Origin: a virus | Virus record (IMG/VR): IMGVR_UViG_3300032245_000750 | Coordinates: 1-36,542 of that record | Length of the DNA stretch: 36,542 bases | Reading direction: 5' to 3' (one strand) | Shown: positions 1 through 36,542 of the stretch, piece by piece | Numbering within the stretch: the stretch's first letter is position 1 | Layout of the letters: the number at the start of each line of letters is the position of its first letter | Notes under the pieces: generated by a model | Told to the model about the DNA's origin: nothing | Seen by the model: only the letters and a program-made list of their open reading frames with translations | Database searches by the model: none | Made by a program: the position numbers and the translations under genes

Positions 1-13
1 ATAAAACAGCCTA

Positions 14-442
14 ATGCAATTCATTGATAAAGTTTTTTTATACATTTTAGACAACAGGTATAAAGGAAAGCGTACCTGTTTTGACATTTTGTATCTAAAA
101 GAATGGCTTCAATGGGCAATTAACAAAAACTACCTTTTTACGGCAACTGACGACAAAAACAACATTACTGGAGTTCTTGTGGTATGTCCCATAGGAAAAT
201 GGCTTAAAACACCAGATATTCAACAAATCATTGACGCTTTAAGCAAAAACGATAAAGAATCTACAGATTACTATATAATGGATGCCTTAAGTAATAATAA
301 AGAATCAAGAAAGAATTTAGTAAATAAGGCTCTTGACAGGTTTAAAGATATAGAATCTGACCAAAATGTTAATCTTTTTGCCCAAGTTAACGACAAAATC
401 ATCAAATTTAACAAACAAACAATCTTAACACTAAAAAACTAA
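14..442 (+). CDS. Small protein at the gp13 position of a T7-like ejection gene set
   Basis: The product has 142 residues and is soluble, with no signal peptide or membrane segment. The middle part (about residues 38-60, containing NNITGVLVVCPIGKW) resembles the core strands of a GNAT-like fold, followed by a charged helical part and a lysine-rich C-terminus. I do not recognise it by sequence alone. It is the first of four consecutive genes of increasing size (142, 312, 797, 2634 residues), which is the pattern of T7 genes 13, 14, 15 and 16, and 142 residues is close to the 138 of T7 gp13, so an internal-virion assembly role is inferred from position. Its ATG overlaps a TAA stop at 12-14, probably that of the preceding gene. 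No Shine-Dalgarno sequence precedes the start. Confidence 0.6.
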   Translation: MQFIDKVFLYILDNRYKGKRTCFDILYLKEWLQWAINKNYLFTATDDKNNITGVLVVCPIGKWLKTPDIQQIIDALSKNDKESTDYYIMDALSNNKESRKNLVNKALDRFKDIESDQNVNLFAQVNDKIIKFNKQTILTLKN

Positions 443-443
443 T

Positions 444-1382
444 ATGGGAAGCAAAAAAGTATCAGCACCACCCCCTAGGGATTATAAAGCAGAAATGCTT
501 GGTGCATTAGACGCACAACTAGAAATTCAACCTAAATTGCTTGAATCTGAGCAAAAGTATCAACCTTTATACCAGCAACTCCAACAGCAAATGCTTGATA
601 GGCAAATGCAGAATCAGTTGGAATCTTATGGTAATATTTTGCCTAAATCGGTAGAACTAAGTAAAGCCTATACAGAGGCTATGACGCCTGTTTATGGTAT
701 GATTGGTAGTGGTGCTAGGAGTGCATACGAACAAGGTCTTGGAGAGCAAACTATGGGGCTTTATAACACTATGCAGAGGCAAGCCCAAGAGGGTCTTAAT
801 GCTGGCTATGGGTTAACTCCAGAAATGGAGCGTTATGCCCAGCAATCTGCTAGGGCTGCTAGTACCGCTCGTGGTTTAACATTTGGCAATCAAGGACTTG
901 CACAAGAAGTTCTTAATTCTTATACATTAGGTCAAGACAGGTATCAAAAGGCACTTGTAAATGCTCAAAACGCTTATAACCTTGGTGTAAATCAAGCAAG
1001 TAATGCTTATAATACATATGGTCAAATGCTTGGAACTCAAATAGGTTCTTACAGTCCTGTTGGTATGTATGCAAATGCTTATAACACAACTCAAAATCTT
1101 GGTGCTAAAATCTTTCAACCAGAATCTCAGTATAATGCTGGACTTATTACTGCTAATCGTAAGGAAGCAATGGATGCACAGATTGCAAATGCTCAATCAG
1201 CAAATGCTTTAACATCTGGACTTATAAAAACTGTTGGTGCAGTTGGTGGTGCTTTTCTTGGAAATCCTGCTTTGTTTGCTGCTAGTGCTCCTATTCAGGC
1301 TATTGGTGGTTCTGTTGGAAGTTTAGGTGCTGCTGATGCTGCTGGAAGACTTGATTATAGCAATTTTTCAAATTACTCCTAA
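444..1382 (+). CDS. Internal virion protein, T7 gp14-like (putative)
   Basis: The product has 312 residues and starts one base after the previous stop. The N-terminus (MGSKKVSAPPP) is of the short polar, proline-containing kind common in phage internal virion proteins. Residues 25-200 are rich in Gln, Ala, Asn and Tyr and predicted helical. Residues about 255-300 form a Gly/Ala-rich hydrophobic stretch (TVGAVGGAFLGNPALFAASAPIQAIGGSVGSL, broken here only for reference to composition) that could insert into a membrane. T7 gp14 is the ejected protein that makes the outer-membrane pore, and both the order and the hydrophobic tail suit that role. Family assignment rests on context and composition, not on a recognised motif. 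Confidence 0.6.
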   Translation: MGSKKVSAPPPRDYKAEMLGALDAQLEIQPKLLESEQKYQPLYQQLQQQMLDRQMQNQLESYGNILPKSVELSKAYTEAMTPVYGMIGSGARSAYEQGLGEQTMGLYNTMQRQAQEGLNAGYGLTPEMERYAQQSARAASTARGLTFGNQGLAQEVLNSYTLGQDRYQKALVNAQNAYNLGVNQASNAYNTYGQMLGTQIGSYSPVGMYANAYNTTQNLGAKIFQPESQYNAGLITANRKEAMDAQIANAQSANALTSGLIKTVGAVGGAFLGNPALFAASAPIQAIGGSVGSLGAADAAGRLDYSNFSNYS

Positions 1383-1386
1383 TTTT

Positions 1387-3780
1387 ATGCCATCATCTTT
1401 TGGACAATATCAATCTGGAATTGACGCATCAACTGGCAATTTAGTTCCTGCTTATTCAAAAATGGCAGAATTAACTGCAAACTCTGTTGCAGGATTTGGT
1501 CAATCTCTTGCTGAAGGGATTCAAAACTATCAAAAAAATTCTCAAGAAAATGAAATGATTGACCAAGAGGCTCAAGGTCTTGGTATGCAATTAAAGCAGT
1601 TTCACGATATGTTTGGAAACAATCCAGAGTATGCTCCATTTGCAGAACAATTAAATCAATATATAGATAAAATTTCTAAGATTCCAGAAATGTCTTTGGC
1701 TCAAAAGCGTGGTGCATTAAATGGTGCTAAGGTTGCTTTTTCTAACATTGGCAGTCAGTTGCAAATGTTCAATACAATGAAAACAATGAATGAAGAGCGT
1801 GTAGCGGCTGAAGCATTAAACCCTAAAAATAATCCTGTTTTTGAAATTAAAGATAAAATTGTTCCTATGGGGCTTAATAATTTTGATAAATCTAAATCAT
1901 ATTTATCAAATGAAACAGAATTTATAAATGCTCTTAACAACTTAGAAGAACAAGGAGTTAGTGTTGATAAACCTGCTAAACTTGAAGAATATCGTAAGCG
2001 TGTTGAAGAAAGTGCAACAGAACTATCAAAGACTAATCCTGTTGGTTTGACAATTATTGACCAAGTTAATGCTGCTCGTAAAATTAGTAATTCTAAAAAT
2101 TTAGAAGAACAAATAGCATTAAGTGATGTAATTAGTAAACCTGCTTATACTCCATCAGAGCAAATGGTTAAAACACCAACTATACTTCAAGATAATTTAA
2201 ACAAATATTTAACAACAACTGATTCAAAAGGAAATATTGTTCCAAATGAATCATATGGTAATTTGCAAAAGAATCTTTCTGGAAATCCATTAAATGTACA
2301 AAATAAAAATAGATATTTATTTGAAAAGAAATTAGAACAAGATGCAAAATCTTTAGGAATTTGGGATGAAGAAGAAAAATTAAAAGCACAAAAGTTAGAT
2401 AATGCACTTGAAAAAGGTCAATTTGAGGCTGCAAGAGTAAGACCAAATGAAAATGCTTATTATCAAAATATTTTAAATAAAATTAATGAACAAAAAAATT
2501 CTAAACAAATTGAATTAAGAAAATCATTACTTGAAGATAAAGATGTTCAATCAAAAATTGCTGAATATGCAAAAGGCAATTTTGATGAAGTTGGTATTCC
2601 ATCTAAAGCACTAGAACTTGCTAATAAACTAGGATTTGACAGAAAAGATTATGGTTTTAACTCAAATGCAGAAACCATATCTGAAGCACTTCCTTTGGGA
2701 ATCGGTGCTGTGGTTCTTCCAATGCAATATGGAGAAATTAAAGAAAAAATACCTCCAGCATTGGTTGATTTCTTTTCAAGAATTAAAGAAGGAAAAATTA
2801 ATAAAGAAACTGCAACTGTTGATGTTGGAAAACCAAAAATTTCAGAAAATCAACAACAGCAAATTAGTCGTTCTAAACCAATTTGGGAACAGACACAATC
2901 TGAACTTGAAAATAGTTCAGTTTCAGAAAAAATTAATGAACCTGATAAACTTTCTTCTGAAGGATTAAAACTTAATCCAATAAATGTAACTACAAAAGAA
3001 GAAGTTCCTATTTCTCAAGAAGTTCGCAATCAAAAGGCTATTGATTTTATGACTCAGCGTTTAGGTTATCGTGATGCTAGTGGTAATCTTGTTACTCCTT
3101 CTGCTGTTAATAAATTATTTGGAAGCAATGAACCAACTTCTAGATATACAAAAGAAGGTGATAGAATTGTTGAATGGAAAAATCCAGAAACAGGAAAAAT
3201 TGAGTCTCATTTTGTAGCGGCTAAAGAACAAAAATCTGGTTCTGAGTATGTTTTTGGTGTTCAAAATCCAAAAACTGGAGAATTGCAATATGAAAAACCA
3301 GTAAAAAGTCTTGATGTTTCTATTAGAGGAAAAGGTGAATTTGCAACTCCAAATGGTGCAGAGAAATTTAAAGAAATATTAGCAAAGTCTGCTATGGTAG
3401 TTAATGCAATGGATAAGGTAAAGCAAATTGTAAAAGATAATCCGTTAAAAACTAAAATTCCTTGGACTGATGCACAAGTTGAAATTGTTTCACATCAATC
3501 TAAAGCAATAGCATCAATGAAAGAAATATTAGCACTTGATAGACTTAGTGACAAAGATGTTCAAATTATTTTAGAAAGAATACCTAATGGAACTAGTTGG
3601 ATGAGGACTCCAAGTCAAACTAAAATCCAAGCAGATAATGTTATTAATGATGTTTACGCATTGATTAAAAATTTAGGAGATGTTTACAAACTTGATGTTG
3701 TTACTCCAAGCAACTCAAATAGTTCATTAGAAAAAGATGCTCGTGAAGCATTTATTTCTGAACAATCATCTAATAAATAA
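1387..3780 (+). CDS. Internal virion protein, T7 gp15-like (putative)
   Basis: With the ATG at 1387 the product has 797 residues. A longer reading from 1327 would overlap the previous gene and add an unrelated hydrophobic leader, so I prefer 1387, four bases after the previous stop. The N-terminal 130 residues are a long amphipathic helical region (MAELTANSVAGFGQSL and on) typical of internal virion and tail-associated proteins; the rest is hydrophilic and largely helical, rich in Lys, Asn, Glu and Gln, with no signal peptide. T7 gp15 has 747 residues and forms the periplasmic part of the DNA ejection tube. Size and place between the gp14-like and giant genes support the same role. The gene is very AT-rich at the third codon position. 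Confidence 0.6.
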   Translation: MPSSFGQYQSGIDASTGNLVPAYSKMAELTANSVAGFGQSLAEGIQNYQKNSQENEMIDQEAQGLGMQLKQFHDMFGNNPEYAPFAEQLNQYIDKISKIPEMSLAQKRGALNGAKVAFSNIGSQLQMFNTMKTMNEERVAAEALNPKNNPVFEIKDKIVPMGLNNFDKSKSYLSNETEFINALNNLEEQGVSVDKPAKLEEYRKRVEESATELSKTNPVGLTIIDQVNAARKISNSKNLEEQIALSDVISKPAYTPSEQMVKTPTILQDNLNKYLTTTDSKGNIVPNESYGNLQKNLSGNPLNVQNKNRYLFEKKLEQDAKSLGIWDEEEKLKAQKLDNALEKGQFEAARVRPNENAYYQNILNKINEQKNSKQIELRKSLLEDKDVQSKIAEYAKGNFDEVGIPSKALELANKLGFDRKDYGFNSNAETISEALPLGIGAVVLPMQYGEIKEKIPPALVDFFSRIKEGKINKETATVDVGKPKISENQQQQISRSKPIWEQTQSELENSSVSEKINEPDKLSSEGLKLNPINVTTKEEVPISQEVRNQKAIDFMTQRLGYRDASGNLVTPSAVNKLFGSNEPTSRYTKEGDRIVEWKNPETGKIESHFVAAKEQKSGSEYVFGVQNPKTGELQYEKPVKSLDVSIRGKGEFATPNGAEKFKEILAKSAMVVNAMDKVKQIVKDNPLKTKIPWTDAQVEIVSHQSKAIASMKEILALDRLSDKDVQIILERIPNGTSWMRTPSQTKIQADNVINDVYALIKNLGDVYKLDVVTPSNSNSSLEKDAREAFISEQSSNK

Positions 3781-3791
3781 AACTTAATCTT

Positions 3792-6700
3792 ATGGCAGAT
3801 TTATATATCAACCCACAAGGTCAGTTAATTAATAATGATTCTCAATCTATTACTGGAAATGAAAAGATAGATAAATATCTTAACACATTACCAGCAGAGC
3901 AAAGAGAAGGTGCGTTAAAAAAAATTACCGCTCCATTAAACGGAGAAGAGATTGCTAAAAAATTAAAAGAAGATATTAATTGGATTCCAAACAAACAAGA
4001 GTTTGATTTATTTAATAAATATCAGTCGCAAAAAGAAACTGATATTGTAGATGGTTTATCTTTATTTACTGATGCTGCTAGTGCTATGTATGATATAGCA
4101 GGAAATGTAATTTCTTCTACATACGACCATCCGCTAGAAAATGCTCTTAAAATTGCTCCTAGTATATTAGAAGGTGGAGTTCAAAACATTCGTAATTGGT
4201 ATGGTATGCTTGCTCAAAGCCAAGACCCTAGTAGTGTTTTGTTTAAATGGAAAAATGTATTATTAAGAGATGGAAGTGATGATGCTTATAAGCAATTTTT
4301 AGAAGCACGAGATTTTGCAAGAGAATCTGTTGGTTATGAAACTGGTGAAAAAACAATGCTTGTTAATAAAGACTATATTGACCCAGCATTAACACAAGCG
4401 GCTGCTATTATAGTTGACCCTATGTTTTATGGTAGTTTTTTAGTTGGCGGTGGAGGTGCTGGTGTTACTCAAAAAGTAGCACAAATTTTAGGAATGTCTG
4501 AGCGTTTGGCTAAGGCTAGTGCTTTTGCTGAAAAGATGAAAGGTGCTGTATATGGAGGTGCTCTTAAATATGGCGTAGGAGTTCCTTTAGAGTTCATTGG
4601 TGACATCACTAGGGGCACTATTGATAAAGCCGTAGAAGGCGGTTCTAAGGTGCTAGAAGGGGCTACTGGAGTATCAGCACAAGACATTAAAACTGCTACT
4701 AAAGTTGGAGGATTTGGAAGTATTGCTACAGGTGTTCCATATTTATCTCCTACTTCTAAAGTTTATTTAGGTGCTGGATTTTCATCTGGATTAGGTGAGG
4801 CTCTTAGTGCTACTGGTGAGCAAATAATGAAAAACGGAGGAAAGCGTGGTTTGCTGTCATTTGCTGAACAGGCTATTGCTGAATCTGACGCTATGCTTGC
4901 TAAAGGTGGTTCTGGGTTAACTCCACAGGCTCGTAAATTGCTTAATGTAATTAATAAAGCAGACCCTATGTTTTCTTATGCTGGTTCTTTTCTTGAAGGT
5001 GGAGCACACGGAGCGGTTGTTGGTGGTGCATTAGGATACCTTGGTGGTGGTGAAGAAGGTGCTTGGGGTGGGGCGGGTGCTGGATTTGGCATTGGTTCGT
5101 TGGGTGGAGTTGCTGGTAGAGCAATGAGCAATATTGGAGGTGGATTAGAAAAACAGCGTTTAGCAGTCCAAATGGATATGCTTATGCCTATGCTCAAAGA
5201 TACTGACCCAAATAAATATAGTGCTATTGAATTGCTTAGAAAGGCTAGTCGTGAGGCTGGCAATCCAGATTGGGTAGTTGATAGATACGCTGTTGCACTT
5301 GATAAAATTGCACCAGCATCCAGAATGAAGGTAGGTGGAAAAGTTGCTCACGAGGCTGAACTTCGTGCAAAAGGACAAGACCCAAAGATTTACGATGGAT
5401 ACGAGCGTGACGCAAATGGTGAATATAAATTAGATAAAGATGGTAACAAAATTCGCTTAAGAGATGCTGAAGGATTTACTATTCCAACTGTTGATGAGTA
5501 TAATCGTGCTGCTGGATTTACTATTCAAAGCGATATAAACAACAATATCAAAATACACATCAATACAGACAAAATTGGTGAAATTAAAAACACACTTCCA
5601 CACGAATTATTCCACGCAGTATTTCGTGAATTAGGAATGAAAAATGAATTTAAAGATAGAATTGCTGAACATATTTTAGGAACATTTGATGAAAAAGGTA
5701 ATCAAATTAAGCCTCCAAGTATTAGCAAATTTGAGGCTGAAAGTTTCTTCACTAAATACATAAATAGTGCTTATGCTGGTACTGACAAGCAAGAGCGTTT
5801 AGCAAAACTTAAACAAGCGTTAGACGAATATTATAGCACAGGAAAGATGACTGTTATGGAGTCAGATGGAGTAACTCCTGTTCTTCATCATTTAAATGAA
5901 GAATTTGGTGCTTATTATTGGACTCATTTTTTAAACGATAAACCTGTAGATTATTTATTCCGTGGTGGGGAATTAGAAGGAATTCGTGGTGTTCTTGATT
6001 CTATTAAAAACAGATGGCAAGATTATATGGAACGCAAAGTTGGTGGTGTAAATGGTGGATTTGATTTTGCTCGTGATAAATATATTAACCCTTCCTTTAA
6101 AGATAAAGACGGAAAGCGTATTCGTGTAAGTGCATTAGATTATATGATGCAGGATTTAATTAGAACTAAATCTGCTGCTTCTAGAGGTCAAGCATTTGAT
6201 TTTAATAAACTTAGTCCAGAAGGACAGGAAGCATATGTTAATGCATCTGGTAATAGTATAGCATTTGAACCACCAAAAGTTAAAGGTGGTAAATACAAAG
6301 TTAGAACTGCAGAACAACAAAAAAAGATTCGTGTTAAACGAGCAGATGCTATGCACAAAGGTCTTGAGGCATTTAGAACTTCAAATCCAGAAATGCTTCG
6401 TGTTAGAGATGCTAACGGAAATGACATAGGAGGGCTTTCACCAGATGCTGATGGAAACTATACTGGATTAATTCCAGATGCTATTCTTGATTATTTTGTT
6501 AAATCTGGTCATATTGATAAAGTAGAAGCAGAGCGTATTAAATTGCTTCAAAAAGCGGCTAGAGGAGAAACTTCTAGTAATGTATTTGAATTCATAGAAT
6601 ATACTGGTGAAACAATGCACACAGGCATTGATTCTAATGTTCGTGCTAAATCGCCATATGTTCCCACTAAAAACAGAGTTGTAATTTTAACTAATTTTGA

Positions 6701-9700
6701 AACTAAAATTACTCCTAATGATTATGGATTTTACGCTCATACATTAGATTACAGACACTTACAATTTAGACAAGATAATTTATGGAAAGACCCTAAGGTT
6801 CGTGCGGCTTGGGGTGATGATAAAGATGCTTTTACTGCTGACTTATTTAGATATTTTAAGAACGCTAGTCAGCCAGATGGAGTTAGATTACCATCTGCTC
6901 AGTTATGGTCTGAAAATGGTGAATACAAACGAAATGTTTTGCATCAAGTAGCAGGACTAGAAACACCTGCATCTGGAACTTTAAATCCATCTTTAGGTGA
7001 TATTAAAGGTGATATGTTCAGCACTTATCGTCAATTCAGAACAGACAGAATGAGCCAAGAGCGTATGGGTAGTGAGAAAATTCACCTACAAGGTAAAGAT
7101 GCTATTGATTACATTCGTCATAATATGATGCCTTCAGAGATGTCTAATGAGCCTACTCCAAATGGTCATATCTATACTCATCCTAATGGATATAAATTCT
7201 TTAAGACTGAAAATGGAATTAAGGCTGTAAAGCCAGATGGTTCAGTTGTTGGTATTTATAAAACAATGGAAGAGGCTGTAAAGAAATCTGATATTATTTA
7301 TCAGAAAGAGAACCCCAATGGTAAGCCTATTCCTAGCGTAGATAATATCAGACAAGAGCCTTTTGACCCTCCAGAGACTCTAAAGCAATATATTGAAAGA
7401 AAGTTAAATAATTTATTTACTACTAGTGAAGAAAATATTTCATCTATTTTAAATTGGAAACCAAATAATGAATTAACAAATTTAATTGAAAGCAAAGATT
7501 TTCAAAATTTTTTAAACAATCACGATGCTAGTTTAGATATAGTTAGATATAATCATATTATTGATAAACAACAAACAACAAAAAATACTGTATCTAAATA
7601 TTTAGAAGTACAATATAATAAAGAACAACAGGCAGTTAATCCTACATTTGTATCTGGTCTTAGCGTAGCACTTGATAAAATACTTTCTGCTAATGTTAAT
7701 AAAGAAGGAACTATTCAAGCCAGTCGTTTGCTTAATTTAATGGATAGAGCATCTGGTGGAGACATAGGAAAAATACTCACAGAATCTAATGCTATTGGAT
7801 TTACAGATTGGTTAAAATCTAAAAAAGACTCTCGTGTATCTGAGGCTGAAATTCGTCAATACATTAAAGACAATGGTATCAAAGTAAGTTTAGACCCAAG
7901 AACTGATATTCGTGGCAATGAATGGTATGGTGGTGGTTTTGATACATCTAGATATACAGCAGAAGGTAAAAGAGATGGATACTATACTTTTGTAGCAAGA
8001 ATTAATCCAGAACACGCTCACGGAGTAGAAGGACATTTTGGAGGAGATAGTATTGTTCATATTCGAGCAACTACTCGTACTGACGCACAAGGTCGTAAAG
8101 TGCTGTTTGTTGAGGAGATTCAATCTATCAATACTGCCCGTGAAGAACTTTCTCCATCTCAGCGTTCTGTAGTTCAATCTGAAATTAAATCTTTAAAAGA
8201 ACTTAAAAACATTGCAAGTGAATTTAATAAAGTAAGTAAATTGCATTATGAGTCAAAGGGTACTATGCTTAAACGAGCATTAGATATTGCTAGAAAAGAA
8301 GGAATTGAAGTTTTAAAAGAATATGAAATGAAAGGAGAAGTAACAAATGATTTTAGAAAATTAGTAGATATTATTGCTTCTTCAGATATTCTAAAATTAG
8401 AAAAAATACCTAAATTAAGTAATAACAGTTCAATAGAAATAATGCGTGATGGTAAGTATGAAATTAAGCGTCTTGTTTCTGAGCGTGAGTCTCAACTTGC
8501 TAAAGTTAAAAGCAACAAGCCACTTCAAGATTTCAACGAAACAGTTAAAATAGCAAGCAGGACTATTATGCGTAAGGCTGTTGAACTCGGTGCTGACAGG
8601 GTTGTTTTAGTTAGACCAGAGGATATGCACCCAGATGTCTCTACTAATGCTGAAGGTGAGCGTTTTGTGGACACGCTTTATGGCAGAGATATACCTGCAA
8701 TGATGAACGCTGAGTTAAAGAAGTATGGCAAAAAGTTAGCACCTGCTAGAAACTATGGAAATCAAGACCCTAATGCTCCTATAAAATTATCTGGAAGAAT
8801 GGTAGGTAGTTCTGATAAATTATACAGCAAAGAAGCACAAACTAAACAAATACTTTCAGAGTCACTAGGTTACGACATCACCCAAGAGATGAAGCAGAAG
8901 GCTGGCAGAAGTCAGACTTTTATGATGCCATCTGAAAATAGTGATATTATTTATACTGGGAGAAGATTTGTTGGACAAGTAAAAGGAGGAATGTGGGCTA
9001 CTAGAGATTTTAAAAGATTAGAAAATGCTGGTGGAATAAAAGCATATAGAATAAGTCCAGATGCTCGTGTTTTAGTTCTTCATAAAACAAAATTTGATAA
9101 GAATGGAAACTATCTTTATTCTGATGTTAATAAATCTGGCTTTAATGAATTAAGAAAAATTGCTTTAGAGTCTAATCAAGATTTAGATTTTTGGGATAAT
9201 AAAGAACAATTATTTAGTAATCCAGAGTTGTTAGATGGAGACAGTTTATTTCCATCTTTAGATACAGATGAAACTATGCGTATGTCTGATAATGAAATCG
9301 AAGATAAAAACGCAGAGTTTCCAGAACAACAAACAAGAAATTCTATAAATAAACGAGATTTATTACAAGCAGTTAAAGATGCTGGTTATGACATAATTAA
9401 GACTACAAATATTGAAGGTGAAGCAACATTAGTTTTAAATAAAAATGCTGTAACTCCATTAACTGTTGATGATAAATTACCAACTCATTATATGCCCTCT
9501 GAAGGCGAGTACAGAAGTGGCGATAATTACTGGAAGGCTAAAGAGAATAAATTTGAAGGTGTAGATGAAAATGGTCAAACATATAGACTAGCATCTGCAA
9601 TTATTAATGGTAAAGTAGAATTTAATCCAGACCCAGACAATGTTTCTTGGATGGATATTGGGCATAGTAATATGCGTATGCCTAATCAAAAGGTATATGA

Positions 9701-11696
9701 GGCGGGCAATTTAAGAAATAAACCTGTAACATCACCAGATGATTATATGGCTAAAATGCGTGATGGTTTGTGGGCTATTGCATCAAATAAACCTAATGAT
9801 GTAATGATGTATAAACCACCCGCAAATGCACGACCAAGACTAGAAGCAATTACACACGATGAATGGTTGAGAGGTTTTAGGGAAGGTGGTCACGGACGCT
9901 ATATATATGATATTACAACTGGACGATACGAAAAACCTATTTACAAAGATGGTAAATTAATTGAAAGGGGCAGGTTGTCTATGCAAGCCTATGGTGAAAT
10001 TACTTCTTTAGAACAGGCTAAAAAAATTAAAGAACAAGTTGCTAAAAAACTAGGTTTTAAGTCTGAAGATTTTGATGCTTATGTTTTTGATAGTGGAGTA
10101 AAAGAAAAATTAGGCATAAGTCGTAAAGACCAACTGCCTATTAAGTTTATGCCAGCAGAAAGTTCTGAACCTATTCCATTTAAAGACTTTATTGCCAAAA
10201 CAGAGCAAGAAGTAGGTGCGGCTTGGTCATTACCTTTCTATAAAAAATTAGAAGGTTCAGTTATTTCTGGGGCTGATATTGGAAATTTGCGTATTCTTAA
10301 AGTAACAGAAGATAAAAATAAACAACCTAAATTAACTGTAATTAATGAAGAAAAATATCAAAAGATTCTTAAAAATTACCCAGAAGGAAAACCAAGAGAT
10401 AATGAAATTCGTCAAAGTGCTGAAGAATATAAAGCGTGGGAATTTCGTAAAGGAGAATTTAGGCATCCATTATTTACATTACAAAACAATATAGAAAATA
10501 TTAAGTTCGATGCTTCATCTGCAAAGCCAGTTAAGCAAGTTACATTTAATGCACAGGCTATCAGTTCTGCTGTCAGTTCTATTGCTGATGATTTAATAGG
10601 AATGGAGTTTGATAAGACTTCTACTACTACTTTATTTGGAAGAAAATCTAAGACTGGAGAAGTCAAAGGAATTATTCAGAACTTACAAGATGCAGTACAG
10701 GAATTAAACAAGGCAAGAACGCCAGAAGAAAAGTCTAGTGCTGTAGATAAAGTTAATTCTTATGTTGAAGAACTTAGGTCATTAAAAGATGAACTACAAG
10801 ATAAGCACGATAATACTCCAGAATCATTTCAAGAAACTGATACTTACACTAATCGAGAAGAAGCAATAGATGCACTTGATAATGCTATTACTGATTTAGA
10901 AAATAGTGCTGAAGATACAAGTGGTGGCTCTACTGGAATTAAAAATATGATGCCAGCCGAAGGCGAGCAGGGTGGACGAACTTATACAAATACAGAATTT
11001 AATTCTTTATTTATTGGAAGATATGCACAACAAAATAAAGACTTGCTTAAAAATCTTACAATTAAAGTAACTGAAAAGAGTGATGGATTTGAAGTAAGAC
11101 TATATGACCAAAAATCTAAAACACCAAGTTTGCATATTGGAAGTTTAAAAATTGATAGAGCAAATGATTCTAGTTCTGCAAGTATTGAAAATGCTGACAT
11201 AAATGGTTCTTACAGAAATAAAGGAATTGGTAAACTTTTATATAGTGAAGCAGTTGAAAGATTAAGAAGTTTAGGTGTTACTGATGTTGATGGTATGATT
11301 GTTGATGAATTTAATAGACCTGTAAAAATTCGTAAAAAAATTATTGATGAAGAAAATAATCGTATTGAAAATAAAACAAGAATAAATACTAATGGAAGAA
11401 CTTATACATCTGCTGTAAGAACTGATGATTATGGAAATCAACAAAAAGATGTATCTTCTACATTAAGACAAGATGCTTATTATATGCCATCAGAGCAAGC
11501 ACAGGCTTGGCGTGACTTCAAAGCAGAGCCTACTACCGAAGGAAACAGCATCTTTAAGAACGCTATGAACTTTGTGATTATCCAAGCGAACAAAAAATAC
11601 AAGGTGTATAATCCACAGAAAGCATTGTTAGGTATTTACACAGATTTAGACCAAGCAAAACGGAGAGTTCAACGAGAAGAACCTAAACAACGATGA
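3792..11696 (+). CDS. Giant multidomain virion protein (large polyvalent protein) with zincin motif, LPD-like, GNAT and repeated MPxE junctions
   Basis: The product has 2634 residues and lies where T7 has gp16. Residues 190-460 hold several Gly/Ala-rich hydrophobic stretches that could cross membranes. HELFH at 604-608, with a glutamate-rich EEFGAYYW about 100 residues later, is a zinc metallopeptidase signature. VEEIQS near 1440-1445, followed by a helix and ELGADRVVLVRPEDM, is the pattern of a domain found in large polyvalent phage proteins. Residues about 1715-1900 look like a compact alpha/beta domain ending in AGYDIIK. Residues about 2390-2540 carry a GNAT acetyltransferase core with RNKGIGKLL. 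Six motifs M-P-(S/A)-E stand at 1113, 1712, 1901, 2120, 2387 and 2565, between modules. Segments 1133-1168 and 2600-2630 are related to each other. The protein is probably packaged and ejected into the host; which domains act there is unknown. Confidence 0.75.
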   Translation: MADLYINPQGQLINNDSQSITGNEKIDKYLNTLPAEQREGALKKITAPLNGEEIAKKLKEDINWIPNKQEFDLFNKYQSQKETDIVDGLSLFTDAASAMYDIAGNVISSTYDHPLENALKIAPSILEGGVQNIRNWYGMLAQSQDPSSVLFKWKNVLLRDGSDDAYKQFLEARDFARESVGYETGEKTMLVNKDYIDPALTQAAAIIVDPMFYGSFLVGGGGAGVTQKVAQILGMSERLAKASAFAEKMKGAVYGGALKYGVGVPLEFIGDITRGTIDKAVEGGSKVLEGATGVSAQDIKTATKVGGFGSIATGVPYLSPTSKVYLGAGFSSGLGEALSATGEQIMKNGGKRGLLSFAEQAIAESDAMLAKGGSGLTPQARKLLNVINKADPMFSYAGSFLEGGAHGAVVGGALGYLGGGEEGAWGGAGAGFGIGSLGGVAGRAMSNIGGGLEKQRLAVQMDMLMPMLKDTDPNKYSAIELLRKASREAGNPDWVVDRYAVALDKIAPASRMKVGGKVAHEAELRAKGQDPKIYDGYERDANGEYKLDKDGNKIRLRDAEGFTIPTVDEYNRAAGFTIQSDINNNIKIHINTDKIGEIKNTLPHELFHAVFRELGMKNEFKDRIAEHILGTFDEKGNQIKPPSISKFEAESFFTKYINSAYAGTDKQERLAKLKQALDEYYSTGKMTVMESDGVTPVLHHLNEEFGAYYWTHFLNDKPVDYLFRGGELEGIRGVLDSIKNRWQDYMERKVGGVNGGFDFARDKYINPSFKDKDGKRIRVSALDYMMQDLIRTKSAASRGQAFDFNKLSPEGQEAYVNASGNSIAFEPPKVKGGKYKVRTAEQQKKIRVKRADAMHKGLEAFRTSNPEMLRVRDANGNDIGGLSPDADGNYTGLIPDAILDYFVKSGHIDKVEAERIKLLQKAARGETSSNVFEFIEYTGETMHTGIDSNVRAKSPYVPTKNRVVILTNFETKITPNDYGFYAHTLDYRHLQFRQDNLWKDPKVRAAWGDDKDAFTADLFRYFKNASQPDGVRLPSAQLWSENGEYKRNVLHQVAGLETPASGTLNPSLGDIKGDMFSTYRQFRTDRMSQERMGSEKIHLQGKDAIDYIRHNMMPSEMSNEPTPNGHIYTHPNGYKFFKTENGIKAVKPDGSVVGIYKTMEEAVKKSDIIYQKENPNGKPIPSVDNIRQEPFDPPETLKQYIERKLNNLFTTSEENISSILNWKPNNELTNLIESKDFQNFLNNHDASLDIVRYNHIIDKQQTTKNTVSKYLEVQYNKEQQAVNPTFVSGLSVALDKILSANVNKEGTIQASRLLNLMDRASGGDIGKILTESNAIGFTDWLKSKKDSRVSEAEIRQYIKDNGIKVSLDPRTDIRGNEWYGGGFDTSRYTAEGKRDGYYTFVARINPEHAHGVEGHFGGDSIVHIRATTRTDAQGRKVLFVEEIQSINTAREELSPSQRSVVQSEIKSLKELKNIASEFNKVSKLHYESKGTMLKRALDIARKEGIEVLKEYEMKGEVTNDFRKLVDIIASSDILKLEKIPKLSNNSSIEIMRDGKYEIKRLVSERESQLAKVKSNKPLQDFNETVKIASRTIMRKAVELGADRVVLVRPEDMHPDVSTNAEGERFVDTLYGRDIPAMMNAELKKYGKKLAPARNYGNQDPNAPIKLSGRMVGSSDKLYSKEAQTKQILSESLGYDITQEMKQKAGRSQTFMMPSENSDIIYTGRRFVGQVKGGMWATRDFKRLENAGGIKAYRISPDARVLVLHKTKFDKNGNYLYSDVNKSGFNELRKIALESNQDLDFWDNKEQLFSNPELLDGDSLFPSLDTDETMRMSDNEIEDKNAEFPEQQTRNSINKRDLLQAVKDAGYDIIKTTNIEGEATLVLNKNAVTPLTVDDKLPTHYMPSEGEYRSGDNYWKAKENKFEGVDENGQTYRLASAIINGKVEFNPDPDNVSWMDIGHSNMRMPNQKVYEAGNLRNKPVTSPDDYMAKMRDGLWAIASNKPNDVMMYKPPANARPRLEAITHDEWLRGFREGGHGRYIYDITTGRYEKPIYKDGKLIERGRLSMQAYGEITSLEQAKKIKEQVAKKLGFKSEDFDAYVFDSGVKEKLGISRKDQLPIKFMPAESSEPIPFKDFIAKTEQEVGAAWSLPFYKKLEGSVISGADIGNLRILKVTEDKNKQPKLTVINEEKYQKILKNYPEGKPRDNEIRQSAEEYKAWEFRKGEFRHPLFTLQNNIENIKFDASSAKPVKQVTFNAQAISSAVSSIADDLIGMEFDKTSTTTLFGRKSKTGEVKGIIQNLQDAVQELNKARTPEEKSSAVDKVNSYVEELRSLKDELQDKHDNTPESFQETDTYTNREEAIDALDNAITDLENSAEDTSGGSTGIKNMMPAEGEQGGRTYTNTEFNSLFIGRYAQQNKDLLKNLTIKVTEKSDGFEVRLYDQKSKTPSLHIGSLKIDRANDSSSASIENADINGSYRNKGIGKLLYSEAVERLRSLGVTDVDGMIVDEFNRPVKIRKKIIDEENNRIENKTRINTNGRTYTSAVRTDDYGNQQKDVSSTLRQDAYYMPSEQAQAWRDFKAEPTTEGNSIFKNAMNFVIIQANKKYKVYNPQKALLGIYTDLDQAKRRVQREEPKQR

Positions 11697-11998
11697 ACTC
11701 TACTGACCCAGATTTAATAGGAGCAATTCAAGACTTCAAGAAAGGAGGCTGGGTTATTGCTCTTCTTGGGTCTTTAGGTATGTTTGCTAGGCTGGTATTA
11801 ACGGAAGAAAAGTATAGTTTTTTTGTATGGCTTAGAAAGATTATTGCTGGTGGGATTGTAGGGGTACTGGCTTACTTTGCACTATACGGAACAGATATAG
11901 CCCCTATCTATAAGAGCGTTATTTATAGTATCTCTGGCTCGCTTGCCCCAGAGATTTGGGAATTCGTTAGACGCAAGTTTAAGAAAGAAACAAAATGA
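11693..11998 (+). CDS. Holin-like small membrane protein
   Basis: The product has 101 residues with three hydrophobic segments (about 18-37, 47-66 and 71-88) and a basic C-terminal tail RRKFKKETK, as in LydA-like and related phage holins. It overlaps the end of the giant gene by four bases and the start of the following lipoprotein gene by four bases, so the three are translationally coupled in the late operon. A holin would make the inner-membrane lesion that releases the endolysin, here the GH19 protein encoded near 28 kb. An unrelated small membrane protein is the alternative. Confidence 0.65.
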   Translation: MNSTDPDLIGAIQDFKKGGWVIALLGSLGMFARLVLTEEKYSFFVWLRKIIAGGIVGVLAYFALYGTDIAPIYKSVIYSISGSLAPEIWEFVRRKFKKETK

Positions 11999-12393
11999 GA
12001 TTACTAATTTGCTTGACATTATTGTTAACTGGGTGCATAAGCAAGCCAGATAACACAAGGGTTATAGAGTCTTTAAAGTCAGAGGTTACCCAGACTGTTA
12101 AGTCTAGTATCGTTCCAAGTGTCTCGACAGACCATACCTTAATCTACTCCTACGCTGGCGTAGGGCTGTTTGTTCTTGGGGCATTGGTGTCAGCCTTCCT
12201 TAACAAACAAAACGGCTTGGTGCTAATCCTGTGCGGTATTGCTAGTGGTGCTGTGCCTTATGTGGTAACATCTAGTTACTTTGCTTGGATTTCCGCAGGG
12301 ACGCTAGTATGCGTCTCTTGCATTGGTATATGGTATTTACGCTGGAAGGCTATACACGAAGCCAATGAAGAAGAAGAGAAAGATAAATCCTAA
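11995..12393 (+). CDS. Lipoprotein with membrane segments, possible lysis accessory protein
   Basis: The product has 132 residues. The N-terminus MRLLICLTLLLTGC is a signal peptide ending in a lipobox (LTGC), so Cys14 is the likely lipid-modified residue. Three further hydrophobic segments follow (about 52-68, 75-92 and 98-114), then a charged tail NEEEEKDKS. Its ATG overlaps the holin-like gene by four bases. Phage lipoproteins next to holins are often spanin subunits, but spanin outer subunits are short and proline-rich without extra membrane helices, so I do not call it a spanin. A role in lysis or superinfection is inferred from position only. Confidence 0.6.
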   Translation: MRLLICLTLLLTGCISKPDNTRVIESLKSEVTQTVKSSIVPSVSTDHTLIYSYAGVGLFVLGALVSAFLNKQNGLVLILCGIASGAVPYVVTSSYFAWISAGTLVCVSCIGIWYLRWKAIHEANEEEEKDKS

Positions 12394-12667
12394 ACCAATC
12401 AAGGTTAGGATTAGGTTTGAGGAACTAGGAGACAGTCCTCCTAGCGGAAGGAACTCAACTAACTTCGGGGAGTGCAACCCTCCAAGCAAGGAGATTGTAA
12501 TAGACCCTAGACAGAGTGAACAGGAAATGATTGATACGATTGTCCACGAGGTGTTGCATATAATCTATCCAAAGACCTCAGAGGCTGTAATAGCATCAAA
12601 TGCAACAACTGTTGCAAGCGTCTTGTGGAGGCTTGGATATAGGTCTAAATCTATTCCAAAGTCTTAA
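12365..12667 (+). CDS. Small HExxH metallopeptidase-like protein
   Basis: With the ATG at 12365 the product has 100 residues; this start lies inside the end of the lipoprotein gene in another frame. IVHEVLHIIY (HEVLH, about residues 57-61) is a zinc-binding HExxH motif set in the helix typical of small phage and bacterial zincins of the SprT/ImmA type. The N-terminal half is basic and includes a short beta-like part (KEIVIDPRQS) leading into the catalytic helix. No signal peptide is seen, so it should act in the cytoplasm. It is the last gene of the plus-strand late operon. Its stop codon overlaps the stop of the convergent operon by two bases. Confidence 0.65.
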   Translation: MKKKRKINPKPIKVRIRFEELGDSPPSGRNSTNFGECNPPSKEIVIDPRQSEQEMIDTIVHEVLHIIYPKTSEAVIASNATTVASVLWRLGYRSKSIPKS

Positions 12668-12963
12668 TCCTGCCAGTAGTCTTTTGGGACTGTCTCTACA
12701 AAGATTGGGGTTTTTTCTCCTATATATGACCCCTTGATGTTATAGTAAAAAAACTCTTCGGCTGTATCTAAATCCATTGAGTCTTTTTCCATCATAATTT
12801 TAATTATTTCTGAAGATGAATAAACGGCAACAAATCCCAAATTCATCAAATCAGCAATGCCAATTAGTGCTTCCTCGTATCCATCAAGAATAACAATCTC
12901 ACCCTCAAATGACATTAAGAAGTCTTTTAGTTTTTCTTGTTTGCTTTTTTTTCTGTAAACCAT
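12664..12963 (-). CDS. Conserved phage hypothetical protein
   Basis: The product has 99 residues. The core EEALIGIADLMNLGFVAVYSSSEIIKIMMEKDSMDLDTAEEFFYYN and GEKTPIF, quoted by its two ends, follows a pattern I recognise from many phage genomes: a short alpha/beta protein with conserved IG-A, VYS, D-M---A-EFF-YN and G--TPI. No biochemical role is known to me. It is the last gene of the minus-strand early operon. The ATG at 12963 overlaps the upstream gene by 37 bases; a second in-frame ATG at 12915 would avoid the overlap, and either could be used. Confidence 0.65.
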   Translation of the reverse strand: MVYRKKSKQEKLKDFLMSFEGEIVILDGYEEALIGIADLMNLGFVAVYSSSEIIKIMMEKDSMDLDTAEEFFYYNIKGSYIGEKTPIFVETVPKDYWQD

Positions 12964-13220
12964 TTTAGGTATTTAATTTTTGAGAAATTATAATAAGGTT
13001 TAAAACAAACAGTTCCATTGATGTTTATACATCTGAACTTTTTTGTTTCAACTTTATCTGGGTTGTTTTTAAATATATTCAAAAGATACCTGCTCGCTGT
13101 TTGCTCAGATATGTTTAATTTCTTTTGCATATCTTGTCGGCTAACCCAGCCTTCAGGTATTTTGTCAGGCTGAGGAGATTTAAGTTCTAGGACTAATTTT
13201 TTAAGTGTTAATGGGTTCAT
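12927..13220 (-). CDS. Small helix-turn-helix protein
   Basis: The product has 97 residues. Residues 22-50 (EGWVSRQDMQKKLNISEQTASRYL read as two helices) form a helix-turn-helix: VSRQDMQKKLN is the first helix and EQTASRYLLNIF the recognition helix. A basic wing-like strand with KKFRCININGTVCF follows and the C-terminus is lysine-rich (KKANKKN). It is probably a DNA-binding regulator or accessory protein of the early operon. No partner or target site can be named. Confidence 0.6.
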   Translation of the reverse strand: MNPLTLKKLVLELKSPQPDKIPEGWVSRQDMQKKLNISEQTASRYLLNIFKNNPDKVETKKFRCININGTVCFKPYYNFSKIKYLKWFTEKKANKKN

Positions 13221-13226
13221 TTGTTT

Positions 13227-13709
13227 TTAATGTCTAATTTGTGTGGGTGGTTTTGGTAAAGGCATCCAATGGGTTGGGTTAATCTTCTCGTGACAACTTA
13301 TCCATCCAATTAACTTTTCGTAATCCCCTATAATTTTATTACACAAATAACAATGTCCATAATAACCAACATTTATTTGTCCGAAATCTTTGAAATTTTC
13401 TTTAAAATAAAGCAATAAATCAGTACCATCTTTTGGAGCGGTTTCTATTGATTGCCATTTGCTATTCGTTTCTGGTGACTCATGAAGTGGCATCCAATGC
13501 GTAGCGTTAATTGGATTTACATATCTATAATACCATAGATATTCAGATTCAAAATTTACTTCATCGTGGAACCAAGTTAATTCTCCATATAATCCGACTA
13601 CTGTTCTATCATCATCTTTTCCTTTAAGATTGATATTGCTATGCAATAATAACTTCGTCCCGTCTTTGGGAGCCGTCTCAATCGGTTGCCATTTAGGTTC
13701 GTTGCTCAT
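13227..13709 (-). CDS. Tandem DUF551-like protein
   Basis: The product has 160 residues and consists of two copies of the same domain. Both begin with W-(Q)-IETAPKDGT-LLL (residues about 7-22 and 88-103) and end with THWMPL plus a proline-containing tail (about 69-75 and 148-154). That is the DUF551 pattern, a short domain common in phages and prophages and usually present once. The function is unknown. The two copies differ in the middle; the second has a CYLCNK pair of cysteines that the first lacks. The start ATG overlaps the metallophosphoesterase stop by four bases. A duplication within the gene is the simplest origin. Confidence 0.8.
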   Translation of the reverse strand: MSNEPKWQPIETAPKDGTKLLLHSNINLKGKDDDRTVVGLYGELTWFHDEVNFESEYLWYYRYVNPINATHWMPLHESPETNSKWQSIETAPKDGTDLLLYFKENFKDFGQINVGYYGHCYLCNKIIGDYEKLIGWISCHEKINPTHWMPLPKPPTQIRH

Positions 13710-14446
13710 AGTCCTTTAACAGAATAAATAAATTGCTTTCCTACCTTGTGGGCTTGCCAGACTTTCCAATCATTTCCTTGAATGAATCCGTAAAGCCAGC
13801 CAGAACCCCATTTAGAAGTTGCTAATCGGTTCTTTGCATACCCCATATCCTCTTTACGACATAGACATCCACCAGAAAAACCAACAGCCCCTCCGTGTCG
13901 TCTTGCGTTAATTTGCTGGATTGAGTGTAGGTGTCCCATAATTAAAGCACCACCCTGTTCTGCGTAATGAATAGCGTGTTCTTCAACAGCACGAACACCA
14001 CAAGAGTATCCGTGAACGAACTTAACTTTTCCTAGTGTATGAACCCCTAAGTCTCCGTGATAAGGATATATTTTTTTACAACCATTAGACTTTAAATGAT
14101 TGTAAATGCTTTCCTTTAAATCTATGCAATAATCTTTAAGCATACCATTGGTTGACTCTTCAATGATTTGGTCAAGTCTGTCATCGTGATTTCCATTAAG
14201 AAATATGCTTGGCTTTGCACGAGAAATAAAAGCCTTACCTTGTTTGATGTCTTCAACTAGAGACTCACTTTCTTCTTTTTTTCCAGCACCCCTGCGTATA
14301 GAACGAAAGTCAAATGCATCACCAAGCATAATTGTTTCATCTGGGTCATATAACTTAAGGAACTTATAGAACTCATTTGCTACATCTTGGTCTATCATAT
14401 CTCCGTGGGTATCGCCTACGGCTACGAATTTAATTAGTTTAGACAT
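13706..14446 (-). CDS. Calcineurin-like metallophosphoesterase
   Basis: The product has 246 residues with all five blocks of the metallophosphoesterase family in order: GDTHGD near residue 11, LGDAFD near 41, GNHDD near 86, a histidine in FVHGYS near 145, and GHLH near 172. These bind two metal ions and cleave phosphomonoester or phosphodiester bonds. Phage members are often near replication genes and may act on nucleotides, cyclic dinucleotides or DNA ends; the substrate cannot be read from the sequence. A short loop with the residues RRGAGKKEESES after the second motif is family-variable. No signal peptide is present, so the enzyme is cytoplasmic. Confidence 0.85.
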   Translation of the reverse strand: MSKLIKFVAVGDTHGDMIDQDVANEFYKFLKLYDPDETIMLGDAFDFRSIRRGAGKKEESESLVEDIKQGKAFISRAKPSIFLNGNHDDRLDQIIEESTNGMLKDYCIDLKESIYNHLKSNGCKKIYPYHGDLGVHTLGKVKFVHGYSCGVRAVEEHAIHYAEQGGALIMGHLHSIQQINARRHGGAVGFSGGCLCRKEDMGYAKNRLATSKWGSGWLYGFIQGNDWKVWQAHKVGKQFIYSVKGL

Positions 14447-14454
14447 AAATTATA

Positions 14455-14859
14455 TTATTTGTAAATGTTACCAATTCTATGAAGTTGGTCAATAGGCAAG
14501 AGTATTACAGATGATGTATTGTTGTCGCCACCATTGCATATCCTAGCGTTATATTTACTTGGGTTCTTAAACACAAGTCTTAGGAACTCTTTAAGTTCTA
14601 TAACTCTAAACATAAAGCACATAACAGCCTGTTCATTTTCCTTAAAGATATGTAGCCAGTAATCGGCTTCAGTAACAGCAACACCAGATGGTTTACCCCT
14701 AGACTGATACTCAAATACAGCGTTACCTGTTTCAGCCCAAGTATCTCGCTCTGTCTTAACTTCTACCTTTGCTTGGTCAGTCCCAAGCCAAACAAGCCAC
14801 TTCTCTCCTTCTTGTCCGTATTGTAAATCTACATCAAACTTGTTATTTTTGTTGTACAT
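14455..14859 (-). CDS. PD-(D/E)XK nuclease-like protein
   Basis: The product has 134 residues. VEVKTERDTW (about 32-41) followed by GNAVFEYQSRGKPSGVAVTEADYW, here described by its ends, gives the E-x-K core and the downstream strand of a restriction-endonuclease fold; the full pattern is seen in many phage-encoded small nucleases. An acidic residue upstream (D9 or D11) could complete the site. In a recombination-rich early operon such an enzyme might resolve branched DNA or degrade host DNA. It overlaps the preceding small gene by 17 bases. The nuclease fold is a pattern match, not proven. Confidence 0.6.
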   Translation of the reverse strand: MYNKNNKFDVDLQYGQEGEKWLVWLGTDQAKVEVKTERDTWAETGNAVFEYQSRGKPSGVAVTEADYWLHIFKENEQAVMCFMFRVIELKEFLRLVFKNPSKYNARICNGGDNNTSSVILLPIDQLHRIGNIYK

Positions 14860-15043
14860 AGTATTCTACGATTGGTTTGTATGGACTCCTAAATCTAGAT
14901 TTTAAATCTTTAGCAACGCTCTTTAAATGGCTTTTAACAATTTTAGTTCCAAAATGAACTTCGTCTAAAGTCATTCCAGCGTCTATACAACAACAAACAA
15001 GATTCTTAACATATCCGTCTGGTCTTGTTTTTGGTTTTCTCAT
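14843..15043 (-). CDS. Small basic protein, possible HTH
   Basis: The product has 66 residues and is basic (pI high from Lys and Arg at both ends). Residues 14-50 can be drawn as two or three short helices (VKNLVCCCIDAGM, TLDEVHFGTKIVKSHL), which fits a minimal helix-turn-helix. It overlaps both neighbours by a few bases, as expected of a true gene in this compact operon. The function is unknown; DNA binding is only suggested by charge and helical pattern. Confidence 0.5.
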   Translation of the reverse strand: MRKPKTRPDGYVKNLVCCCIDAGMTLDEVHFGTKIVKSHLKSVAKDLKSRFRSPYKPIVEYYVQQK

Positions 15044-15339
15044 TTTACTGGTGGTTTAGATAGTTCTTTTGCTTCAAGCCATTTTTGAAGAGCATCTTTT
15101 TCCCATTTTGGAAGCCAGTTATCATTGTAGTCTTTGTCGTCAATTATATTAACTAGTGCATCTCCAGAAGAATGAAGGTTATAGATTTGTCTATTTAAAT
15201 CCATAATCCTTTTATTTAGTCTAACAATTTCTTCCTTTAACAACAACTTGTCTGTCTGGATTTTCAAGAAAGAGCATACAGCATCTTCTTTTATTTCTGT
15301 TTCTTTTATTTCTTTACTTTCCCAGTTGTAATAAGACAT
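15040..15339 (-). CDS. Unknown early protein with coiled-coil segment
   Basis: The product has 99 residues. Residues about 22-52 (SFLKIQTDKLLLKEEIVRL and on) carry a heptad-like pattern of Leu and Ile and should form a coiled coil; the C-terminal part contains two Trp in NWLPKWEKDALQKWL. I do not recognise a family. The stop overlaps the start of the next gene by four bases (ATGA), so translation is coupled. It may be a small oligomeric accessory protein. Confidence 0.5.
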   Translation of the reverse strand: MSYYNWESKEIKETEIKEDAVCSFLKIQTDKLLLKEEIVRLNKRIMDLNRQIYNLHSSGDALVNIIDDKDYNDNWLPKWEKDALQKWLEAKELSKPPVK

Positions 15340-15343
15340 AGAG

Positions 15344-15595
15344 TTAGATTATTTCGTAGCCTTCGTCTTCTAATGGAGTTTTAAGAATACTAGTCCAAGA
15401 TAAAATATTGCCGTCTTTATCTGCTCTTAAAACTGTAATTTCTTTTTTATACAGATTGTCTATAACATATTTGTTTTTCTTAAATGGAGGGTCTAATTCT
15501 AAAAGAACAGACTCCCCGTTTAATTCTTTAAGTTTTTTCCAAACCGATTGCTTATCAACAATCACAGCAACTTTTTTTGTTTTTTTCTTTTTCAT
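15344..15595 (-). CDS. Unknown small basic early protein
   Basis: The product has 83 residues if started at the ATG at 15595, which shares one base with the upstream TAA stop (TAATG). An ATG eight codons earlier would overlap the upstream gene. The N-terminus is extremely lysine-rich (MKKKKTKK), followed by an alpha/beta-looking body (VAVIVDKQSVWKKL, SVLLELDPPF, ITVLRADKDG). I do not recognise it. The basic tail could contact nucleic acid. Confidence 0.5.
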   Translation of the reverse strand: MKKKKTKKVAVIVDKQSVWKKLKELNGESVLLELDPPFKKNKYVIDNLYKKEITVLRADKDGNILSWTSILKTPLEDEGYEII

Positions 15596-15849
15596 TATAA
15601 TTTTCTGGTTCTTTCCCATTGTTCAGTTAATCCGTAATTTTTACCTTCTAATGCAATAACCATTTTGTCTCCGATTTGTTCGTATTCTTTGAGTTTAGTT
15701 TTAGCATTAGCGAGTTCTTCCATAATCTTAGATGGCAACGGACATTTTAATCGCTCAAGTAATTCATTTGGCGAAATGCAAAGCGTTAAAGCACCAGCCC
15801 TAAGAGAGTTTGAGTGCAAATCTAAATCTGTATATTTTTCTTTAGACAT
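15595..15849 (-). CDS. Unknown small early protein
   Basis: The product has 84 residues, largely helical, with a segment CISPNELLERLKCPLPSKIM and a charged second half containing AKTKLKEYEQIGDK. There is no membrane segment and no known motif. The start ATG overlaps the upstream stop (15849 shared), and the stop is coupled to the next start, so it is translated as part of the operon. No function can be proposed. Confidence 0.5.
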   Translation of the reverse strand: MSKEKYTDLDLHSNSLRAGALTLCISPNELLERLKCPLPSKIMEELANAKTKLKEYEQIGDKMVIALEGKNYGLTEQWERTRKL

Positions 15850-16049
15850 TATTTTCTTAAGTTTTGTGAATTTATTTTAACTTTTATATATTTACTTTGA
15901 TTACAAGTAATCTTAAGGTGTTTATCAAGAGCGTTAGCAAACGCATACGCTTGACTAGGAGAAATATCAACAAACATATTTCTTGATACAGCAATTCCAA
16001 GTTTTGCCCTAAGAGAACGAATCTTTTGTGGTAAACTACAATATTTCAT
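15849..16049 (-). CDS. Unknown small basic early protein
   Basis: The product has 66 residues and a high Lys and Arg content. QKIRSLRAKLGIAVSRN and SPSQAYAFANALDKHLKI look like two helices around a short turn, and a strand with YIKVKINSQ closes the protein. It is 24 bases downstream of the ERF gene and coupled to the next gene. Its role is unknown; a small partner of the recombination genes is possible from position only. Confidence 0.45.
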   Translation of the reverse strand: MKYCSLPQKIRSLRAKLGIAVSRNMFVDISPSQAYAFANALDKHLKITCNQSKYIKVKINSQNLRK

Positions 16050-16073
16050 TTTTCTATTTTTGAACTAGAAAAA

Positions 16074-16886
16074 TTAGAAAGGAACATTATCTTCTGGTTG
16101 TTCTTCCGATACATCAGATGCGGTAGGAACTTCTTTTTCATTTGCCTCTGCCCACAAGCGTTGTGCTTCTGCCTTTGTAGCAAGGTCACGCTTTGAGATT
16201 ACTCCTGTGTCTCCGAATGGCTTTGGTTGCCAAGCGTTAGCCCAGTAGTTAAGGTCAGCACATTTCTTTGTGCGGTCGGGAGAACGAAGTGGAAGGGCTG
16301 ACAAAGGAGTTCCCTTGGCATCTCCAAATGGAGCAACTACATCTGTGCTTCCCTTGCCTTGTGTGGTCTTTTCTGCATTTGGGTTAGGAATGTATTTAGT
16401 GTTCTTTGCGTTTAGATTTGCGTAAGTTTTAGCAGTAGCAGGTGACTCAACACGATTAGTTTCTGCGTCATCGTCTTCAGTTGCAACACCAGCCACAGAA
16501 GCCAAAGAATACCTGCGAAGATAAGAATAGATAGACCCAGCGTTTTGACCAGAGATTCCCTTTTCACAAGGAATAAGAGCATCTGAACTAACTGAACCAC
16601 CTTCATTGTGAATGATGATTGTTCGGACTCCGACTGATACCAAGTCTCCGATTGGCATTTGTAAGATTCCGAGTCCGTGCTTTGAAAATAACGGCTTAAG
16701 GGATTCAAGGTGTGCTGATAGGGAAGCATATTTGTTTTTGTGAAACGGATTGGTTGAGTCTGCAATGATGTCCTTAGTTTCAGCAATAACTTTAATTAAG
16801 GCTTTGTTTAATGCGACTTGTTGTTCTGGAGTATTTTGGTTCATAGGATTATTGTTAATAAAAAGTTGATTAAGATTAGTGTTCAT
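16074..16886 (-). CDS. erf: ERF-family single-strand annealing protein
   Basis: The product has 270 residues. NPFHKNKYASLSAHLESLKPLFSKHGLGI (about 46-74, quoted by ends) and the block GSIYSYLRRYSLASVAGVATE with the acidic EDDDAE just after it are diagnostic of the ERF superfamily. These ring-forming proteins anneal complementary single strands and mediate phage recombination and circularisation. The C-terminal third is low-complexity and ends in the acidic tail EEQPEDNVPF, similar to the SSB-like acidic tip. Its natural partner is the RecE-like exonuclease at 19946-20737 in the same operon. The first ATG is used; a second at 16844 is possible. An RHH regulator gene lies directly upstream. Confidence 0.9.
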   Translation of the reverse strand: MNTNLNQLFINNNPMNQNTPEQQVALNKALIKVIAETKDIIADSTNPFHKNKYASLSAHLESLKPLFSKHGLGILQMPIGDLVSVGVRTIIIHNEGGSVSSDALIPCEKGISGQNAGSIYSYLRRYSLASVAGVATEDDDAETNRVESPATAKTYANLNAKNTKYIPNPNAEKTTQGKGSTDVVAPFGDAKGTPLSALPLRSPDRTKKCADLNYWANAWQPKPFGDTGVISKRDLATKAEAQRLWAEANEKEVPTASDVSEEQPEDNVPF

Positions 16887-16907
16887 TTTTATAGGTGTAT
16901 GACATTT

Positions 16908-17078
16908 TTATTTATTGTCAACTGCTTTTTCTAAAACAATGCGACAAAAATTAGACCGAGTTAATCCAACATTTTTTGCACATAATGTTATTGACTTAAG
17001 TAATTTAGAAGGCAAGCGAAGCGTAAGCATATCTTCAGATGTCTTAATGTTTCGTTTAGATAGTAATTTTGTTTTCAT
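16908..17078 (-). CDS. Ribbon-helix-helix regulator
   Basis: A 56-residue reading frame, short but well formed. EDMLTLRLPSKLLKSI followed by NVGLTRSNFCRIVLEKAV matches the ribbon-helix-helix fold: a beta strand with alternating polar residues (MLTLRLP), a first helix, a turn with G-T-R, and a second helix. The basic N-terminus (MKTKLLSKRN) is also typical. Such proteins are dimeric repressors that insert the strand into the major groove. It stands first in the unit RHH-ERF, 37 bases downstream of a TTGACA-GTAATAC element, and so may control its own unit; a target site cannot be proven. Confidence 0.7.
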   Translation of the reverse strand: MKTKLLSKRNIKTSEDMLTLRLPSKLLKSITLCAKNVGLTRSNFCRIVLEKAVDNK

Positions 17079-17114
17079 AGGTTAAAAACCAGAGAGTGCG
17101 ACAAAGGTATTACT

Positions 17115-17120
17115 TGTCAA
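17115..17120 (-). promoter_or_regulatory. TTGACA box of conserved element B
   Basis: On the minus strand TTGACA is followed by AGTAATACCTTTGT. The same arrangement, TTGACA then GTAATAC, occurs before the 22365 gene and before the histone-like gene. It lies in the leader of the RHH-ERF unit. It may be a -35 box, a repressor site, or both; no good -10 box is found at 16-18 bases. Confidence 0.45.
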
Positions 17121-17134
17121 GCGACAAAATGAAA

Positions 17135-17162
17135 GGGGAGGCAAGATTTCTCCTGCCCCCCC
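17135..17162 (-). promoter_or_regulatory. GC-rich leader hairpin
   Basis: GGGG-A-GGCA at 17135-17143 can pair with TGCC-C-CCCC at 17154-17162 with one mismatch and a ten-base loop. It sits between the strong promoter at 17202-17231 and the RHH gene. On the minus strand it is followed by a T-containing run (TTTCATTTT), so attenuation is conceivable, but the T tract is interrupted. Confidence 0.4.
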
Positions 17163-17201
17163 AGTTGTTATGCAATCAACCCAACCACAGGTTGAAAATA
17201 A

Positions 17202-17231
17202 AATATAAACTTTGTTTAACTTGCTTGTCAA
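17202..17231 (-). promoter_or_regulatory. Sigma70-like promoter for the RHH-ERF unit
   Basis: On the minus strand TTGACA (17231-17226) and TATATT (17207-17202) are separated by 18 bases. This is the best sigma70-type promoter in the early region. It overlaps the end of the helicase loader gene and points to the RHH and ERF genes, which begin about 125 bases downstream after a leader containing a hairpin and element B. Confidence 0.6.
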
Positions 17232-17899
17232 GTGCTAATACCAACAATGTTAAAATAATCTTTGAAGCGTCTAATTAGGGCTACACCTGTTTCCTTGTCC
17301 CGATTTTCAAATCGCTCAAGGAGAGCAGTTCCGTTAAAGTTAGTTGAGATAATTGTAGCCCTGCGAGCGGTTGTTCTCTCGTCTATAACACTAAACAGGT
17401 CAGAAGCCATACGAGATGTAAGACGCTCTTTTCCAAAGTCATCAAGGATAAGAAGTTTGCACTCGATTAGGTTGTCTATGGTCTTTGCGTGACAGCGTTT
17501 GTCAAAAGACTCCTCAATCATTCCCTCGAGTTTACGCATTGTAAGGAACTGAAAGTCAAGTTGTCTGTCATTCTTTGCTTCCTCTTCCCAGAGCCGTCTA
17601 ACGACCTCCCAAACTCCACGAGTCTTTCCTACACCAGTCTGTCCGTGGAACAACAGTCCACACTTGTCCCCATCTGGCTTCCAGTCCAAAGCGTCTTGGA
17701 CTCTAGAATGTAGTCTTGTCTTATCTGTATCCCTAAAAACAAGTGGCATCGAAGGAGGAAAAAAACTATCTGTATATCCATTAGACCCAATACGCTCCCT
17801 GTCCATATGCTCTCTACAATGATGCCAGCGAACAAGAGAACCATCTTGTCTGGCTAGTAAAGCCCCCCGCTTTCCACAATGGCAAGCAATGTCACTCAT
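17228..17899 (-). CDS. DnaC/IstB-like helicase loader ATPase with zinc-finger-like N-terminus
   Basis: With the ATG at 17899, which overlaps the upstream stop as ATGA, the product has 223 residues. CHCGKRG near the N-terminus with HHCREH about 20 residues later offers a zinc-binding set. GQTGVGKT (about 86-93) is the Walker A motif, LLILDDFGKE the Walker B, and STNFN the sensor 1 of the DnaC/IstB branch of AAA+ proteins; the arginine-containing ALIRRFKD follows. Such proteins load the replicative helicase at an origin. The initiator-like gene at 19269-19949 carries iterons, so the pair resembles lambda O and P in logic. No phage helicase is visible, so a host DnaB would be the partner. Confidence 0.85.
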   Translation of the reverse strand: MSDIACHCGKRGALLARQDGSLVRWHHCREHMDRERIGSNGYTDSFFPPSMPLVFRDTDKTRLHSRVQDALDWKPDGDKCGLLFHGQTGVGKTRGVWEVVRRLWEEEAKNDRQLDFQFLTMRKLEGMIEESFDKRCHAKTIDNLIECKLLILDDFGKERLTSRMASDLFSVIDERTTARRATIISTNFNGTALLERFENRDKETGVALIRRFKDYFNIVGIST

Positions 17900-18774
17900 A
17901 GTCCGCACATACCCTCGCACTCTGAAGTGAAGTCCCATTCCTGTTGTCCTTTGTCTGTATCTGAATCAAAATCTATTTCTGATATAGGACGGCAAGATGA
18001 ATGAAGATATACCTCCATTTTCATATCTGTCTGCTCTGTCTTATACATTTGACGAATAGTTTTATCAAACTCAATTGCTTTCTTAAAATGCTCTGGGTCG
18101 TCATTTCGTAAGCGTCTCCACTCATCGTCAGAGTGAAATGGACAATAATAACAAGCAGAGCGAGGAGGTTCTGGATAGTTATTTCTTTTCATCCATTCCT
18201 TGCAATGAGCACGAGTCATCTTTTTTTCTACTAATACCCATCTATGTTGAGTCCATTTGTTACTAGGCAACTTCATTCGTTGCATCTCATCGTATGAGAT
18301 TCCAATCCATTGTGTAACAGTTACTTCTTTCTGTGCGTGAGTTATCCCGCAACGCTTTTTTATTTCTTTGAGAATAGGTGCTACTTTATAATCAGCAGTA
18401 CAAGTTCTTCCAATAGCCGCAGTTACTTCCCCGCTTGGTTTAATACCAAACAAAGGAATTAAACGCCTCATAGATTTAAGCCCTGTCTTTTTTCGGTAAA
18501 CTATTTTAAGACTATCTTCTGTTAAGTTTCCTTTTGTGACCCGATAAATAGGAAATGGATACGGGCATTTGTTAATCTCTTGCTCTAAATAGTCTAACCA
18601 AGTATAAACACTAGTAGGTTCTGCTTGTGTATCTGCAAATACAGCAAAATCAACACGAGGAGTTATTTCACCTTTAGCCGCCATAAGAGCCATTGTTGAA
18701 GATTGAACCCCTGCACCTAAATTAAGCACATTCCATTTTGTGTGCGGTGGTGGGTCAAAAAATGAATTGCTCAT
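17896..18774 (-). CDS. PP-loop / PAPS-reductase-like protein
   Basis: The product has 292 residues. LNLGAGVQSSTMALMAA near residue 16 is the pyrophosphate-binding loop of the adenine-nucleotide alpha-hydrolase family in the form common in phages (LGAGVQS). VFADTQAEPTSVYTWLDYLE follows, then a cysteine-bearing GRTCTADYKVAPI and CYYCPFHSDDEWRRL. The family includes sulfate-assimilation PAPS reductases and DndC of DNA phosphorothioation; phage members have no settled function. The cysteines could hold a metal or iron-sulfur centre. It sits between a small unknown gene and the helicase loader, overlapping both, so it belongs to the DNA-metabolism operon and a role in DNA or RNA modification is a reasonable guess. 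Confidence 0.8.
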   Translation of the reverse strand: MSNSFFDPPPHTKWNVLNLGAGVQSSTMALMAAKGEITPRVDFAVFADTQAEPTSVYTWLDYLEQEINKCPYPFPIYRVTKGNLTEDSLKIVYRKKTGLKSMRRLIPLFGIKPSGEVTAAIGRTCTADYKVAPILKEIKKRCGITHAQKEVTVTQWIGISYDEMQRMKLPSNKWTQHRWVLVEKKMTRAHCKEWMKRNNYPEPPRSACYYCPFHSDDEWRRLRNDDPEHFKKAIEFDKTIRQMYKTEQTDMKMEVYLHSSCRPISEIDFDSDTDKGQQEWDFTSECEGMCGL

Positions 18775-18989
18775 TAGTAGGTTTGTTCAGATGTTTGCCA
18801 GCCATAATTAGAAACATAGGCACGAACAAACACCCTATGTTTACCTGTTTCGTTTATTTCGTTTACGGAAACAGAGTAAAGTTCATTCTCGAACTTGTAG
18901 CCGTTTTTCATTTGGTTGTTCTCAATGAGATTAACCGCAATGTTTGATGCCCAAGAATCAAAGCCAAGTCTGTTGATTGCGTGTTCCAT
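18774..18989 (-). CDS. Unknown small early protein
   Basis: The product has 71 residues. The N-terminal helix (INRLGFDSWASNIAVNLIENNQ) is followed by beta-rich sequence ENELYSVSVNEI and HRVFVRAYVSNYGWQ. No known family or membrane segment is seen. It overlaps both neighbours by one base (TAATG-type junctions), which supports it as a real gene of the operon. Confidence 0.5.
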   Translation of the reverse strand: MEHAINRLGFDSWASNIAVNLIENNQMKNGYKFENELYSVSVNEINETGKHRVFVRAYVSNYGWQTSEQTY

Positions 18990-19279
18990 TAGTCGTTGTA
19001 TTCTTCGATTGCTCGCTCAATAATTAAGTTATAAAACTCATTGTCAATGTCTCTTGGTTCGATAGCATAATCTTCTTCAGATGAAATGCTTTTAATGTCG
19101 ATTGTTTCTGGGTCAATCTCTCTGGAGTAATGTTTAAAAACATAGAACTCACCACCCCTGTCTCCGTTGTATGAGTCGTCAACGGAGCGTTCGTCATAGT
19201 CAACTCCTACGACATAGCATACTCCTTTGTAATCTATGGTTAACTCCATATCTGGTGATTTATATTTTTTAGAACTCAT
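18989..19279 (-). CDS. Unknown acidic early protein
   Basis: With the ATG at 19279 the product has 96 residues. The open frame extends further upstream, but that part lies over the initiator gene in another frame and looks non-coding, so I use the internal ATG, which gives an 11-base overlap with the upstream gene. The protein is very acidic (DYDERSVDDSYNGDRGGEFYVF, SISSEEDYAIEPRDIDNEF). Acidic small phage proteins may be DNA mimics or partner inhibitors, but nothing specific is seen. Confidence 0.5.
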   Translation of the reverse strand: MSSKKYKSPDMELTIDYKGVCYVVGVDYDERSVDDSYNGDRGGEFYVFKHYSREIDPETIDIKSISSEEDYAIEPRDIDNEFYNLIIERAIEEYND

Positions 19280-19949
19280 TGTGGTCTTGTGCTGATAATG
19301 GTTGTTTTTGGTTTTGGTTGGAAAAATTTCTTGGCTCGAATAGTCCTGTCCACCCGTTTGTAATACTATGGTTGATGCTGTCAATAGATTTCTTTTCTCC
19401 CCATAAAATAAATTGCTTCCATTGAAGTTTAATAGAAGTTGGCTTAAGTTGCTTCTTAATCTCCTTACGATACTCAATCCATTTAAACCAAGCGTCTTCA
19501 AATGACTTTGATGAAAATGGTAAAGAACCTACGATTGGAGCAGAGTTCCTTGTATCTTTATCTTCTTTATTATCTTCTTTATTATATGTAGGCAATTTTT
19601 TGCCACCCCCCGTGGCAATTTTTTGCCTAGGGGTAGGCAATTTTTTGCCACCCCCCTGCACGACTAAAGCGTCCAGAAGGGCTACCTTTTCGACAGTTCT
19701 GATAATTCGTCTTCCGTCCTGCTCTAAACGAACTATCAGTTTATGGTCGTCTAACTCCTTCAAAAGATTGCGTATTTGACGCTCTGCTAGCCCCAAGGAG
19801 CGAGCCAAGTAGCCGTTTGAGGCATAACATCCGTCCTCATTATCAAGTGAGTCTATAATGCCATACACGAACTTGGCGGTAGGAGAAAGCGTTTCGATTT
19901 GGAAAACCTCTTTAGGTATCCATACGCCTGTAAAATTAGGATTGTTCAT
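19269..19949 (-). CDS. Replication initiator-like winged-helix protein
   Basis: The product has 226 residues. Residues about 20-75 form a winged helix: LSPTAKFVYGIIDSL, YASNGYLARSLGLAERQIRNLLKEL described by its ends, then the wing LIVRLEQDGRRIIRTV. This is the N-terminal domain pattern of phage replisome organisers. A middle linker contains GGGKKLPT twice, encoded by an iteron array. The C-terminal part has AWFKWIEYRKEIKKQ and LQWKQFILWG, resembling DnaA/DnaD-like helical tails. The DnaC-like loader lies downstream in the same operon. The stop overlaps the next start and the start overlaps the exonuclease stop by four bases. I infer that it binds the iterons inside its own gene, as lambda O does. 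Confidence 0.7.
   Translation of the reverse strand: MNNPNFTGVWIPKEVFQIETLSPTAKFVYGIIDSLDNEDGCYASNGYLARSLGLAERQIRNLLKELDDHKLIVRLEQDGRRIIRTVEKVALLDALVVQGGGKKLPTPRQKIATGGGKKLPTYNKEDNKEDKDTRNSAPIVGSLPFSSKSFEDAWFKWIEYRKEIKKQLKPTSIKLQWKQFILWGEKKSIDSINHSITNGWTGLFEPRNFSNQNQKQPLSAQDHNEF
19551..19590. promoter_or_regulatory. AT-rich segment beside the iterons, possible DNA-unwinding element
   Basis: About 40 bases made almost entirely of A and T, with three TTATCTT/TTCTTTATTA-type pyrimidine runs on the plus strand, lie directly beside the iteron cluster. In iteron origins the melted region is a similar AT-rich stretch next to the binding sites. The purpose is inferred; the segment is also coding for NKEDNKED in the initiator-like protein. 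Confidence 0.5.
19591..19649. repeat. Three iterons GGCAATTTTTTGCC, putative replication origin
   Basis: The 14-base unit GGCAATTTTTTGCC occurs at 19591-19604, 19614-19627 and 19636-19649, all in the same orientation and exact, with start-to-start spacing of 23 and 22 bases, close to two helical turns. The first and third copies share a longer 24-base identity including a following run of C. Each unit is nearly palindromic (GGCAA/TTGCC). They lie inside the replication initiator-like gene, beside an AT-rich segment, as lambda iterons lie inside gene O. Confidence 0.75.
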
Positions 19950-20737
19950 AAAGTGATTTCAACAGGATTTTCGGAATAGGCAGGATAAACTCCTGTCGCT
20001 TGGCAAACCCAAAAACTATCAAGTGCATTATCCCACACCTTAAACGCATTTGCTAAACTATCCTTGTTGATAGTGTAAATCCCAACAGCAAATGGTGGTT
20101 CTTTTTCAATAGCAATGAAGTAAAAAGCATTAACAGGTTTTCCAGCATTTTTTAATAACCAAGAATAATGAACTTGTTGCAGGGCATATCCCCTGTCCCA
20201 GATTGCTTTGCGAAAACCTGCAGGAGATGCGTCCTCTGCTGTTTTTAAATCTATCACAATACCATCTTTCTCATTGTAGCCGTCTATTAGTCCTTTCAAT
20301 CTAATGCCGTGATTTGTTCCAAAAACTGCAAACTCTTTATTGGTCAAAGACTGAATAAGACTACCAGCAAATCCATTTGACATAACAGAGTCAGTCATAC
20401 TGATAATTTTGCTATGTTCTTCGCTGTCCAAAATAATTTTGCCAGCGTTTGCTAAAGCAAACTCTTCATTGTAGGCACGACCCTCTTTAGACCTGCCGTC
20501 CACTTTTTGTTTGACGGCGTAATGTTCTTCTGGGTTGTCCTGTAAAACTTTAGCGTGAAATGCAGTTCCAAATTGCATCGCCCTGCTTGGCTCTCTTGTG
20601 CTTTCGGTTGATGCAAGGTAGTGTGCTGGTGAAATTAAAAACTCCTTAAGAGACGATTGAGAAAGACCTGTTGCCTTTCGGTATTCAGTTTCAGTAATGT
20701 TTGTGATAACAGCAGGGTCTGTGTTCATAGGGTTCAT
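19946..20737 (-). CDS. RecE-like PD-(D/E)XK exonuclease
   Basis: The product has 263 residues. LSQSSLKEFLISPAHYLA near residue 24 and MQFGTAFHAKVLQ near 54 are the N-terminal helices and the GTAxH motif of the RecE/exonuclease VIII group; RLKGLIDGYNEKDGIVIDLKTAEDASP, given by its ends, supplies the D and D-x-K catalytic core; QQVHYSWLL is the following Q-x-x-x-Y motif. Such enzymes degrade one strand from double-stranded ends to give a 3-prime tail for annealing. Together with ERF it forms a recombination pair like RecE/RecT. Start at 20737; ATG codon 4 is an alternative. It overlaps the initiator gene by four bases. Confidence 0.85.
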   Translation of the reverse strand: MNPMNTDPAVITNITETEYRKATGLSQSSLKEFLISPAHYLASTESTREPSRAMQFGTAFHAKVLQDNPEEHYAVKQKVDGRSKEGRAYNEEFALANAGKIILDSEEHSKIISMTDSVMSNGFAGSLIQSLTNKEFAVFGTNHGIRLKGLIDGYNEKDGIVIDLKTAEDASPAGFRKAIWDRGYALQQVHYSWLLKNAGKPVNAFYFIAIEKEPPFAVGIYTINKDSLANAFKVWDNALDSFWVCQATGVYPAYSENPVEITL

Positions 20738-21027
20738 AATGCGTTAATTTTGTTTTGTAATGATTTGATTTGTTCTGTCATTTCTGTCCTTGCAAGAGCA
20801 GACAGATTATCCTTTGTTAGACATTCAAATCCGACTTCGTTGATAGAAGCAATCGGATAGCAACCCTTAATCGCTACGCTGTTAGACTCCCTGTATTTAA
20901 GCCAGAAATCAACTTGTTCAAAAGCAAGTGTGGCTGTGTTGTGTGTTGTTGTGACAACGCAAGGTTTGTCCTTTGTAGTCATTGCAACAACAACTATGTA
21001 ATTAGTGTATTTGTTTTGTGTGTTCAT
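20734..21027 (-). CDS. Unknown early protein
   Basis: The product has 97 residues. A beta strand-rich start (YIVVVAMTTKDKPCVVTTT) leads into a helix (ATLAFEQVDFWLKY), a second strand region (SVAIKGCYPIASI) and a C-terminal coiled-coil-like helix (TEMTEQIKSLQNKIN). I do not recognise a family. Its leader on the minus strand is AACCACAACACATATG, related to the AACCACAATG leaders of the plus-strand genes. It overlaps the exonuclease start by four bases. Confidence 0.5.
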   Translation of the reverse strand: MNTQNKYTNYIVVVAMTTKDKPCVVTTTHNTATLAFEQVDFWLKYRESNSVAIKGCYPIASINEVGFECLTKDNLSALARTEMTEQIKSLQNKINAL

Positions 21028-21038
21028 ATGTGTTGTGG

Positions 21039-21227
21039 TTATTTGTTTCCTAAAATGTATCCAGCAATACCAGCGTCAAGAGTCTTTCGACCCCCATTGT
21101 GCGTATTGACGGCTTGAATGATTTTCTTCTCAACATACCTGTCAAGTGCTTCGAGGAACTTCTTGCTTGTTCTCTTTCCGTTCACCTTAACAAGTTTCTT
21201 AACTGCAGTGTGTTTAATGTAGTGCAT
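21039..21227 (-). CDS. Small basic protein with histone-fold-like pattern
   Basis: With the ATG at 21227 the product has 62 residues; an in-frame GTG at 21248 is possible but less likely. The order helix (IKHTAVKKLVKV), loop with R-T-S (GKRTSKK), long helix (FLEALDRYVEKKIIQAV), loop with GRKT, short helix (LDAGIAGYI) follows the histone fold: archaeal and bacterial histones have a similar R-(V/T)-S at the start of the long helix and a similar RKT or RST in the second loop. The long helix is about five residues shorter than in archaeal histones and closer to bacterial ones. It stands between element C and the exonuclease unit and is probably DNA-binding. The assignment is by motif pattern only. 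Confidence 0.55.
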   Translation of the reverse strand: MHYIKHTAVKKLVKVNGKRTSKKFLEALDRYVEKKIIQAVNTHNGGRKTLDAGIAGYILGNK

Positions 21228-21258
21228 AGTGGTTGATTGCAACTTCACAATAACAGAT

Positions 21259-21274
21259 GTATTACCTATGTCAA
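21259..21274 (-). promoter_or_regulatory. Conserved element C (TTGACA-TAG-GTAATAC)
   Basis: On the minus strand TTGACA (21274-21269) is followed after two extra bases by GGTAATACATCTGT. It lies 42 bases before the ATG of the histone-like gene and shares the TTGACA-GTAATAC core with the elements at 17107-17120 and 22314-22327. It may be a promoter or an operator of the early genes. Confidence 0.45.
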
Positions 21275-21642
21275 CATTTATTTTTTCTTCGTCTTTCTCG
21301 TGCCTTCTTGTTTCTGGCTATTCGCTTCTCGTCTGGACTTTTATGGCTTGGGTGGATTTCCTGTCTTGGATTATCAGTAAAATTCACCCAATAATTTTTG
21401 ATTTGGTTAATAAAATCTATTGCCGTTGATTTTCGCTTTGCCCTTCGAGCCAGATTAAAAATCTTACCCTCAATGCCGTTGCAATTTCCACACAGCACAG
21501 CCCTAATTCTTCCATTGGTATGGTCGTGGTCAAGACAAGCGACAACGATTGATAAATCAACATCGCACAATCTGCACCTGTTTCCCTGTTCTTTTGCTAA
21601 CTTTTCACGCAAAACAGGTATGTCTTTTGGTTTAAGTTTCAT
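21271..21642 (-). CDS. Endonuclease VII-like HNH nuclease
   Basis: The product has 123 residues. CRLCDVDL, then ACLDHDHTNGRIRAVLCGNCN (the D-H-D-H centre with a following C-x-x-C, described by its ends), and GIEGKI match recombination endonuclease VII of the T4 gp49 type: two Cys pairs bind zinc and the His centre cleaves branched DNA. The tail is strongly basic (NKKARERRRKNKC). In phages this enzyme resolves junctions before packaging. It fits beside the ERF and RecE-like genes. The ATG overlaps the end of the small membrane protein gene by 11 bases. Confidence 0.85.
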   Translation of the reverse strand: MKLKPKDIPVLREKLAKEQGNRCRLCDVDLSIVVACLDHDHTNGRIRAVLCGNCNGIEGKIFNLARRAKRKSTAIDFINQIKNYWVNFTDNPRQEIHPSHKSPDEKRIARNKKARERRRKNKC

Positions 21643-21742
21643 CGTCTTTTTTTGCTACAAATAACCCAAAAACAAAAGAAATAATGTTAATTGCTAAAAT
21701 TGTAGGTATTGCTACAAACAGAAACATAATAATAATTTGCAT
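21632..21742 (-). CDS. 36-residue single-span membrane protein
   Basis: A short open frame on the minus strand encodes MQIIIMFLFVAIPTILAINI and on, one hydrophobic span of about 25 residues ending in the polar tail AKKDDET. It starts 32 bases after a TTGACA box (21779-21774, minus strand) and its stop overlaps the start of the endonuclease VII gene in another frame, so it is probably the first gene of the early operon. The function is unknown; small membrane proteins at this place can be host-takeover factors. Confidence 0.45.
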   Translation of the reverse strand: MQIIIMFLFVAIPTILAINIISFVFGLFVAKKDDET

Positions 21743-21773
21743 AAAATGCCCCTAAATAACACTTGCTTTGGGT

Positions 21774-21779
21774 TGTCAA
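21774..21779 (-). promoter_or_regulatory. TTGACA box at divergent start of early and plus-strand genes
   Basis: On the minus strand TTGACA is followed by ACCCAAAGCAAGTGTTATTT, giving TTATTT-like -10 candidates at 17-18 bases. It also forms an imperfect inverted repeat ACTTG/CAAGT across 21760-21781. The box lies between the minus-strand membrane protein gene and the plus-strand HTH gene that starts at 21797. Confidence 0.4.
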
Positions 21780-21796
21780 GTATGTATTCTGTAAGT

Positions 21797-22306
21797 ATGG
21801 AATACAAATCTAAAGAAGAAAGACTTTCTACGCACCCAACGCAAGGCAAACGGCTTGCCACAAAACTTGAAAAAACAAAGAAAGAAAAAGTAAAAGAAAT
21901 GTTAAAAGATGGAGTGCCCTTGCGGGCTATTGAGCGAGAAACAGAAGTCTCTCGCCCCGCCATTCGTGCCGTCCGCAACGAAATGGAGGATAACAAGGAG
22001 TTTTCACTTGGAACTTGGAAGAAGCAAACGGCTATGACATTGAGCCAAATAGTGTCCAAGGGCGGGCAAAGACTCTTGTCCGAAATCGACAATATACCAG
22101 CAGGACAACTACCACTTGCGATAGCGATTATGACGGACAAAGTGATGTCCCTTCAAGACGCTCCTGTGGTCGTGGTTGAGCACAGGTTAAGGGTTAGTCA
22201 CAACGACATTAACGCATTTTTGACAGGTGAAGTGATAGATTTACCACCAGCCCAGCCAGCCCAGCAAGCCCAAATACCAGAAAACCTTAATCAGAAAAAA
22301 GACTAA
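21797..22306 (+). CDS. Helix-turn-helix protein, possible regulator or small terminase
   Basis: With the ATG at 21797 the product has 169 residues. Residues about 28-58 form an HTH: VKEMLKDGVPLRAIERE, then VSRPAIRAVRNEM. The central part IPAGQLPLAIAIMTDKVMSL and VVVEHRLRVSHNDINAFL is a pattern I associate with phage HTH proteins that follow the same arrangement and are of unknown role. The C-terminus is low-complexity (PPAQPAQQAQIPEN). It reads away from the minus-strand early operon, so a control function is likely. Small terminases also have an N-terminal HTH and similar length, and no other small terminase is recognised in this genome. Confidence 0.55.
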   Translation: MEYKSKEERLSTHPTQGKRLATKLEKTKKEKVKEMLKDGVPLRAIERETEVSRPAIRAVRNEMEDNKEFSLGTWKKQTAMTLSQIVSKGGQRLLSEIDNIPAGQLPLAIAIMTDKVMSLQDAPVVVVEHRLRVSHNDINAFLTGEVIDLPPAQPAQQAQIPENLNQKKD

Positions 22307-22313
22307 AACACGC

Positions 22314-22327
22314 TTGACAGGTAATAC
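22314..22327 (+). promoter_or_regulatory. Conserved element A (TTGACAG-GTAATAC)
   Basis: TTGACA at 22314-22319 followed by GGTAATACTATTGTG. It lies 38 bases before the ATG at 22365 and shares a core with elements B and C on the other strand. AATAAG 17 bases after TTGACA is a weak -10 candidate. Confidence 0.5.
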
Positions 22328-22364
22328 TATTGTGTTAATAAGTGTGTTATGAACTATTAAAACA

Positions 22365-22628
22365 ATGTTTTCCTATCGCTTCAAAAATCTTAACATTCGT
22401 CACCAAGGACAAGACTATTTGGCTAATGGTGTTGGGTTTTATGTCGTTGAAGATTTTGACGAAGACGGCAAGGAAGCAACCTTTGAAAAGGTAGAGGTTT
22501 ATGATTTGATAGACAAAAGCGGATTTGTGACTTCTCCAGAAGTCTTGAAGTATTTTGGTGAAATCATACAAGCGGAACTTAACCAAAACCCAGCATTGTG
22601 CAGGTCTTTGGGACTTAAAACTTTTTAA
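22365..22628 (+). CDS. Unknown small protein, paralogue of the 22692 product
   Basis: The product has 87 residues. A beta-rich first half (YRFKNLNIRHQGQDYL, NGVGFYVVEDFDEDG) is followed by a helix (PEVLKYFGEIIQAELNQNPALC). The layout and key positions (Y-F-N-L-I near the start, L-N-Q-n-x-x-L-C near the end) recur in the next gene, so the two are paralogues. No known family is recognised. It is the first gene after element A and so probably expressed early. Confidence 0.55.
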   Translation: MFSYRFKNLNIRHQGQDYLANGVGFYVVEDFDEDGKEATFEKVEVYDLIDKSGFVTSPEVLKYFGEIIQAELNQNPALCRSLGLKTF

Positions 22629-22691
22629 TTATTTTTGATTGACTGAACACAAGACACCTTTATTTCTTTTGTATTACAACTTACAACCACA

Positions 22692-22952
22692 ATGAGCCAA
22701 GACTATTATTTTGAAAACCTATTTATAAAACTTGGGCAAGAAACGCTTATTGTTTCGGGTCGTGCAAAATGGGAAGCCGTTGGTGATGACCTGTCTTTTA
22801 ACGCAAAGTTTTACGAGGCAAAAATAACAGACATTTATGTCACCAATGAACAACAGGGTCACACAGCAAGCGATTTAGTTTACTACGCTAAATTAGCCGT
22901 AGAAACCCTTAATCAAGATAGCGAACTTTGTGCTTACCTTCCATTGACATAA
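22692..22952 (+). CDS. Unknown small protein, paralogue of the 22365 product
   Basis: The product has 86 residues. YYFENLFIKLGQETLIV at the start and DLVYYAKLAVETLNQDSELCAYLPL at the end, given by their ends, match the design of the upstream gene (NLFI versus NLNI, LNQDSELC versus LNQNPALC). Its leader is ACAACTTACAACCACAATG, the first of four similar leaders. The function is unknown. The 63-base gap before it holds a TTGATT-11-AGACA segment that resembles the promoter-like repeats at 23.9 and 24.25 kb. Confidence 0.55.
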   Translation: MSQDYYFENLFIKLGQETLIVSGRAKWEAVGDDLSFNAKFYEAKITDIYVTNEQQGHTASDLVYYAKLAVETLNQDSELCAYLPLT

Positions 22953-23023
22953 AAATAATTTAACTTTGTGCTTGCACTTAAAAAACCTTGTGATACAAAT
23001 ACAAATCTCAACCCACAACCACA

Positions 23024-23251
23024 ATGAAAACAAAAACCAAAAATAACAAAAAGTCTTATCGTATCATTTTAGTTAAGACATACTCATTCGATACTCCAAA
23101 GATTTTTTCTAACGCCAAACAAGTCTATGATTGGCTTGAAAATGAAATCTCAAGTGTAGACTTTGAAAGACAAGCGGAGCAAAATGGAATAGACGAAGAT
23201 TTTGCGGTCTTTGAAATAGACAAAAATGGAAATACTAAAGAGACAAAATAA
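23024..23251 (+). CDS. Unknown small protein with shared leader
   Basis: The product has 75 residues, with a basic start (MKTKTKNNKKS) and an acidic second half (ENGIDEDFAVFEIDKNG, given approximately). A strand-helix pattern (YRIILVKTYSF, AKQVYDWLENEIS) suggests a small alpha/beta fold. No family is recognised. The leader is AACCCACAACCACAATG. It belongs to a short plus-strand run of genes with the same leader. Confidence 0.5.
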   Translation: MKTKTKNNKKSYRIILVKTYSFDTPKIFSNAKQVYDWLENEISSVDFERQAEQNGIDEDFAVFEIDKNGNTKETK

Positions 23252-23269
23252 TTTTAACCCACAACCACA

Positions 23270-23617
23270 ATGAAAAACCAAATGAAAAACCAAATGGAAA
23301 ACGAAAAAATCACTATTGAACTAACCGAACTTGACGAAAAGGGGAAACCCTTTAAGTCAAAAACGAAATACCTGTTGGTCAATGCTCAAGATTTGTTCAG
23401 CGAACTTACTCAAGCACTCGACTTTGAACAAGAGCAAGGTTTTGAAATAGAAACGCAAGTCAACGCCTTCGACACAGAAACAGGGGAAACTATTGAGGAG
23501 TTTTATATCGTCCGCTTCACCCGAAACAGGGGTTGGGGCTTAATGGGCAAAATAACGCACCCAAAGGAAGGTGTTTTTCGTTTCTATTTAGATTTTTTAA
23601 CTGACGAAGTTTTATAA
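23270..23617 (+). CDS. Unknown small acidic protein with shared leader
   Basis: The product has 115 residues. The start MKNQMKNQMENE contains a short in-frame repeat. Then come ITIELTELDEKGKPF and a beta-rich body (FEIETQVNAFDTETG, EEFYIVRFTRNRGWGLMG). It is acidic overall. No family is recognised. The leader is AACCCACAACCACAATG, almost identical to that of the preceding gene, 18 bases after its stop. Confidence 0.5.
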   Translation: MKNQMKNQMENEKITIELTELDEKGKPFKSKTKYLLVNAQDLFSELTQALDFEQEQGFEIETQVNAFDTETGETIEEFYIVRFTRNRGWGLMGKITHPKEGVFRFYLDFLTDEVL

Positions 23618-23638
23618 AAACCTTTAACCACAACCACA

Positions 23639-23908
23639 ATGAAAACTAAAAAGGAAAAAGAAATCAAAAAAGCATTAGCAATGCTCAAGAGGCATAACCT
23701 ATCTATTTTTACTTACGAAAACAAAGAGTTTTTGGAAGAATGGATTTTTGAGTATTGGAAGGCAAAGGATTTAAAACCTACAAAGAAAAACTTGGACAGG
23801 GTAAGAGAAAAAGCAATGGAGTATGTCATTGCAGAGTCCTTTGCTTCGGACATTATGTATAAAGCAATAGATTGGCTGGCTATGAAACAATCTTTTGTAA
23901 AAAAATAA
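23639..23908 (+). CDS. Unknown small basic helical protein with shared leader
   Basis: The product has 89 residues, mostly helical and basic (MKTKKEKEIKKALAMLKRHN at the start; VREKAMEYVIAESFASDIM near the end). The leader is AACCACAACCACAATG. No known family. The next start (23952) is preceded by a promoter-like repeat, so this is probably the last gene of its small transcript. Confidence 0.5.
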   Translation: MKTKKEKEIKKALAMLKRHNLSIFTYENKEFLEEWIFEYWKAKDLKPTKKNLDRVREKAMEYVIAESFASDIMYKAIDWLAMKQSFVKK

Positions 23909-23951
23909 TTTGTTTGCATTAAAATAAAAAAGACATTTACTCATTTTTGTT
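23909..23951 (+). promoter_or_regulatory. Promoter-like repeat, first copy
   Basis: TAATTTGTTTGCATTAAAAT and a following AAAAAGACATTTA precede the ATG at 23952. The same segment recurs at 24242-24286 with about 88 percent identity. TTGCAT and a T/A-rich hexamer 17 bases later could be a promoter. Confidence 0.5.
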
Positions 23952-24113
23952 ATGAAAACAACCACACAAAAAATGAAAACCTACAAAGGTTTTTCAATCG
24001 CAACCTTATTCCCTTCGGGTTATTACGAAGTTTACATAGGTGATAGGTTTTTCAAATGCGACACCTTGCAGGGTGCAAAGAACTTAATTAACCATTTTTT
24101 AAAAAATAAATAA
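23952..24113 (+). CDS. Unknown 53-residue protein
   Basis: A short frame encodes MKTTTQKMKTYKGFSI and on, with two aromatic-rich strands (GYYEVYIGDRFFKC) and a C-terminal basic helix (NLINHFLKNK). A second ATG at 23973 gives 46 residues; it follows ACAACCACA, the leader motif of the previous genes, so the real start may be there. It is followed by a start ATG at 24115 after one base. The function is unknown; the sequence resembles small DUF-type strand-strand-helix proteins. Confidence 0.5.
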   Translation: MKTTTQKMKTYKGFSIATLFPSGYYEVYIGDRFFKCDTLQGAKNLINHFLKNK

Positions 24114-24114
24114 A

Positions 24115-24243
24115 ATGGAAAAAATCTCATTCGCTGGTGCTGTCGCAATCTGTTGCTTGGTAGGGACAGGTCTGTTTTTGTTCCTGTGTTTTCTCGCCTT
24201 ATGTCTTGGAAACTTTACGACATTTTTTAATGTCTTAAAATAA
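24115..24243 (+). CDS. 42-residue hydrophobic membrane peptide
   Basis: The frame encodes MEKISFAGAVAICCLVGTGL and on, almost entirely hydrophobic with four Cys, one long or two short membrane segments and a final polar NVLK. It begins two bases after the preceding stop. The terminal TAA is part of a promoter-like repeat. Short hydrophobic phage peptides may be holin-like or superinfection factors; nothing specific is seen. Confidence 0.45.
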   Translation: MEKISFAGAVAICCLVGTGLFLFLCFLALCLGNFTTFFNVLK

Positions 24244-24286
24244 TTTGCTTGCATTAAAATAAAATAGACATTTATTTATTATCGTT
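24242..24286 (+). promoter_or_regulatory. Promoter-like repeat, second copy
   Basis: TAATTTGCTTGCATTAAAAT followed by AAAATAGACATTTATTT precedes the ATG at 24287. It repeats the segment at 23909-23951. Only the last ten bases before the ATG differ. It probably drives the 24287 gene. Confidence 0.5.
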
Positions 24287-24616
24287 ATGCAAAACCATAC
24301 TACACCAATCACACTAACAACCGCAACGGGCTTTGAAATTAAAAACGCCAAGACCTTTGTCGCCAAGTTTTTACCCTGCACAAACACAAAAGGTGCAAGG
24401 GTGAAAATCTTTTCCCCCGTAAAAGGTCACAAAGGAAAGTCACTAACGCTTGCGTGGAACTACGCATTGAGCGAAAAAACTTACGAAAAGGCATTTACGG
24501 CTTTTTTGGCTAAACACCACGTTTACTTTTTTGACCTTCAAATGGGCGAAACTTTTGAAGTGACAAAGTCATACTTTGACGGAGGTTATTATTTTACCGC
24601 CCGTGTTGCCCGCTAA
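24287..24616 (+). CDS. Unknown protein of the terminator-ended cassettes
   Basis: The product has 109 residues. It is basic (KTFVAKFLPC, KGHKGKSLTLAW) with a beta-rich ending FEVTKSYFDGGYYFTARVAR. Helix EKTYEKAFTAFLAKHHVYFF lies in the middle. I do not recognise it. Its first bases ATGCAAAACCATAC recur at the start of the 25762 gene. A Rho-independent terminator follows 22 bases after the stop. GC content rises here compared with the genes to the left. Confidence 0.5.
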   Translation: MQNHTTPITLTTATGFEIKNAKTFVAKFLPCTNTKGARVKIFSPVKGHKGKSLTLAWNYALSEKTYEKAFTAFLAKHHVYFFDLQMGETFEVTKSYFDGGYYFTARVAR

Positions 24617-24638
24617 CCCTAACGCCTTACCCGCTATC

Positions 24639-24664
24639 AGCCCCCGCACTTGGGGGCTTTTTTG
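24639..24664 (+). terminator. Rho-independent terminator 1 of cassette array
   Basis: Stem AGCCCCC/GGGGGCT with a short GCACTT-type loop, then TTTTTT and GTGCC. It ends the 24287 gene. Confidence 0.85.
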
Positions 24665-24799
24665 TGCCTGTTTAGGATAGCCCAATAGACCCGCTTTCCT
24701 GCCCTTGTGGGAGGGTTTGTGTAATACGAAGGCAAGGACATAGGCAACCCCACGAAAACCACCGCCAAAGCCCTGCAAATAAGCGAGCGTTTTCACCCA

Positions 24800-24829
24800 A
24801 TAAAACCAATGGTTTTATGACTTTTTTTT
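24800..24829 (+). terminator. Second hairpin with T run
   Basis: ATAAAACC at 24800-24807 pairs with GGTTTTAT at 24811-24818 over a three-base loop; after GAC there follows a run of eight T. It works as a terminator on the plus strand. The 320 bases between the 24287 and 24937 genes otherwise hold no convincing gene. Confidence 0.6.
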
Positions 24830-24835
24830 CCCCGT

Positions 24836-24872
24836 CAAGTATTTTCCTAAATCAAGCAAATAATAATACTTG
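24836..24872. promoter_or_regulatory. Inverted repeat CAAGTATT/AATACTTG
   Basis: Exact 8-base arms at 24836-24843 and 24865-24872 with a 21-base spacer, upstream of the 24937 gene. The arms include the AATAC of the early elements. This may be an operator; no protein is known to bind it. Confidence 0.4.
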
Positions 24873-24936
24873 TGAATAACTTTTCTTTTCTTTGGGCTTG
24901 TGTCCGTAAGCGGGCTTGCCGTATCGTTATCCCGTT

Positions 24937-25272
24937 ATGAAAACACCCACCAAAAAACCCACCAAAAAAACCGACCCTATCCTTGACGCTATCGCTTCAA
25001 AAGACGGAGGTTATTCACTCCTAACAATCGCTTGCCAATCGCTAGACATTTACGCTCAAAGCGTGGACAGGGATTATTCAGGGCGTGGAATGTATGGCGA
25101 TACTTGCGTTGCCTTCACTATTGAGGACATAGGTGACGCTGAATGTATCGCCCGTCAAGTTTCCCGCTTGTCCGAAAAGGCAGGGAAGCGAGTCGGGGCT
25201 TCCATTGACTCAATGGGTCGCTCATTCGTAGTCTATTGCCCCTCGCTTTCGATTGAGGACGCAAGCGAATAA
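24937..25272 (+). CDS. Unknown cassette protein
   Basis: With the ATG at 24937 the product has 111 residues. The start MKTPTKKPTKKTDPILDAI is basic and low-complexity; the rest contains CQSLDIYAQSV, GDTCVAFTIEDIGDAECI and a strand SFVVYCPSLSIED. No family is recognised. The leader TTTGGGCTTGTGTCC plus CCCGTTATG recurs before the next gene. A terminator follows. Codon use is richer in G and C than in the structural genes, which may mean separate acquisition. Confidence 0.5.
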   Translation: MKTPTKKPTKKTDPILDAIASKDGGYSLLTIACQSLDIYAQSVDRDYSGRGMYGDTCVAFTIEDIGDAECIARQVSRLSEKAGKRVGASIDSMGRSFVVYCPSLSIEDASE

Positions 25273-25293
25273 CCCCCCGCCTAACCGCTTTAC

Positions 25294-25321
25294 AAGCCCG
25301 CCCGCAAGGTGGGCTTTTTTT
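25294..25321 (+). terminator. Rho-independent terminator 2 of cassette array
   Basis: Stem AAGCCCGCC/GGTGGGCTT with one G-T pair and loop CGCAA, followed by TTTTTTT and GTGCCCG. Confidence 0.85.
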
Positions 25322-25404
25322 GTGCCCGTCCTAAACCCTGCCCCTAAAAAAAGTTTCACTTTGGGCTTGTGCCCCCTGCCCTATGGCTTAGTTTCAATCC
25401 CGTT

Positions 25405-25656
25405 ATGCAACCCGCACCCAACACAATCCTCCCTGTCACAACCGCAACCCGCCTCGCTCGCCTCGCTGATTTTATCAGCACCGAGGGAACGCTTCGCCAC
25501 GCCCGAACGCTCGCTAAGATTGCAAACGGCGGACGCAACGCCATAAGCCACGATGAGATTATTTCTCTCTCGTCTTTTGTTTATTCCGAAGGCACTTGCC
25601 GTCTCTATCGTGATTTAAATCTCACGCTCTACCCTCGCATTGTTTACAAATCATAA
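25405..25656 (+). CDS. Unknown cassette protein
   Basis: With the ATG at 25405 the product has 83 residues. It is helical and basic: RLARLADFISTEGTLRHARTLAKIA, given by ends, then SHDEIISLSSFVYSEGTCRLYRD. A duplicated phrase (F-x-x-x-EGT-x-R) occurs in it: ADFISTEGTLRHAR and SSFVYSEGTCRLYR. That internal repeat is unusual for so small a protein. The function is unknown. The leader matches that of the previous cassette; a terminator follows. Confidence 0.5.
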   Translation: MQPAPNTILPVTTATRLARLADFISTEGTLRHARTLAKIANGGRNAISHDEIISLSSFVYSEGTCRLYRDLNLTLYPRIVYKS

Positions 25657-25680
25657 TCCGCTAACCACCCACCCAAAATC

Positions 25681-25704
25681 GCCCTGCCCTTGCAGGGCTT
25701 TTTT
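25681..25704 (+). terminator. Rho-independent terminator 3 of cassette array
   Basis: Stem GCCCTGC/GCAGGGC with loop CCTT, then TTTTTT and GTGCCCG. The stem is identical to that of terminator 4. Confidence 0.9.
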
Positions 25705-25761
25705 GTGCCCGCTTTTTTTCGCTTGCGTTCACTTCGCCTGTTTTCTAAAAATCACCTCGTC

Positions 25762-26076
25762 ATGCAAAACCATACACGCAAAACCACCTCATCACTCCTC
25801 CATTCACAACAGGCATTATTGCTTCGCAAGCACCTGCTTGTATTCGTAGCCGCACAAGAAAAAGCCACGCAAGCCCTTCGTGCAATAAATGAAATCGCAA
25901 TGCTCGAAAACGAAAACAACCCTCTTCAGCGTCCATTGCTCGGCACGCCCTCCGTTGTTGGATACGCTGATTTAAGTTACACTCCCGAACTAATCCACGC
26001 CGAAGAGGTTGACGCTCTTTTAACCGAAGCCCTGCGAGCGATTGAAGTATCGGCTTTTTGGGCGAGCAACGACTAA
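25762..26076 (+). CDS. Unknown helical cassette protein
   Basis: With the ATG at 25762 the product has 104 residues. A long helical region (QALLLRKHLLVFVAAQEKAT) is followed by an acidic helix (HAEEVDALLTEALRAIEVSA). No family is recognised. The first 14 bases equal those of the 24287 gene. It is the last gene of the cassette array; the open frame extends upstream through terminator 3, which is why the start is placed here. Confidence 0.5.
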   Translation: MQNHTRKTTSSLLHSQQALLLRKHLLVFVAAQEKATQALRAINEIAMLENENNPLQRPLLGTPSVVGYADLSYTPELIHAEEVDALLTEALRAIEVSAFWASND

Positions 26077-26102
26077 TCCTTTTTTAAACTATCAACGAAA
26101 TC

Positions 26103-26126
26103 GCCCTGCCAACGCAGGGCTTTTTT
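26103..26126 (+). terminator. Rho-independent terminator 4 of cassette array
   Basis: Stem GCCCTGC/GCAGGGC with loop CAAC, then TTTTTT and GTGCCT. It is the last of four related terminators. Confidence 0.9.
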
Positions 26127-26420
26127 GTGCCTACCCGCTTCCCGCCCAGCCCGAATACCAGCACCTGCCTTTTTTGGGCTTCCCTTGCCACCACAGCCCG
26201 CTTTGTCGTCCAGCGATACCGCCTATACCCACCCCACCCCCAAACCCCCTCCAGCGAGCCAGCGAGACACCTCTATCGCAGTCCACCAGCAAGTCACACC
26301 TACCTGTTTCGGCAATCAAAACCCCAGCAAATCTAATTTAGCACCTATCAGCCACCAATCAGCCAGCAATCATGCACCAATCAGGCAACCCGTTCCATGA
26401 CCTTCAATCCCTCCCCAAAA
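26127..26420. other. C-rich stretch without a convincing gene
   Basis: About 290 bases with C far exceeding G on the plus strand (for example CCCACCCCACCCCCAAACCC). Open frames exist in several phases, but none has a plausible start or protein composition. CACCAATCAG is repeated near 26354 and 26375. I see no RNA gene in it. Confidence 0.5.
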
Positions 26421-26421
26421 A

Positions 26422-26478
26422 GAACAATCGTTCACTACTGAACACCTGTTCACTTACTGAACTTTAGTTCACCTGAAC
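26422..26478. repeat. Alternating inverted half-site array GAAC/GTTCA/TGAAC
   Basis: Half-sites alternate in direction: GAAC 26422, GTTCA 26430, TGAAC 26439, GTTCA 26448, TGAAC 26458, GTTCA 26467, TGAAC 26474. Spacers are four, four, four, five, four and two bases. Three palindromes GTTCA-n-TGAAC result. The first two half-sites also spell GAAC-AATC-GTTC, which resembles the LexA box of Gram-positive bacteria. It is probably a multi-site operator. Confidence 0.65.
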
Positions 26479-26900
26479 AGGGGGGAGGGGGTAAGACTCA
26501 AAAAAAACACCAGAAACTTGGACTGGTTACCTCAGAAACTTTTTTTATCCCAAAAGGGTTGAAGCGACTGAGCCTAATACAGCGTAAGCGTTATTAGCGA
26601 AGAAGCGTCTGGGGGTTATTAGGGGGTGTTGAGCAGGTGATGTCAAGCAGTATTTTTGTTATAGTGCTAAAGAGCCGATTTTCTATGAAATATAATTGCT
26701 GAATCTGATAGATAGTAATTCTAATGAAAGCCATTAGGATTTCTAATAGGATAGAACTAAGGTGTTTGTGTGCTTGACAGTGTTCTTGGAAACCCCCTTA
26801 TGTATCCCCTTTCTTTGACCCCCTTAATCCCCCTAAATAATTAGGGGGACAGGATTATAAAATACAGTTGACAAACTTATTTCATTGATTACAGGTTAAT
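26479..26900. other. G-rich and AT-rich regulatory region without a gene
   Basis: Directly after the half-site array the plus strand becomes G-rich (GGGGGGAGGGGG, GGGGGTTATTAGGGGG). CAGAAACTT is repeated near 26510 and 26533. TTGACA boxes occur near 26774 and 26869, pointing rightward to the tRNA and late operon. CTAATG/CATTAG forms a small hairpin near 26722-26739. No protein gene is seen. Confidence 0.5.
26828..26849. promoter_or_regulatory. Perfect 9-bp hairpin without T run
   Basis: TCCCCCTAA at 26828-26836 pairs with TTAGGGGGA at 26841-26849 over loop ATAA. No T run follows on either strand, so it is not a classical terminator. It lies just upstream of a TTGACA box. Confidence 0.55.
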
Positions 26901-26915
26901 TAGTTCTTTTAATTT

Positions 26916-27026
26916 GCGTGGCTAGTTTTCTCCCGAATACTAGAAGGTACGATTGAGTAACAACCAATAATATGTATCATAGTGTGTTCTACCGAATCAA
27001 ACCTTGGCTGGACTCCAGCCCCACGC
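26916..27026 (+). ncRNA. Possible structured RNA directly before the tRNA
   Basis: GCGTGG at 26916 can pair with CCACGC at 27021-27026, closing about 110 bases. Inside are CTAGT/ACTAG (26922-26943) and the hairpin GGCTGG-ACT-CCAGCC (27006-27020). The strand is not a tRNA by any standard arm set. It could be a leader or a small phage RNA. The evidence is secondary-structure potential only. Confidence 0.3.
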
Positions 27027-27034
27027 TCCATTTG

Positions 27035-27106
27035 CGGTCTGTAGTTCAACGGATAGAACATTCGCCTTCTAAGCGAATAATCTTGGTTCGATTCCAAGCA
27101 GACCGA
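27035..27106 (+). tRNA. tRNA-Arg (anticodon UCU)
   Basis: All arms form: acceptor CGGTCTG/CAGACCG (7 pairs), D arm GTTC/GAAC with loop AACGGATA, anticodon arm TTCGC/GCGAA with loop CTTCTAA giving anticodon TCT, four-base variable region, and T arm CTTGG/CCAAG with loop TTCGATT. It reads AGA, a codon used often in these phage genes. The discriminator is A and no CCA is encoded, so CCA must be added by the host. It is followed 63 bases later by the first late gene. Confidence 0.9.
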
Positions 27107-27168
27107 AATCGCACGAATTATAACTAAATTAACTTGACAACAACCATTTAACCCGAATAAGTCCAAAT

Positions 27169-27576
27169 ATGAAAGAAAAAGACCTTTCAATCGCAATCGG
27201 GCTATCAAGAGATATGCTCAAGGAAATCAGAGACACTTATGAACAGGGTGTTCATTGGAATAAAATCGAGTCTCGCAAGCCAGAGCAACTCTGGGAGGTC
27301 GAGTGGACACCAGAAGGAATTACGCTCCTAAAGAAGAACATCGGTTTCAAAGAACCAGAGGTCATTAAATCACCAGAAAAAAAGAACGGCAAGGTAGTAA
27401 GAAAATATAACAACCCTCGTGTAATCGGGGTAATCCTAGATGACCAACCAGACAAAGAACATAATGTTCTATGCCGTGAATCTAATAAATTCCTCATCAA
27501 TATGCCTGTTGTCGTACGATGGGACGGAGCACGATGGTGTATCGTGCGACATCCTAGATTCGTAGGCAAGTACTAA
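27169..27576 (+). CDS. Unknown first late-region protein
   Basis: The product has 135 residues. The N-terminal part (LSIAIGLSRDMLKEIRDTYEQGVHW) looks like a HTH-type DNA-binding segment, followed by a charged linker SPEKKNGKVVRK and a beta-rich C-terminus with VRWDGARWCIVRHPRFVGKY. I associate similar C-terminal sequences with conserved phage proteins of unknown function. A TTGACA box near 27133 precedes it. It is probably a regulator at the head of the late operon. Confidence 0.5.
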   Translation: MKEKDLSIAIGLSRDMLKEIRDTYEQGVHWNKIESRKPEQLWEVEWTPEGITLLKKNIGFKEPEVIKSPEKKNGKVVRKYNNPRVIGVILDDQPDKEHNVLCRESNKFLINMPVVVRWDGARWCIVRHPRFVGKY

Positions 27577-27597
27577 AAAAAATTTTTTTAAAAAACT

Positions 27598-27744
27598 ATG
27601 AAAAAACTAAAACCAGAAAACAATAAAGAAAAAGAAAATAAAGAACCAGCACTCCAAAAGAAAATGGAAAAAAAGATGGGGATTGTTGAATACAAAAAAG
27701 GAATGTCTGGAAAAAAGACAAACTACAAAGGAAAGTGTTGTTAA
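27598..27744 (+). CDS. 48-residue lysine-rich protein
   Basis: The frame encodes MKKLKPENNKEKENKEPALQ and on, with a lysine content near one third, a middle GIVEYKKGMSG and a cysteine pair at the end (KGKCC). The leader is a palindromic A/T tract. It is coupled to the next gene by one base. It may be a small structural or DNA-binding protein; no family is recognised. Confidence 0.45.
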   Translation: MKKLKPENNKEKENKEPALQKKMEKKMGIVEYKKGMSGKKTNYKGKCC

Positions 27745-27745
27745 T

Positions 27746-27895
27746 ATGCCATTAAAAAAAAGTGCGTCAAAAGAAGCATTTACACAGAACCTTCATAAAG
27801 AACTTGGTGTCGGTAAGCCACTTAAACAGGCTATTGCTATTGCTTATTCTGTTAAGCGTAATGCTATGGCTGGTGGTAGAAAAAAACGAAAGTAA
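27746..27895 (+). CDS. Conserved 49-residue basic phage protein
   Basis: The product MPLKKSASKEAFTQNLHKEL, followed by GKPLKQAIAIAYSVKRNAM and a basic RKKRK end, belongs to a very common family of small phage proteins with the pattern MPLKKG-S---I--N---E---GKP-KQA-AIAL. It often lies close to the packaging or structural genes, but the role is not known. It starts one base after the previous stop, and the endolysin gene starts one base after its own stop. Confidence 0.7.
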   Translation: MPLKKSASKEAFTQNLHKELGVGKPLKQAIAIAYSVKRNAMAGGRKKRK

Positions 27896-27896
27896 T

Positions 27897-28508
27897 ATGC
27901 CACAAAAACCAAATCAAGCAAAACCAACAAAGCCAACAAAGCCAGCGTACAATTACGATTGGGCTGAACCTGTTTATAGAGAACTGGAAAAGGCAGGGTT
28001 TACTCCATTAGAACAACGAAACATTATTTGGAACTTGATGGCTGAAAGCAAAGGAAAGTTAGTTGACGAAGTTAATAATAAATCAACATATAGGGGTCGT
28101 GGATATATTCAATTAACTGGATTAAATAATTATAAACATTTTGGTAAAATGCTTGGAATTGATTTAGAAAACAATCCAGAACTAGCAAACGACCCAGAAA
28201 TTGCGGCTAAGATTGTTCCACTATTTTACGCTGAGAATAAAAAATGGAGAAAAATTAAAGGTAACTATGAGGATTTTGATAATGTTGTTAAAGCAACAGC
28301 ACCAGCGTTCTATAAAAAAGAAGGAGATAGTGTTATTAGAATTAACAAGTTAAAAGAAGATGGAATCGAGCCTCCAGTATTAAGAGAGCCTGTTAAAAAG
28401 CCTATTGAAAAGAAAGTTGCTATGGATGAACCAATGGAGCAATTGCCAAGATTATCTTTAGATGCAAATGGTGTGCAATCGTTTGATGTTAGACCCTCAG
28501 ATGCTTAA
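27897..28508 (+). CDS. GH19-type endolysin
   Basis: With the ATG at 27897 the product has 203 residues. YRGRGYIQLTGLNNYKHFG near residue 66 with NPELANDPEIAAKIVPLFYAEN after it is the core of glycoside hydrolase family 19 as found in phage lysozymes. The glutamate in LMAES near residue 47 is the probable catalytic acid. The N-terminus is low-complexity (Lys/Pro/Thr), without signal peptide, so export would need the holin at 11.7 kb. The C-terminal 50 residues are a proline-rich tail of unknown use. It is far from the holin in this linear map, but both are late plus-strand genes. Confidence 0.8.
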   Translation: MPQKPNQAKPTKPTKPAYNYDWAEPVYRELEKAGFTPLEQRNIIWNLMAESKGKLVDEVNNKSTYRGRGYIQLTGLNNYKHFGKMLGIDLENNPELANDPEIAAKIVPLFYAENKKWRKIKGNYEDFDNVVKATAPAFYKKEGDSVIRINKLKEDGIEPPVLREPVKKPIEKKVAMDEPMEQLPRLSLDANGVQSFDVRPSDA

Positions 28509-28510
28509 TA

Positions 28511-30118
28511 ATGTCTTTCAATCTAACGCCACATCCTATTTTAATTACTCCTAGTCGAGAGGATATTAAGCGTTTAGTTGACAAAGTAGGTACAGAAAAA
28601 GTAACAGAAATTTTAAATCTTCGTGAGGATAAAATCCTTGCTGAAAAGTTAGACCCATATCGCCACGGCTTTGATTTACCACATTGGGCTGAAGCAGATG
28701 AACTACTTAAAGAAAACAATGAACTTCTTGTTCTTGGTGGTAATCGTGCAGGTAAAACAGAGTGGGCTGCCAAGCGGGCTGTACAAACATTAATTAATTT
28801 AAAGGATGCTCGTGTGTGGTGTTTGCATACTACAAACCAGTCGTCTATTCAGATGCAACAGAATGTTATTTATAAGTATCTTCCGTCTGAGTATAAAGAC
28901 CTTAAAAAGAATAAGGTTCAGAATGTCCAGTACACACAAAAGAACGGATTCTCTGACAATACATTTATTCTCCCAAACAAATCACAATGCTTTTTTATGA
29001 ACTACGCTCAAAAGCGTGATGTCATTGAAGGTGGTGAGGTTGATTTAATTTGGTGCGATGAGTTAGTTCCGCTAGATTGGATTGAGACGCTCAGGTATCG
29101 TATTGTTACAAGAGGAGGAAAGTTAATTGTTACATTTACTCCTATTACTGGATATAGTTCTGTTGTAAAAGAGTACATTTCTGGTTCTAAGATTATAGAA
29201 ACAAAACCAGCCACAATGCTTCCAGATACAATTAATGTTAATGGAATTTCTCGTGGTCATATGCCTTTTAAAGCCAAGTCTTATTCAAGACCTGCGGCTG
29301 TTATGTGGTTTCATAGTCAATTAAATCCATATAACCCATTTGAGCAGTTAAAGAAAACGCTCTCTGGGAAAAAGCCTTATGAAATCAAAATCCGTGCCTA
29401 TGGGTGGGCTGATAATATATCTGGCTCACAGTTCCCAAGATTCACAGAAGAAATTAATGTTGTTAAAGAAGAGCAAGTTCCAAAAGAGGGAACAAATTAT
29501 ATGGTTGTTGACCCTGCTGGAGCGAGAAATTGGTTTATGCTCTGGATGCGAGTATCTAAAGATGGAGATATGTTCATTTATAGAGAGTTTCCAGATTCAA
29601 ATGAGGGTGAGTGGGCTTTGCCATCAGCAGACACAGATGGAAAGGCTGGCATTGCACAGCGTAATGGTGCTGGACGCTCTCTTGCAGATTATAAAGATTT
29701 AATTCTTAGCCTAGAAGATGGAGAGGAAATATTTGAACGCTACATTGACCCTAGGGCTGGTGGCTCAAAAACAGTAACCGATGATGGAGGTGTAACATTA
29801 ATTGATATGCTTGATGACGGAGAAAATCCTATTCATTTTACTCCTGCGGCTGGTATTCGTATTGAGCAAGGTGTTGCACTTATTAACGATGGATTCAGTT
29901 ACGATATGAACCAAGAGTTAAGTCCGTTAAACAAGCCAAAACTTTATATCAGCGAAAATTGCAGAAATTTAATCTATTGCGTTAAAGAATGGACTGGGCA
30001 GGACGGAGAAAAAGGTGCAACAAAAGACCCTATTGACTGCCTTCGTTATCTTATGGTTATGAATCCAGAGTATAACGATAGAACTAGTTTACAAGGATGG
30101 GGTGGAGGCTCTTACTAA
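28511..30118 (+). CDS. terL: Terminase large subunit
   Basis: The product has 535 residues. VLGGNRAGKTEWAAK near 73-87 is the Walker A motif of the packaging ATPase, VDLIWCDE near 176-183 the Walker B with catalytic glutamate. The C-terminal nuclease domain begins with YMVVDPAGARNW near residue 329 (the first metal-binding Asp) and ends with the DPIDCLRYLM helix. It cuts concatemers and pumps DNA into the prohead through the portal encoded next. The gene begins two bases after the endolysin stop, and its own stop overlaps the following ATG. Confidence 0.95.
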   Translation: MSFNLTPHPILITPSREDIKRLVDKVGTEKVTEILNLREDKILAEKLDPYRHGFDLPHWAEADELLKENNELLVLGGNRAGKTEWAAKRAVQTLINLKDARVWCLHTTNQSSIQMQQNVIYKYLPSEYKDLKKNKVQNVQYTQKNGFSDNTFILPNKSQCFFMNYAQKRDVIEGGEVDLIWCDELVPLDWIETLRYRIVTRGGKLIVTFTPITGYSSVVKEYISGSKIIETKPATMLPDTINVNGISRGHMPFKAKSYSRPAAVMWFHSQLNPYNPFEQLKKTLSGKKPYEIKIRAYGWADNISGSQFPRFTEEINVVKEEQVPKEGTNYMVVDPAGARNWFMLWMRVSKDGDMFIYREFPDSNEGEWALPSADTDGKAGIAQRNGAGRSLADYKDLILSLEDGEEIFERYIDPRAGGSKTVTDDGGVTLIDMLDDGENPIHFTPAAGIRIEQGVALINDGFSYDMNQELSPLNKPKLYISENCRNLIYCVKEWTGQDGEKGATKDPIDCLRYLMVMNPEYNDRTSLQGWGGGSY

Positions 30119-30312
30119 TGAACAACTACTATCCTAATCTATTAACTAGGCAACAGGCTATGCAGATGCTTAATTGCAACAGAAACAAACTTGAAAAACT
30201 AACAAAAAACAACCCAATAAGAAAATTTAAAACATCTGGAAACCATAACAGGTACTTCAGAGATGATTTAATCAAATACAACTCAAATTTAACTAATCAA
30301 AACAATGGATAA
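30118..30312 (+). CDS. Small HTH protein of the excisionase/MerR-like type
   Basis: The product has 64 residues. LLTRQQAMQMLNCNRNKLEKLTKNNPIRKFKTSGNHNRYFRDDLIKY, described from its ends, is the helix-turn-helix plus wing pattern of the excisionase (HTH_17) family: L-T-x-x-x-A-x-x-L at the first helix, recognition helix with R-x-x-L, and a final R-Y-F-R-x-x-D-L-x-x-Y. Its ATG overlaps the terminase stop by one base and its end overlaps the portal start by eight bases. A DNA-binding protein placed between terminase and portal might assist packaging-site recognition or regulate the late genes; neither is shown. Confidence 0.6.
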   Translation: MNNYYPNLLTRQQAMQMLNCNRNKLEKLTKNNPIRKFKTSGNHNRYFRDDLIKYNSNLTNQNNG

Positions 30313-32500
30313 ATACGCTTCAAATAGAGACAAACTAGTTTTTGCATCAGATACTCCCGATATTGGATATTTGTATCAAGAATTTCAACGCTCCACACAG
30401 AATGGTGGAAATACAGCAAATATTGCAGAGAACGATGATATTCGTTTAGCAAGATGGGCTGGTCAAACGCACGATGGCAAGAAACACTCAGAAAGCCTTC
30501 CAGATGGAGAACCAGCATTCCCATTTGAAGGTGCATCAGATGTACGCTGTCGATTAACTGACAAAACTATCAATGAAATAGTTTGTATGCTTATGACTAC
30601 ATTTGACAGATGTCAAGTTAAGGTAAGCGGAACTGAAATTAATGACGGAGATTTTGCAGCATCTGCTAACATTCTTATGTCTTGGCTTACGCAAAACAAG
30701 TTACGCACAGAAATTCGCAATGAGGCTGAATTGCTAGGACAGTACACGCATCAGTATGGATTTTCTGCTTTAAACATTGTTTGGGAGCAAGAAATGGGAA
30801 CTAGATTTCAAACGATTCGTATGGACGAATTAGTTAATGTTGTTCAACAGGCTGTACAACAAAACCCAAATACTGCGTTGCGTGAACTACCAGATGCAAT
30901 TATGTCTGGAGATAAAGATGACTATGCTGTAGATTTGATTCAACAGTATATCAAAACTCTAGACGCTAAATCAGTTAAAAAAGCAATTAAGGAACTTCGT
31001 GAAACAGGAAAAGCAGAAATCCCAGAAACTTATATTTCAAAAAATCTTCCTAGCATTGTTGCCTTAAAACCATATGAAGAAATTGCGTTTCCTCCAGAAA
31101 CAATCAATATCCAACAAGCACGAGTAATTTTTAGACGAGTGTTTGTATCTGAAGTTGAATTAAGAGGTATGGCTAAAATGAATAACTGGTCTGACGAATT
31201 TGTAGAAGAAGCGGTTGCTATGGCTGGTATGCACAGCCAGTTCCACGACCCTAATTTAATTCCTGCGGCTTCATTGGTTAATTATCAAGTACACAGAAAT
31301 GACCATTTGATTGAACTAGTTTATGCTTACAGCAGACAATTAGACAAAGATGGTGTTCAAGGAATTTATCAAACAATTTTCTGCCCTCGTTCTGGCTCTG
31401 AAATGTACGCAGAACACGGACTCCTAGGATACGCACACAATAGGTATCCGTTTGTTATTTATCGCAGAGAGCGTTTACGCAGACCTATCTATGAGTCTCG
31501 TGGAGTACCAGAACTGTGTATGACTAACCAGTTTGAAATCAAGGCACAGCGTGATGCTATTCGTGATAGAACAGCATTTACAACAATGCCTCCAATCTTG
31601 GTTAAAAAGCGTCTTGGAGGTATCAACAAGGTTGCCCCTGCTATGCATTTGCCTGTTACATCTCCAGATGATTATCGTTTTATGCCAGCACCAACTGGAG
31701 ATACTGCAACAGCGTTTAATTTGATTGATAGGGTTGAAATGGAAAATGCTCAATACTTTGGTTTGTTCCATCCAAATGTTTCTCCACAGTTAACTCAAGT
31801 TACTCAACAAAGCATTGTTAATAACTGGTTAGATGTATGGTCTGAAGCGTTTAATATGACATTCAGTCTTATGTTGCAATATTTAGAACCATCTGAAATT
31901 GAGTCTATTACTGGAACACCATTGCCACAAAATATGTCTAATGTTTCAAATCAATACGATTTTAGAATCAGGTATGATGTTCGTGAATTAGACACTAATT
32001 TTGTGATTGAAAAATTAAAGGCTATTATGCAGTTCGTAATGCCTTTAGACCAAGGTGGTGTTATTGATAAGAATAAACTTGTTAAGGCTGCTATTGAGGC
32101 TATTGACCCAGACAAGGCTAAAGATATTATTATTAATACTGGAACTGCCTCTCAGTTGCTTTATAAGGACATTCAATCTGATATTGGATTGATGATGCTT
32201 GGCAATGAGGCTAACTATGTTGAGAACGACCCATCTGCTGACACTAAACTGCAGTATTTGCAGGATATTATGTCAAAGAATCCAAAGGCTCAACAATCAA
32301 TGCAACAAGACAAGCACTTTAGAGCGTTGCTTGATAATTATGTTAAGAATCTTCAAATGTCTGTAATGCAACAAAAGAACAAGCAAATTGGACGAACTGG
32401 TGTTACTCCTGTAGGTCAACAAGCCGCAGGTGGTATGCAAAGTCAAATCCAACAGGCTGATGAAATGCAAGCACAGGCTGAACAAGGTCAACAACAATAA
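30305..32500 (+). CDS. Portal protein
   Basis: The product has 731 residues. Long, mostly helical, with the portal-typical sequences FPFEGASDVRCRL near 72, VALKPYEEIAFPP near 256, FVIYRRERLRRPIYESRGVPEL near 383 and a Gln-rich C-terminus (QIQQADEMQAQAEQGQQQ). The length and late gene order match portals of SU10/phiEco32-like podoviruses rather than the 536-residue T7 type. It forms the twelve-subunit ring for DNA passage. The neighbours (terminase, scaffold, SU10-like capsid) are consistent. Confidence 0.85.
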   Translation: MDKYASNRDKLVFASDTPDIGYLYQEFQRSTQNGGNTANIAENDDIRLARWAGQTHDGKKHSESLPDGEPAFPFEGASDVRCRLTDKTINEIVCMLMTTFDRCQVKVSGTEINDGDFAASANILMSWLTQNKLRTEIRNEAELLGQYTHQYGFSALNIVWEQEMGTRFQTIRMDELVNVVQQAVQQNPNTALRELPDAIMSGDKDDYAVDLIQQYIKTLDAKSVKKAIKELRETGKAEIPETYISKNLPSIVALKPYEEIAFPPETINIQQARVIFRRVFVSEVELRGMAKMNNWSDEFVEEAVAMAGMHSQFHDPNLIPAASLVNYQVHRNDHLIELVYAYSRQLDKDGVQGIYQTIFCPRSGSEMYAEHGLLGYAHNRYPFVIYRRERLRRPIYESRGVPELCMTNQFEIKAQRDAIRDRTAFTTMPPILVKKRLGGINKVAPAMHLPVTSPDDYRFMPAPTGDTATAFNLIDRVEMENAQYFGLFHPNVSPQLTQVTQQSIVNNWLDVWSEAFNMTFSLMLQYLEPSEIESITGTPLPQNMSNVSNQYDFRIRYDVRELDTNFVIEKLKAIMQFVMPLDQGGVIDKNKLVKAAIEAIDPDKAKDIIINTGTASQLLYKDIQSDIGLMMLGNEANYVENDPSADTKLQYLQDIMSKNPKAQQSMQQDKHFRALLDNYVKNLQMSVMQQKNKQIGRTGVTPVGQQAAGGMQSQIQQADEMQAQAEQGQQQ

Positions 32501-32503
32501 TTT

Positions 32504-32758
32504 ATGTTACCACAAGAAATAATCCACGGCTTATCATTTGAATCACACGACCCATTATGGAAAGCGGTACACGCTTTACTTGATGCGTCTATTGACTCTG
32601 AAGTTGCTTCAGCAATTTCAAAAGAAAATAAAGGAGAAGATAGGGCGTGGTATGCAGGTCGTGCTGATGCTTTGATTGCTTTTAAGGAAATTCTTGTTAA
32701 TACACGAAATGATGTTCTTCGTGAGCAAGGAAGACCTTCAGAAAACTATGATTCATAG
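32504..32758 (+). CDS. Conserved small phage protein after portal
   Basis: The product has 84 residues. GEDRAWYAGRADALIAFKEI near residue 46 matches a pattern that I have seen in small phage proteins between portal and scaffold genes (RAW-AGRADAL). It is helical and acidic. No function is known. It starts three bases after the portal stop. A 120-base leader follows with a TTGCAT box and the hairpin ATAGTTC-TA-GGACTAT before the scaffold gene. Confidence 0.6.
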   Translation: MLPQEIIHGLSFESHDPLWKAVHALLDASIDSEVASAISKENKGEDRAWYAGRADALIAFKEILVNTRNDVLREQGRPSENYDS

Positions 32759-32878
32759 GAAAACGGCTTTGTTCGCAAAAACCACTTGCATAAATATTTT
32801 TACGCATATAAGTAACCTTAATAGTTCTAGGACTATCACAAAACCTTGTTATAAATAAAGGACTTTAGACCTTATCTA
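32759..32878 (+). promoter_or_regulatory. Leader of the scaffold and capsid genes
   Basis: TTGCAT near 32789 with TAAGTA 17 bases later is a promoter candidate. The hairpin ATAGTTC/GGACTAT lies near 32821-32836. ACCTTATCTAATG before the scaffold gene resembles ACCTTATTTATAATTACTATG before the capsid gene in its first part (ACCTTAT-TA). Extra transcription of these highly needed genes would fit. Confidence 0.4.
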
Positions 32879-33895
32879 ATGAATACAAACGAATCATCCG
32901 ACCTTGGGACGGAATCAAATAACCCCACGAATGACAATAGCAAACCCCTTGCTATGAATGACAAAAGTCTTGCTAATCTTATTAGTGAGAAGTTCCTAGG
33001 CGGTGAGGAACAAGCGATTTCTGACGCTGAACAAACAGAAGAACCATCCGTAGAAGTTGAAGCAACTGCGGATGATGAAAGCACAGTTCTTTCACAAGAA
33101 AACGAAGAAGCGACTCAAGACATCGAAGAATCAACAGACTCCGAGGAAACCGAAGAAACCAAGTCTGATGAAGAAGAAGTTGAGAGAGGACTCCCTAAAG
33201 GAATCAAAAAACGCATCGATAAACTCTCTGCTAAACGCAGGGAGGCTGAAGCCGAAGTTGAAAGGTTGAAATCAGAGGTAGAGCGACTGTCGCAAGAGGC
33301 TAACAAGCCAGCACAGACTCCAACTGCTGATAACCCCTATGCACACCTAGGTACTGTTGAAGAAGTCAGTCGTGAGATTGAACAGGCTAAACAAATCAGA
33401 CGATGGTGCGAAATGAACCCAGACGGAGCAGTAGTTAAGAACAATAACGGCGAAGAAGTAGAGTATTCTGCTGAGGAAGTTCGCAACATTAAGATTCGTG
33501 CTATGGATGCTATTGAGGAACACCTACCTAAAAGAATAGGTTATCTTCAAAACTACCATCAAGTCGAACAAGTTGCTACAAAAGAATATCCTTGGTGGAA
33601 AGACAAATCTGCTAGAGAACGCCAGATTGCTGAAACCTTTATTAAGGCTTTTCCAGAAATCAAAAAGTTCCCAGACTACAAGATGGTAATCGGTGATTAC
33701 ATTCGAGGCGTAAAAGCCAGAGAACAGGCTTTACAAAAGCAAGCACCACAAAAAGCACCATCTGCACCTAGAATGACTTCTGCACCTGCACAAGTGTCCA
33801 AAAAAGACGCAAATGTTCAGATTGCAAAACAACGCTACGCATCTAAGAATTCTAATGAAGACCTTGCAAGTATCATTGCTTCAAGATTCCTCTAA
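32879..33895 (+). CDS. Capsid assembly scaffold protein
   Basis: The product has 338 residues. The first 100 residues are very acidic (EEQAISDAEQTEEPSVEVEA, DSEETEETKSDEEEV), then comes a coiled coil about 110-145 (KGIKKRIDKLSAKRREAEAE), and the C-terminus is basic and proline-rich (KQAPQKAPSAPRM) ending in SIIASRFL. Scaffolds of tailed phages have just this acidic-coiled coil-basic design, and it lies directly upstream of the major capsid gene. The protein should fill the prohead and leave before or during DNA packaging. No protease motif is seen in it. Confidence 0.85.
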   Translation: MNTNESSDLGTESNNPTNDNSKPLAMNDKSLANLISEKFLGGEEQAISDAEQTEEPSVEVEATADDESTVLSQENEEATQDIEESTDSEETEETKSDEEEVERGLPKGIKKRIDKLSAKRREAEAEVERLKSEVERLSQEANKPAQTPTADNPYAHLGTVEEVSREIEQAKQIRRWCEMNPDGAVVKNNNGEEVEYSAEEVRNIKIRAMDAIEEHLPKRIGYLQNYHQVEQVATKEYPWWKDKSARERQIAETFIKAFPEIKKFPDYKMVIGDYIRGVKAREQALQKQAPQKAPSAPRMTSAPAQVSKKDANVQIAKQRYASKNSNEDLASIIASRFL

Positions 33896-33913
33896 ACCTT
33901 ATTTATAATTACT

Positions 33914-34948
33914 ATGGCAAATCTTACTGAACCCTCCTTCACCTCTGGTAAGCGTGAAGAACTCGCAGACCTTATCAGCCTCATTGATGCAAAGGATACT
34001 CCTTTCACCTCTATGGCTAAGAAAGGCTCTAAACCAAATAACACTCAATTCCGATGGCAAGCAGATAGTCTTCCTACCCCTAAGATTACTGGTACTGTTG
34101 ATGGCACTGATGTAACCACCTACGAAAACTATGTAAAAGACGGCTCAACTGTATATCGTGCAGAACTGTCTAACTACATTCAAATCTTCCGTAGACCCGT
34201 CCGTGTATCTCCTTTGACTATGGATATTGCAACTGTTGCTGGTGTTCGTGATGAACTCGCAAACAATGTTGCTAAAGGTATCAAAGGCTTAAAGCGTGAT
34301 ATGGAAGCAACGTTCTGCTCTACCAATGGTGCACAACTTGACAATGGAACTAATCCTTACTTAACTCGTGGTCTTGATAAGTGGCTTACTGTCGCTGGTT
34401 CTGGCTCACAAGATACAGTTCTTCCTATTCCTTCAGCCTTCCAAACTCCTTCGGCTAATATCTCAACTGTTGGAACTACGGCTCTTACCGAGTCTGATGT
34501 TCAAGGCGTGTTGACTGGTATTTATAGCCAAACTGGTCAATTCCGTGATTTCGACCTTCTTTGCGGTACTGCTTTGAAGAGAGCATTCACTAACCTTACC
34601 TATACAACCCCTTCGTCTGGTTCTGCCAACACACAAACTGCTGTTAGAACGCTCAATCGTGAGGCTGACGCTTCTGCGTACATCGCTTCGGTTGACATCT
34701 TTGAGGGAGACTTCGGTAAACTTCGTTTACACCCTTCGCACTTCCTTAAATTGGCTGGTGGAGTTGGCAATACCTTTGTTGGTTATGTCATTCCTTTTGA
34801 CCAAGTTGAAGTTCGTTATGGTGGCAATGTTGCTGGCGTAACTGCTCTGCCTAATGCTGGCGGTGGTGAAGCACGATTAATTGAAGCCGTTGCAGGTCTT
34901 TGTGTTTATAACCCAAAGGCGTTTGGCGTATTCAACTTCTCTGCCTAA
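33914..34948 (+). CDS. Major capsid protein, SU10-like (DUF5309)
   Basis: The product has 344 residues. DTPFTSMAKKGSKPNNTQFRW near residue 30, described from its start, with the following WQADSLPTP, is the hallmark of the SU10 major capsid family; NYIQIFRRPVRVSPLTMDIA near 86 and GDFGKLRLHPSHFL near 270 are further conserved blocks. It folds as HK97-type capsomer and builds the shell. Expression leader TTATTTATAATTACTATG lacks an SD. Codon use here (more C and G at the third position) is less AT-rich than in the giant internal protein, as often in strongly expressed genes. Confidence 0.9.
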   Translation: MANLTEPSFTSGKREELADLISLIDAKDTPFTSMAKKGSKPNNTQFRWQADSLPTPKITGTVDGTDVTTYENYVKDGSTVYRAELSNYIQIFRRPVRVSPLTMDIATVAGVRDELANNVAKGIKGLKRDMEATFCSTNGAQLDNGTNPYLTRGLDKWLTVAGSGSQDTVLPIPSAFQTPSANISTVGTTALTESDVQGVLTGIYSQTGQFRDFDLLCGTALKRAFTNLTYTTPSSGSANTQTAVRTLNREADASAYIASVDIFEGDFGKLRLHPSHFLKLAGGVGNTFVGYVIPFDQVEVRYGGNVAGVTALPNAGGGEARLIEAVAGLCVYNPKAFGVFNFSA

Positions 34949-34954
34949 TTAAAG

Positions 34955-35320
34955 GTGTCGGACTTTGTTCAAAGTCTGGCTGATGCAATTCCCTCCCATC
35001 TCAAAAAAGAGGTGGAGAGGGAACTCATCAATGGCTGGAGAATGAACGAGGTTAACGCTCGCAAGGTAGCGAAACAATCTGGTTATTTTAATCGCCACAA
35101 TGAGGCTCGTAGCATTGATGGCGTGGGGCAAAAAATTGCTTCAATTCCTCTAGACGCTTGGCATTACTGGGGTCATCGTTTAGGCTATGAGTGCTGGGAG
35201 GACAAACAATTCTTAAAAGAATTCCTTCGAGATAATCCAGAAACTGCCGTGAATAACTATGTTAAACGCACTTGCGTTAACGGCACAATTTTTTCGGCTG
35301 ATGGTTCGATTATTAAATGA
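34955..35320 (+). CDS. Conserved phage protein after the capsid gene (GTG start)
   Basis: The product has 121 residues starting with GTG at 34955, seven bases after the capsid stop. The sequence after it is MSDFVQSLADAIPSHLKKE; no ATG in the same frame occurs before residue 29. IASIPLDAWHYWGHRLGYECW near residue 61 and DKQFLKEFLRDNPETAV near residue 84 are recognisable conserved blocks in phages with similar capsid genes. Function unknown; the position suits a head-completion or connector role. Confidence 0.6.
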   Translation: MSDFVQSLADAIPSHLKKEVERELINGWRMNEVNARKVAKQSGYFNRHNEARSIDGVGQKIASIPLDAWHYWGHRLGYECWEDKQFLKEFLRDNPETAVNNYVKRTCVNGTIFSADGSIIK

Positions 35321-36084
35321 GAACTGAAAACTTTTCCACTATTTTATTTAATGCGTTACAATACTCTGGTAACGACAGAAACAACATCTCTGATGAAACA
35401 TTTCAGCAGTTCAGAGATTTTGCATCCGCTTCAATGCGTGAGGCTTGGGAAACAGTTCAATGGTCTGATATTTGCAGAATTGTAGATTTTACTACAACTG
35501 TAGATGCAAATGGCGTAGGTTATTTTATTCCTGCTAGTGAAGCAGGTGAAATTTTAGGTGTATTTTCAAGAAACCCACAATCTTCAACAAAGGCTGTTGA
35601 ATTAGAATACAGTCTTTATGACAACGGAACTGACAGAAAGGTTATTATTAACTCCAACATTAGTTCTGGTTCTTATCTTTATAGAAAACAATGCCCAGTA
35701 TTAAATGGAGACATTTATAGCCCTACAGTTAATTATTACGCTGGTTCTCAGATTTACTTTGATTCTGGTTCTGGAACTGGGACTTATACTCCTGTTGTTG
35801 GTAAACCCCATTATGGTAATTTTTATACCTGTGTAGTTTCTAACACATCTGCTGGTCAAAACCCTAATACAAATCCAGCATCTTGGGCTAAGATTGAAAT
35901 TCCTTATATCTTTAGTTCATATATGTCTTGGAATTCTTGTGCTATGTGGTATTCTTCTGAAAATATGCTACAAGAGGCTGGTGCTGTGAGTCTAAAGGCT
36001 AAAGAAGTGATAGAGCAAGAATACGATAAACTATTACATCAACAGGGTCAATTTGGTAAAATCAATATGTATAAAACTTATTAA
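35317..36084 (+). CDS. Putative head-tail connector or tail adaptor
   Basis: The product has 255 residues and overlaps the previous gene by four bases. The N-terminal 80 residues (FSTILFNALQYSGND, FRDFASASMREAWETVQW) match the adaptor-like helical start seen after SU10-type capsid genes. The middle contains a carbohydrate-binding-like insertion, IYFDSGSGTGTYTPV and YTCVVSNTSAGQNPNTNPASW, typical of the short Trp-ending module common in phage tail and receptor-binding proteins. The C-terminus is helical (AKEVIEQEYDKLLHQQ). The adaptor idea rests on position. Confidence 0.55.
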   Translation: MRTENFSTILFNALQYSGNDRNNISDETFQQFRDFASASMREAWETVQWSDICRIVDFTTTVDANGVGYFIPASEAGEILGVFSRNPQSSTKAVELEYSLYDNGTDRKVIINSNISSGSYLYRKQCPVLNGDIYSPTVNYYAGSQIYFDSGSGTGTYTPVVGKPHYGNFYTCVVSNTSAGQNPNTNPASWAKIEIPYIFSSYMSWNSCAMWYSSENMLQEAGAVSLKAKEVIEQEYDKLLHQQGQFGKINMYKTY

Positions 36085-36104
36085 AAATTTAAACTAACAA
36101 AACT

Positions 36105-36407
36105 ATGGGACAAATTCAAATCTCCACTCCATTCCTAAAAGGAATCAGTCATTCTGATGTTACTATCGGAACAACTAAATCTTTAATTCTAGCAGCACCT
36201 ACAGAGGCTTATGTTAAACGCATTGTAGTTATTGTTCAAAACAAGTCTTCTACTGCAACTATCCAAGTAATTGGAAATGCTACCGATTCAGTTGGGCTTG
36301 CAGTTCCTCCGCTTGGTTCAATTAAACTAGATAACTACAACGGATTGTTGTACGCATTTTCTTCCTCTGCTGGAACTTCTGTACATATTGCTATTTCTGC
36401 CGTCTAA
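36105..36407 (+). CDS. Unknown beta-rich structural protein
   Basis: The product has 100 residues, rich in Val, Ile, Ser and Thr, with a regular strand pattern (IVVIVQNKSSTATIQVIGN, YNGLLYAFSSSAGTSVHIAIS). It probably forms a small beta-sandwich, as in head decoration or tail accessory proteins. The C-terminal part is typical of a stabiliser. No family is recognised. Its stop overlaps the next start (TAATG). Confidence 0.55.
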   Translation: MGQIQISTPFLKGISHSDVTIGTTKSLILAAPTEAYVKRIVVIVQNKSSTATIQVIGNATDSVGLAVPPLGSIKLDNYNGLLYAFSSSAGTSVHIAISAV

Positions 36408-36542
36408 TGACGATTCAAGTAGACAATGCACTCCCTCCTAATGTAGTAGAGATAGGGAATGAGATAACACAGGGTGTTGTCGATGGGCTTATGTCTGCAA
36501 GTCCGTCTGCGTCTAGTTCTAATCCATATGCTACTGTAAATG
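36407..36542 (+). CDS. Partial gene at the right edge, possibly tail fibre or short structural protein
   Basis: The ATG at 36407 opens a frame still open at the edge, coding MTIQVDNALPPNVVEIGNEI and on, ending SSSNPYATVN. A Ser-rich linker followed by NPYATVN is a common start of phage tail fibre proteins. If the sequence is circular the frame goes on over the left edge as D-K-T-A-stop and the product has only 49 residues. Which is true depends on whether sequence is missing at the joint. Confidence 0.5.
   Translation, partial: MTIQVDNALPPNVVEIGNEITQGVVDGLMSASPSASSSNPYATVN

What the first reader, a model, noticed from the sequence alone, without database searches (positions are those of the whole stretch)
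3792..11696. Six hydrophobic-M-P-(S/A)-E motifs divide a 2634-residue virion protein into modules
The motif occurs at residues 1113, 1712, 1901, 2120, 2387 and 2565, always after a Met, Phe or Tyr (NM, FM, HY, KF, NM, YY) and always between regions with different composition: after the zincin part, before and after compact alpha/beta modules, before the GNAT module and before the last 70 residues. Chance clustering in one protein is very unlikely. I suggest either a protease site at which the giant protein is cut into separate effectors after packaging or ejection, or a short linear motif marking module boundaries in repeated domain shuffling. The HELFH zincin in the same protein is a candidate protease.
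Basis: partly seen in the sequence, partly recalled or inferred. Interest (0 to 1): 0.85.

Follow-up and report, generated by a model that had tools for sequence, protein, structure and literature searches.

The report
Matched cut sites in phage polyprotein
A giant phage protein, probably injected into bacteria, is built of swappable modules joined by one short repeated motif whose key letter changes in step with one position of the protein's own protease domain, which suggests that the protein cuts itself into separate effectors at sites each phage lineage keeps matched to its own enzyme.

Summary
MP[SA]E occurs six times in the 2634-residue protein; shuffles expect 0.02. Relatives at about 33% identity lack MPSE but carry another version of the motif at the same borders. 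The general form is [RKNHW]-[FYWMHL]-X-P-small-E. X depends on the lineage (M, Q, K, S or H; one clade has K-V-S-D) and is shared by all borders of one protein: 76% concordance against 23% shuffled. Homologous modules occur behind different X; X follows the host protein. Homology break-points cluster at the motif. Codons at the sites are nearly synonymous-random and the motif is absent from other ORFs. A second, distant head family repeats the arrangement with [FYW]MP: none before the first border, 93 after it. The HExxH zincin in the head is invariant. Of 944 head columns, residue 574, thirty residues before HExxH, best tracks X: Glu in all X=Lys lineages, mostly Lys for Gln, Ala for Met (family-wise p 0.0008-0.02). 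Best reading: a self-processing polyvalent protein with a co-evolving cut-site code. No cleavage has been shown. The kind (polyvalent protein with zincin) is known; I found no earlier report of the code.

The parts
3792..7106 (+). Conserved head of the giant protein (residues 1-1105), containing the zincin
   Evidence: Aligns over its whole length with >40 relatives at about 30-36% identity
5469..6101 (+). Zincin-like metallopeptidase domain (about residues 560-770)
   Evidence: HExxH and E703/E704 invariant in 43/43 aligned heads; weak Pfam DUF5700 zinc-peptidase match below cut-off; top structural rows are lethal-factor-type zincins, Z 6.5, and N4 vRNAP, Z 4.4
5511..5513 (+). Residue 574 (Ala here), the head position that best co-varies with the border residue X
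   Evidence: Best of 944 head columns; E in X=K, mostly K in X=Q, A in X=M, N in X=S/H main clades
5601..5615 (+). HELFH active-site motif (residues 604-608)
7125..7139 (+). Border motif 1, MMPSE (residues 1112-1116)
   Evidence: Homologous site in all lineages, RN[WFYM]xPxE
7140..7331 (+). Mini-domain after border 1 (about residues 1117-1180)
   Evidence: Homologous to the C-terminal mini-domain of relatives
7332..8921 (+). Module region, residues 1181-1710
   Evidence: Partial matches in L055, L086, L087, L071; no Pfam family
8922..8936 (+). Border motif 2, MMPSE (1711-1715)
8937..9488 (+). Module, residues 1716-1899
   Evidence: No relative found
9489..9503 (+). Border motif 3, YMPSE (1900-1904)
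9504..10145 (+). Module, residues 1905-2118
   Evidence: Border-to-border homologues behind QP, SP and KP borders in L071, L074, L066, L045, L063
10146..10160 (+). Border motif 4, FMPAE (2119-2123)
   Evidence: pLDDT <50 linker
10161..10946 (+). Module, residues 2124-2385, partly long helices
   Evidence: Homologues in X=K proteins L050-L054, L082, L084
10947..10961 (+). Border motif 5, MMPAE (2386-2390)
   Evidence: pLDDT <50 linker
10962..11480 (+). GNAT acetyltransferase-like module (2391-2563)
   Evidence: Foldseek matches to GNATs, best E 8.6e-4; 27-member module cluster
11481..11495 (+). Border motif 6, YMPSE (2564-2568)
   Evidence: pLDDT <50 dip between two folded domains
11496..11693 (+). 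C-terminal mini-domain (2569-2634)
   Evidence: 50-60% identity to the C-termini of relatives; pLDDT 84-96

Best explanation
The protein is a phage 'polyvalent' effector protein, probably packaged in the head and ejected (inferred from gene position). A conserved head with a zincin protease is followed by an array of exchangeable effector modules (GNAT here; ADP-ribosyltransferase and others in relatives), with a related mini-domain at each end of the array. Each junction carries one short recognition sequence, [R/K/N/H]-[aromatic or other large hydrophobic]-X-P-small-E. I propose that the head's own zincin cuts there, in cis or between copies, releasing the modules as separate effectors. X is the lineage's specificity letter, and residue 574 close in sequence to the active site is a candidate reader of it: Glu for Lys, and other residues for Gln, Met and Ser. 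Because each junction carries the lineage's site, a newly acquired module must adopt the local X. Shown: motif, border placement, concerted X, module exchange, invariant catalytic residues, co-variation with 574. Inferred: cleavage, timing, bond (most likely next to the aromatic residue), release.
For: Six motifs vs 0.02 expected. The first border is a homologous site in all lineages while X changes. Within-protein X concordance is 76% vs 23% shuffled, maximum 33% in 5000. M, Q, K and S each need at least two changes on the tree. Homologous modules sit behind different X. Homology break-points lie within 15 aa of a motif in 40% and 36% of cases vs 8% expected, maximum 12.5%. Codons at P and E are near-random (0.40 vs 0.35; 0.54 vs 0.53), and no own-lineage motif occurs in 170,000 residues of other ORFs. 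HExxH and E703/E704 are 43/43 invariant. Column 574 ranks first of 944 (score 0.77, next 0.51; permutation p 0.0008-0.019 depending on lineage grouping) and still first when the mini-domain columns are added. L099, not used in the test, has A574 and X=M. The second head family shows the same layout: [FYW]MP 0 in 21,675 residues before the first border, 93 in 22,405 after it, with free recombination of flanking modules. Linkers are of low confidence in models.
Against: No cleavage data exist. The zincin of N4 vRNAP sits in a protein that is packaged unprocessed (PMC5512222). Exceptions at 574: X=S lineage L045/L048 has Glu/Asp, X=Q protein L065 has Ala, and H-lineage L109 has Gly. Tree-based independent pairs for Lys/Glu are nearly all concordant but only 3-5, too few for significance. 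The simpler four-pair test was not significant. Some M-lineage proteins also carry Q sites and the reverse. S and H lineages have only 2-3 motifs, and their last border is a proline-rich linker without the motif. The fold match of the zincin is only Z 6.5.
Confidence: 0.7

Rival explanations
1. The motif is cut by another protease: a phage prohead protease or a host enzyme, as ejection proteins of giant phages are cut by their prohead protease after A-x-E.
For: The motif ends in Glu, usually followed by Gly in relatives; SPN3US gp245 cuts head proteins after A-x-E (PMC10052503).
Against: Position P3 would be Pro, not Ala; one clade ends in Asp (KVSD); own-lineage motifs are absent from other ORFs near the giant gene; no protease family was seen among the ten other window proteins tested with Pfam. 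The best co-varying head column lies in the protein's own zincin, but other phage proteins were not tested for co-variation.
Confidence: 0.12
2. The motif is not cut. It is a docking or packing motif that the zincin-like head binds, for example to hold modules in an ejectable form or to thread the protein through the tail.
For: Co-evolution with the head would look the same; N4 vRNAP, which carries an HExxH domain, is packaged intact (PMC5512222); motif 1 has loop-like, not clearly disordered, confidence.
Against: HExxH and the two Glu are invariant in 43 heads, which implies catalysis; sites lie between domains, where cleavage would be productive.
Confidence: 0.13
3. The motif is a scar or tool of recombination: short DNA homology at module joints, or fused start codons (ATG-CCN), with no protein-level role.
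For: Modules are plainly swapped at the motif; in this lineage the motif begins with Met.
Against: Codons at the sites are close to synonymous-random; X is not Met in most lineages; X changes in concert at all borders of one protein and co-varies with residue 574.
Confidence: 0.05

Closest known systems
Polyvalent proteins of phages and conjugative elements (Iyer et al. 2017, PMC5512222)
   Same: Giant multidomain invasion protein with a zincin metallopeptidase and effector domains (GNAT here; ART-PolyVal PF18760 in relatives L063 and L073); that paper proposed that the zincin processes the protein into functional units
   Different: The sections read describe no cleavage motif. Here a border motif, its lineage-specific residue and its co-variation with the zincin are seen
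N4 virion RNA polymerase gp50 (PMC12633501)
   Same: Giant ejected podovirus protein with an HExxH domain; its C-terminal part is among the structural matches of the head (Z 4.4)
   Different: No RNA polymerase was recognised here; N4 vRNAP is packaged unprocessed; different domain order
Ejection proteins cut by the prohead protease of SPN3US (PMC10052503)
   Same: Packaged, ejected proteins with a short cleavage motif ending in Glu
   Different: A separate head protease cuts mainly N-terminal propeptides after A-x-E; here the sites separate many modules and the candidate protease is in the same chain
Phage P1 DdrB/DarA head-packaged antirestriction proteins (PMC5512222)
   Same: Head-packaged polyvalent proteins; DdrB has a zincin and is processed
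   Different: No repeated border motif is described in the source read; not compared by sequence here

Membership tests
Phage-type polyvalent protein (Iyer et al. 2017) | Very large phage protein joining several distinct effector domains | tested here: met
   2634 aa; GNAT fold in the window protein; ART-PolyVal PF18760 and Acetyltransf_1 above cut-off in modules of relatives
Phage-type polyvalent protein (Iyer et al. 2017) | Domain content and order vary between relatives | tested here: met
   Head and C-terminus conserved, middle replaced module by module
Phage-type polyvalent protein (Iyer et al. 2017) | Delivered into the host during invasion | not testable with these tools
   Only gene position next to internal-virion-protein-like ORFs
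Zincin-like metallopeptidase | HExxH plus a downstream Glu ligand | tested here: met
   H604, E605, H608 and E703/E704 invariant in 43/43 heads; which Glu binds metal is inferred
Zincin-like metallopeptidase | Zincin fold | tested here: inconclusive
   The top 16 VIA-align rows are lethal-factor-type chains and their relatives, Z 5.8-6.5; some rows cover non-catalytic domains of those chains; Foldseek alone found nothing significant
Zincin-like metallopeptidase | Proteolytic activity on the border motif | not testable with these tools
   Needs biochemistry
Prohead-protease substrate of the SPN3US type | Cleavage motif A-x-E | tested here: not met
   Motif is X-P-small-E, and K-V-S-D in one clade

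The most novel reading that the evidence does not exclude
A bacteriophage effector polyprotein that processes itself with a private, evolving cleavage code: all cut sites in the chain change together with the specificity of the built-in protease, so modules can be traded freely but must be re-addressed to the lineage's code. The same design occurs in at least two distant head families.
Probability: 0.62. Interest if true: 0.88.

Novelty: new variant of a known kind. Interest (0 to 1): 0.8.

Why it matters
Processing of polyvalent proteins by their zincins has been proposed since 2017, but the papers read give no target sequence. The border motif supplies candidate sites, a candidate specificity residue, and natural variants whose specificities should differ in a predictable way, so the idea becomes directly testable. 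It also offers a way to cut giant phage proteins into modules from sequence alone and to find new effector domains, many of which match no Pfam family.

Tried and rejected
Internal translation starts at the ATG of the motif: no clear, properly spaced Shine-Dalgarno is apparent upstream by eye, and most lineages have no Met there. Recent internal duplication: codons are near-random. First co-variation attempts: the four-pair permutation test on 9 lineages was not significant, and acidic columns shared by the first two K lineages were no more frequent than in other clade pairs; significance came only after more lineages were added. MAFFT of mixed module fragments misaligned, so the C-terminal model used fragments trimmed of some motifs, which lowers confidence in some linkers for a technical reason. 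No relative of the giant protein in INPHARED by tblastn; no relative in GTDB genomes with the head profile. Phage C75C1, the closest capsid relative, has a giant protein without HExxH and with a different repeat. Pfam gave no family above cut-off for the whole window protein. Foldseek of the head alone gave no significant hit. Literature searches found no earlier description of the border motif, in an open-licence library only.

Full report
OBSERVATION. The ORF at 3792-11696 (+) encodes 2634 residues. MP[SA]E occurs at 1113, 1712, 1901, 2120, 2387 and 2565, always after M, Y or F; 3000 shuffles give 0.023 on average and at most 2.

RELATIVES. tblastn found no relative in 50,697 phage records. 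The portal protein of the window led to related contigs in IMG/VR; five of these hold the giant protein complete, with a head (1-1170) at about 32-36% identity, a C-terminal 65 residues at about 50%, and a middle that is mostly replaced. A profile of the heads then found 56 loci, and further profiles found more, including a second, more distant head family.

THE MOTIF IS A LOCAL VERSION. None of the first relatives has repeated MPSE. At the position homologous to residue 1113 they have NFHPNE, NWSPNE, NYKPSE, NFQPSE, NWKPSE or NFMPDE, and further copies with the same X lie downstream: L075 has eight QP sites, L050 seven KP sites, L087 six MP sites. The general form is [RKNHW]-[FYWMHL]-X-P-small-E. 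In 39 non-redundant proteins there are 10 matches to the general form in the first 1000 residues (39,000 in all) and 162 in the remaining 70,908. Pairs of sites within one protein share X in 76% of cases; shuffling X over sites gives 23% and never more than 33% in 5000 trials. One clade has gone further, to [FY]KVSD. On trees of the head, M, Q, K and S each need at least two changes.

BORDERS. Segments between motifs cluster into module families whose members stand behind different X: one family of 27 GNAT-like modules stands behind M, Q, K and S sites, and another, 'YQGGDDYYKPKKN', behind Q, S and M in the clusters, with KP-lineage homologues in L063 and L064. The module ending in LPIK-F keeps that tail while X changes from M to Q to K. 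Ends of local alignments between proteins fall within 15 residues of a motif in 40% (left ends) and 36% (right ends) of cases, against 8% for random sites and at most 12.5% in 500 trials. ART-PolyVal domains (PF18760) lie between motifs in L063 and L073.

STRUCTURE. AlphaFold2 of residues 470-1182 (mean pLDDT 76) places motif 1 between the last helix of the head and the mini-domain, in a block of pLDDT 59. In residues 1896-2634 motifs 4, 5 and 6 fall in segments below 50 (213-272, 480-499 and 669-671 in model numbering), between a module, a helical module, a GNAT fold and the C-terminal mini-domain. Part of the low confidence in linkers may come from trimmed alignment rows; the rows at motif 6 were not trimmed of it.

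SELECTION ACTS ON THE PROTEIN. Codons for the P and E of different sites in one gene agree about as often as random P and E codons of that gene (0.40 vs 0.35; 0.54 vs 0.53). No ORF of at least 100 aa near the giant genes, 170,000 residues in all and spurious frames included, carries its own lineage's motif. The motif is therefore specific to the giant protein and is not a DNA repeat.

THE PROTEASE. HExxH (604-608) and E703/E704 are invariant in 43 aligned heads. The head's best structural rows are lethal-factor-type zincins (Z 6.5) and, lower, N4 vRNAP (Z 4.4); these scores alone would not prove the fold. I asked which head column best tracks X over independent lineages. Residue 574, thirty residues before HExxH, is first of 944: Glu in every X=K lineage (five, or four if two related ones are merged), Lys in both X=Q lineages except L065 (Ala), Ala in both X=M lineages, Asn in the main X=S and X=H clades. 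Exceptions are Glu/Asp in the second X=S lineage and Gly in L109. Permuting X over lineages, with relatedness subtracted and the best column taken each time, gives p = 0.0008; with related lineages merged or dropped, 0.003-0.019. Including the mini-domain columns does not change the ranking. L099, left out of the test, has A574 and X=M. An earlier version with fewer lineages was not significant, and the tree offers only 3-5 independent Lys/non-Lys pairs, nearly all concordant. A Glu that pairs with a Lys is chemically what a specificity pocket would need, but the distance in three dimensions could not be measured here.

A SECOND FAMILY. In 24 non-redundant proteins of the distant head family, all with HELFH, [FYW]MP is absent from the 21,675 residues before the first border and occurs 93 times in the 22,405 residues from it on. 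Flanking residues recombine freely: the module start SPD follows five different upstream tails, and the tail GDVR precedes six different starts. The constant core there is R-[FYW]-M-P.

MECHANISM. The best reading is self-processing by the built-in zincin at the borders, in line with the proposal for polyvalent proteins as a class (PMC5512222), for which I found no target sequence. Shown: motif, borders, concert, exchange, invariant catalytic residues, co-variation. Inferred: cleavage, its timing and the bond. Rivals are another protease (prohead proteases cut after A-x-E), binding without cutting, and recombination scars; the last is nearly excluded.

CONTEXT. The capsid and gene order resemble podoviruses such as phiM5, where internal virion proteins at the corresponding place are found in the particle, so packaging and ejection are likely but unproven.

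Noticed in passing
window 7140-7331 and 11496-11693: A related mini-domain of about 55-65 residues stands after the first border and again at the C-terminus, in this family and apparently in the second head family, as if bracketing the module array.
   Followed up: partly
window 1387-3780: The upstream ORF most likely starts at MPSSFG (ATG at 1387, just after the previous stop codon at 1382), not at the GTG at 1327; its resemblance to the motif is probably chance.
   Followed up: partly
window 27035-27106: A tRNA-Arg (TCT) gene lies between the early-side ORFs and the packaging genes.
   Followed up: no
window 27762-28508: GH19 chitinase-like protein, probably the lysin, just before the terminase.
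   Followed up: no
L112-L123: A clade in which the whole border motif has changed to [FY]KVSD, including loss of Pro and Glu to Asp, at 3-5 borders.
   Followed up: partly
L033-L037, C-terminal region: In the S and H lineages the last border is a repetitive proline-rich linker (VPPVVP, PPDVP) instead of the motif.
   Followed up: no
L078, L079, L080, L087, L086, L089: Some proteins mix M and Q at their borders, as if these two residues were interchangeable or a switch were under way; almost none of the K-lineage borders carry M or Q.
   Followed up: partly
L212 (phage C75C1) CDS0001: A 2769-residue protein without HExxH carries a different repeat, Y..P.F.V, nine times between residues 1326 and 2323.
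   Followed up: no

Follow-up and report, generated by a model that had tools for sequence, protein, structure and literature searches.

The stretch of DNA analysed here (the window throughout) is an IMG/VR virus record of 36,542 bp, in which a minus-strand gene for a predicted replication initiator is set among genes for DNA transactions (Table 1). In addition to the nuclease and helicase loader listed there, the minus-strand block around the initiator encodes an Erf-like annealing protein and endonuclease VII, and a loader gene lies downstream of the iterons described below in 15 of the 17 loci that were searched for it. Between the initiator and loader genes of the window is a phosphoadenosine phosphosulfate reductase-like gene (17896-18774). 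At some distance from this block, positions 3792-11696 encode a protein of 2634 aa, whose one match is a weak one to a PHROG family of unknown function, with no Pfam match at an E-value of 0.01.

Table 1. Coordinates of the initiator gene, its internal DNA elements and its neighbours in the window
Feature	Positions	Strand	Remarks
Replication initiator, 226 aa	19269..19949	-	Pfam HTH_36; PHROG 678 'replication initiation O-like'
Predicted recognition helix, residues 56-68	19746..19784	-	Residue 60 (Arg, codon 19770-19772) co-varies with half-site base 1
Iteron 1 in gene order	19636..19649	.	GGCAATTTTTTGCC
Iteron 2 in gene order	19614..19627	.	GGCAATTTTTTGCC, other reading frame (RQKIA)
Iteron 3 in gene order, nearest the AT-rich block	19591..19604	.	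GGCAATTTTTTGCC, hyphenated dyad
AT-rich putative unwinding element	19553..19588	-	Coding strand CATATAATAAAGAAGATAATAAAGAAGATAAAGATA; two exact 12-mers (19558-19581); encodes YNKEDNKEDKD
Predicted helical C-terminal domain, residues 148-198	19356..19508	-	Conserved GWxGLF motif; putative partner-binding region
DnaC-like AAA+ helicase loader	17228..17938	-	Downstream of the initiator, co-directional; present in L001-L015
RecE/exonuclease VIII-like nuclease (DUF3799)	19946..20737	-	Stop overlaps the initiator start; shared operon direction

The initiator matches HTH_36 at 41.4 bits (cut-off 25) and phrog_678 with an E-value of 2.4e-20; in a Pfam scan of the protein at E-values up to 0.1, HTH_36 was recovered, and neither a phage-O family nor RepA_N was among the matches. 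Its predicted model (mean pLDDT 72) comprises a winged helix and a helical C-terminal domain, separated by a disordered linker (residues 98-138). The best Foldseek-derived fold matches are 4pql_A (Z 9.4; 87 residues, rmsd 2.3), 4pt7 (Z 8.8), 4pta (Z 8.6) and 5kbj (Z 8.6), all of them DNA-binding domains of RepA-type plasmid initiators; we take the first three to be staphylococcal RepA (the structure listing gives initiator or DNA-binding protein). The Foldseek E-value of the RepA resemblance is only 0.01, and since other winged helices reach Z-scores of 8 to 9 against the same model, the fold alone proves little. A profile built from 39 related sequences found nothing below an E-value of 0.09 among the sequences of solved structures. 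The first-pass annotation had described a winged-helix protein acting by the logic of lambda O; the winged helix is supported, and the affinities of the protein are to HTH_36 and a RepA-like fold rather than demonstrably to lambda O.

About 300 bp inside this gene, in the part that codes for the linker, are three exact copies of the 14-bp unit GGCAATTTTTTGCC (19591-19649), with start-to-start distances of 23 and 22. Each is a hyphenated palindrome of the form GGCAA-N4-TTGCC, with 5-bp arms and a 4-bp middle, and all five arm pairs match in each of the three. When up to three mismatches are allowed, the unit has 13 matches in the window against 7.5 expected in shuffled sequence, and it is thus only the exact cluster that is remarkable. 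Directly adjoining the iterons on the 3′ side of the gene is a block (19551-19590) with 82.5% A+T, a composition equalled by about 1.9% of the 40-mers of the window; its notable feature is an exact 12-bp direct repeat, TTATCTTCTTTA. The three exact iterons proposed in the first-pass annotation, and the AT-rich stretch next to them, are hence borne out, with certain corrections: the stretch is not the pure run of about 40 A/T bases that had been described; the single orientation of the copies means little, each unit being a hyphenated palindrome within a minus-strand gene; and the peptide GGGKKLPT, which had been read as the coding echo of the repeats, is encoded on the coding strand by units 1 and 3, while unit 2, lying in a different frame, encodes RQKIA.

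Relatives of the initiator were collected by protein and DNA scans that returned 17, 7, 15 and 60 loci, with overlap. The resulting 65 proteins (54 distinct) include a core of 39 that are at least 40% identical to the initiator of the window and longer than 200 aa, a core from which L024, L089, L086 (frame broken) and L087 (cut) are excluded. Core genes share a plan of dyad, about 8-9 bases, dyad, 9 bases, dyad, 4 bases and then the TATA of the AT block, and the dyads are spaced 22+23 in 17 genes and 23+23 in the other 22, which places the units in two or three frames; in L021, three identical units occupy three reading frames. Of 78 spacers between dyads, 63 carry a run of G on the coding strand and 15 a run of C, the runs being 3 to 9 bases long. 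Unit sequences differ across the core (GGCAA..TTGCC, GGAAG..CTTCC, TGCAA..TTGCA, TGCGG..CCGCA and TGTAA..CTACA), and more distant initiators use others, L017 for instance having ACCAAC-N4-GTTGGT units beside the same AT block. A detector requiring three mutually alike 14-mers, 22-24 apart and each at least partly palindromic, was positive in 34 of the 39 core genes and in none of 424 control ORFs that were drawn from the same loci and are free of overlap with an initiator. Before every ORF overlapping an initiator had been taken out, the control set gave 8 positives among 451, the recognisable ones being initiators of isolate phages and ORFs antisense to initiators. The five core genes that escape the detector (L066 and L074-L077) have diverged or mixed units. 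In L086, a single dyad is left and the downstream frame is broken, as if two 23-bp units had been lost, though a repeat collapse in assembly is possible.

These data bear on whether selection acts on the repeats at the protein level, with the repetition in the DNA simply following from a repeated Gly/Lys/Pro linker peptide. The identical peptide from units 1 and 3 would fit such an account, as would the 370 positives that the detector returned among 3900 synonymous-codon shuffles of the core genes, although this null is a severe one because the shuffles retain the peptide. Nevertheless, identical units lie in two or three frames and thereby encode different peptides, and their base changes follow residue 60 of the protein, which is outside the linker (see below). 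Moreover, the divergent initiator L024, located solely through its iteron DNA, combines R60-N61 with the same GGCAA unit, and has both its units and its AT block in yet another frame. We accordingly regard selection on the peptide alone as highly improbable. L024 further shows identical GGCAAAAAATTGCC units and an AT block with two 12-mers 14 apart, both elements being in frames other than those of the window.

Codon usage in the AT block points in the same direction. In 20 genes, the block uses AAA for Lys in 40 of 40 cases (177 of 415 elsewhere in the same genes), GAT for Asp in 37 of 37 (97 of 214 elsewhere) and TAT for Tyr in 23 of 23 (44 of 94 elsewhere). Nine distant relatives show a weaker contrast, with AAA for Lys in 18 of 18 against 149 of 242 and GAT for Asp in 6 of 6 against 93 of 121. 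Several distant relatives, including those nine, were retrieved by the peptide YNKEDNKE or a relaxed form of it, and the conservation of that peptide is therefore partly an effect of ascertainment; the test on the 20 genes is unaffected, since back-translation is degenerate. Taken with the occurrence of the same unit in two or three frames, the exclusive use of AT-rich codons in the block indicates that the DNA itself is selected, besides the peptide. The AT element TATAAYAAAGAAGATAAYAAAGA hardly varies where the iterons do, and in distant initiators it is again present next to iterons that are unrelated. Hence, beyond its melting, it may be read as a sequence by a conserved partner, potentially the loader, host DnaA or the other face of the initiator. 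All 15 stretches of the AT block in viral_contigs fall in initiator genes (L020 being the record of L007). We rejected the block as a stand-alone marker of origins, as its three exact matches in genome_contigs are all outside initiators, and dropped a DnaA-trio-like reading of it, as the triplet polarity of DnaA-trios does not fit.

The sequence of the units is linked to that of the predicted recognition helix. In an alignment of 18 sequences, where this was first noticed, residue 60 is Arg or Lys with units that start with GG and Gln with those that start with TG; among 21 added sequences, all 18 with Arg or Gln obey the pattern and the other three have Lys. Over the 39 distinct initiators, with three units and both arms counted, the half-site starts with GG in 108 of 108 cases with R60, whereas with Q60 it starts with TG in 90, CG in 10 and GG in 2 of 102 (non-GG in 100 of 102), and with K60 it is mixed (GG in 14 and TG in 10 of 24). 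The mixture of GG and TG half-sites in the Lys60 genes L075, L076 and L077 appears as if specificity were relaxed, or between the two states. When the 152 alignment columns that lie outside the linker are ranked by mutual information with unit class, two mixed-unit genes being excluded, column 60 comes first (1.00 bit; normalised 0.80), and the second, column 56 (normalised 0.30), belongs to the same helix. Base 4 of the half-site is G in four genes, all with Thr or Ala at residue 61, these being of one helix type and hence representing few independent events. We do not claim a general rule for residue 60 outside the family; of the four distant sequences scored, L024, L028 and L100 (R60, GG units) fit it and L099, with Q60 by alignment and CCAAC units, is a misfit.

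We asked how often the two traits changed on a tree of the protein from which the helix and linker had been removed. Q60 and the TG class each change nine times, and at unit 3 the residue and the TG class agree in 39 of 39 genes (two mixed K60 genes being scored as not TG). Independent traits simulated on the tree agree at best in 33 of 39 and, in 20,000 runs for each of four rates, never reach 37 of 39. Trees of the N-terminal or C-terminal part alone give 5 and 10 changes, respectively, with both traits equal each time. Node support in the combined tree is modest (median 0.94; 0.9 or more at 22 of 36 nodes), and nine switches is therefore an estimate. Closely related pairs of opposite class are found in L058/L068 and L049/L064, which are 91% and 88% identical, respectively, outside the helix and linker. 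The switches would appear more numerous than they are if recombination had moved helix and iterons jointly, though such a route, which is possible, leaves intact the requirement that helix and iterons match. A role of the dyads as RNA or single-strand hairpins (attenuator, primer or assembly-initiation sites) is exceedingly improbable in this light: each unit, and neighbouring pairs of arms, could fold, but the arms are only 5 bp long and their changes follow a DNA-contacting helix residue in all 39 genes at unit 3, for which a hairpin role gives no reason.

Taking together the anatomy of the iterons, the conservation at the DNA level and the residue-base co-variation, we infer that 19551-19649 is very probably a phage replication origin, which is embedded in the linker-coding part of the initiator gene and bound by the product of that gene. 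Dimers of the initiator would bind the three palindromic iterons via the N-terminal winged helix, with Arg60 and Asn61 of the recognition helix as the predicted readers of the outer half-site bases. Spaced by about two helical turns, the three complexes could form an O-some-like assembly, upon which the adjoining AT-rich block with its two 12-mers would melt, and the C-terminal domain would likely recruit the phage DnaC-like loader, which in turn would load the DnaB helicase of the host onto the opened strand, so that replication would start at this site. An alternative with which palindromic sites bound by a winged-helix protein are also compatible is that the iterons are operators for autorepression of the initiator, with replication starting elsewhere, and the co-variation as such points to binding rather than to replication. 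However, the sites are some 300 bp inside the gene, adjoin a conserved and codon-restricted AT block and are upstream of the loader in those 15 of 17 loci, on account of which we consider operators without an origin quite improbable; autorepression could coexist with origin function.

Another contender for the main origin is a non-coding cluster of dyads near 26.4 kb, with the site at 19.6 kb being secondary or the two being incompatible. This intergenic region (26430-26478) has three dyads, GTTCA-N4-TGAAC, GTTCA-N5-TGAAC and GTTCA-N2-TGAAC, arranged in overlapping style and followed by a run of G, which might represent operators, a second origin or a packaging site. Two similar GTTCA dyads lie near each other in the L002 record, and phage SPP1 has, according to the portion of its description available to us, two origins about 13 kb apart (PMC6316719). 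Cumulative GC skew, which the first-pass annotation had put forward as a check, was computed over the window: it peaks near 13 kb and is lowest near 27 kb, close to this cluster, with no minimum at 19.6 kb. Both extremes coincide with changes of gene direction, and since the skew follows gene direction, it does not locate the origin. Further, the GTTCA half-site is unlike GGCAA, making binding by the same initiator unlikely, and the exact pattern is present in the records of 4 of 15 relatives and clustered in only one. A main origin at 26.4 kb is thus, in our assessment, very improbable, and we retain the site within the initiator gene. Just past the non-coding dyads is a tRNA-Arg (TCT) gene (27035-27106).

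Origins of this kind are already known from lambda, SPP1 and pSK41. Lambdoid O proteins have long been known to be type-specific for their own origins, and work under such titles is cited among the references of PMC6022878. The lambda-O logic put forward in the first-pass annotation is supported as far as sequence can show (linker-coded iterons, hyphenated dyads, an AT-rich block on the 3′ side and a downstream, co-directional loader), and the relatives keep this layout as the unit sequence changes with the recognition helix. As in lambda, the origin is inside the initiator gene with an AT-rich element adjoining it, the iterons here being placed between the DNA-binding and C-terminal parts. 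In the lambda record, the iteron starts are 20, 24 and 23 apart, in mid-gene and in several frames, and the 45 bases past iteron 4 have 75.6% A+T. Each lambda iteron is described, in the accessible passages of two papers, as an inverted repeat with hyphenated symmetry that takes two O proteins, with a 39-bp AT-rich region adjoining (PMC6022878, PMC7466680). In contrast to the four 18-19 bp iterons of lambda, the window has three 14-bp units; its loader is a DnaC-like AAA+ protein rather than P and its initiator matches HTH_36. Given the three 14-bp units, we see the site as one that probably works like the lambda origin but is not to be filed as one.

The plasmid pSK41 has, by the part of the published account available, four Rep boxes in the centre of rep, which are bound by the N-terminal winged helix and whose encoded peptide is dispensable (PMC5703833). 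Its RepA is thus comparable to the initiator of the window in having a central origin and an N-terminal winged helix; unlike the RepA_N plasmid initiators, the latter lacks a Pfam RepA_N match, and whereas the C-terminal domain of pSK41 RepA contacts primase, the window encodes a separate loader. The chimeric Rep of plasmid pPR9, in which, per the same partial account, a block of pfam13730 HTH and origin replaces the RepA_N block and replicates (PMC5703833), is by its description a published precedent for HTH_36 and origin as one functional unit, albeit in a plasmid. For SPP1, the sections at hand place oriL in gene 38, with direct repeats and an AT-rich element bound by gp38 and a separate loader, gp39 (PMC6316719); by this description it resembles the window but differs in possessing an additional origin, oriR, and a DnaB-type helicase of its own. 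Titles and abstract openings in the open-access literature do not describe a residue-to-iteron rule in phage HTH_36 initiators, which is weak evidence of absence. As far as we have seen, the new elements are the residue-base rule, the repeated switches of specificity, this family of initiators, the palindromic three-unit form and the nearly fixed AT element.

We lean, by a narrow measure, towards a model in which the initiator and its internal origin constitute a self-contained specificity cassette that has been switched repeatedly, about nine times, between R60/GG and Q60/TG. It would possess a readable code, with residue 60 setting base 1 and residue 61 possibly setting base 4 (Asn with A; Thr or Ala with G), while the AT element TATAAYAAAGAAGATAAYAAAGA is perhaps read by a partner. 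Replication interference between relatives that infect the same cell could have driven the switching, as could parasites copying the origin. The locus presents a strong case, from sequence alone, for reading the origin and initiator of an uncultured phage from a metagenome contig. It also belongs to a set of naturally occurring initiator-origin pairs that differ in specificity by one or two residues of the protein and one or two bases of the site, through which origin recognition, replication incompatibility of related phages and the evolution of origin specificity become testable with short synthetic DNAs and small proteins.

Isolate phages yielded 26 records with a match, six of which were examined. 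The distant HTH_36 relative Orf5 of the Leptospira phage LE1, whose origin has been cloned into a shuttle vector according to the parts of two reports available (PMC6078989, PMC2229662), has no such repeats in or just after its gene, and the HTH_36 family thus does not always carry an internal origin. In the other five (Cruim01, GJ44, PC22, Cormatin and KO-TP1), the initiator gene contains 3 or 4 repeats at intervals of 19-24, and three of these phages are positive by the strict triple-dyad detector. The same AT block as in the window is seen only in GJ44 among the six: this Oceanospirillum phage (vB_OliS_GJ44; L103), a practical laboratory stand-in, has the AT element TATAACAAAGAAGATAACAAAGA beside three different 23-bp repeats.

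Follow-up and report, generated by a model that had tools for sequence, protein, structure and literature searches.

A predicted minimal histone-fold protein encoded among the replication and recombination genes of a phage

A small open reading frame among the early genes of a viral genome was described in an initial annotation as coding for a histone-like protein. This raises the question of whether such a phage carries a free-standing histone of its own and, if so, what this protein would do.

The P0001 gene and its start codon

The window, that is the whole stretch of DNA analysed here, spans one complete IMG/VR virus record, 36,542 bases long. Translation of positions 21039-21227, for which the initial annotation named no strand, gives on the minus strand a single open frame of 62 codons plus a stop codon, and the same frame on the plus strand is closed by a stop at codon 5. 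The predicted protein product is here termed P0001.

21039..21227, minus strand: P0001, predicted histone-fold protein of 62 amino acids (ATG 21227-21225, stop 21041-21039), identified by translation, family, structural model and fold matches
21225..21235, minus strand: start-codon leader CAACCACTATG, common to P0001 and four nearby plus-strand ORF starts, identified by exact pattern matches

An alternative in-frame GTG at position 21248 would lengthen P0001 by seven codons; the ATG at 21227 is favoured because the exact CAACCAC[A/T]ATG leader sits on it. The other four exact leaders are found on the plus strand at 22684-22694, 23016-23026, 23262-23272 and 23631-23641, and all five terminate in the ATG of an ORF. 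When one mismatch is allowed the pattern occurs at seven sites in the window, a number reached in none of 100 shuffles. Only two of the thirty ORF starts in the window carry a Shine-Dalgarno-like stretch, and starts may therefore rely on another signal. A promoter-like site 5′ of the P0001 gene was rejected as being within chance (five found; 3.9 expected).

Distribution and selection of the P0001 family

Used as a single query, P0001 retrieved no relative among viral contigs and none among named phages (best e-value: 4), while against the PDB it matched designed repeat proteins, FliG and one other protein, with no histones among them. When its first 53 residues were used, the bacterial histone HBb was matched weakly (e-value: 0.22). 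As P0001 alone gave nothing convincing by sequence, phages with related capsid and terminase proteins were fetched, and 46 of these records were searched along with four exonuclease relatives (n = 50). Homologues at 43-66% amino acid identity are present in 12/50 of these related records, and the family profile recovers the same twelve; since the gene occurs in just these twelve, it is taken to have an accessory function. The fetched flanks of the exonuclease relatives L002-L038 contain no homologue.

Two scans of IMG/VR (37 and 38 loci, with 31 contigs in common by name), together with one contig from the search of the relatives, bring the family to 45 IMG/VR contigs besides the window, to which two bacterial genomes are added. 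A scan of a genome collection identified a homologue in one species, an Ignavibacteriaceae MAG, and true homologues are present in 2/395 genomes of its phylum, namely the MAG itself and one more. A match in genome G278 was a false positive, being read by eye as a leucyl-tRNA synthetase. No family match was found in plasmids, nor in named phages queried with the divergent member L246, and a match to the tail of a Vibrio phage RuvC-like resolvase, covering half of the query, was attributed to chance. The family lacks a name in the PHROG and Pfam libraries, as no model in either matches it. A Foldseek search of BFVD gave just two matches with e-values below 0.001, both of them uncharacterized proteins of uncultured Caudovirales phages for which no function is listed. 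These proteins, A0A6J5QYV5 (63% identity; e-value: 7.5e-7) and A0A6J5MS37 (57% identity; e-value: 1.7e-6), apparently belong to the same family, although the latter is 91 amino acids long.

The family alignment A2 comprises 28 of the 37 loci from one IMG/VR scan, from which L215, L217, L224, L228, L231, L234, L241, L244 and L247 were omitted as identical or near copies and which still holds a few near-identical pairs. This alignment and ten further members make up a set of 39 sequences, 61 to 79 amino acids in length. Among 13 chosen close pairs dN is lower than dS in twelve, mostly by five- to twenty-fold, while the thirteenth shows one change in total, which is nonsynonymous. Judged by these codon comparisons, the family is under purifying selection. 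The P0001 ORF is a genuine gene, as the initial annotation had assumed, given its recurrence on 45 other virus contigs, the lower dN than dS and a profile score above that of shuffles.

Predicted fold

The AlphaFold2 model of P0001, built from 29 phage sequences only and without templates, has a pLDDT of 92.1 and a pTM of 0.72, with helices at residues 6-15, 22-41 and 52-59. The initial annotation had described a short helix, RTS, long helix, GRKT and short helix in this order, and had considered that a fold without the central long helix would speak against a histone. The order is seen in both the sequence (R19-T20-S21 and G46-R47-K48-T49) and the model, where the second helix supplies the long central element. 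With L246 as first sequence the helix order is unchanged (pLDDT: 81.9). Helix 2 comprises 20 and 21 residues and helix 3 eight and six residues in the P0001 and L246 models, respectively; passages of PMC11390915 describe helix 3 of α3 histones as truncated to three to four residues and helix 2 as shorter than in nucleosomal histones.

All fourteen Foldseek matches of the P0001 model in the PDB are histone folds, and the top five are the bacterial α3 histones HLp and HBb (probability: 0.93-0.99), with e-values of 0.23 or worse which are not significant alone. Similarly, 27/36 matches of the L246 model are histone folds as judged by their titles, and HBb and HLp occupy five of its top six ranks. 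In a VIA-align comparison with 27 chains, Z-scores of 7.1 over 60 residues for HBb, 6.7 for HLp, 5.5 for a subunit of SAGA and 5.1 for HMfB of archaea were obtained, all within the range (Z < 8) for which the tool warns that a common arrangement may be reflected. The proposed histone-type fold is supported by the P0001 model, by the Foldseek and VIA-align matches and by the L246 model, and we regard it as highly probable that P0001 adopts this fold.

Sequence relationship to α3 histones

Comparison of the family with HBb, HTkC and HLp in hhalign gave a probability of 89.3 and a score of 33.7, while the highest score among 200 column-shuffled controls was 17.5. HTkC, an α3 histone with its structure solved in PMC11390915, was the best match of a 13-member profile among 177,635 PDB sequences (e-value: 0.02). 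With the 29-member profile A2 HTkC improved to an e-value of 0.0059 and was ranked under 28 repeat proteins such as TAL effectors and Hax3, which were set aside as artefacts whose scores sum sub-threshold repeats of 13 to 15 residues; HTkC is as such the best single-stretch PDB match of the family profile. SPT6 rows in the search with the 13-member profile (e-value: about 1) were put down to chance.

The initial annotation had also suggested a profile search against histone and DUF1931-type families. This search gave no match in Pfam, as neither PF00808 (CBFD_NFYB_HMF) nor PF09123 (DUF1931) was found at e-values up to 1 in any of 13 members, nor in L246 and L248. This result says little, since HTkC, a solved α3 histone, also falls short of the PF00808 cut-off (17.0 bits), whereas HBb clears it (23.7 against 21.4 bits). 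On the profile evidence, the P0001 family is akin in sequence to HBb, HTkC and HLp.

The weak Foldseek e-values and the negative Pfam result, along with the missing loop-2 clamp described below, would also fit a small three-helix phage protein without kinship to histones, whose fold and RVS and KKT motifs are alike by chance or convergence. A similar short helix-loop stretch does occur in the tail of the RuvC-like Vibrio phage protein, apparently by chance. Sequence profiles and predicted structure nevertheless converge on the α3 histones, with the loop motifs in matching positions, and we consider such an unrelated origin very unlikely.

Candidate residues for DNA contact and dimerization

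The initial annotation had pointed to R-T/S and RKT positions as DNA contacts, and the loop-1 arginine and loop-2 lysine-threonine pair are indeed kept in the alignment of 39 sequences: Arg19 is conserved in 37/39, Lys48 in 35/39 and Thr49 in 37/39. Most lysines of helix 1 are likewise kept across the family, and all 29 proteins for which charge was calculated are strongly basic (pI: 9.59-10.28; net charge: +6 to +12).

In known DNA-binding histones, loop 2 is held by an element termed the RD clamp. This clamp (RxTxxxxD) is missing in all 39 sequences, none of which has an acidic residue seven positions after position 47; that position is itself Lys or another residue in 35/39, and Asp51, two residues past Thr49, is present in 36/39. 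According to a passage of a 2026 survey (PMC13260811), the aspartate of this clamp is invariable among the histones of archaea. A second departure concerns the dimer core, to which Leu38 of HBb belongs according to passages in PMC11317129. In the aligned column the phage proteins have Lys35 (35/39) or Ala (4/39), and a lysine here appears unusual for a helix-2 handshake and is a caution for the dimer. Asp29 and Lys35, which are symmetric about the helix-2 crossing, could pair across a homodimer. The columns of HLp R49 and N53, which serve the face-to-face tetramer, hold Glu/Thr42 and Gly45, and an invariant Asn44 lies one column off.

The core lysine and the lost clamp could also represent an altered interface. 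In this alternative, the histone fold would serve protein contacts rather than the organisation of DNA, and P0001 would pair with and modify a partner, which could be a nucleoid or histone-fold protein of the host or a recombination protein of the phage. The recurrence of the histone gene near annealing and exonuclease genes, detailed below, is compatible with such a partner. The strong positive charge, the loop-1 arginine and the loop-2 Lys-Thr pair would, however, be needless in a protein of this kind, and this alternative is improbable.

Gene neighbourhood

P0001 is encoded within a minus-strand run of replication and recombination genes.

21271..21642, minus strand: endonuclease VII, upstream neighbour (PHROG 423, e-value: 3.9e-35; Pfam PF02945, e-value: 1.2e-12)
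20734..21027, minus strand: 97-amino acid protein, next gene downstream (no match in PHROG or Pfam)
19946..20737, minus strand: RecE/exonuclease VIII-like protein (PHROG 412, e-value: 2e-59)
19269..19949, minus strand: O-like replication initiation protein (PHROG 678, e-value: 2.4e-20)
17896-18774, minus strand: phosphoadenosine-phosphosulfate-reductase-like protein, among the replication genes
17228..17938, minus strand: DnaC-like helicase loader (PHROG 50, e-value: 1.1e-20)
16908-17078, minus strand: 56-amino acid protein weakly resembling CopG/ribbon-helix-helix antitoxins (e-value: 8.1e-5, under the curated cut-off)
16074..16886, minus strand: Erf-like single-strand annealing protein (PHROG 2324, e-value: 2.3e-30)

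A metallophosphoesterase is also encoded downstream of P0001, and the terminase and major capsid protein are encoded on the plus strand. The P0001 gene is separated from its downstream neighbour by 11 nt, and the genes beyond overlap one another, which suggests an operon; the placement in an early operon claimed from the sequence agrees with this replication and recombination gene run. The assignment to a podovirus fits the capsid relatives and the 36.5-kb genome size.

Several further features of the window and its relatives were recorded. The 56-amino acid CopG-like protein is conserved in many relatives, and a second phosphoadenosine-phosphosulfate-reductase-like protein is encoded near the histone gene of an unrelated-looking phage (L225:3354-4442); these reductase-like proteins possibly function in DNA modification. 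The window contains one tRNA (27035-27106, plus strand), compared to five to seven each in L211, L216, L219 and L243, and a 2634-amino acid ORF (3792-11696, plus strand) occupies approximately a fifth of the genome.

Within the fetched flanks, which end at contig ends so that absences of neighbour genes do not count, a RecE-like gene is found in 23/38 loci, always on the strand of the histone gene. The histone gene occupies a separate upstream place in most of the relatives bearing a RecE-like gene; in the window, L214, L245, L246 and L247 it adjoins this gene or lies one gene away. A Sak4-like annealing protein is encoded two genes before the histone gene in L248 and 0.9 kb away on the opposite strand in L236, and a RecT-like annealing protein 4 kb from it in L238. 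On the bacterial chromosome of G175 (L302:6827-9964), the histone gene lies beside a gene for an ATPase which by eye resembles the Sak4-like protein of L248, the label Sak4-like resting on a PHROG match for L248 only. Two genomes from a single bacterial phylum (G175; L248:1739-3476) thus have such an ATPase gene close to the histone gene. A possible ArdC-like gene precedes the histone gene in G175 and the next large genes resemble carA/carB, again by eye; the arrangement suggests a small integrated element. As annealing and exonuclease genes are common in phages, their link with the histone gene is no more than suggestive.

In 20/23 loci (for example L216:7931, L233:7930 and L239:3830), a conserved palindromic element, GGGGGAAGTTACTAACCCCTTTTT, precedes the histone gene by no more than 200 nt. 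Up to two extra copies are present within 1.3 kb, and every copy is on the strand of the histone gene. In many loci, as seen in an upstream alignment of 14 chosen loci, it is followed by a conserved C/T-rich leader. The element may act as an operator, or it may form the hairpin of a terminator or attenuator. If it were an operator, it would suit a transcriptional role in which P0001 retains the histone fold and DNA binding and, from its place in the early region, switches early gene expression at preferred sites, such as these one to three same-strand copies, without coating the genome. The contacts that are kept, however, are those with which histones reach the DNA backbone and minor groove, and passages of PMC11317129 describe known relatives as binding without sequence specificity. 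The element furthermore resembles a terminator or attenuator at least as much as an operator, and it was not found in the window. A dedicated regulator is accordingly unlikely.

Comparison with known α3 histones

HBb (Bd0055; PDB 8fvx, 8cmp, 9ezz and 9f0e) is a 'bacterial dimer' α3 histone of Bdellovibrio bacteriovorus which P0001 resembles in fold, in length (64 amino acids in HBb), in the VKKL pattern of helix 1 and in the GRKT loop. P0001 differs from it in lacking the RD clamp, in the lysine that replaces Leu38, in being far more basic and in being phage-borne, while loop 1 contains an arginine where HBb has Met-Asn-Thr. The family resembles HTkC, a face-to-face α3 histone of Thermococcus kodakarensis (PDB 9f2c), in its RVS loop 1 and KTL loop 2. 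The residues of the face-to-face tetramer, however, appear out of register in the alignment, the RD clamp is missing and there is one residue fewer before loop 2.

Bacterial-virus histones are presented in passages of PMC11390915, repeated in PMC12701072, as one category known by structure prediction and possessing an extra C-terminal domain. These published 'phage histones' (e.g. A0A2E7QIQ9) have a C-terminal helical tetramerisation domain and a proposed role in DNA bridging (PMC11390915; Schwab et al. 2024). According to the same passages, they share with the P0001 family the α3 fold, the occurrence in tailed phages and the lack of the RxTxxxD motif. P0001, by contrast, ends three residues past helix 3, and the family stops at the histone fold; as the tetramerisation domain is absent, the family was placed outside the 'phage histones', a separation based on their published description. 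We read the P0001 family as a new, minimal, phage-borne α3 variant which falls into neither the 'phage histone' category, as described, nor that of the 'bacterial dimers'. In the parts of the literature that the search returned, phage histones were discussed only in PMC11390915 and PMC12701072; the phrase 'phage histones' also occurs in PMC3100819, and the word phage is nowhere in the viral-histone review PMC9145170.

Proposed function and implications

We consider it likely that P0001 is a minimal phage-borne histone of the α3 group, which as a homodimer coats or bends replicating phage DNA without sequence specificity. The homodimer would form through the long central helix in the usual histone handshake, and double-stranded DNA would be bound, irrespective of sequence, by the lysines of helix 1, Arg19 of loop 1 and Lys48-Thr49 of loop 2. 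Among relatives with a solved structure HBb is the closest, and passages in PMC11317129 describe it as bending DNA irrespective of sequence. P0001 would be made together with the O-like initiator, the helicase loader, the RecE-type exonuclease, the Erf annealase and endonuclease VII, and the replicating phage genome would be bent or coated such that replication and recombination are aided, P0001 serving as the phage's own nucleoid protein. That P0001 binds DNA is probable, and we give about even chances to its acting in replication or recombination.

More speculatively, tailed phages may carry widespread stand-alone, clamp-less histones of approximately 60 residues, forming a sixth α3-histone subfamily that builds phage chromatin on replicating DNA alongside RecE/Erf, Sak4 and RecT, and phages might have spread the α3 histones of bacteria; we hold this wider proposal as tentative and would not presently expect it to be correct. 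A free-standing single-fold family, found on dozens of phage contigs and frequently near genes for recombination, offers a small and testable protein. It raises the question of how a histone loop keeps its shape without the RD clamp, and whether phages assemble a chromatin of histones on their genomes.

Follow-up and report, generated by a model that had tools for sequence, protein, structure and literature searches.

The closest described counterparts of the palindromes analysed here are the operators of TetR-family regulators. RolR of C. glutamicum, a TetR protein, is reported in the excerpt of PMC9210681 to bind TGAAC-N4-GTTCA, and the same excerpt reports occupancy by several dimers for some TetR proteins. 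The LexA box of Gram-positive bacteria, given as CGAACN4GTTCG in excerpts of PMC9578287 and PMC3091678, has the GAAC-N4-GTTC core and the dimer dyad of the present locus, but its outer bases are C and G where those of the array are T and A. The iterons of lambda-type O genes are also alike in being tandem palindromes at a spacing of about 20 bp, and the O-like genes of other phages hold iteron-like arrays with the same GAAC-N4-GTTC core.

The locus lies in a virus record that spans 36.5 kb (36,542 nucleotides, the whole stretch of DNA analysed, referred to as the window). The original prediction had described seven alternating GAAC/GTTC half-sites over 57 bases, and all seven were confirmed. 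The half-sites start at 26422, 26430, 26440, 26448, 26459, 26467 and 26475, alternate strictly in orientation, and make up an array (26422-26478) of three perfect palindromes and one unpaired half-site:

26422 to 26433, no strand assigned: palindrome 1, AGAAC-AATC-GTTCA (core GAAC-AATC-GTTC)
26439 to 26452, no strand assigned: palindrome 2, TGAAC-ACCT-GTTCA
26458 to 26471, no strand assigned: palindrome 3, TGAAC-TTTA-GTTCA
26475 to 26478, plus strand: seventh half-site, GAAC, unpaired, which also forms GTTC-ACCT-GAAC with 26467-26470

The dyad centres are at 26427.5, 26445.5 and 26464.5, that is, 18 and 19 bp apart. The almost constant four-base spacers of the prediction were recovered when the conserved fifth base was counted, in which case the loops are four bases long with CTAC, CTTAC and CC in between, but not for the 4-bp cores, which are separated by gaps of 4, 6, 4, 7, 4 and 4. 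The palindromes have the TetR-type operator format as described in the excerpt of PMC9210681, a dyad of about 15 bp with arms of about 5 bp. Exact GAAC-N4-GTTC occurs three times in the 36.5-kb window, always within the array (21 matches with at most one mismatch, these three included), while dinucleotide shuffles of the window contained 0.43 exact copies per window. None of 200 such shuffles had two exact copies inside 60 bp, and an analytic estimate placed the probability of three within 60 bp at about 1e-7. The chance origin of the array is negligible because of these shuffles and this estimate.

The minus strand encodes the genes between 12664 and 22140, among them a set for replication (Erf-like, DnaC-like, O-like and exonuclease), and those between 22365 and 26076 are on the plus strand in a block that closes at a terminator-like hairpin. 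The noncoding stretch of about 0.9 kb that runs from this hairpin to the tRNA/terminase operon contains the array, which is located about 560 bp upstream of the tRNA. The surrounding features are as follows:

26103 to 26126, plus strand: intrinsic-terminator-like hairpin (26103-26120) and T-run, end of the upstream gene block
26480 to 26491, plus strand: G-tract GGGGGGAGGGGG, directly 3' of the array
27035 to 27106, plus strand: tRNA-Arg (TCT), first feature downstream of the array
27169 to 27576, plus strand: first protein gene downstream of the array, putative small terminase subunit (TerS) by position only, with no family match
28511 to 30118, plus strand: terminase large subunit (TerL)

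The order after the array is tRNA-Arg, putative small terminase subunit, endolysin-like protein, terminase large subunit, a 731-aa protein and the major head protein. The 731-aa protein occupies the portal position, and some of its weak phage relatives carry a portal annotation. The proteins that the window has in common with isolate phages are distant only. Judging from synteny with a relative (G005), about 3.7 kb seems to be missing between the two ends of the window. No good sigma-70 promoter overlaps the array; two promoter-like sites were found and 2.6 were expected. G-tracts, which are runs of G often interrupted by one A or C, are conserved in the noncoding region of the relatives with or without the array. 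Imperfect 11-bp direct repeats of the CACCAATCAGC type are present just 5' of the array at 26342-26385. A 34-bp repeat, 91% alike, is found at 25676-25709 and 26098-26131 and contains an intrinsic-terminator-like hairpin with TTTTTTGTGCC at its end; relatives have hairpins of a similar kind. A cos site or terminus in the array region was considered since contigs often begin there, but fixed ends in this noncoding region seemed unlikely because several contigs, including the window, run through it.

A TerL search yielded 293 related places; 80 were retained as loci. The clade of the window comprises four TerL rows. Two of its members with identical TerL rows (L022 and L023) retain the array of three palindromes at the corresponding location and with unchanged geometry, and it is absent from L021, which is equally close by TerL. 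Thus, the conservation in close relatives on which the original prediction had staked the array was found in L022 and L023 and, as reduced versions, in many other relatives, but it did not extend to L021. When the array was compared with that of L023, the closest array-bearing relative, all 29 half-site bases were identical, while 9 of the 12 bases in the loops and 1 of the 9 in the spacers differed (half-sites versus loops, Fisher p 6e-7). When all 5-N4-5 palindromes in the intergenic DNA of the 80 loci were ranked without bias, TGAAC came second, with 26 matches in 18 loci and a mean of 0.36 per arm, the first being a CCCCA hairpin. Exact TGAAC-N4-GTTCA was present in 13 of 26 TerL-selected records; the reversed-pattern control was present in none of these 26 and in one of all 33 records. 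In the majority of relatives with sites there are one or two copies, which lie in this noncoding stretch, where an early gene ends or in another intergenic region. A tree was built from 39 TerL rows, namely those of the window, of L018 and of 37 loci out of the 80, the loci being picked for having a site or a G-tract preceded by at least some 300 bp. On this tree the site label requires seven changes, at least four of them on well supported branches, compared to 12.7 when labels were shuffled. Therefore, conservation, recurrence and the change counts lead to the conclusion, drawn from sequence comparison, that the sites are under selection yet come and go among relatives.

The location of the array ahead of the terminase genes is not restricted to this family. 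In two phages, G026 (L017) and L012, no homologue could be detected for any protein of the window. The first has TGAAC sites at five positions that precede RusA-TerS-TerL by about 110-290 bp, and the second has three sites about 290-420 bp upstream of an operon containing TerL. This arrangement, shared by the window and two unrelated phages, and the adjoining G-tract that is conserved in relatives would be accommodated by a packaging site in which the small terminase subunit binds the array near a pac-type start. However, the putative TerS of L021, which is devoid of the array, is nearer to that of the window (83%) than are those of the array-bearing L022 and L023 (79 and 78%), and many relatives retain the putative TerS gene and the G-tract without any site. 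A packaging role is accordingly an improbable one. A literature search by the spelling of the motif returned titles on LexA, on footprint discovery and on a TetR protein, and no title on phage arrays.

The loops follow the pattern R-N-N-Y in 93% of the 29 distinct sites of the phage family (both strands counted). This pattern is symmetric as DNA, and many of the loop pairs could not form in a hairpin. A symmetric, mostly non-pairing loop suits a protein dimer. The idea in the original prediction that several dimers could cover the site is supported by the arm and loop pattern, by the dyad symmetry of the R..Y loop and by the conservation of the geometry, all of which fit three adjacent dimers. 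The alternative that the array acts as a single-stranded DNA or RNA structure instead of a protein site draws on the folding of the array strand, which is better than that of shuffles (z -4.0), and on CCCTCCCC at 26409, which can pair with the G-tract. However, the arms show no covariation, the letters TGAAC are kept and the R..Y loop ends are mostly not complementary, so that a structural role is barely credible.

Host SOS control had been put forward in the original prediction. In that case, host LexA dimers on the three dyads would repress the late region until DNA damage occurs. The dyad length and the GAAC core are shared with the Gram-positive box CGAACN4GTTCG (excerpt of PMC9578287). 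However, among 51 GAAC-N4-GTTC sites in the window and the 80 TerL loci, the outer bases are T..A in 31 and C..G in one. In addition, when bacterial and archaeal genomes were scanned for tandem TGAAC-N4-GTTCA pairs (at least 118 stretches), neither lexA nor recA was detected near any of the 118 listed tandem pairs by tblastn with E. coli queries only, and genes of the TetR family were common beside the bacterial pairs. Gram-positive LexA boxes are usually single. The SOS proposal was thus not borne out by the outer bases or by the neighbours of the tandem pairs, and we regard LexA as an improbable reader of the array.

Of 156 candidate ORFs flanking the tandem pairs, 148 were used as Pfam input, from the 102 of the 118 listed loci that had a qualifying ORF. 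TetR_N was identified in 43 of these 148 proteins, among the matches listed. TetR-family operators, namely RolR REP1 (as given in the excerpt of its source) and the bacterial tandem TGAAC pairs next to TetR genes, have the same arm, loop length and tandem layout as the phage array, which differs in having three sites instead of one or two and in the lack of a TetR gene found in the phage. A cognate TetR gene in the same genome is common, although not obligatory, for TetR operators, and none was present in 25 phage records (TetR_N, 0 of 25). LexA_DNA_bind was likewise found in none of 25 phage records, and HTH_3 (XRE) exceeded the cut-off in none of 33. A host TetR-type binder is the simplest choice because of the TetR neighbours in bacteria, the precedent of RolR, the lack of such regulators in these phage records and the occurrence of the motif in two unrelated phages.

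The binder could instead be a phage-encoded regulator of an unrecognised family, which we consider very doubtful. One candidate that tracks the sites is the histone-like protein encoded at 21039-21248, with homologues in six site-bearing relatives (G005, G008, G009, G010, G020 and G027) and not in any of the five genomes without sites that were compared. However, no homologue was detected in G003 and G011, which have sites but are partial contigs, or in the unrelated G026 and G032. Histone folds are not known to recognise specific palindromes. The protein, encoded on the minus strand, is 69 aa long and has a predicted histone fold (mean pLDDT 74). Its top six Foldseek matches were the bacterial histones HLp and HBb (probability 0.85-1.00, TM 0.65-0.79, E-values 0.13 or worse). 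It seems too short to include the extra C-terminal domain of the 'phage histones' as they are presented in the excerpt of PMC11390915.

The resemblance to lambda-type iterons raised the option that the palindromes serve as iterons for the phage O-like initiator, in the manner of lambda, or as a second origin. The relevant features are on the other side of the window:

19269 to 19949, minus strand: O-like replication initiator gene
19591 to 19649, minus strand: in-gene iterons of the O-like gene, GGCAA-AAAA-TTGCC in three copies at spacings of 22 and 23 bp

When viral contigs were searched for three tandem GAAC-N4-GTTC, at least 119 stretches were returned (L285-L400 and L005 among them). Among the matches listed, 45 of 92 distinct triple arrays are inside an ORF of at least 100 aa, often in the middle of the gene; for random 60-mers drawn from these loci the proportion inside ORFs is higher (68%). 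A set of 46 proteins was scanned, composed of 44 of the 45 array-bearing ORFs (L359, a near copy, was omitted), the window O-like protein and the protein of L115. Replication initiation families were matched, among the matches listed, by 20 (phrog_270), 16 (phrog_678) and 14 (phrog_428) of the 46. TGAAC arrays are found inside the O-like initiator genes of L005, which is viral, and L115, a bacterial record. The genes beside the extragenic triple arrays are mixed, with no dominant family (83 flanking ORFs, 46 arrays, among the matches listed). The detrended cumulative GC skew of the window reaches its minimum at 26479, the base immediately after the array, and minima at or near arrays were also observed in G032 (15377), G003 (14425) and G026 (23263). 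However, the minimum is elsewhere in five relatives with one or two sites (G005, G008, G009, G010 and G020) and 2.4 kb away in G027, and site-less G017 has a similar local skew step near its G-tract. The GC-skew minimum was given little weight because a similar step occurs without sites.

The array of the window is outside the O gene, about 6.5 kb from it, in relation to the lambda-type origin as defined in the excerpt of PMC7466680, and the gene itself contains different iterons, the three GGCAA-N4-TTGCC followed by an AT-rich stretch. In the O genes of relatives, the iteron arms vary (GGCAA, TGCGG, TGCAA, GGAAG) and the TGAAC sites elsewhere are unchanged. Both the array as the iteron set of the window initiator and the O-like initiator as the array binder were rejected, the former because the O-like gene carries its own iterons and because the arms vary in relatives while TGAAC is constant. 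The flank of the array is rich in C and G, an A/T stretch being found about 25-70 bp downstream, and the AT tract by the O-gene iterons is clear. The O-gene iterons (19591-19649) together with the AT-rich stretch probably constitute the replication origin, and an iteron function for the array is rather unlikely.

We tentatively interpret the array as three tandem operators for an HTH regulator, most probably of the host TetR family, located upstream of the late genes, an interpretation that is quite plausible without reaching the level of the probable. One dimer of the HTH regulator would occupy each TGAAC-N4-GTTCA dyad. The regulator, most probably a TetR-family protein supplied by the host, may, depending on its state, increase or decrease the transcription that enters the late (packaging) genes. 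Counting against the operator reading, the array is some 560 bp away from the tRNA and is not overlapped by a good sigma-70 promoter, some relatives have sites elsewhere, e.g., at a gene end or in a second intergenic region, and the site label changes at least four times on the TerL tree. It is conceivable, if somewhat unlikely, that a phage without its own repressor placed host-TetR operators before its packaging operon so that the late genes obey a host signal, or as a decoy, and that unrelated phages converged on this solution. In the decoy version, replicating phage DNA would titrate the regulator and host genes would be derepressed.

The recurrence of GAAC-N4-GTTC triple arrays in O-like initiator genes offers a simple way to spot candidate origins. 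It also calls for caution, as identical letters can signify an operator or an iteron. If the sites are read by a TetR-type regulator of the host, late expression in these phages would be coupled to a sensor of the host, and the motif would be of use in linking uncultured phages to their hosts.
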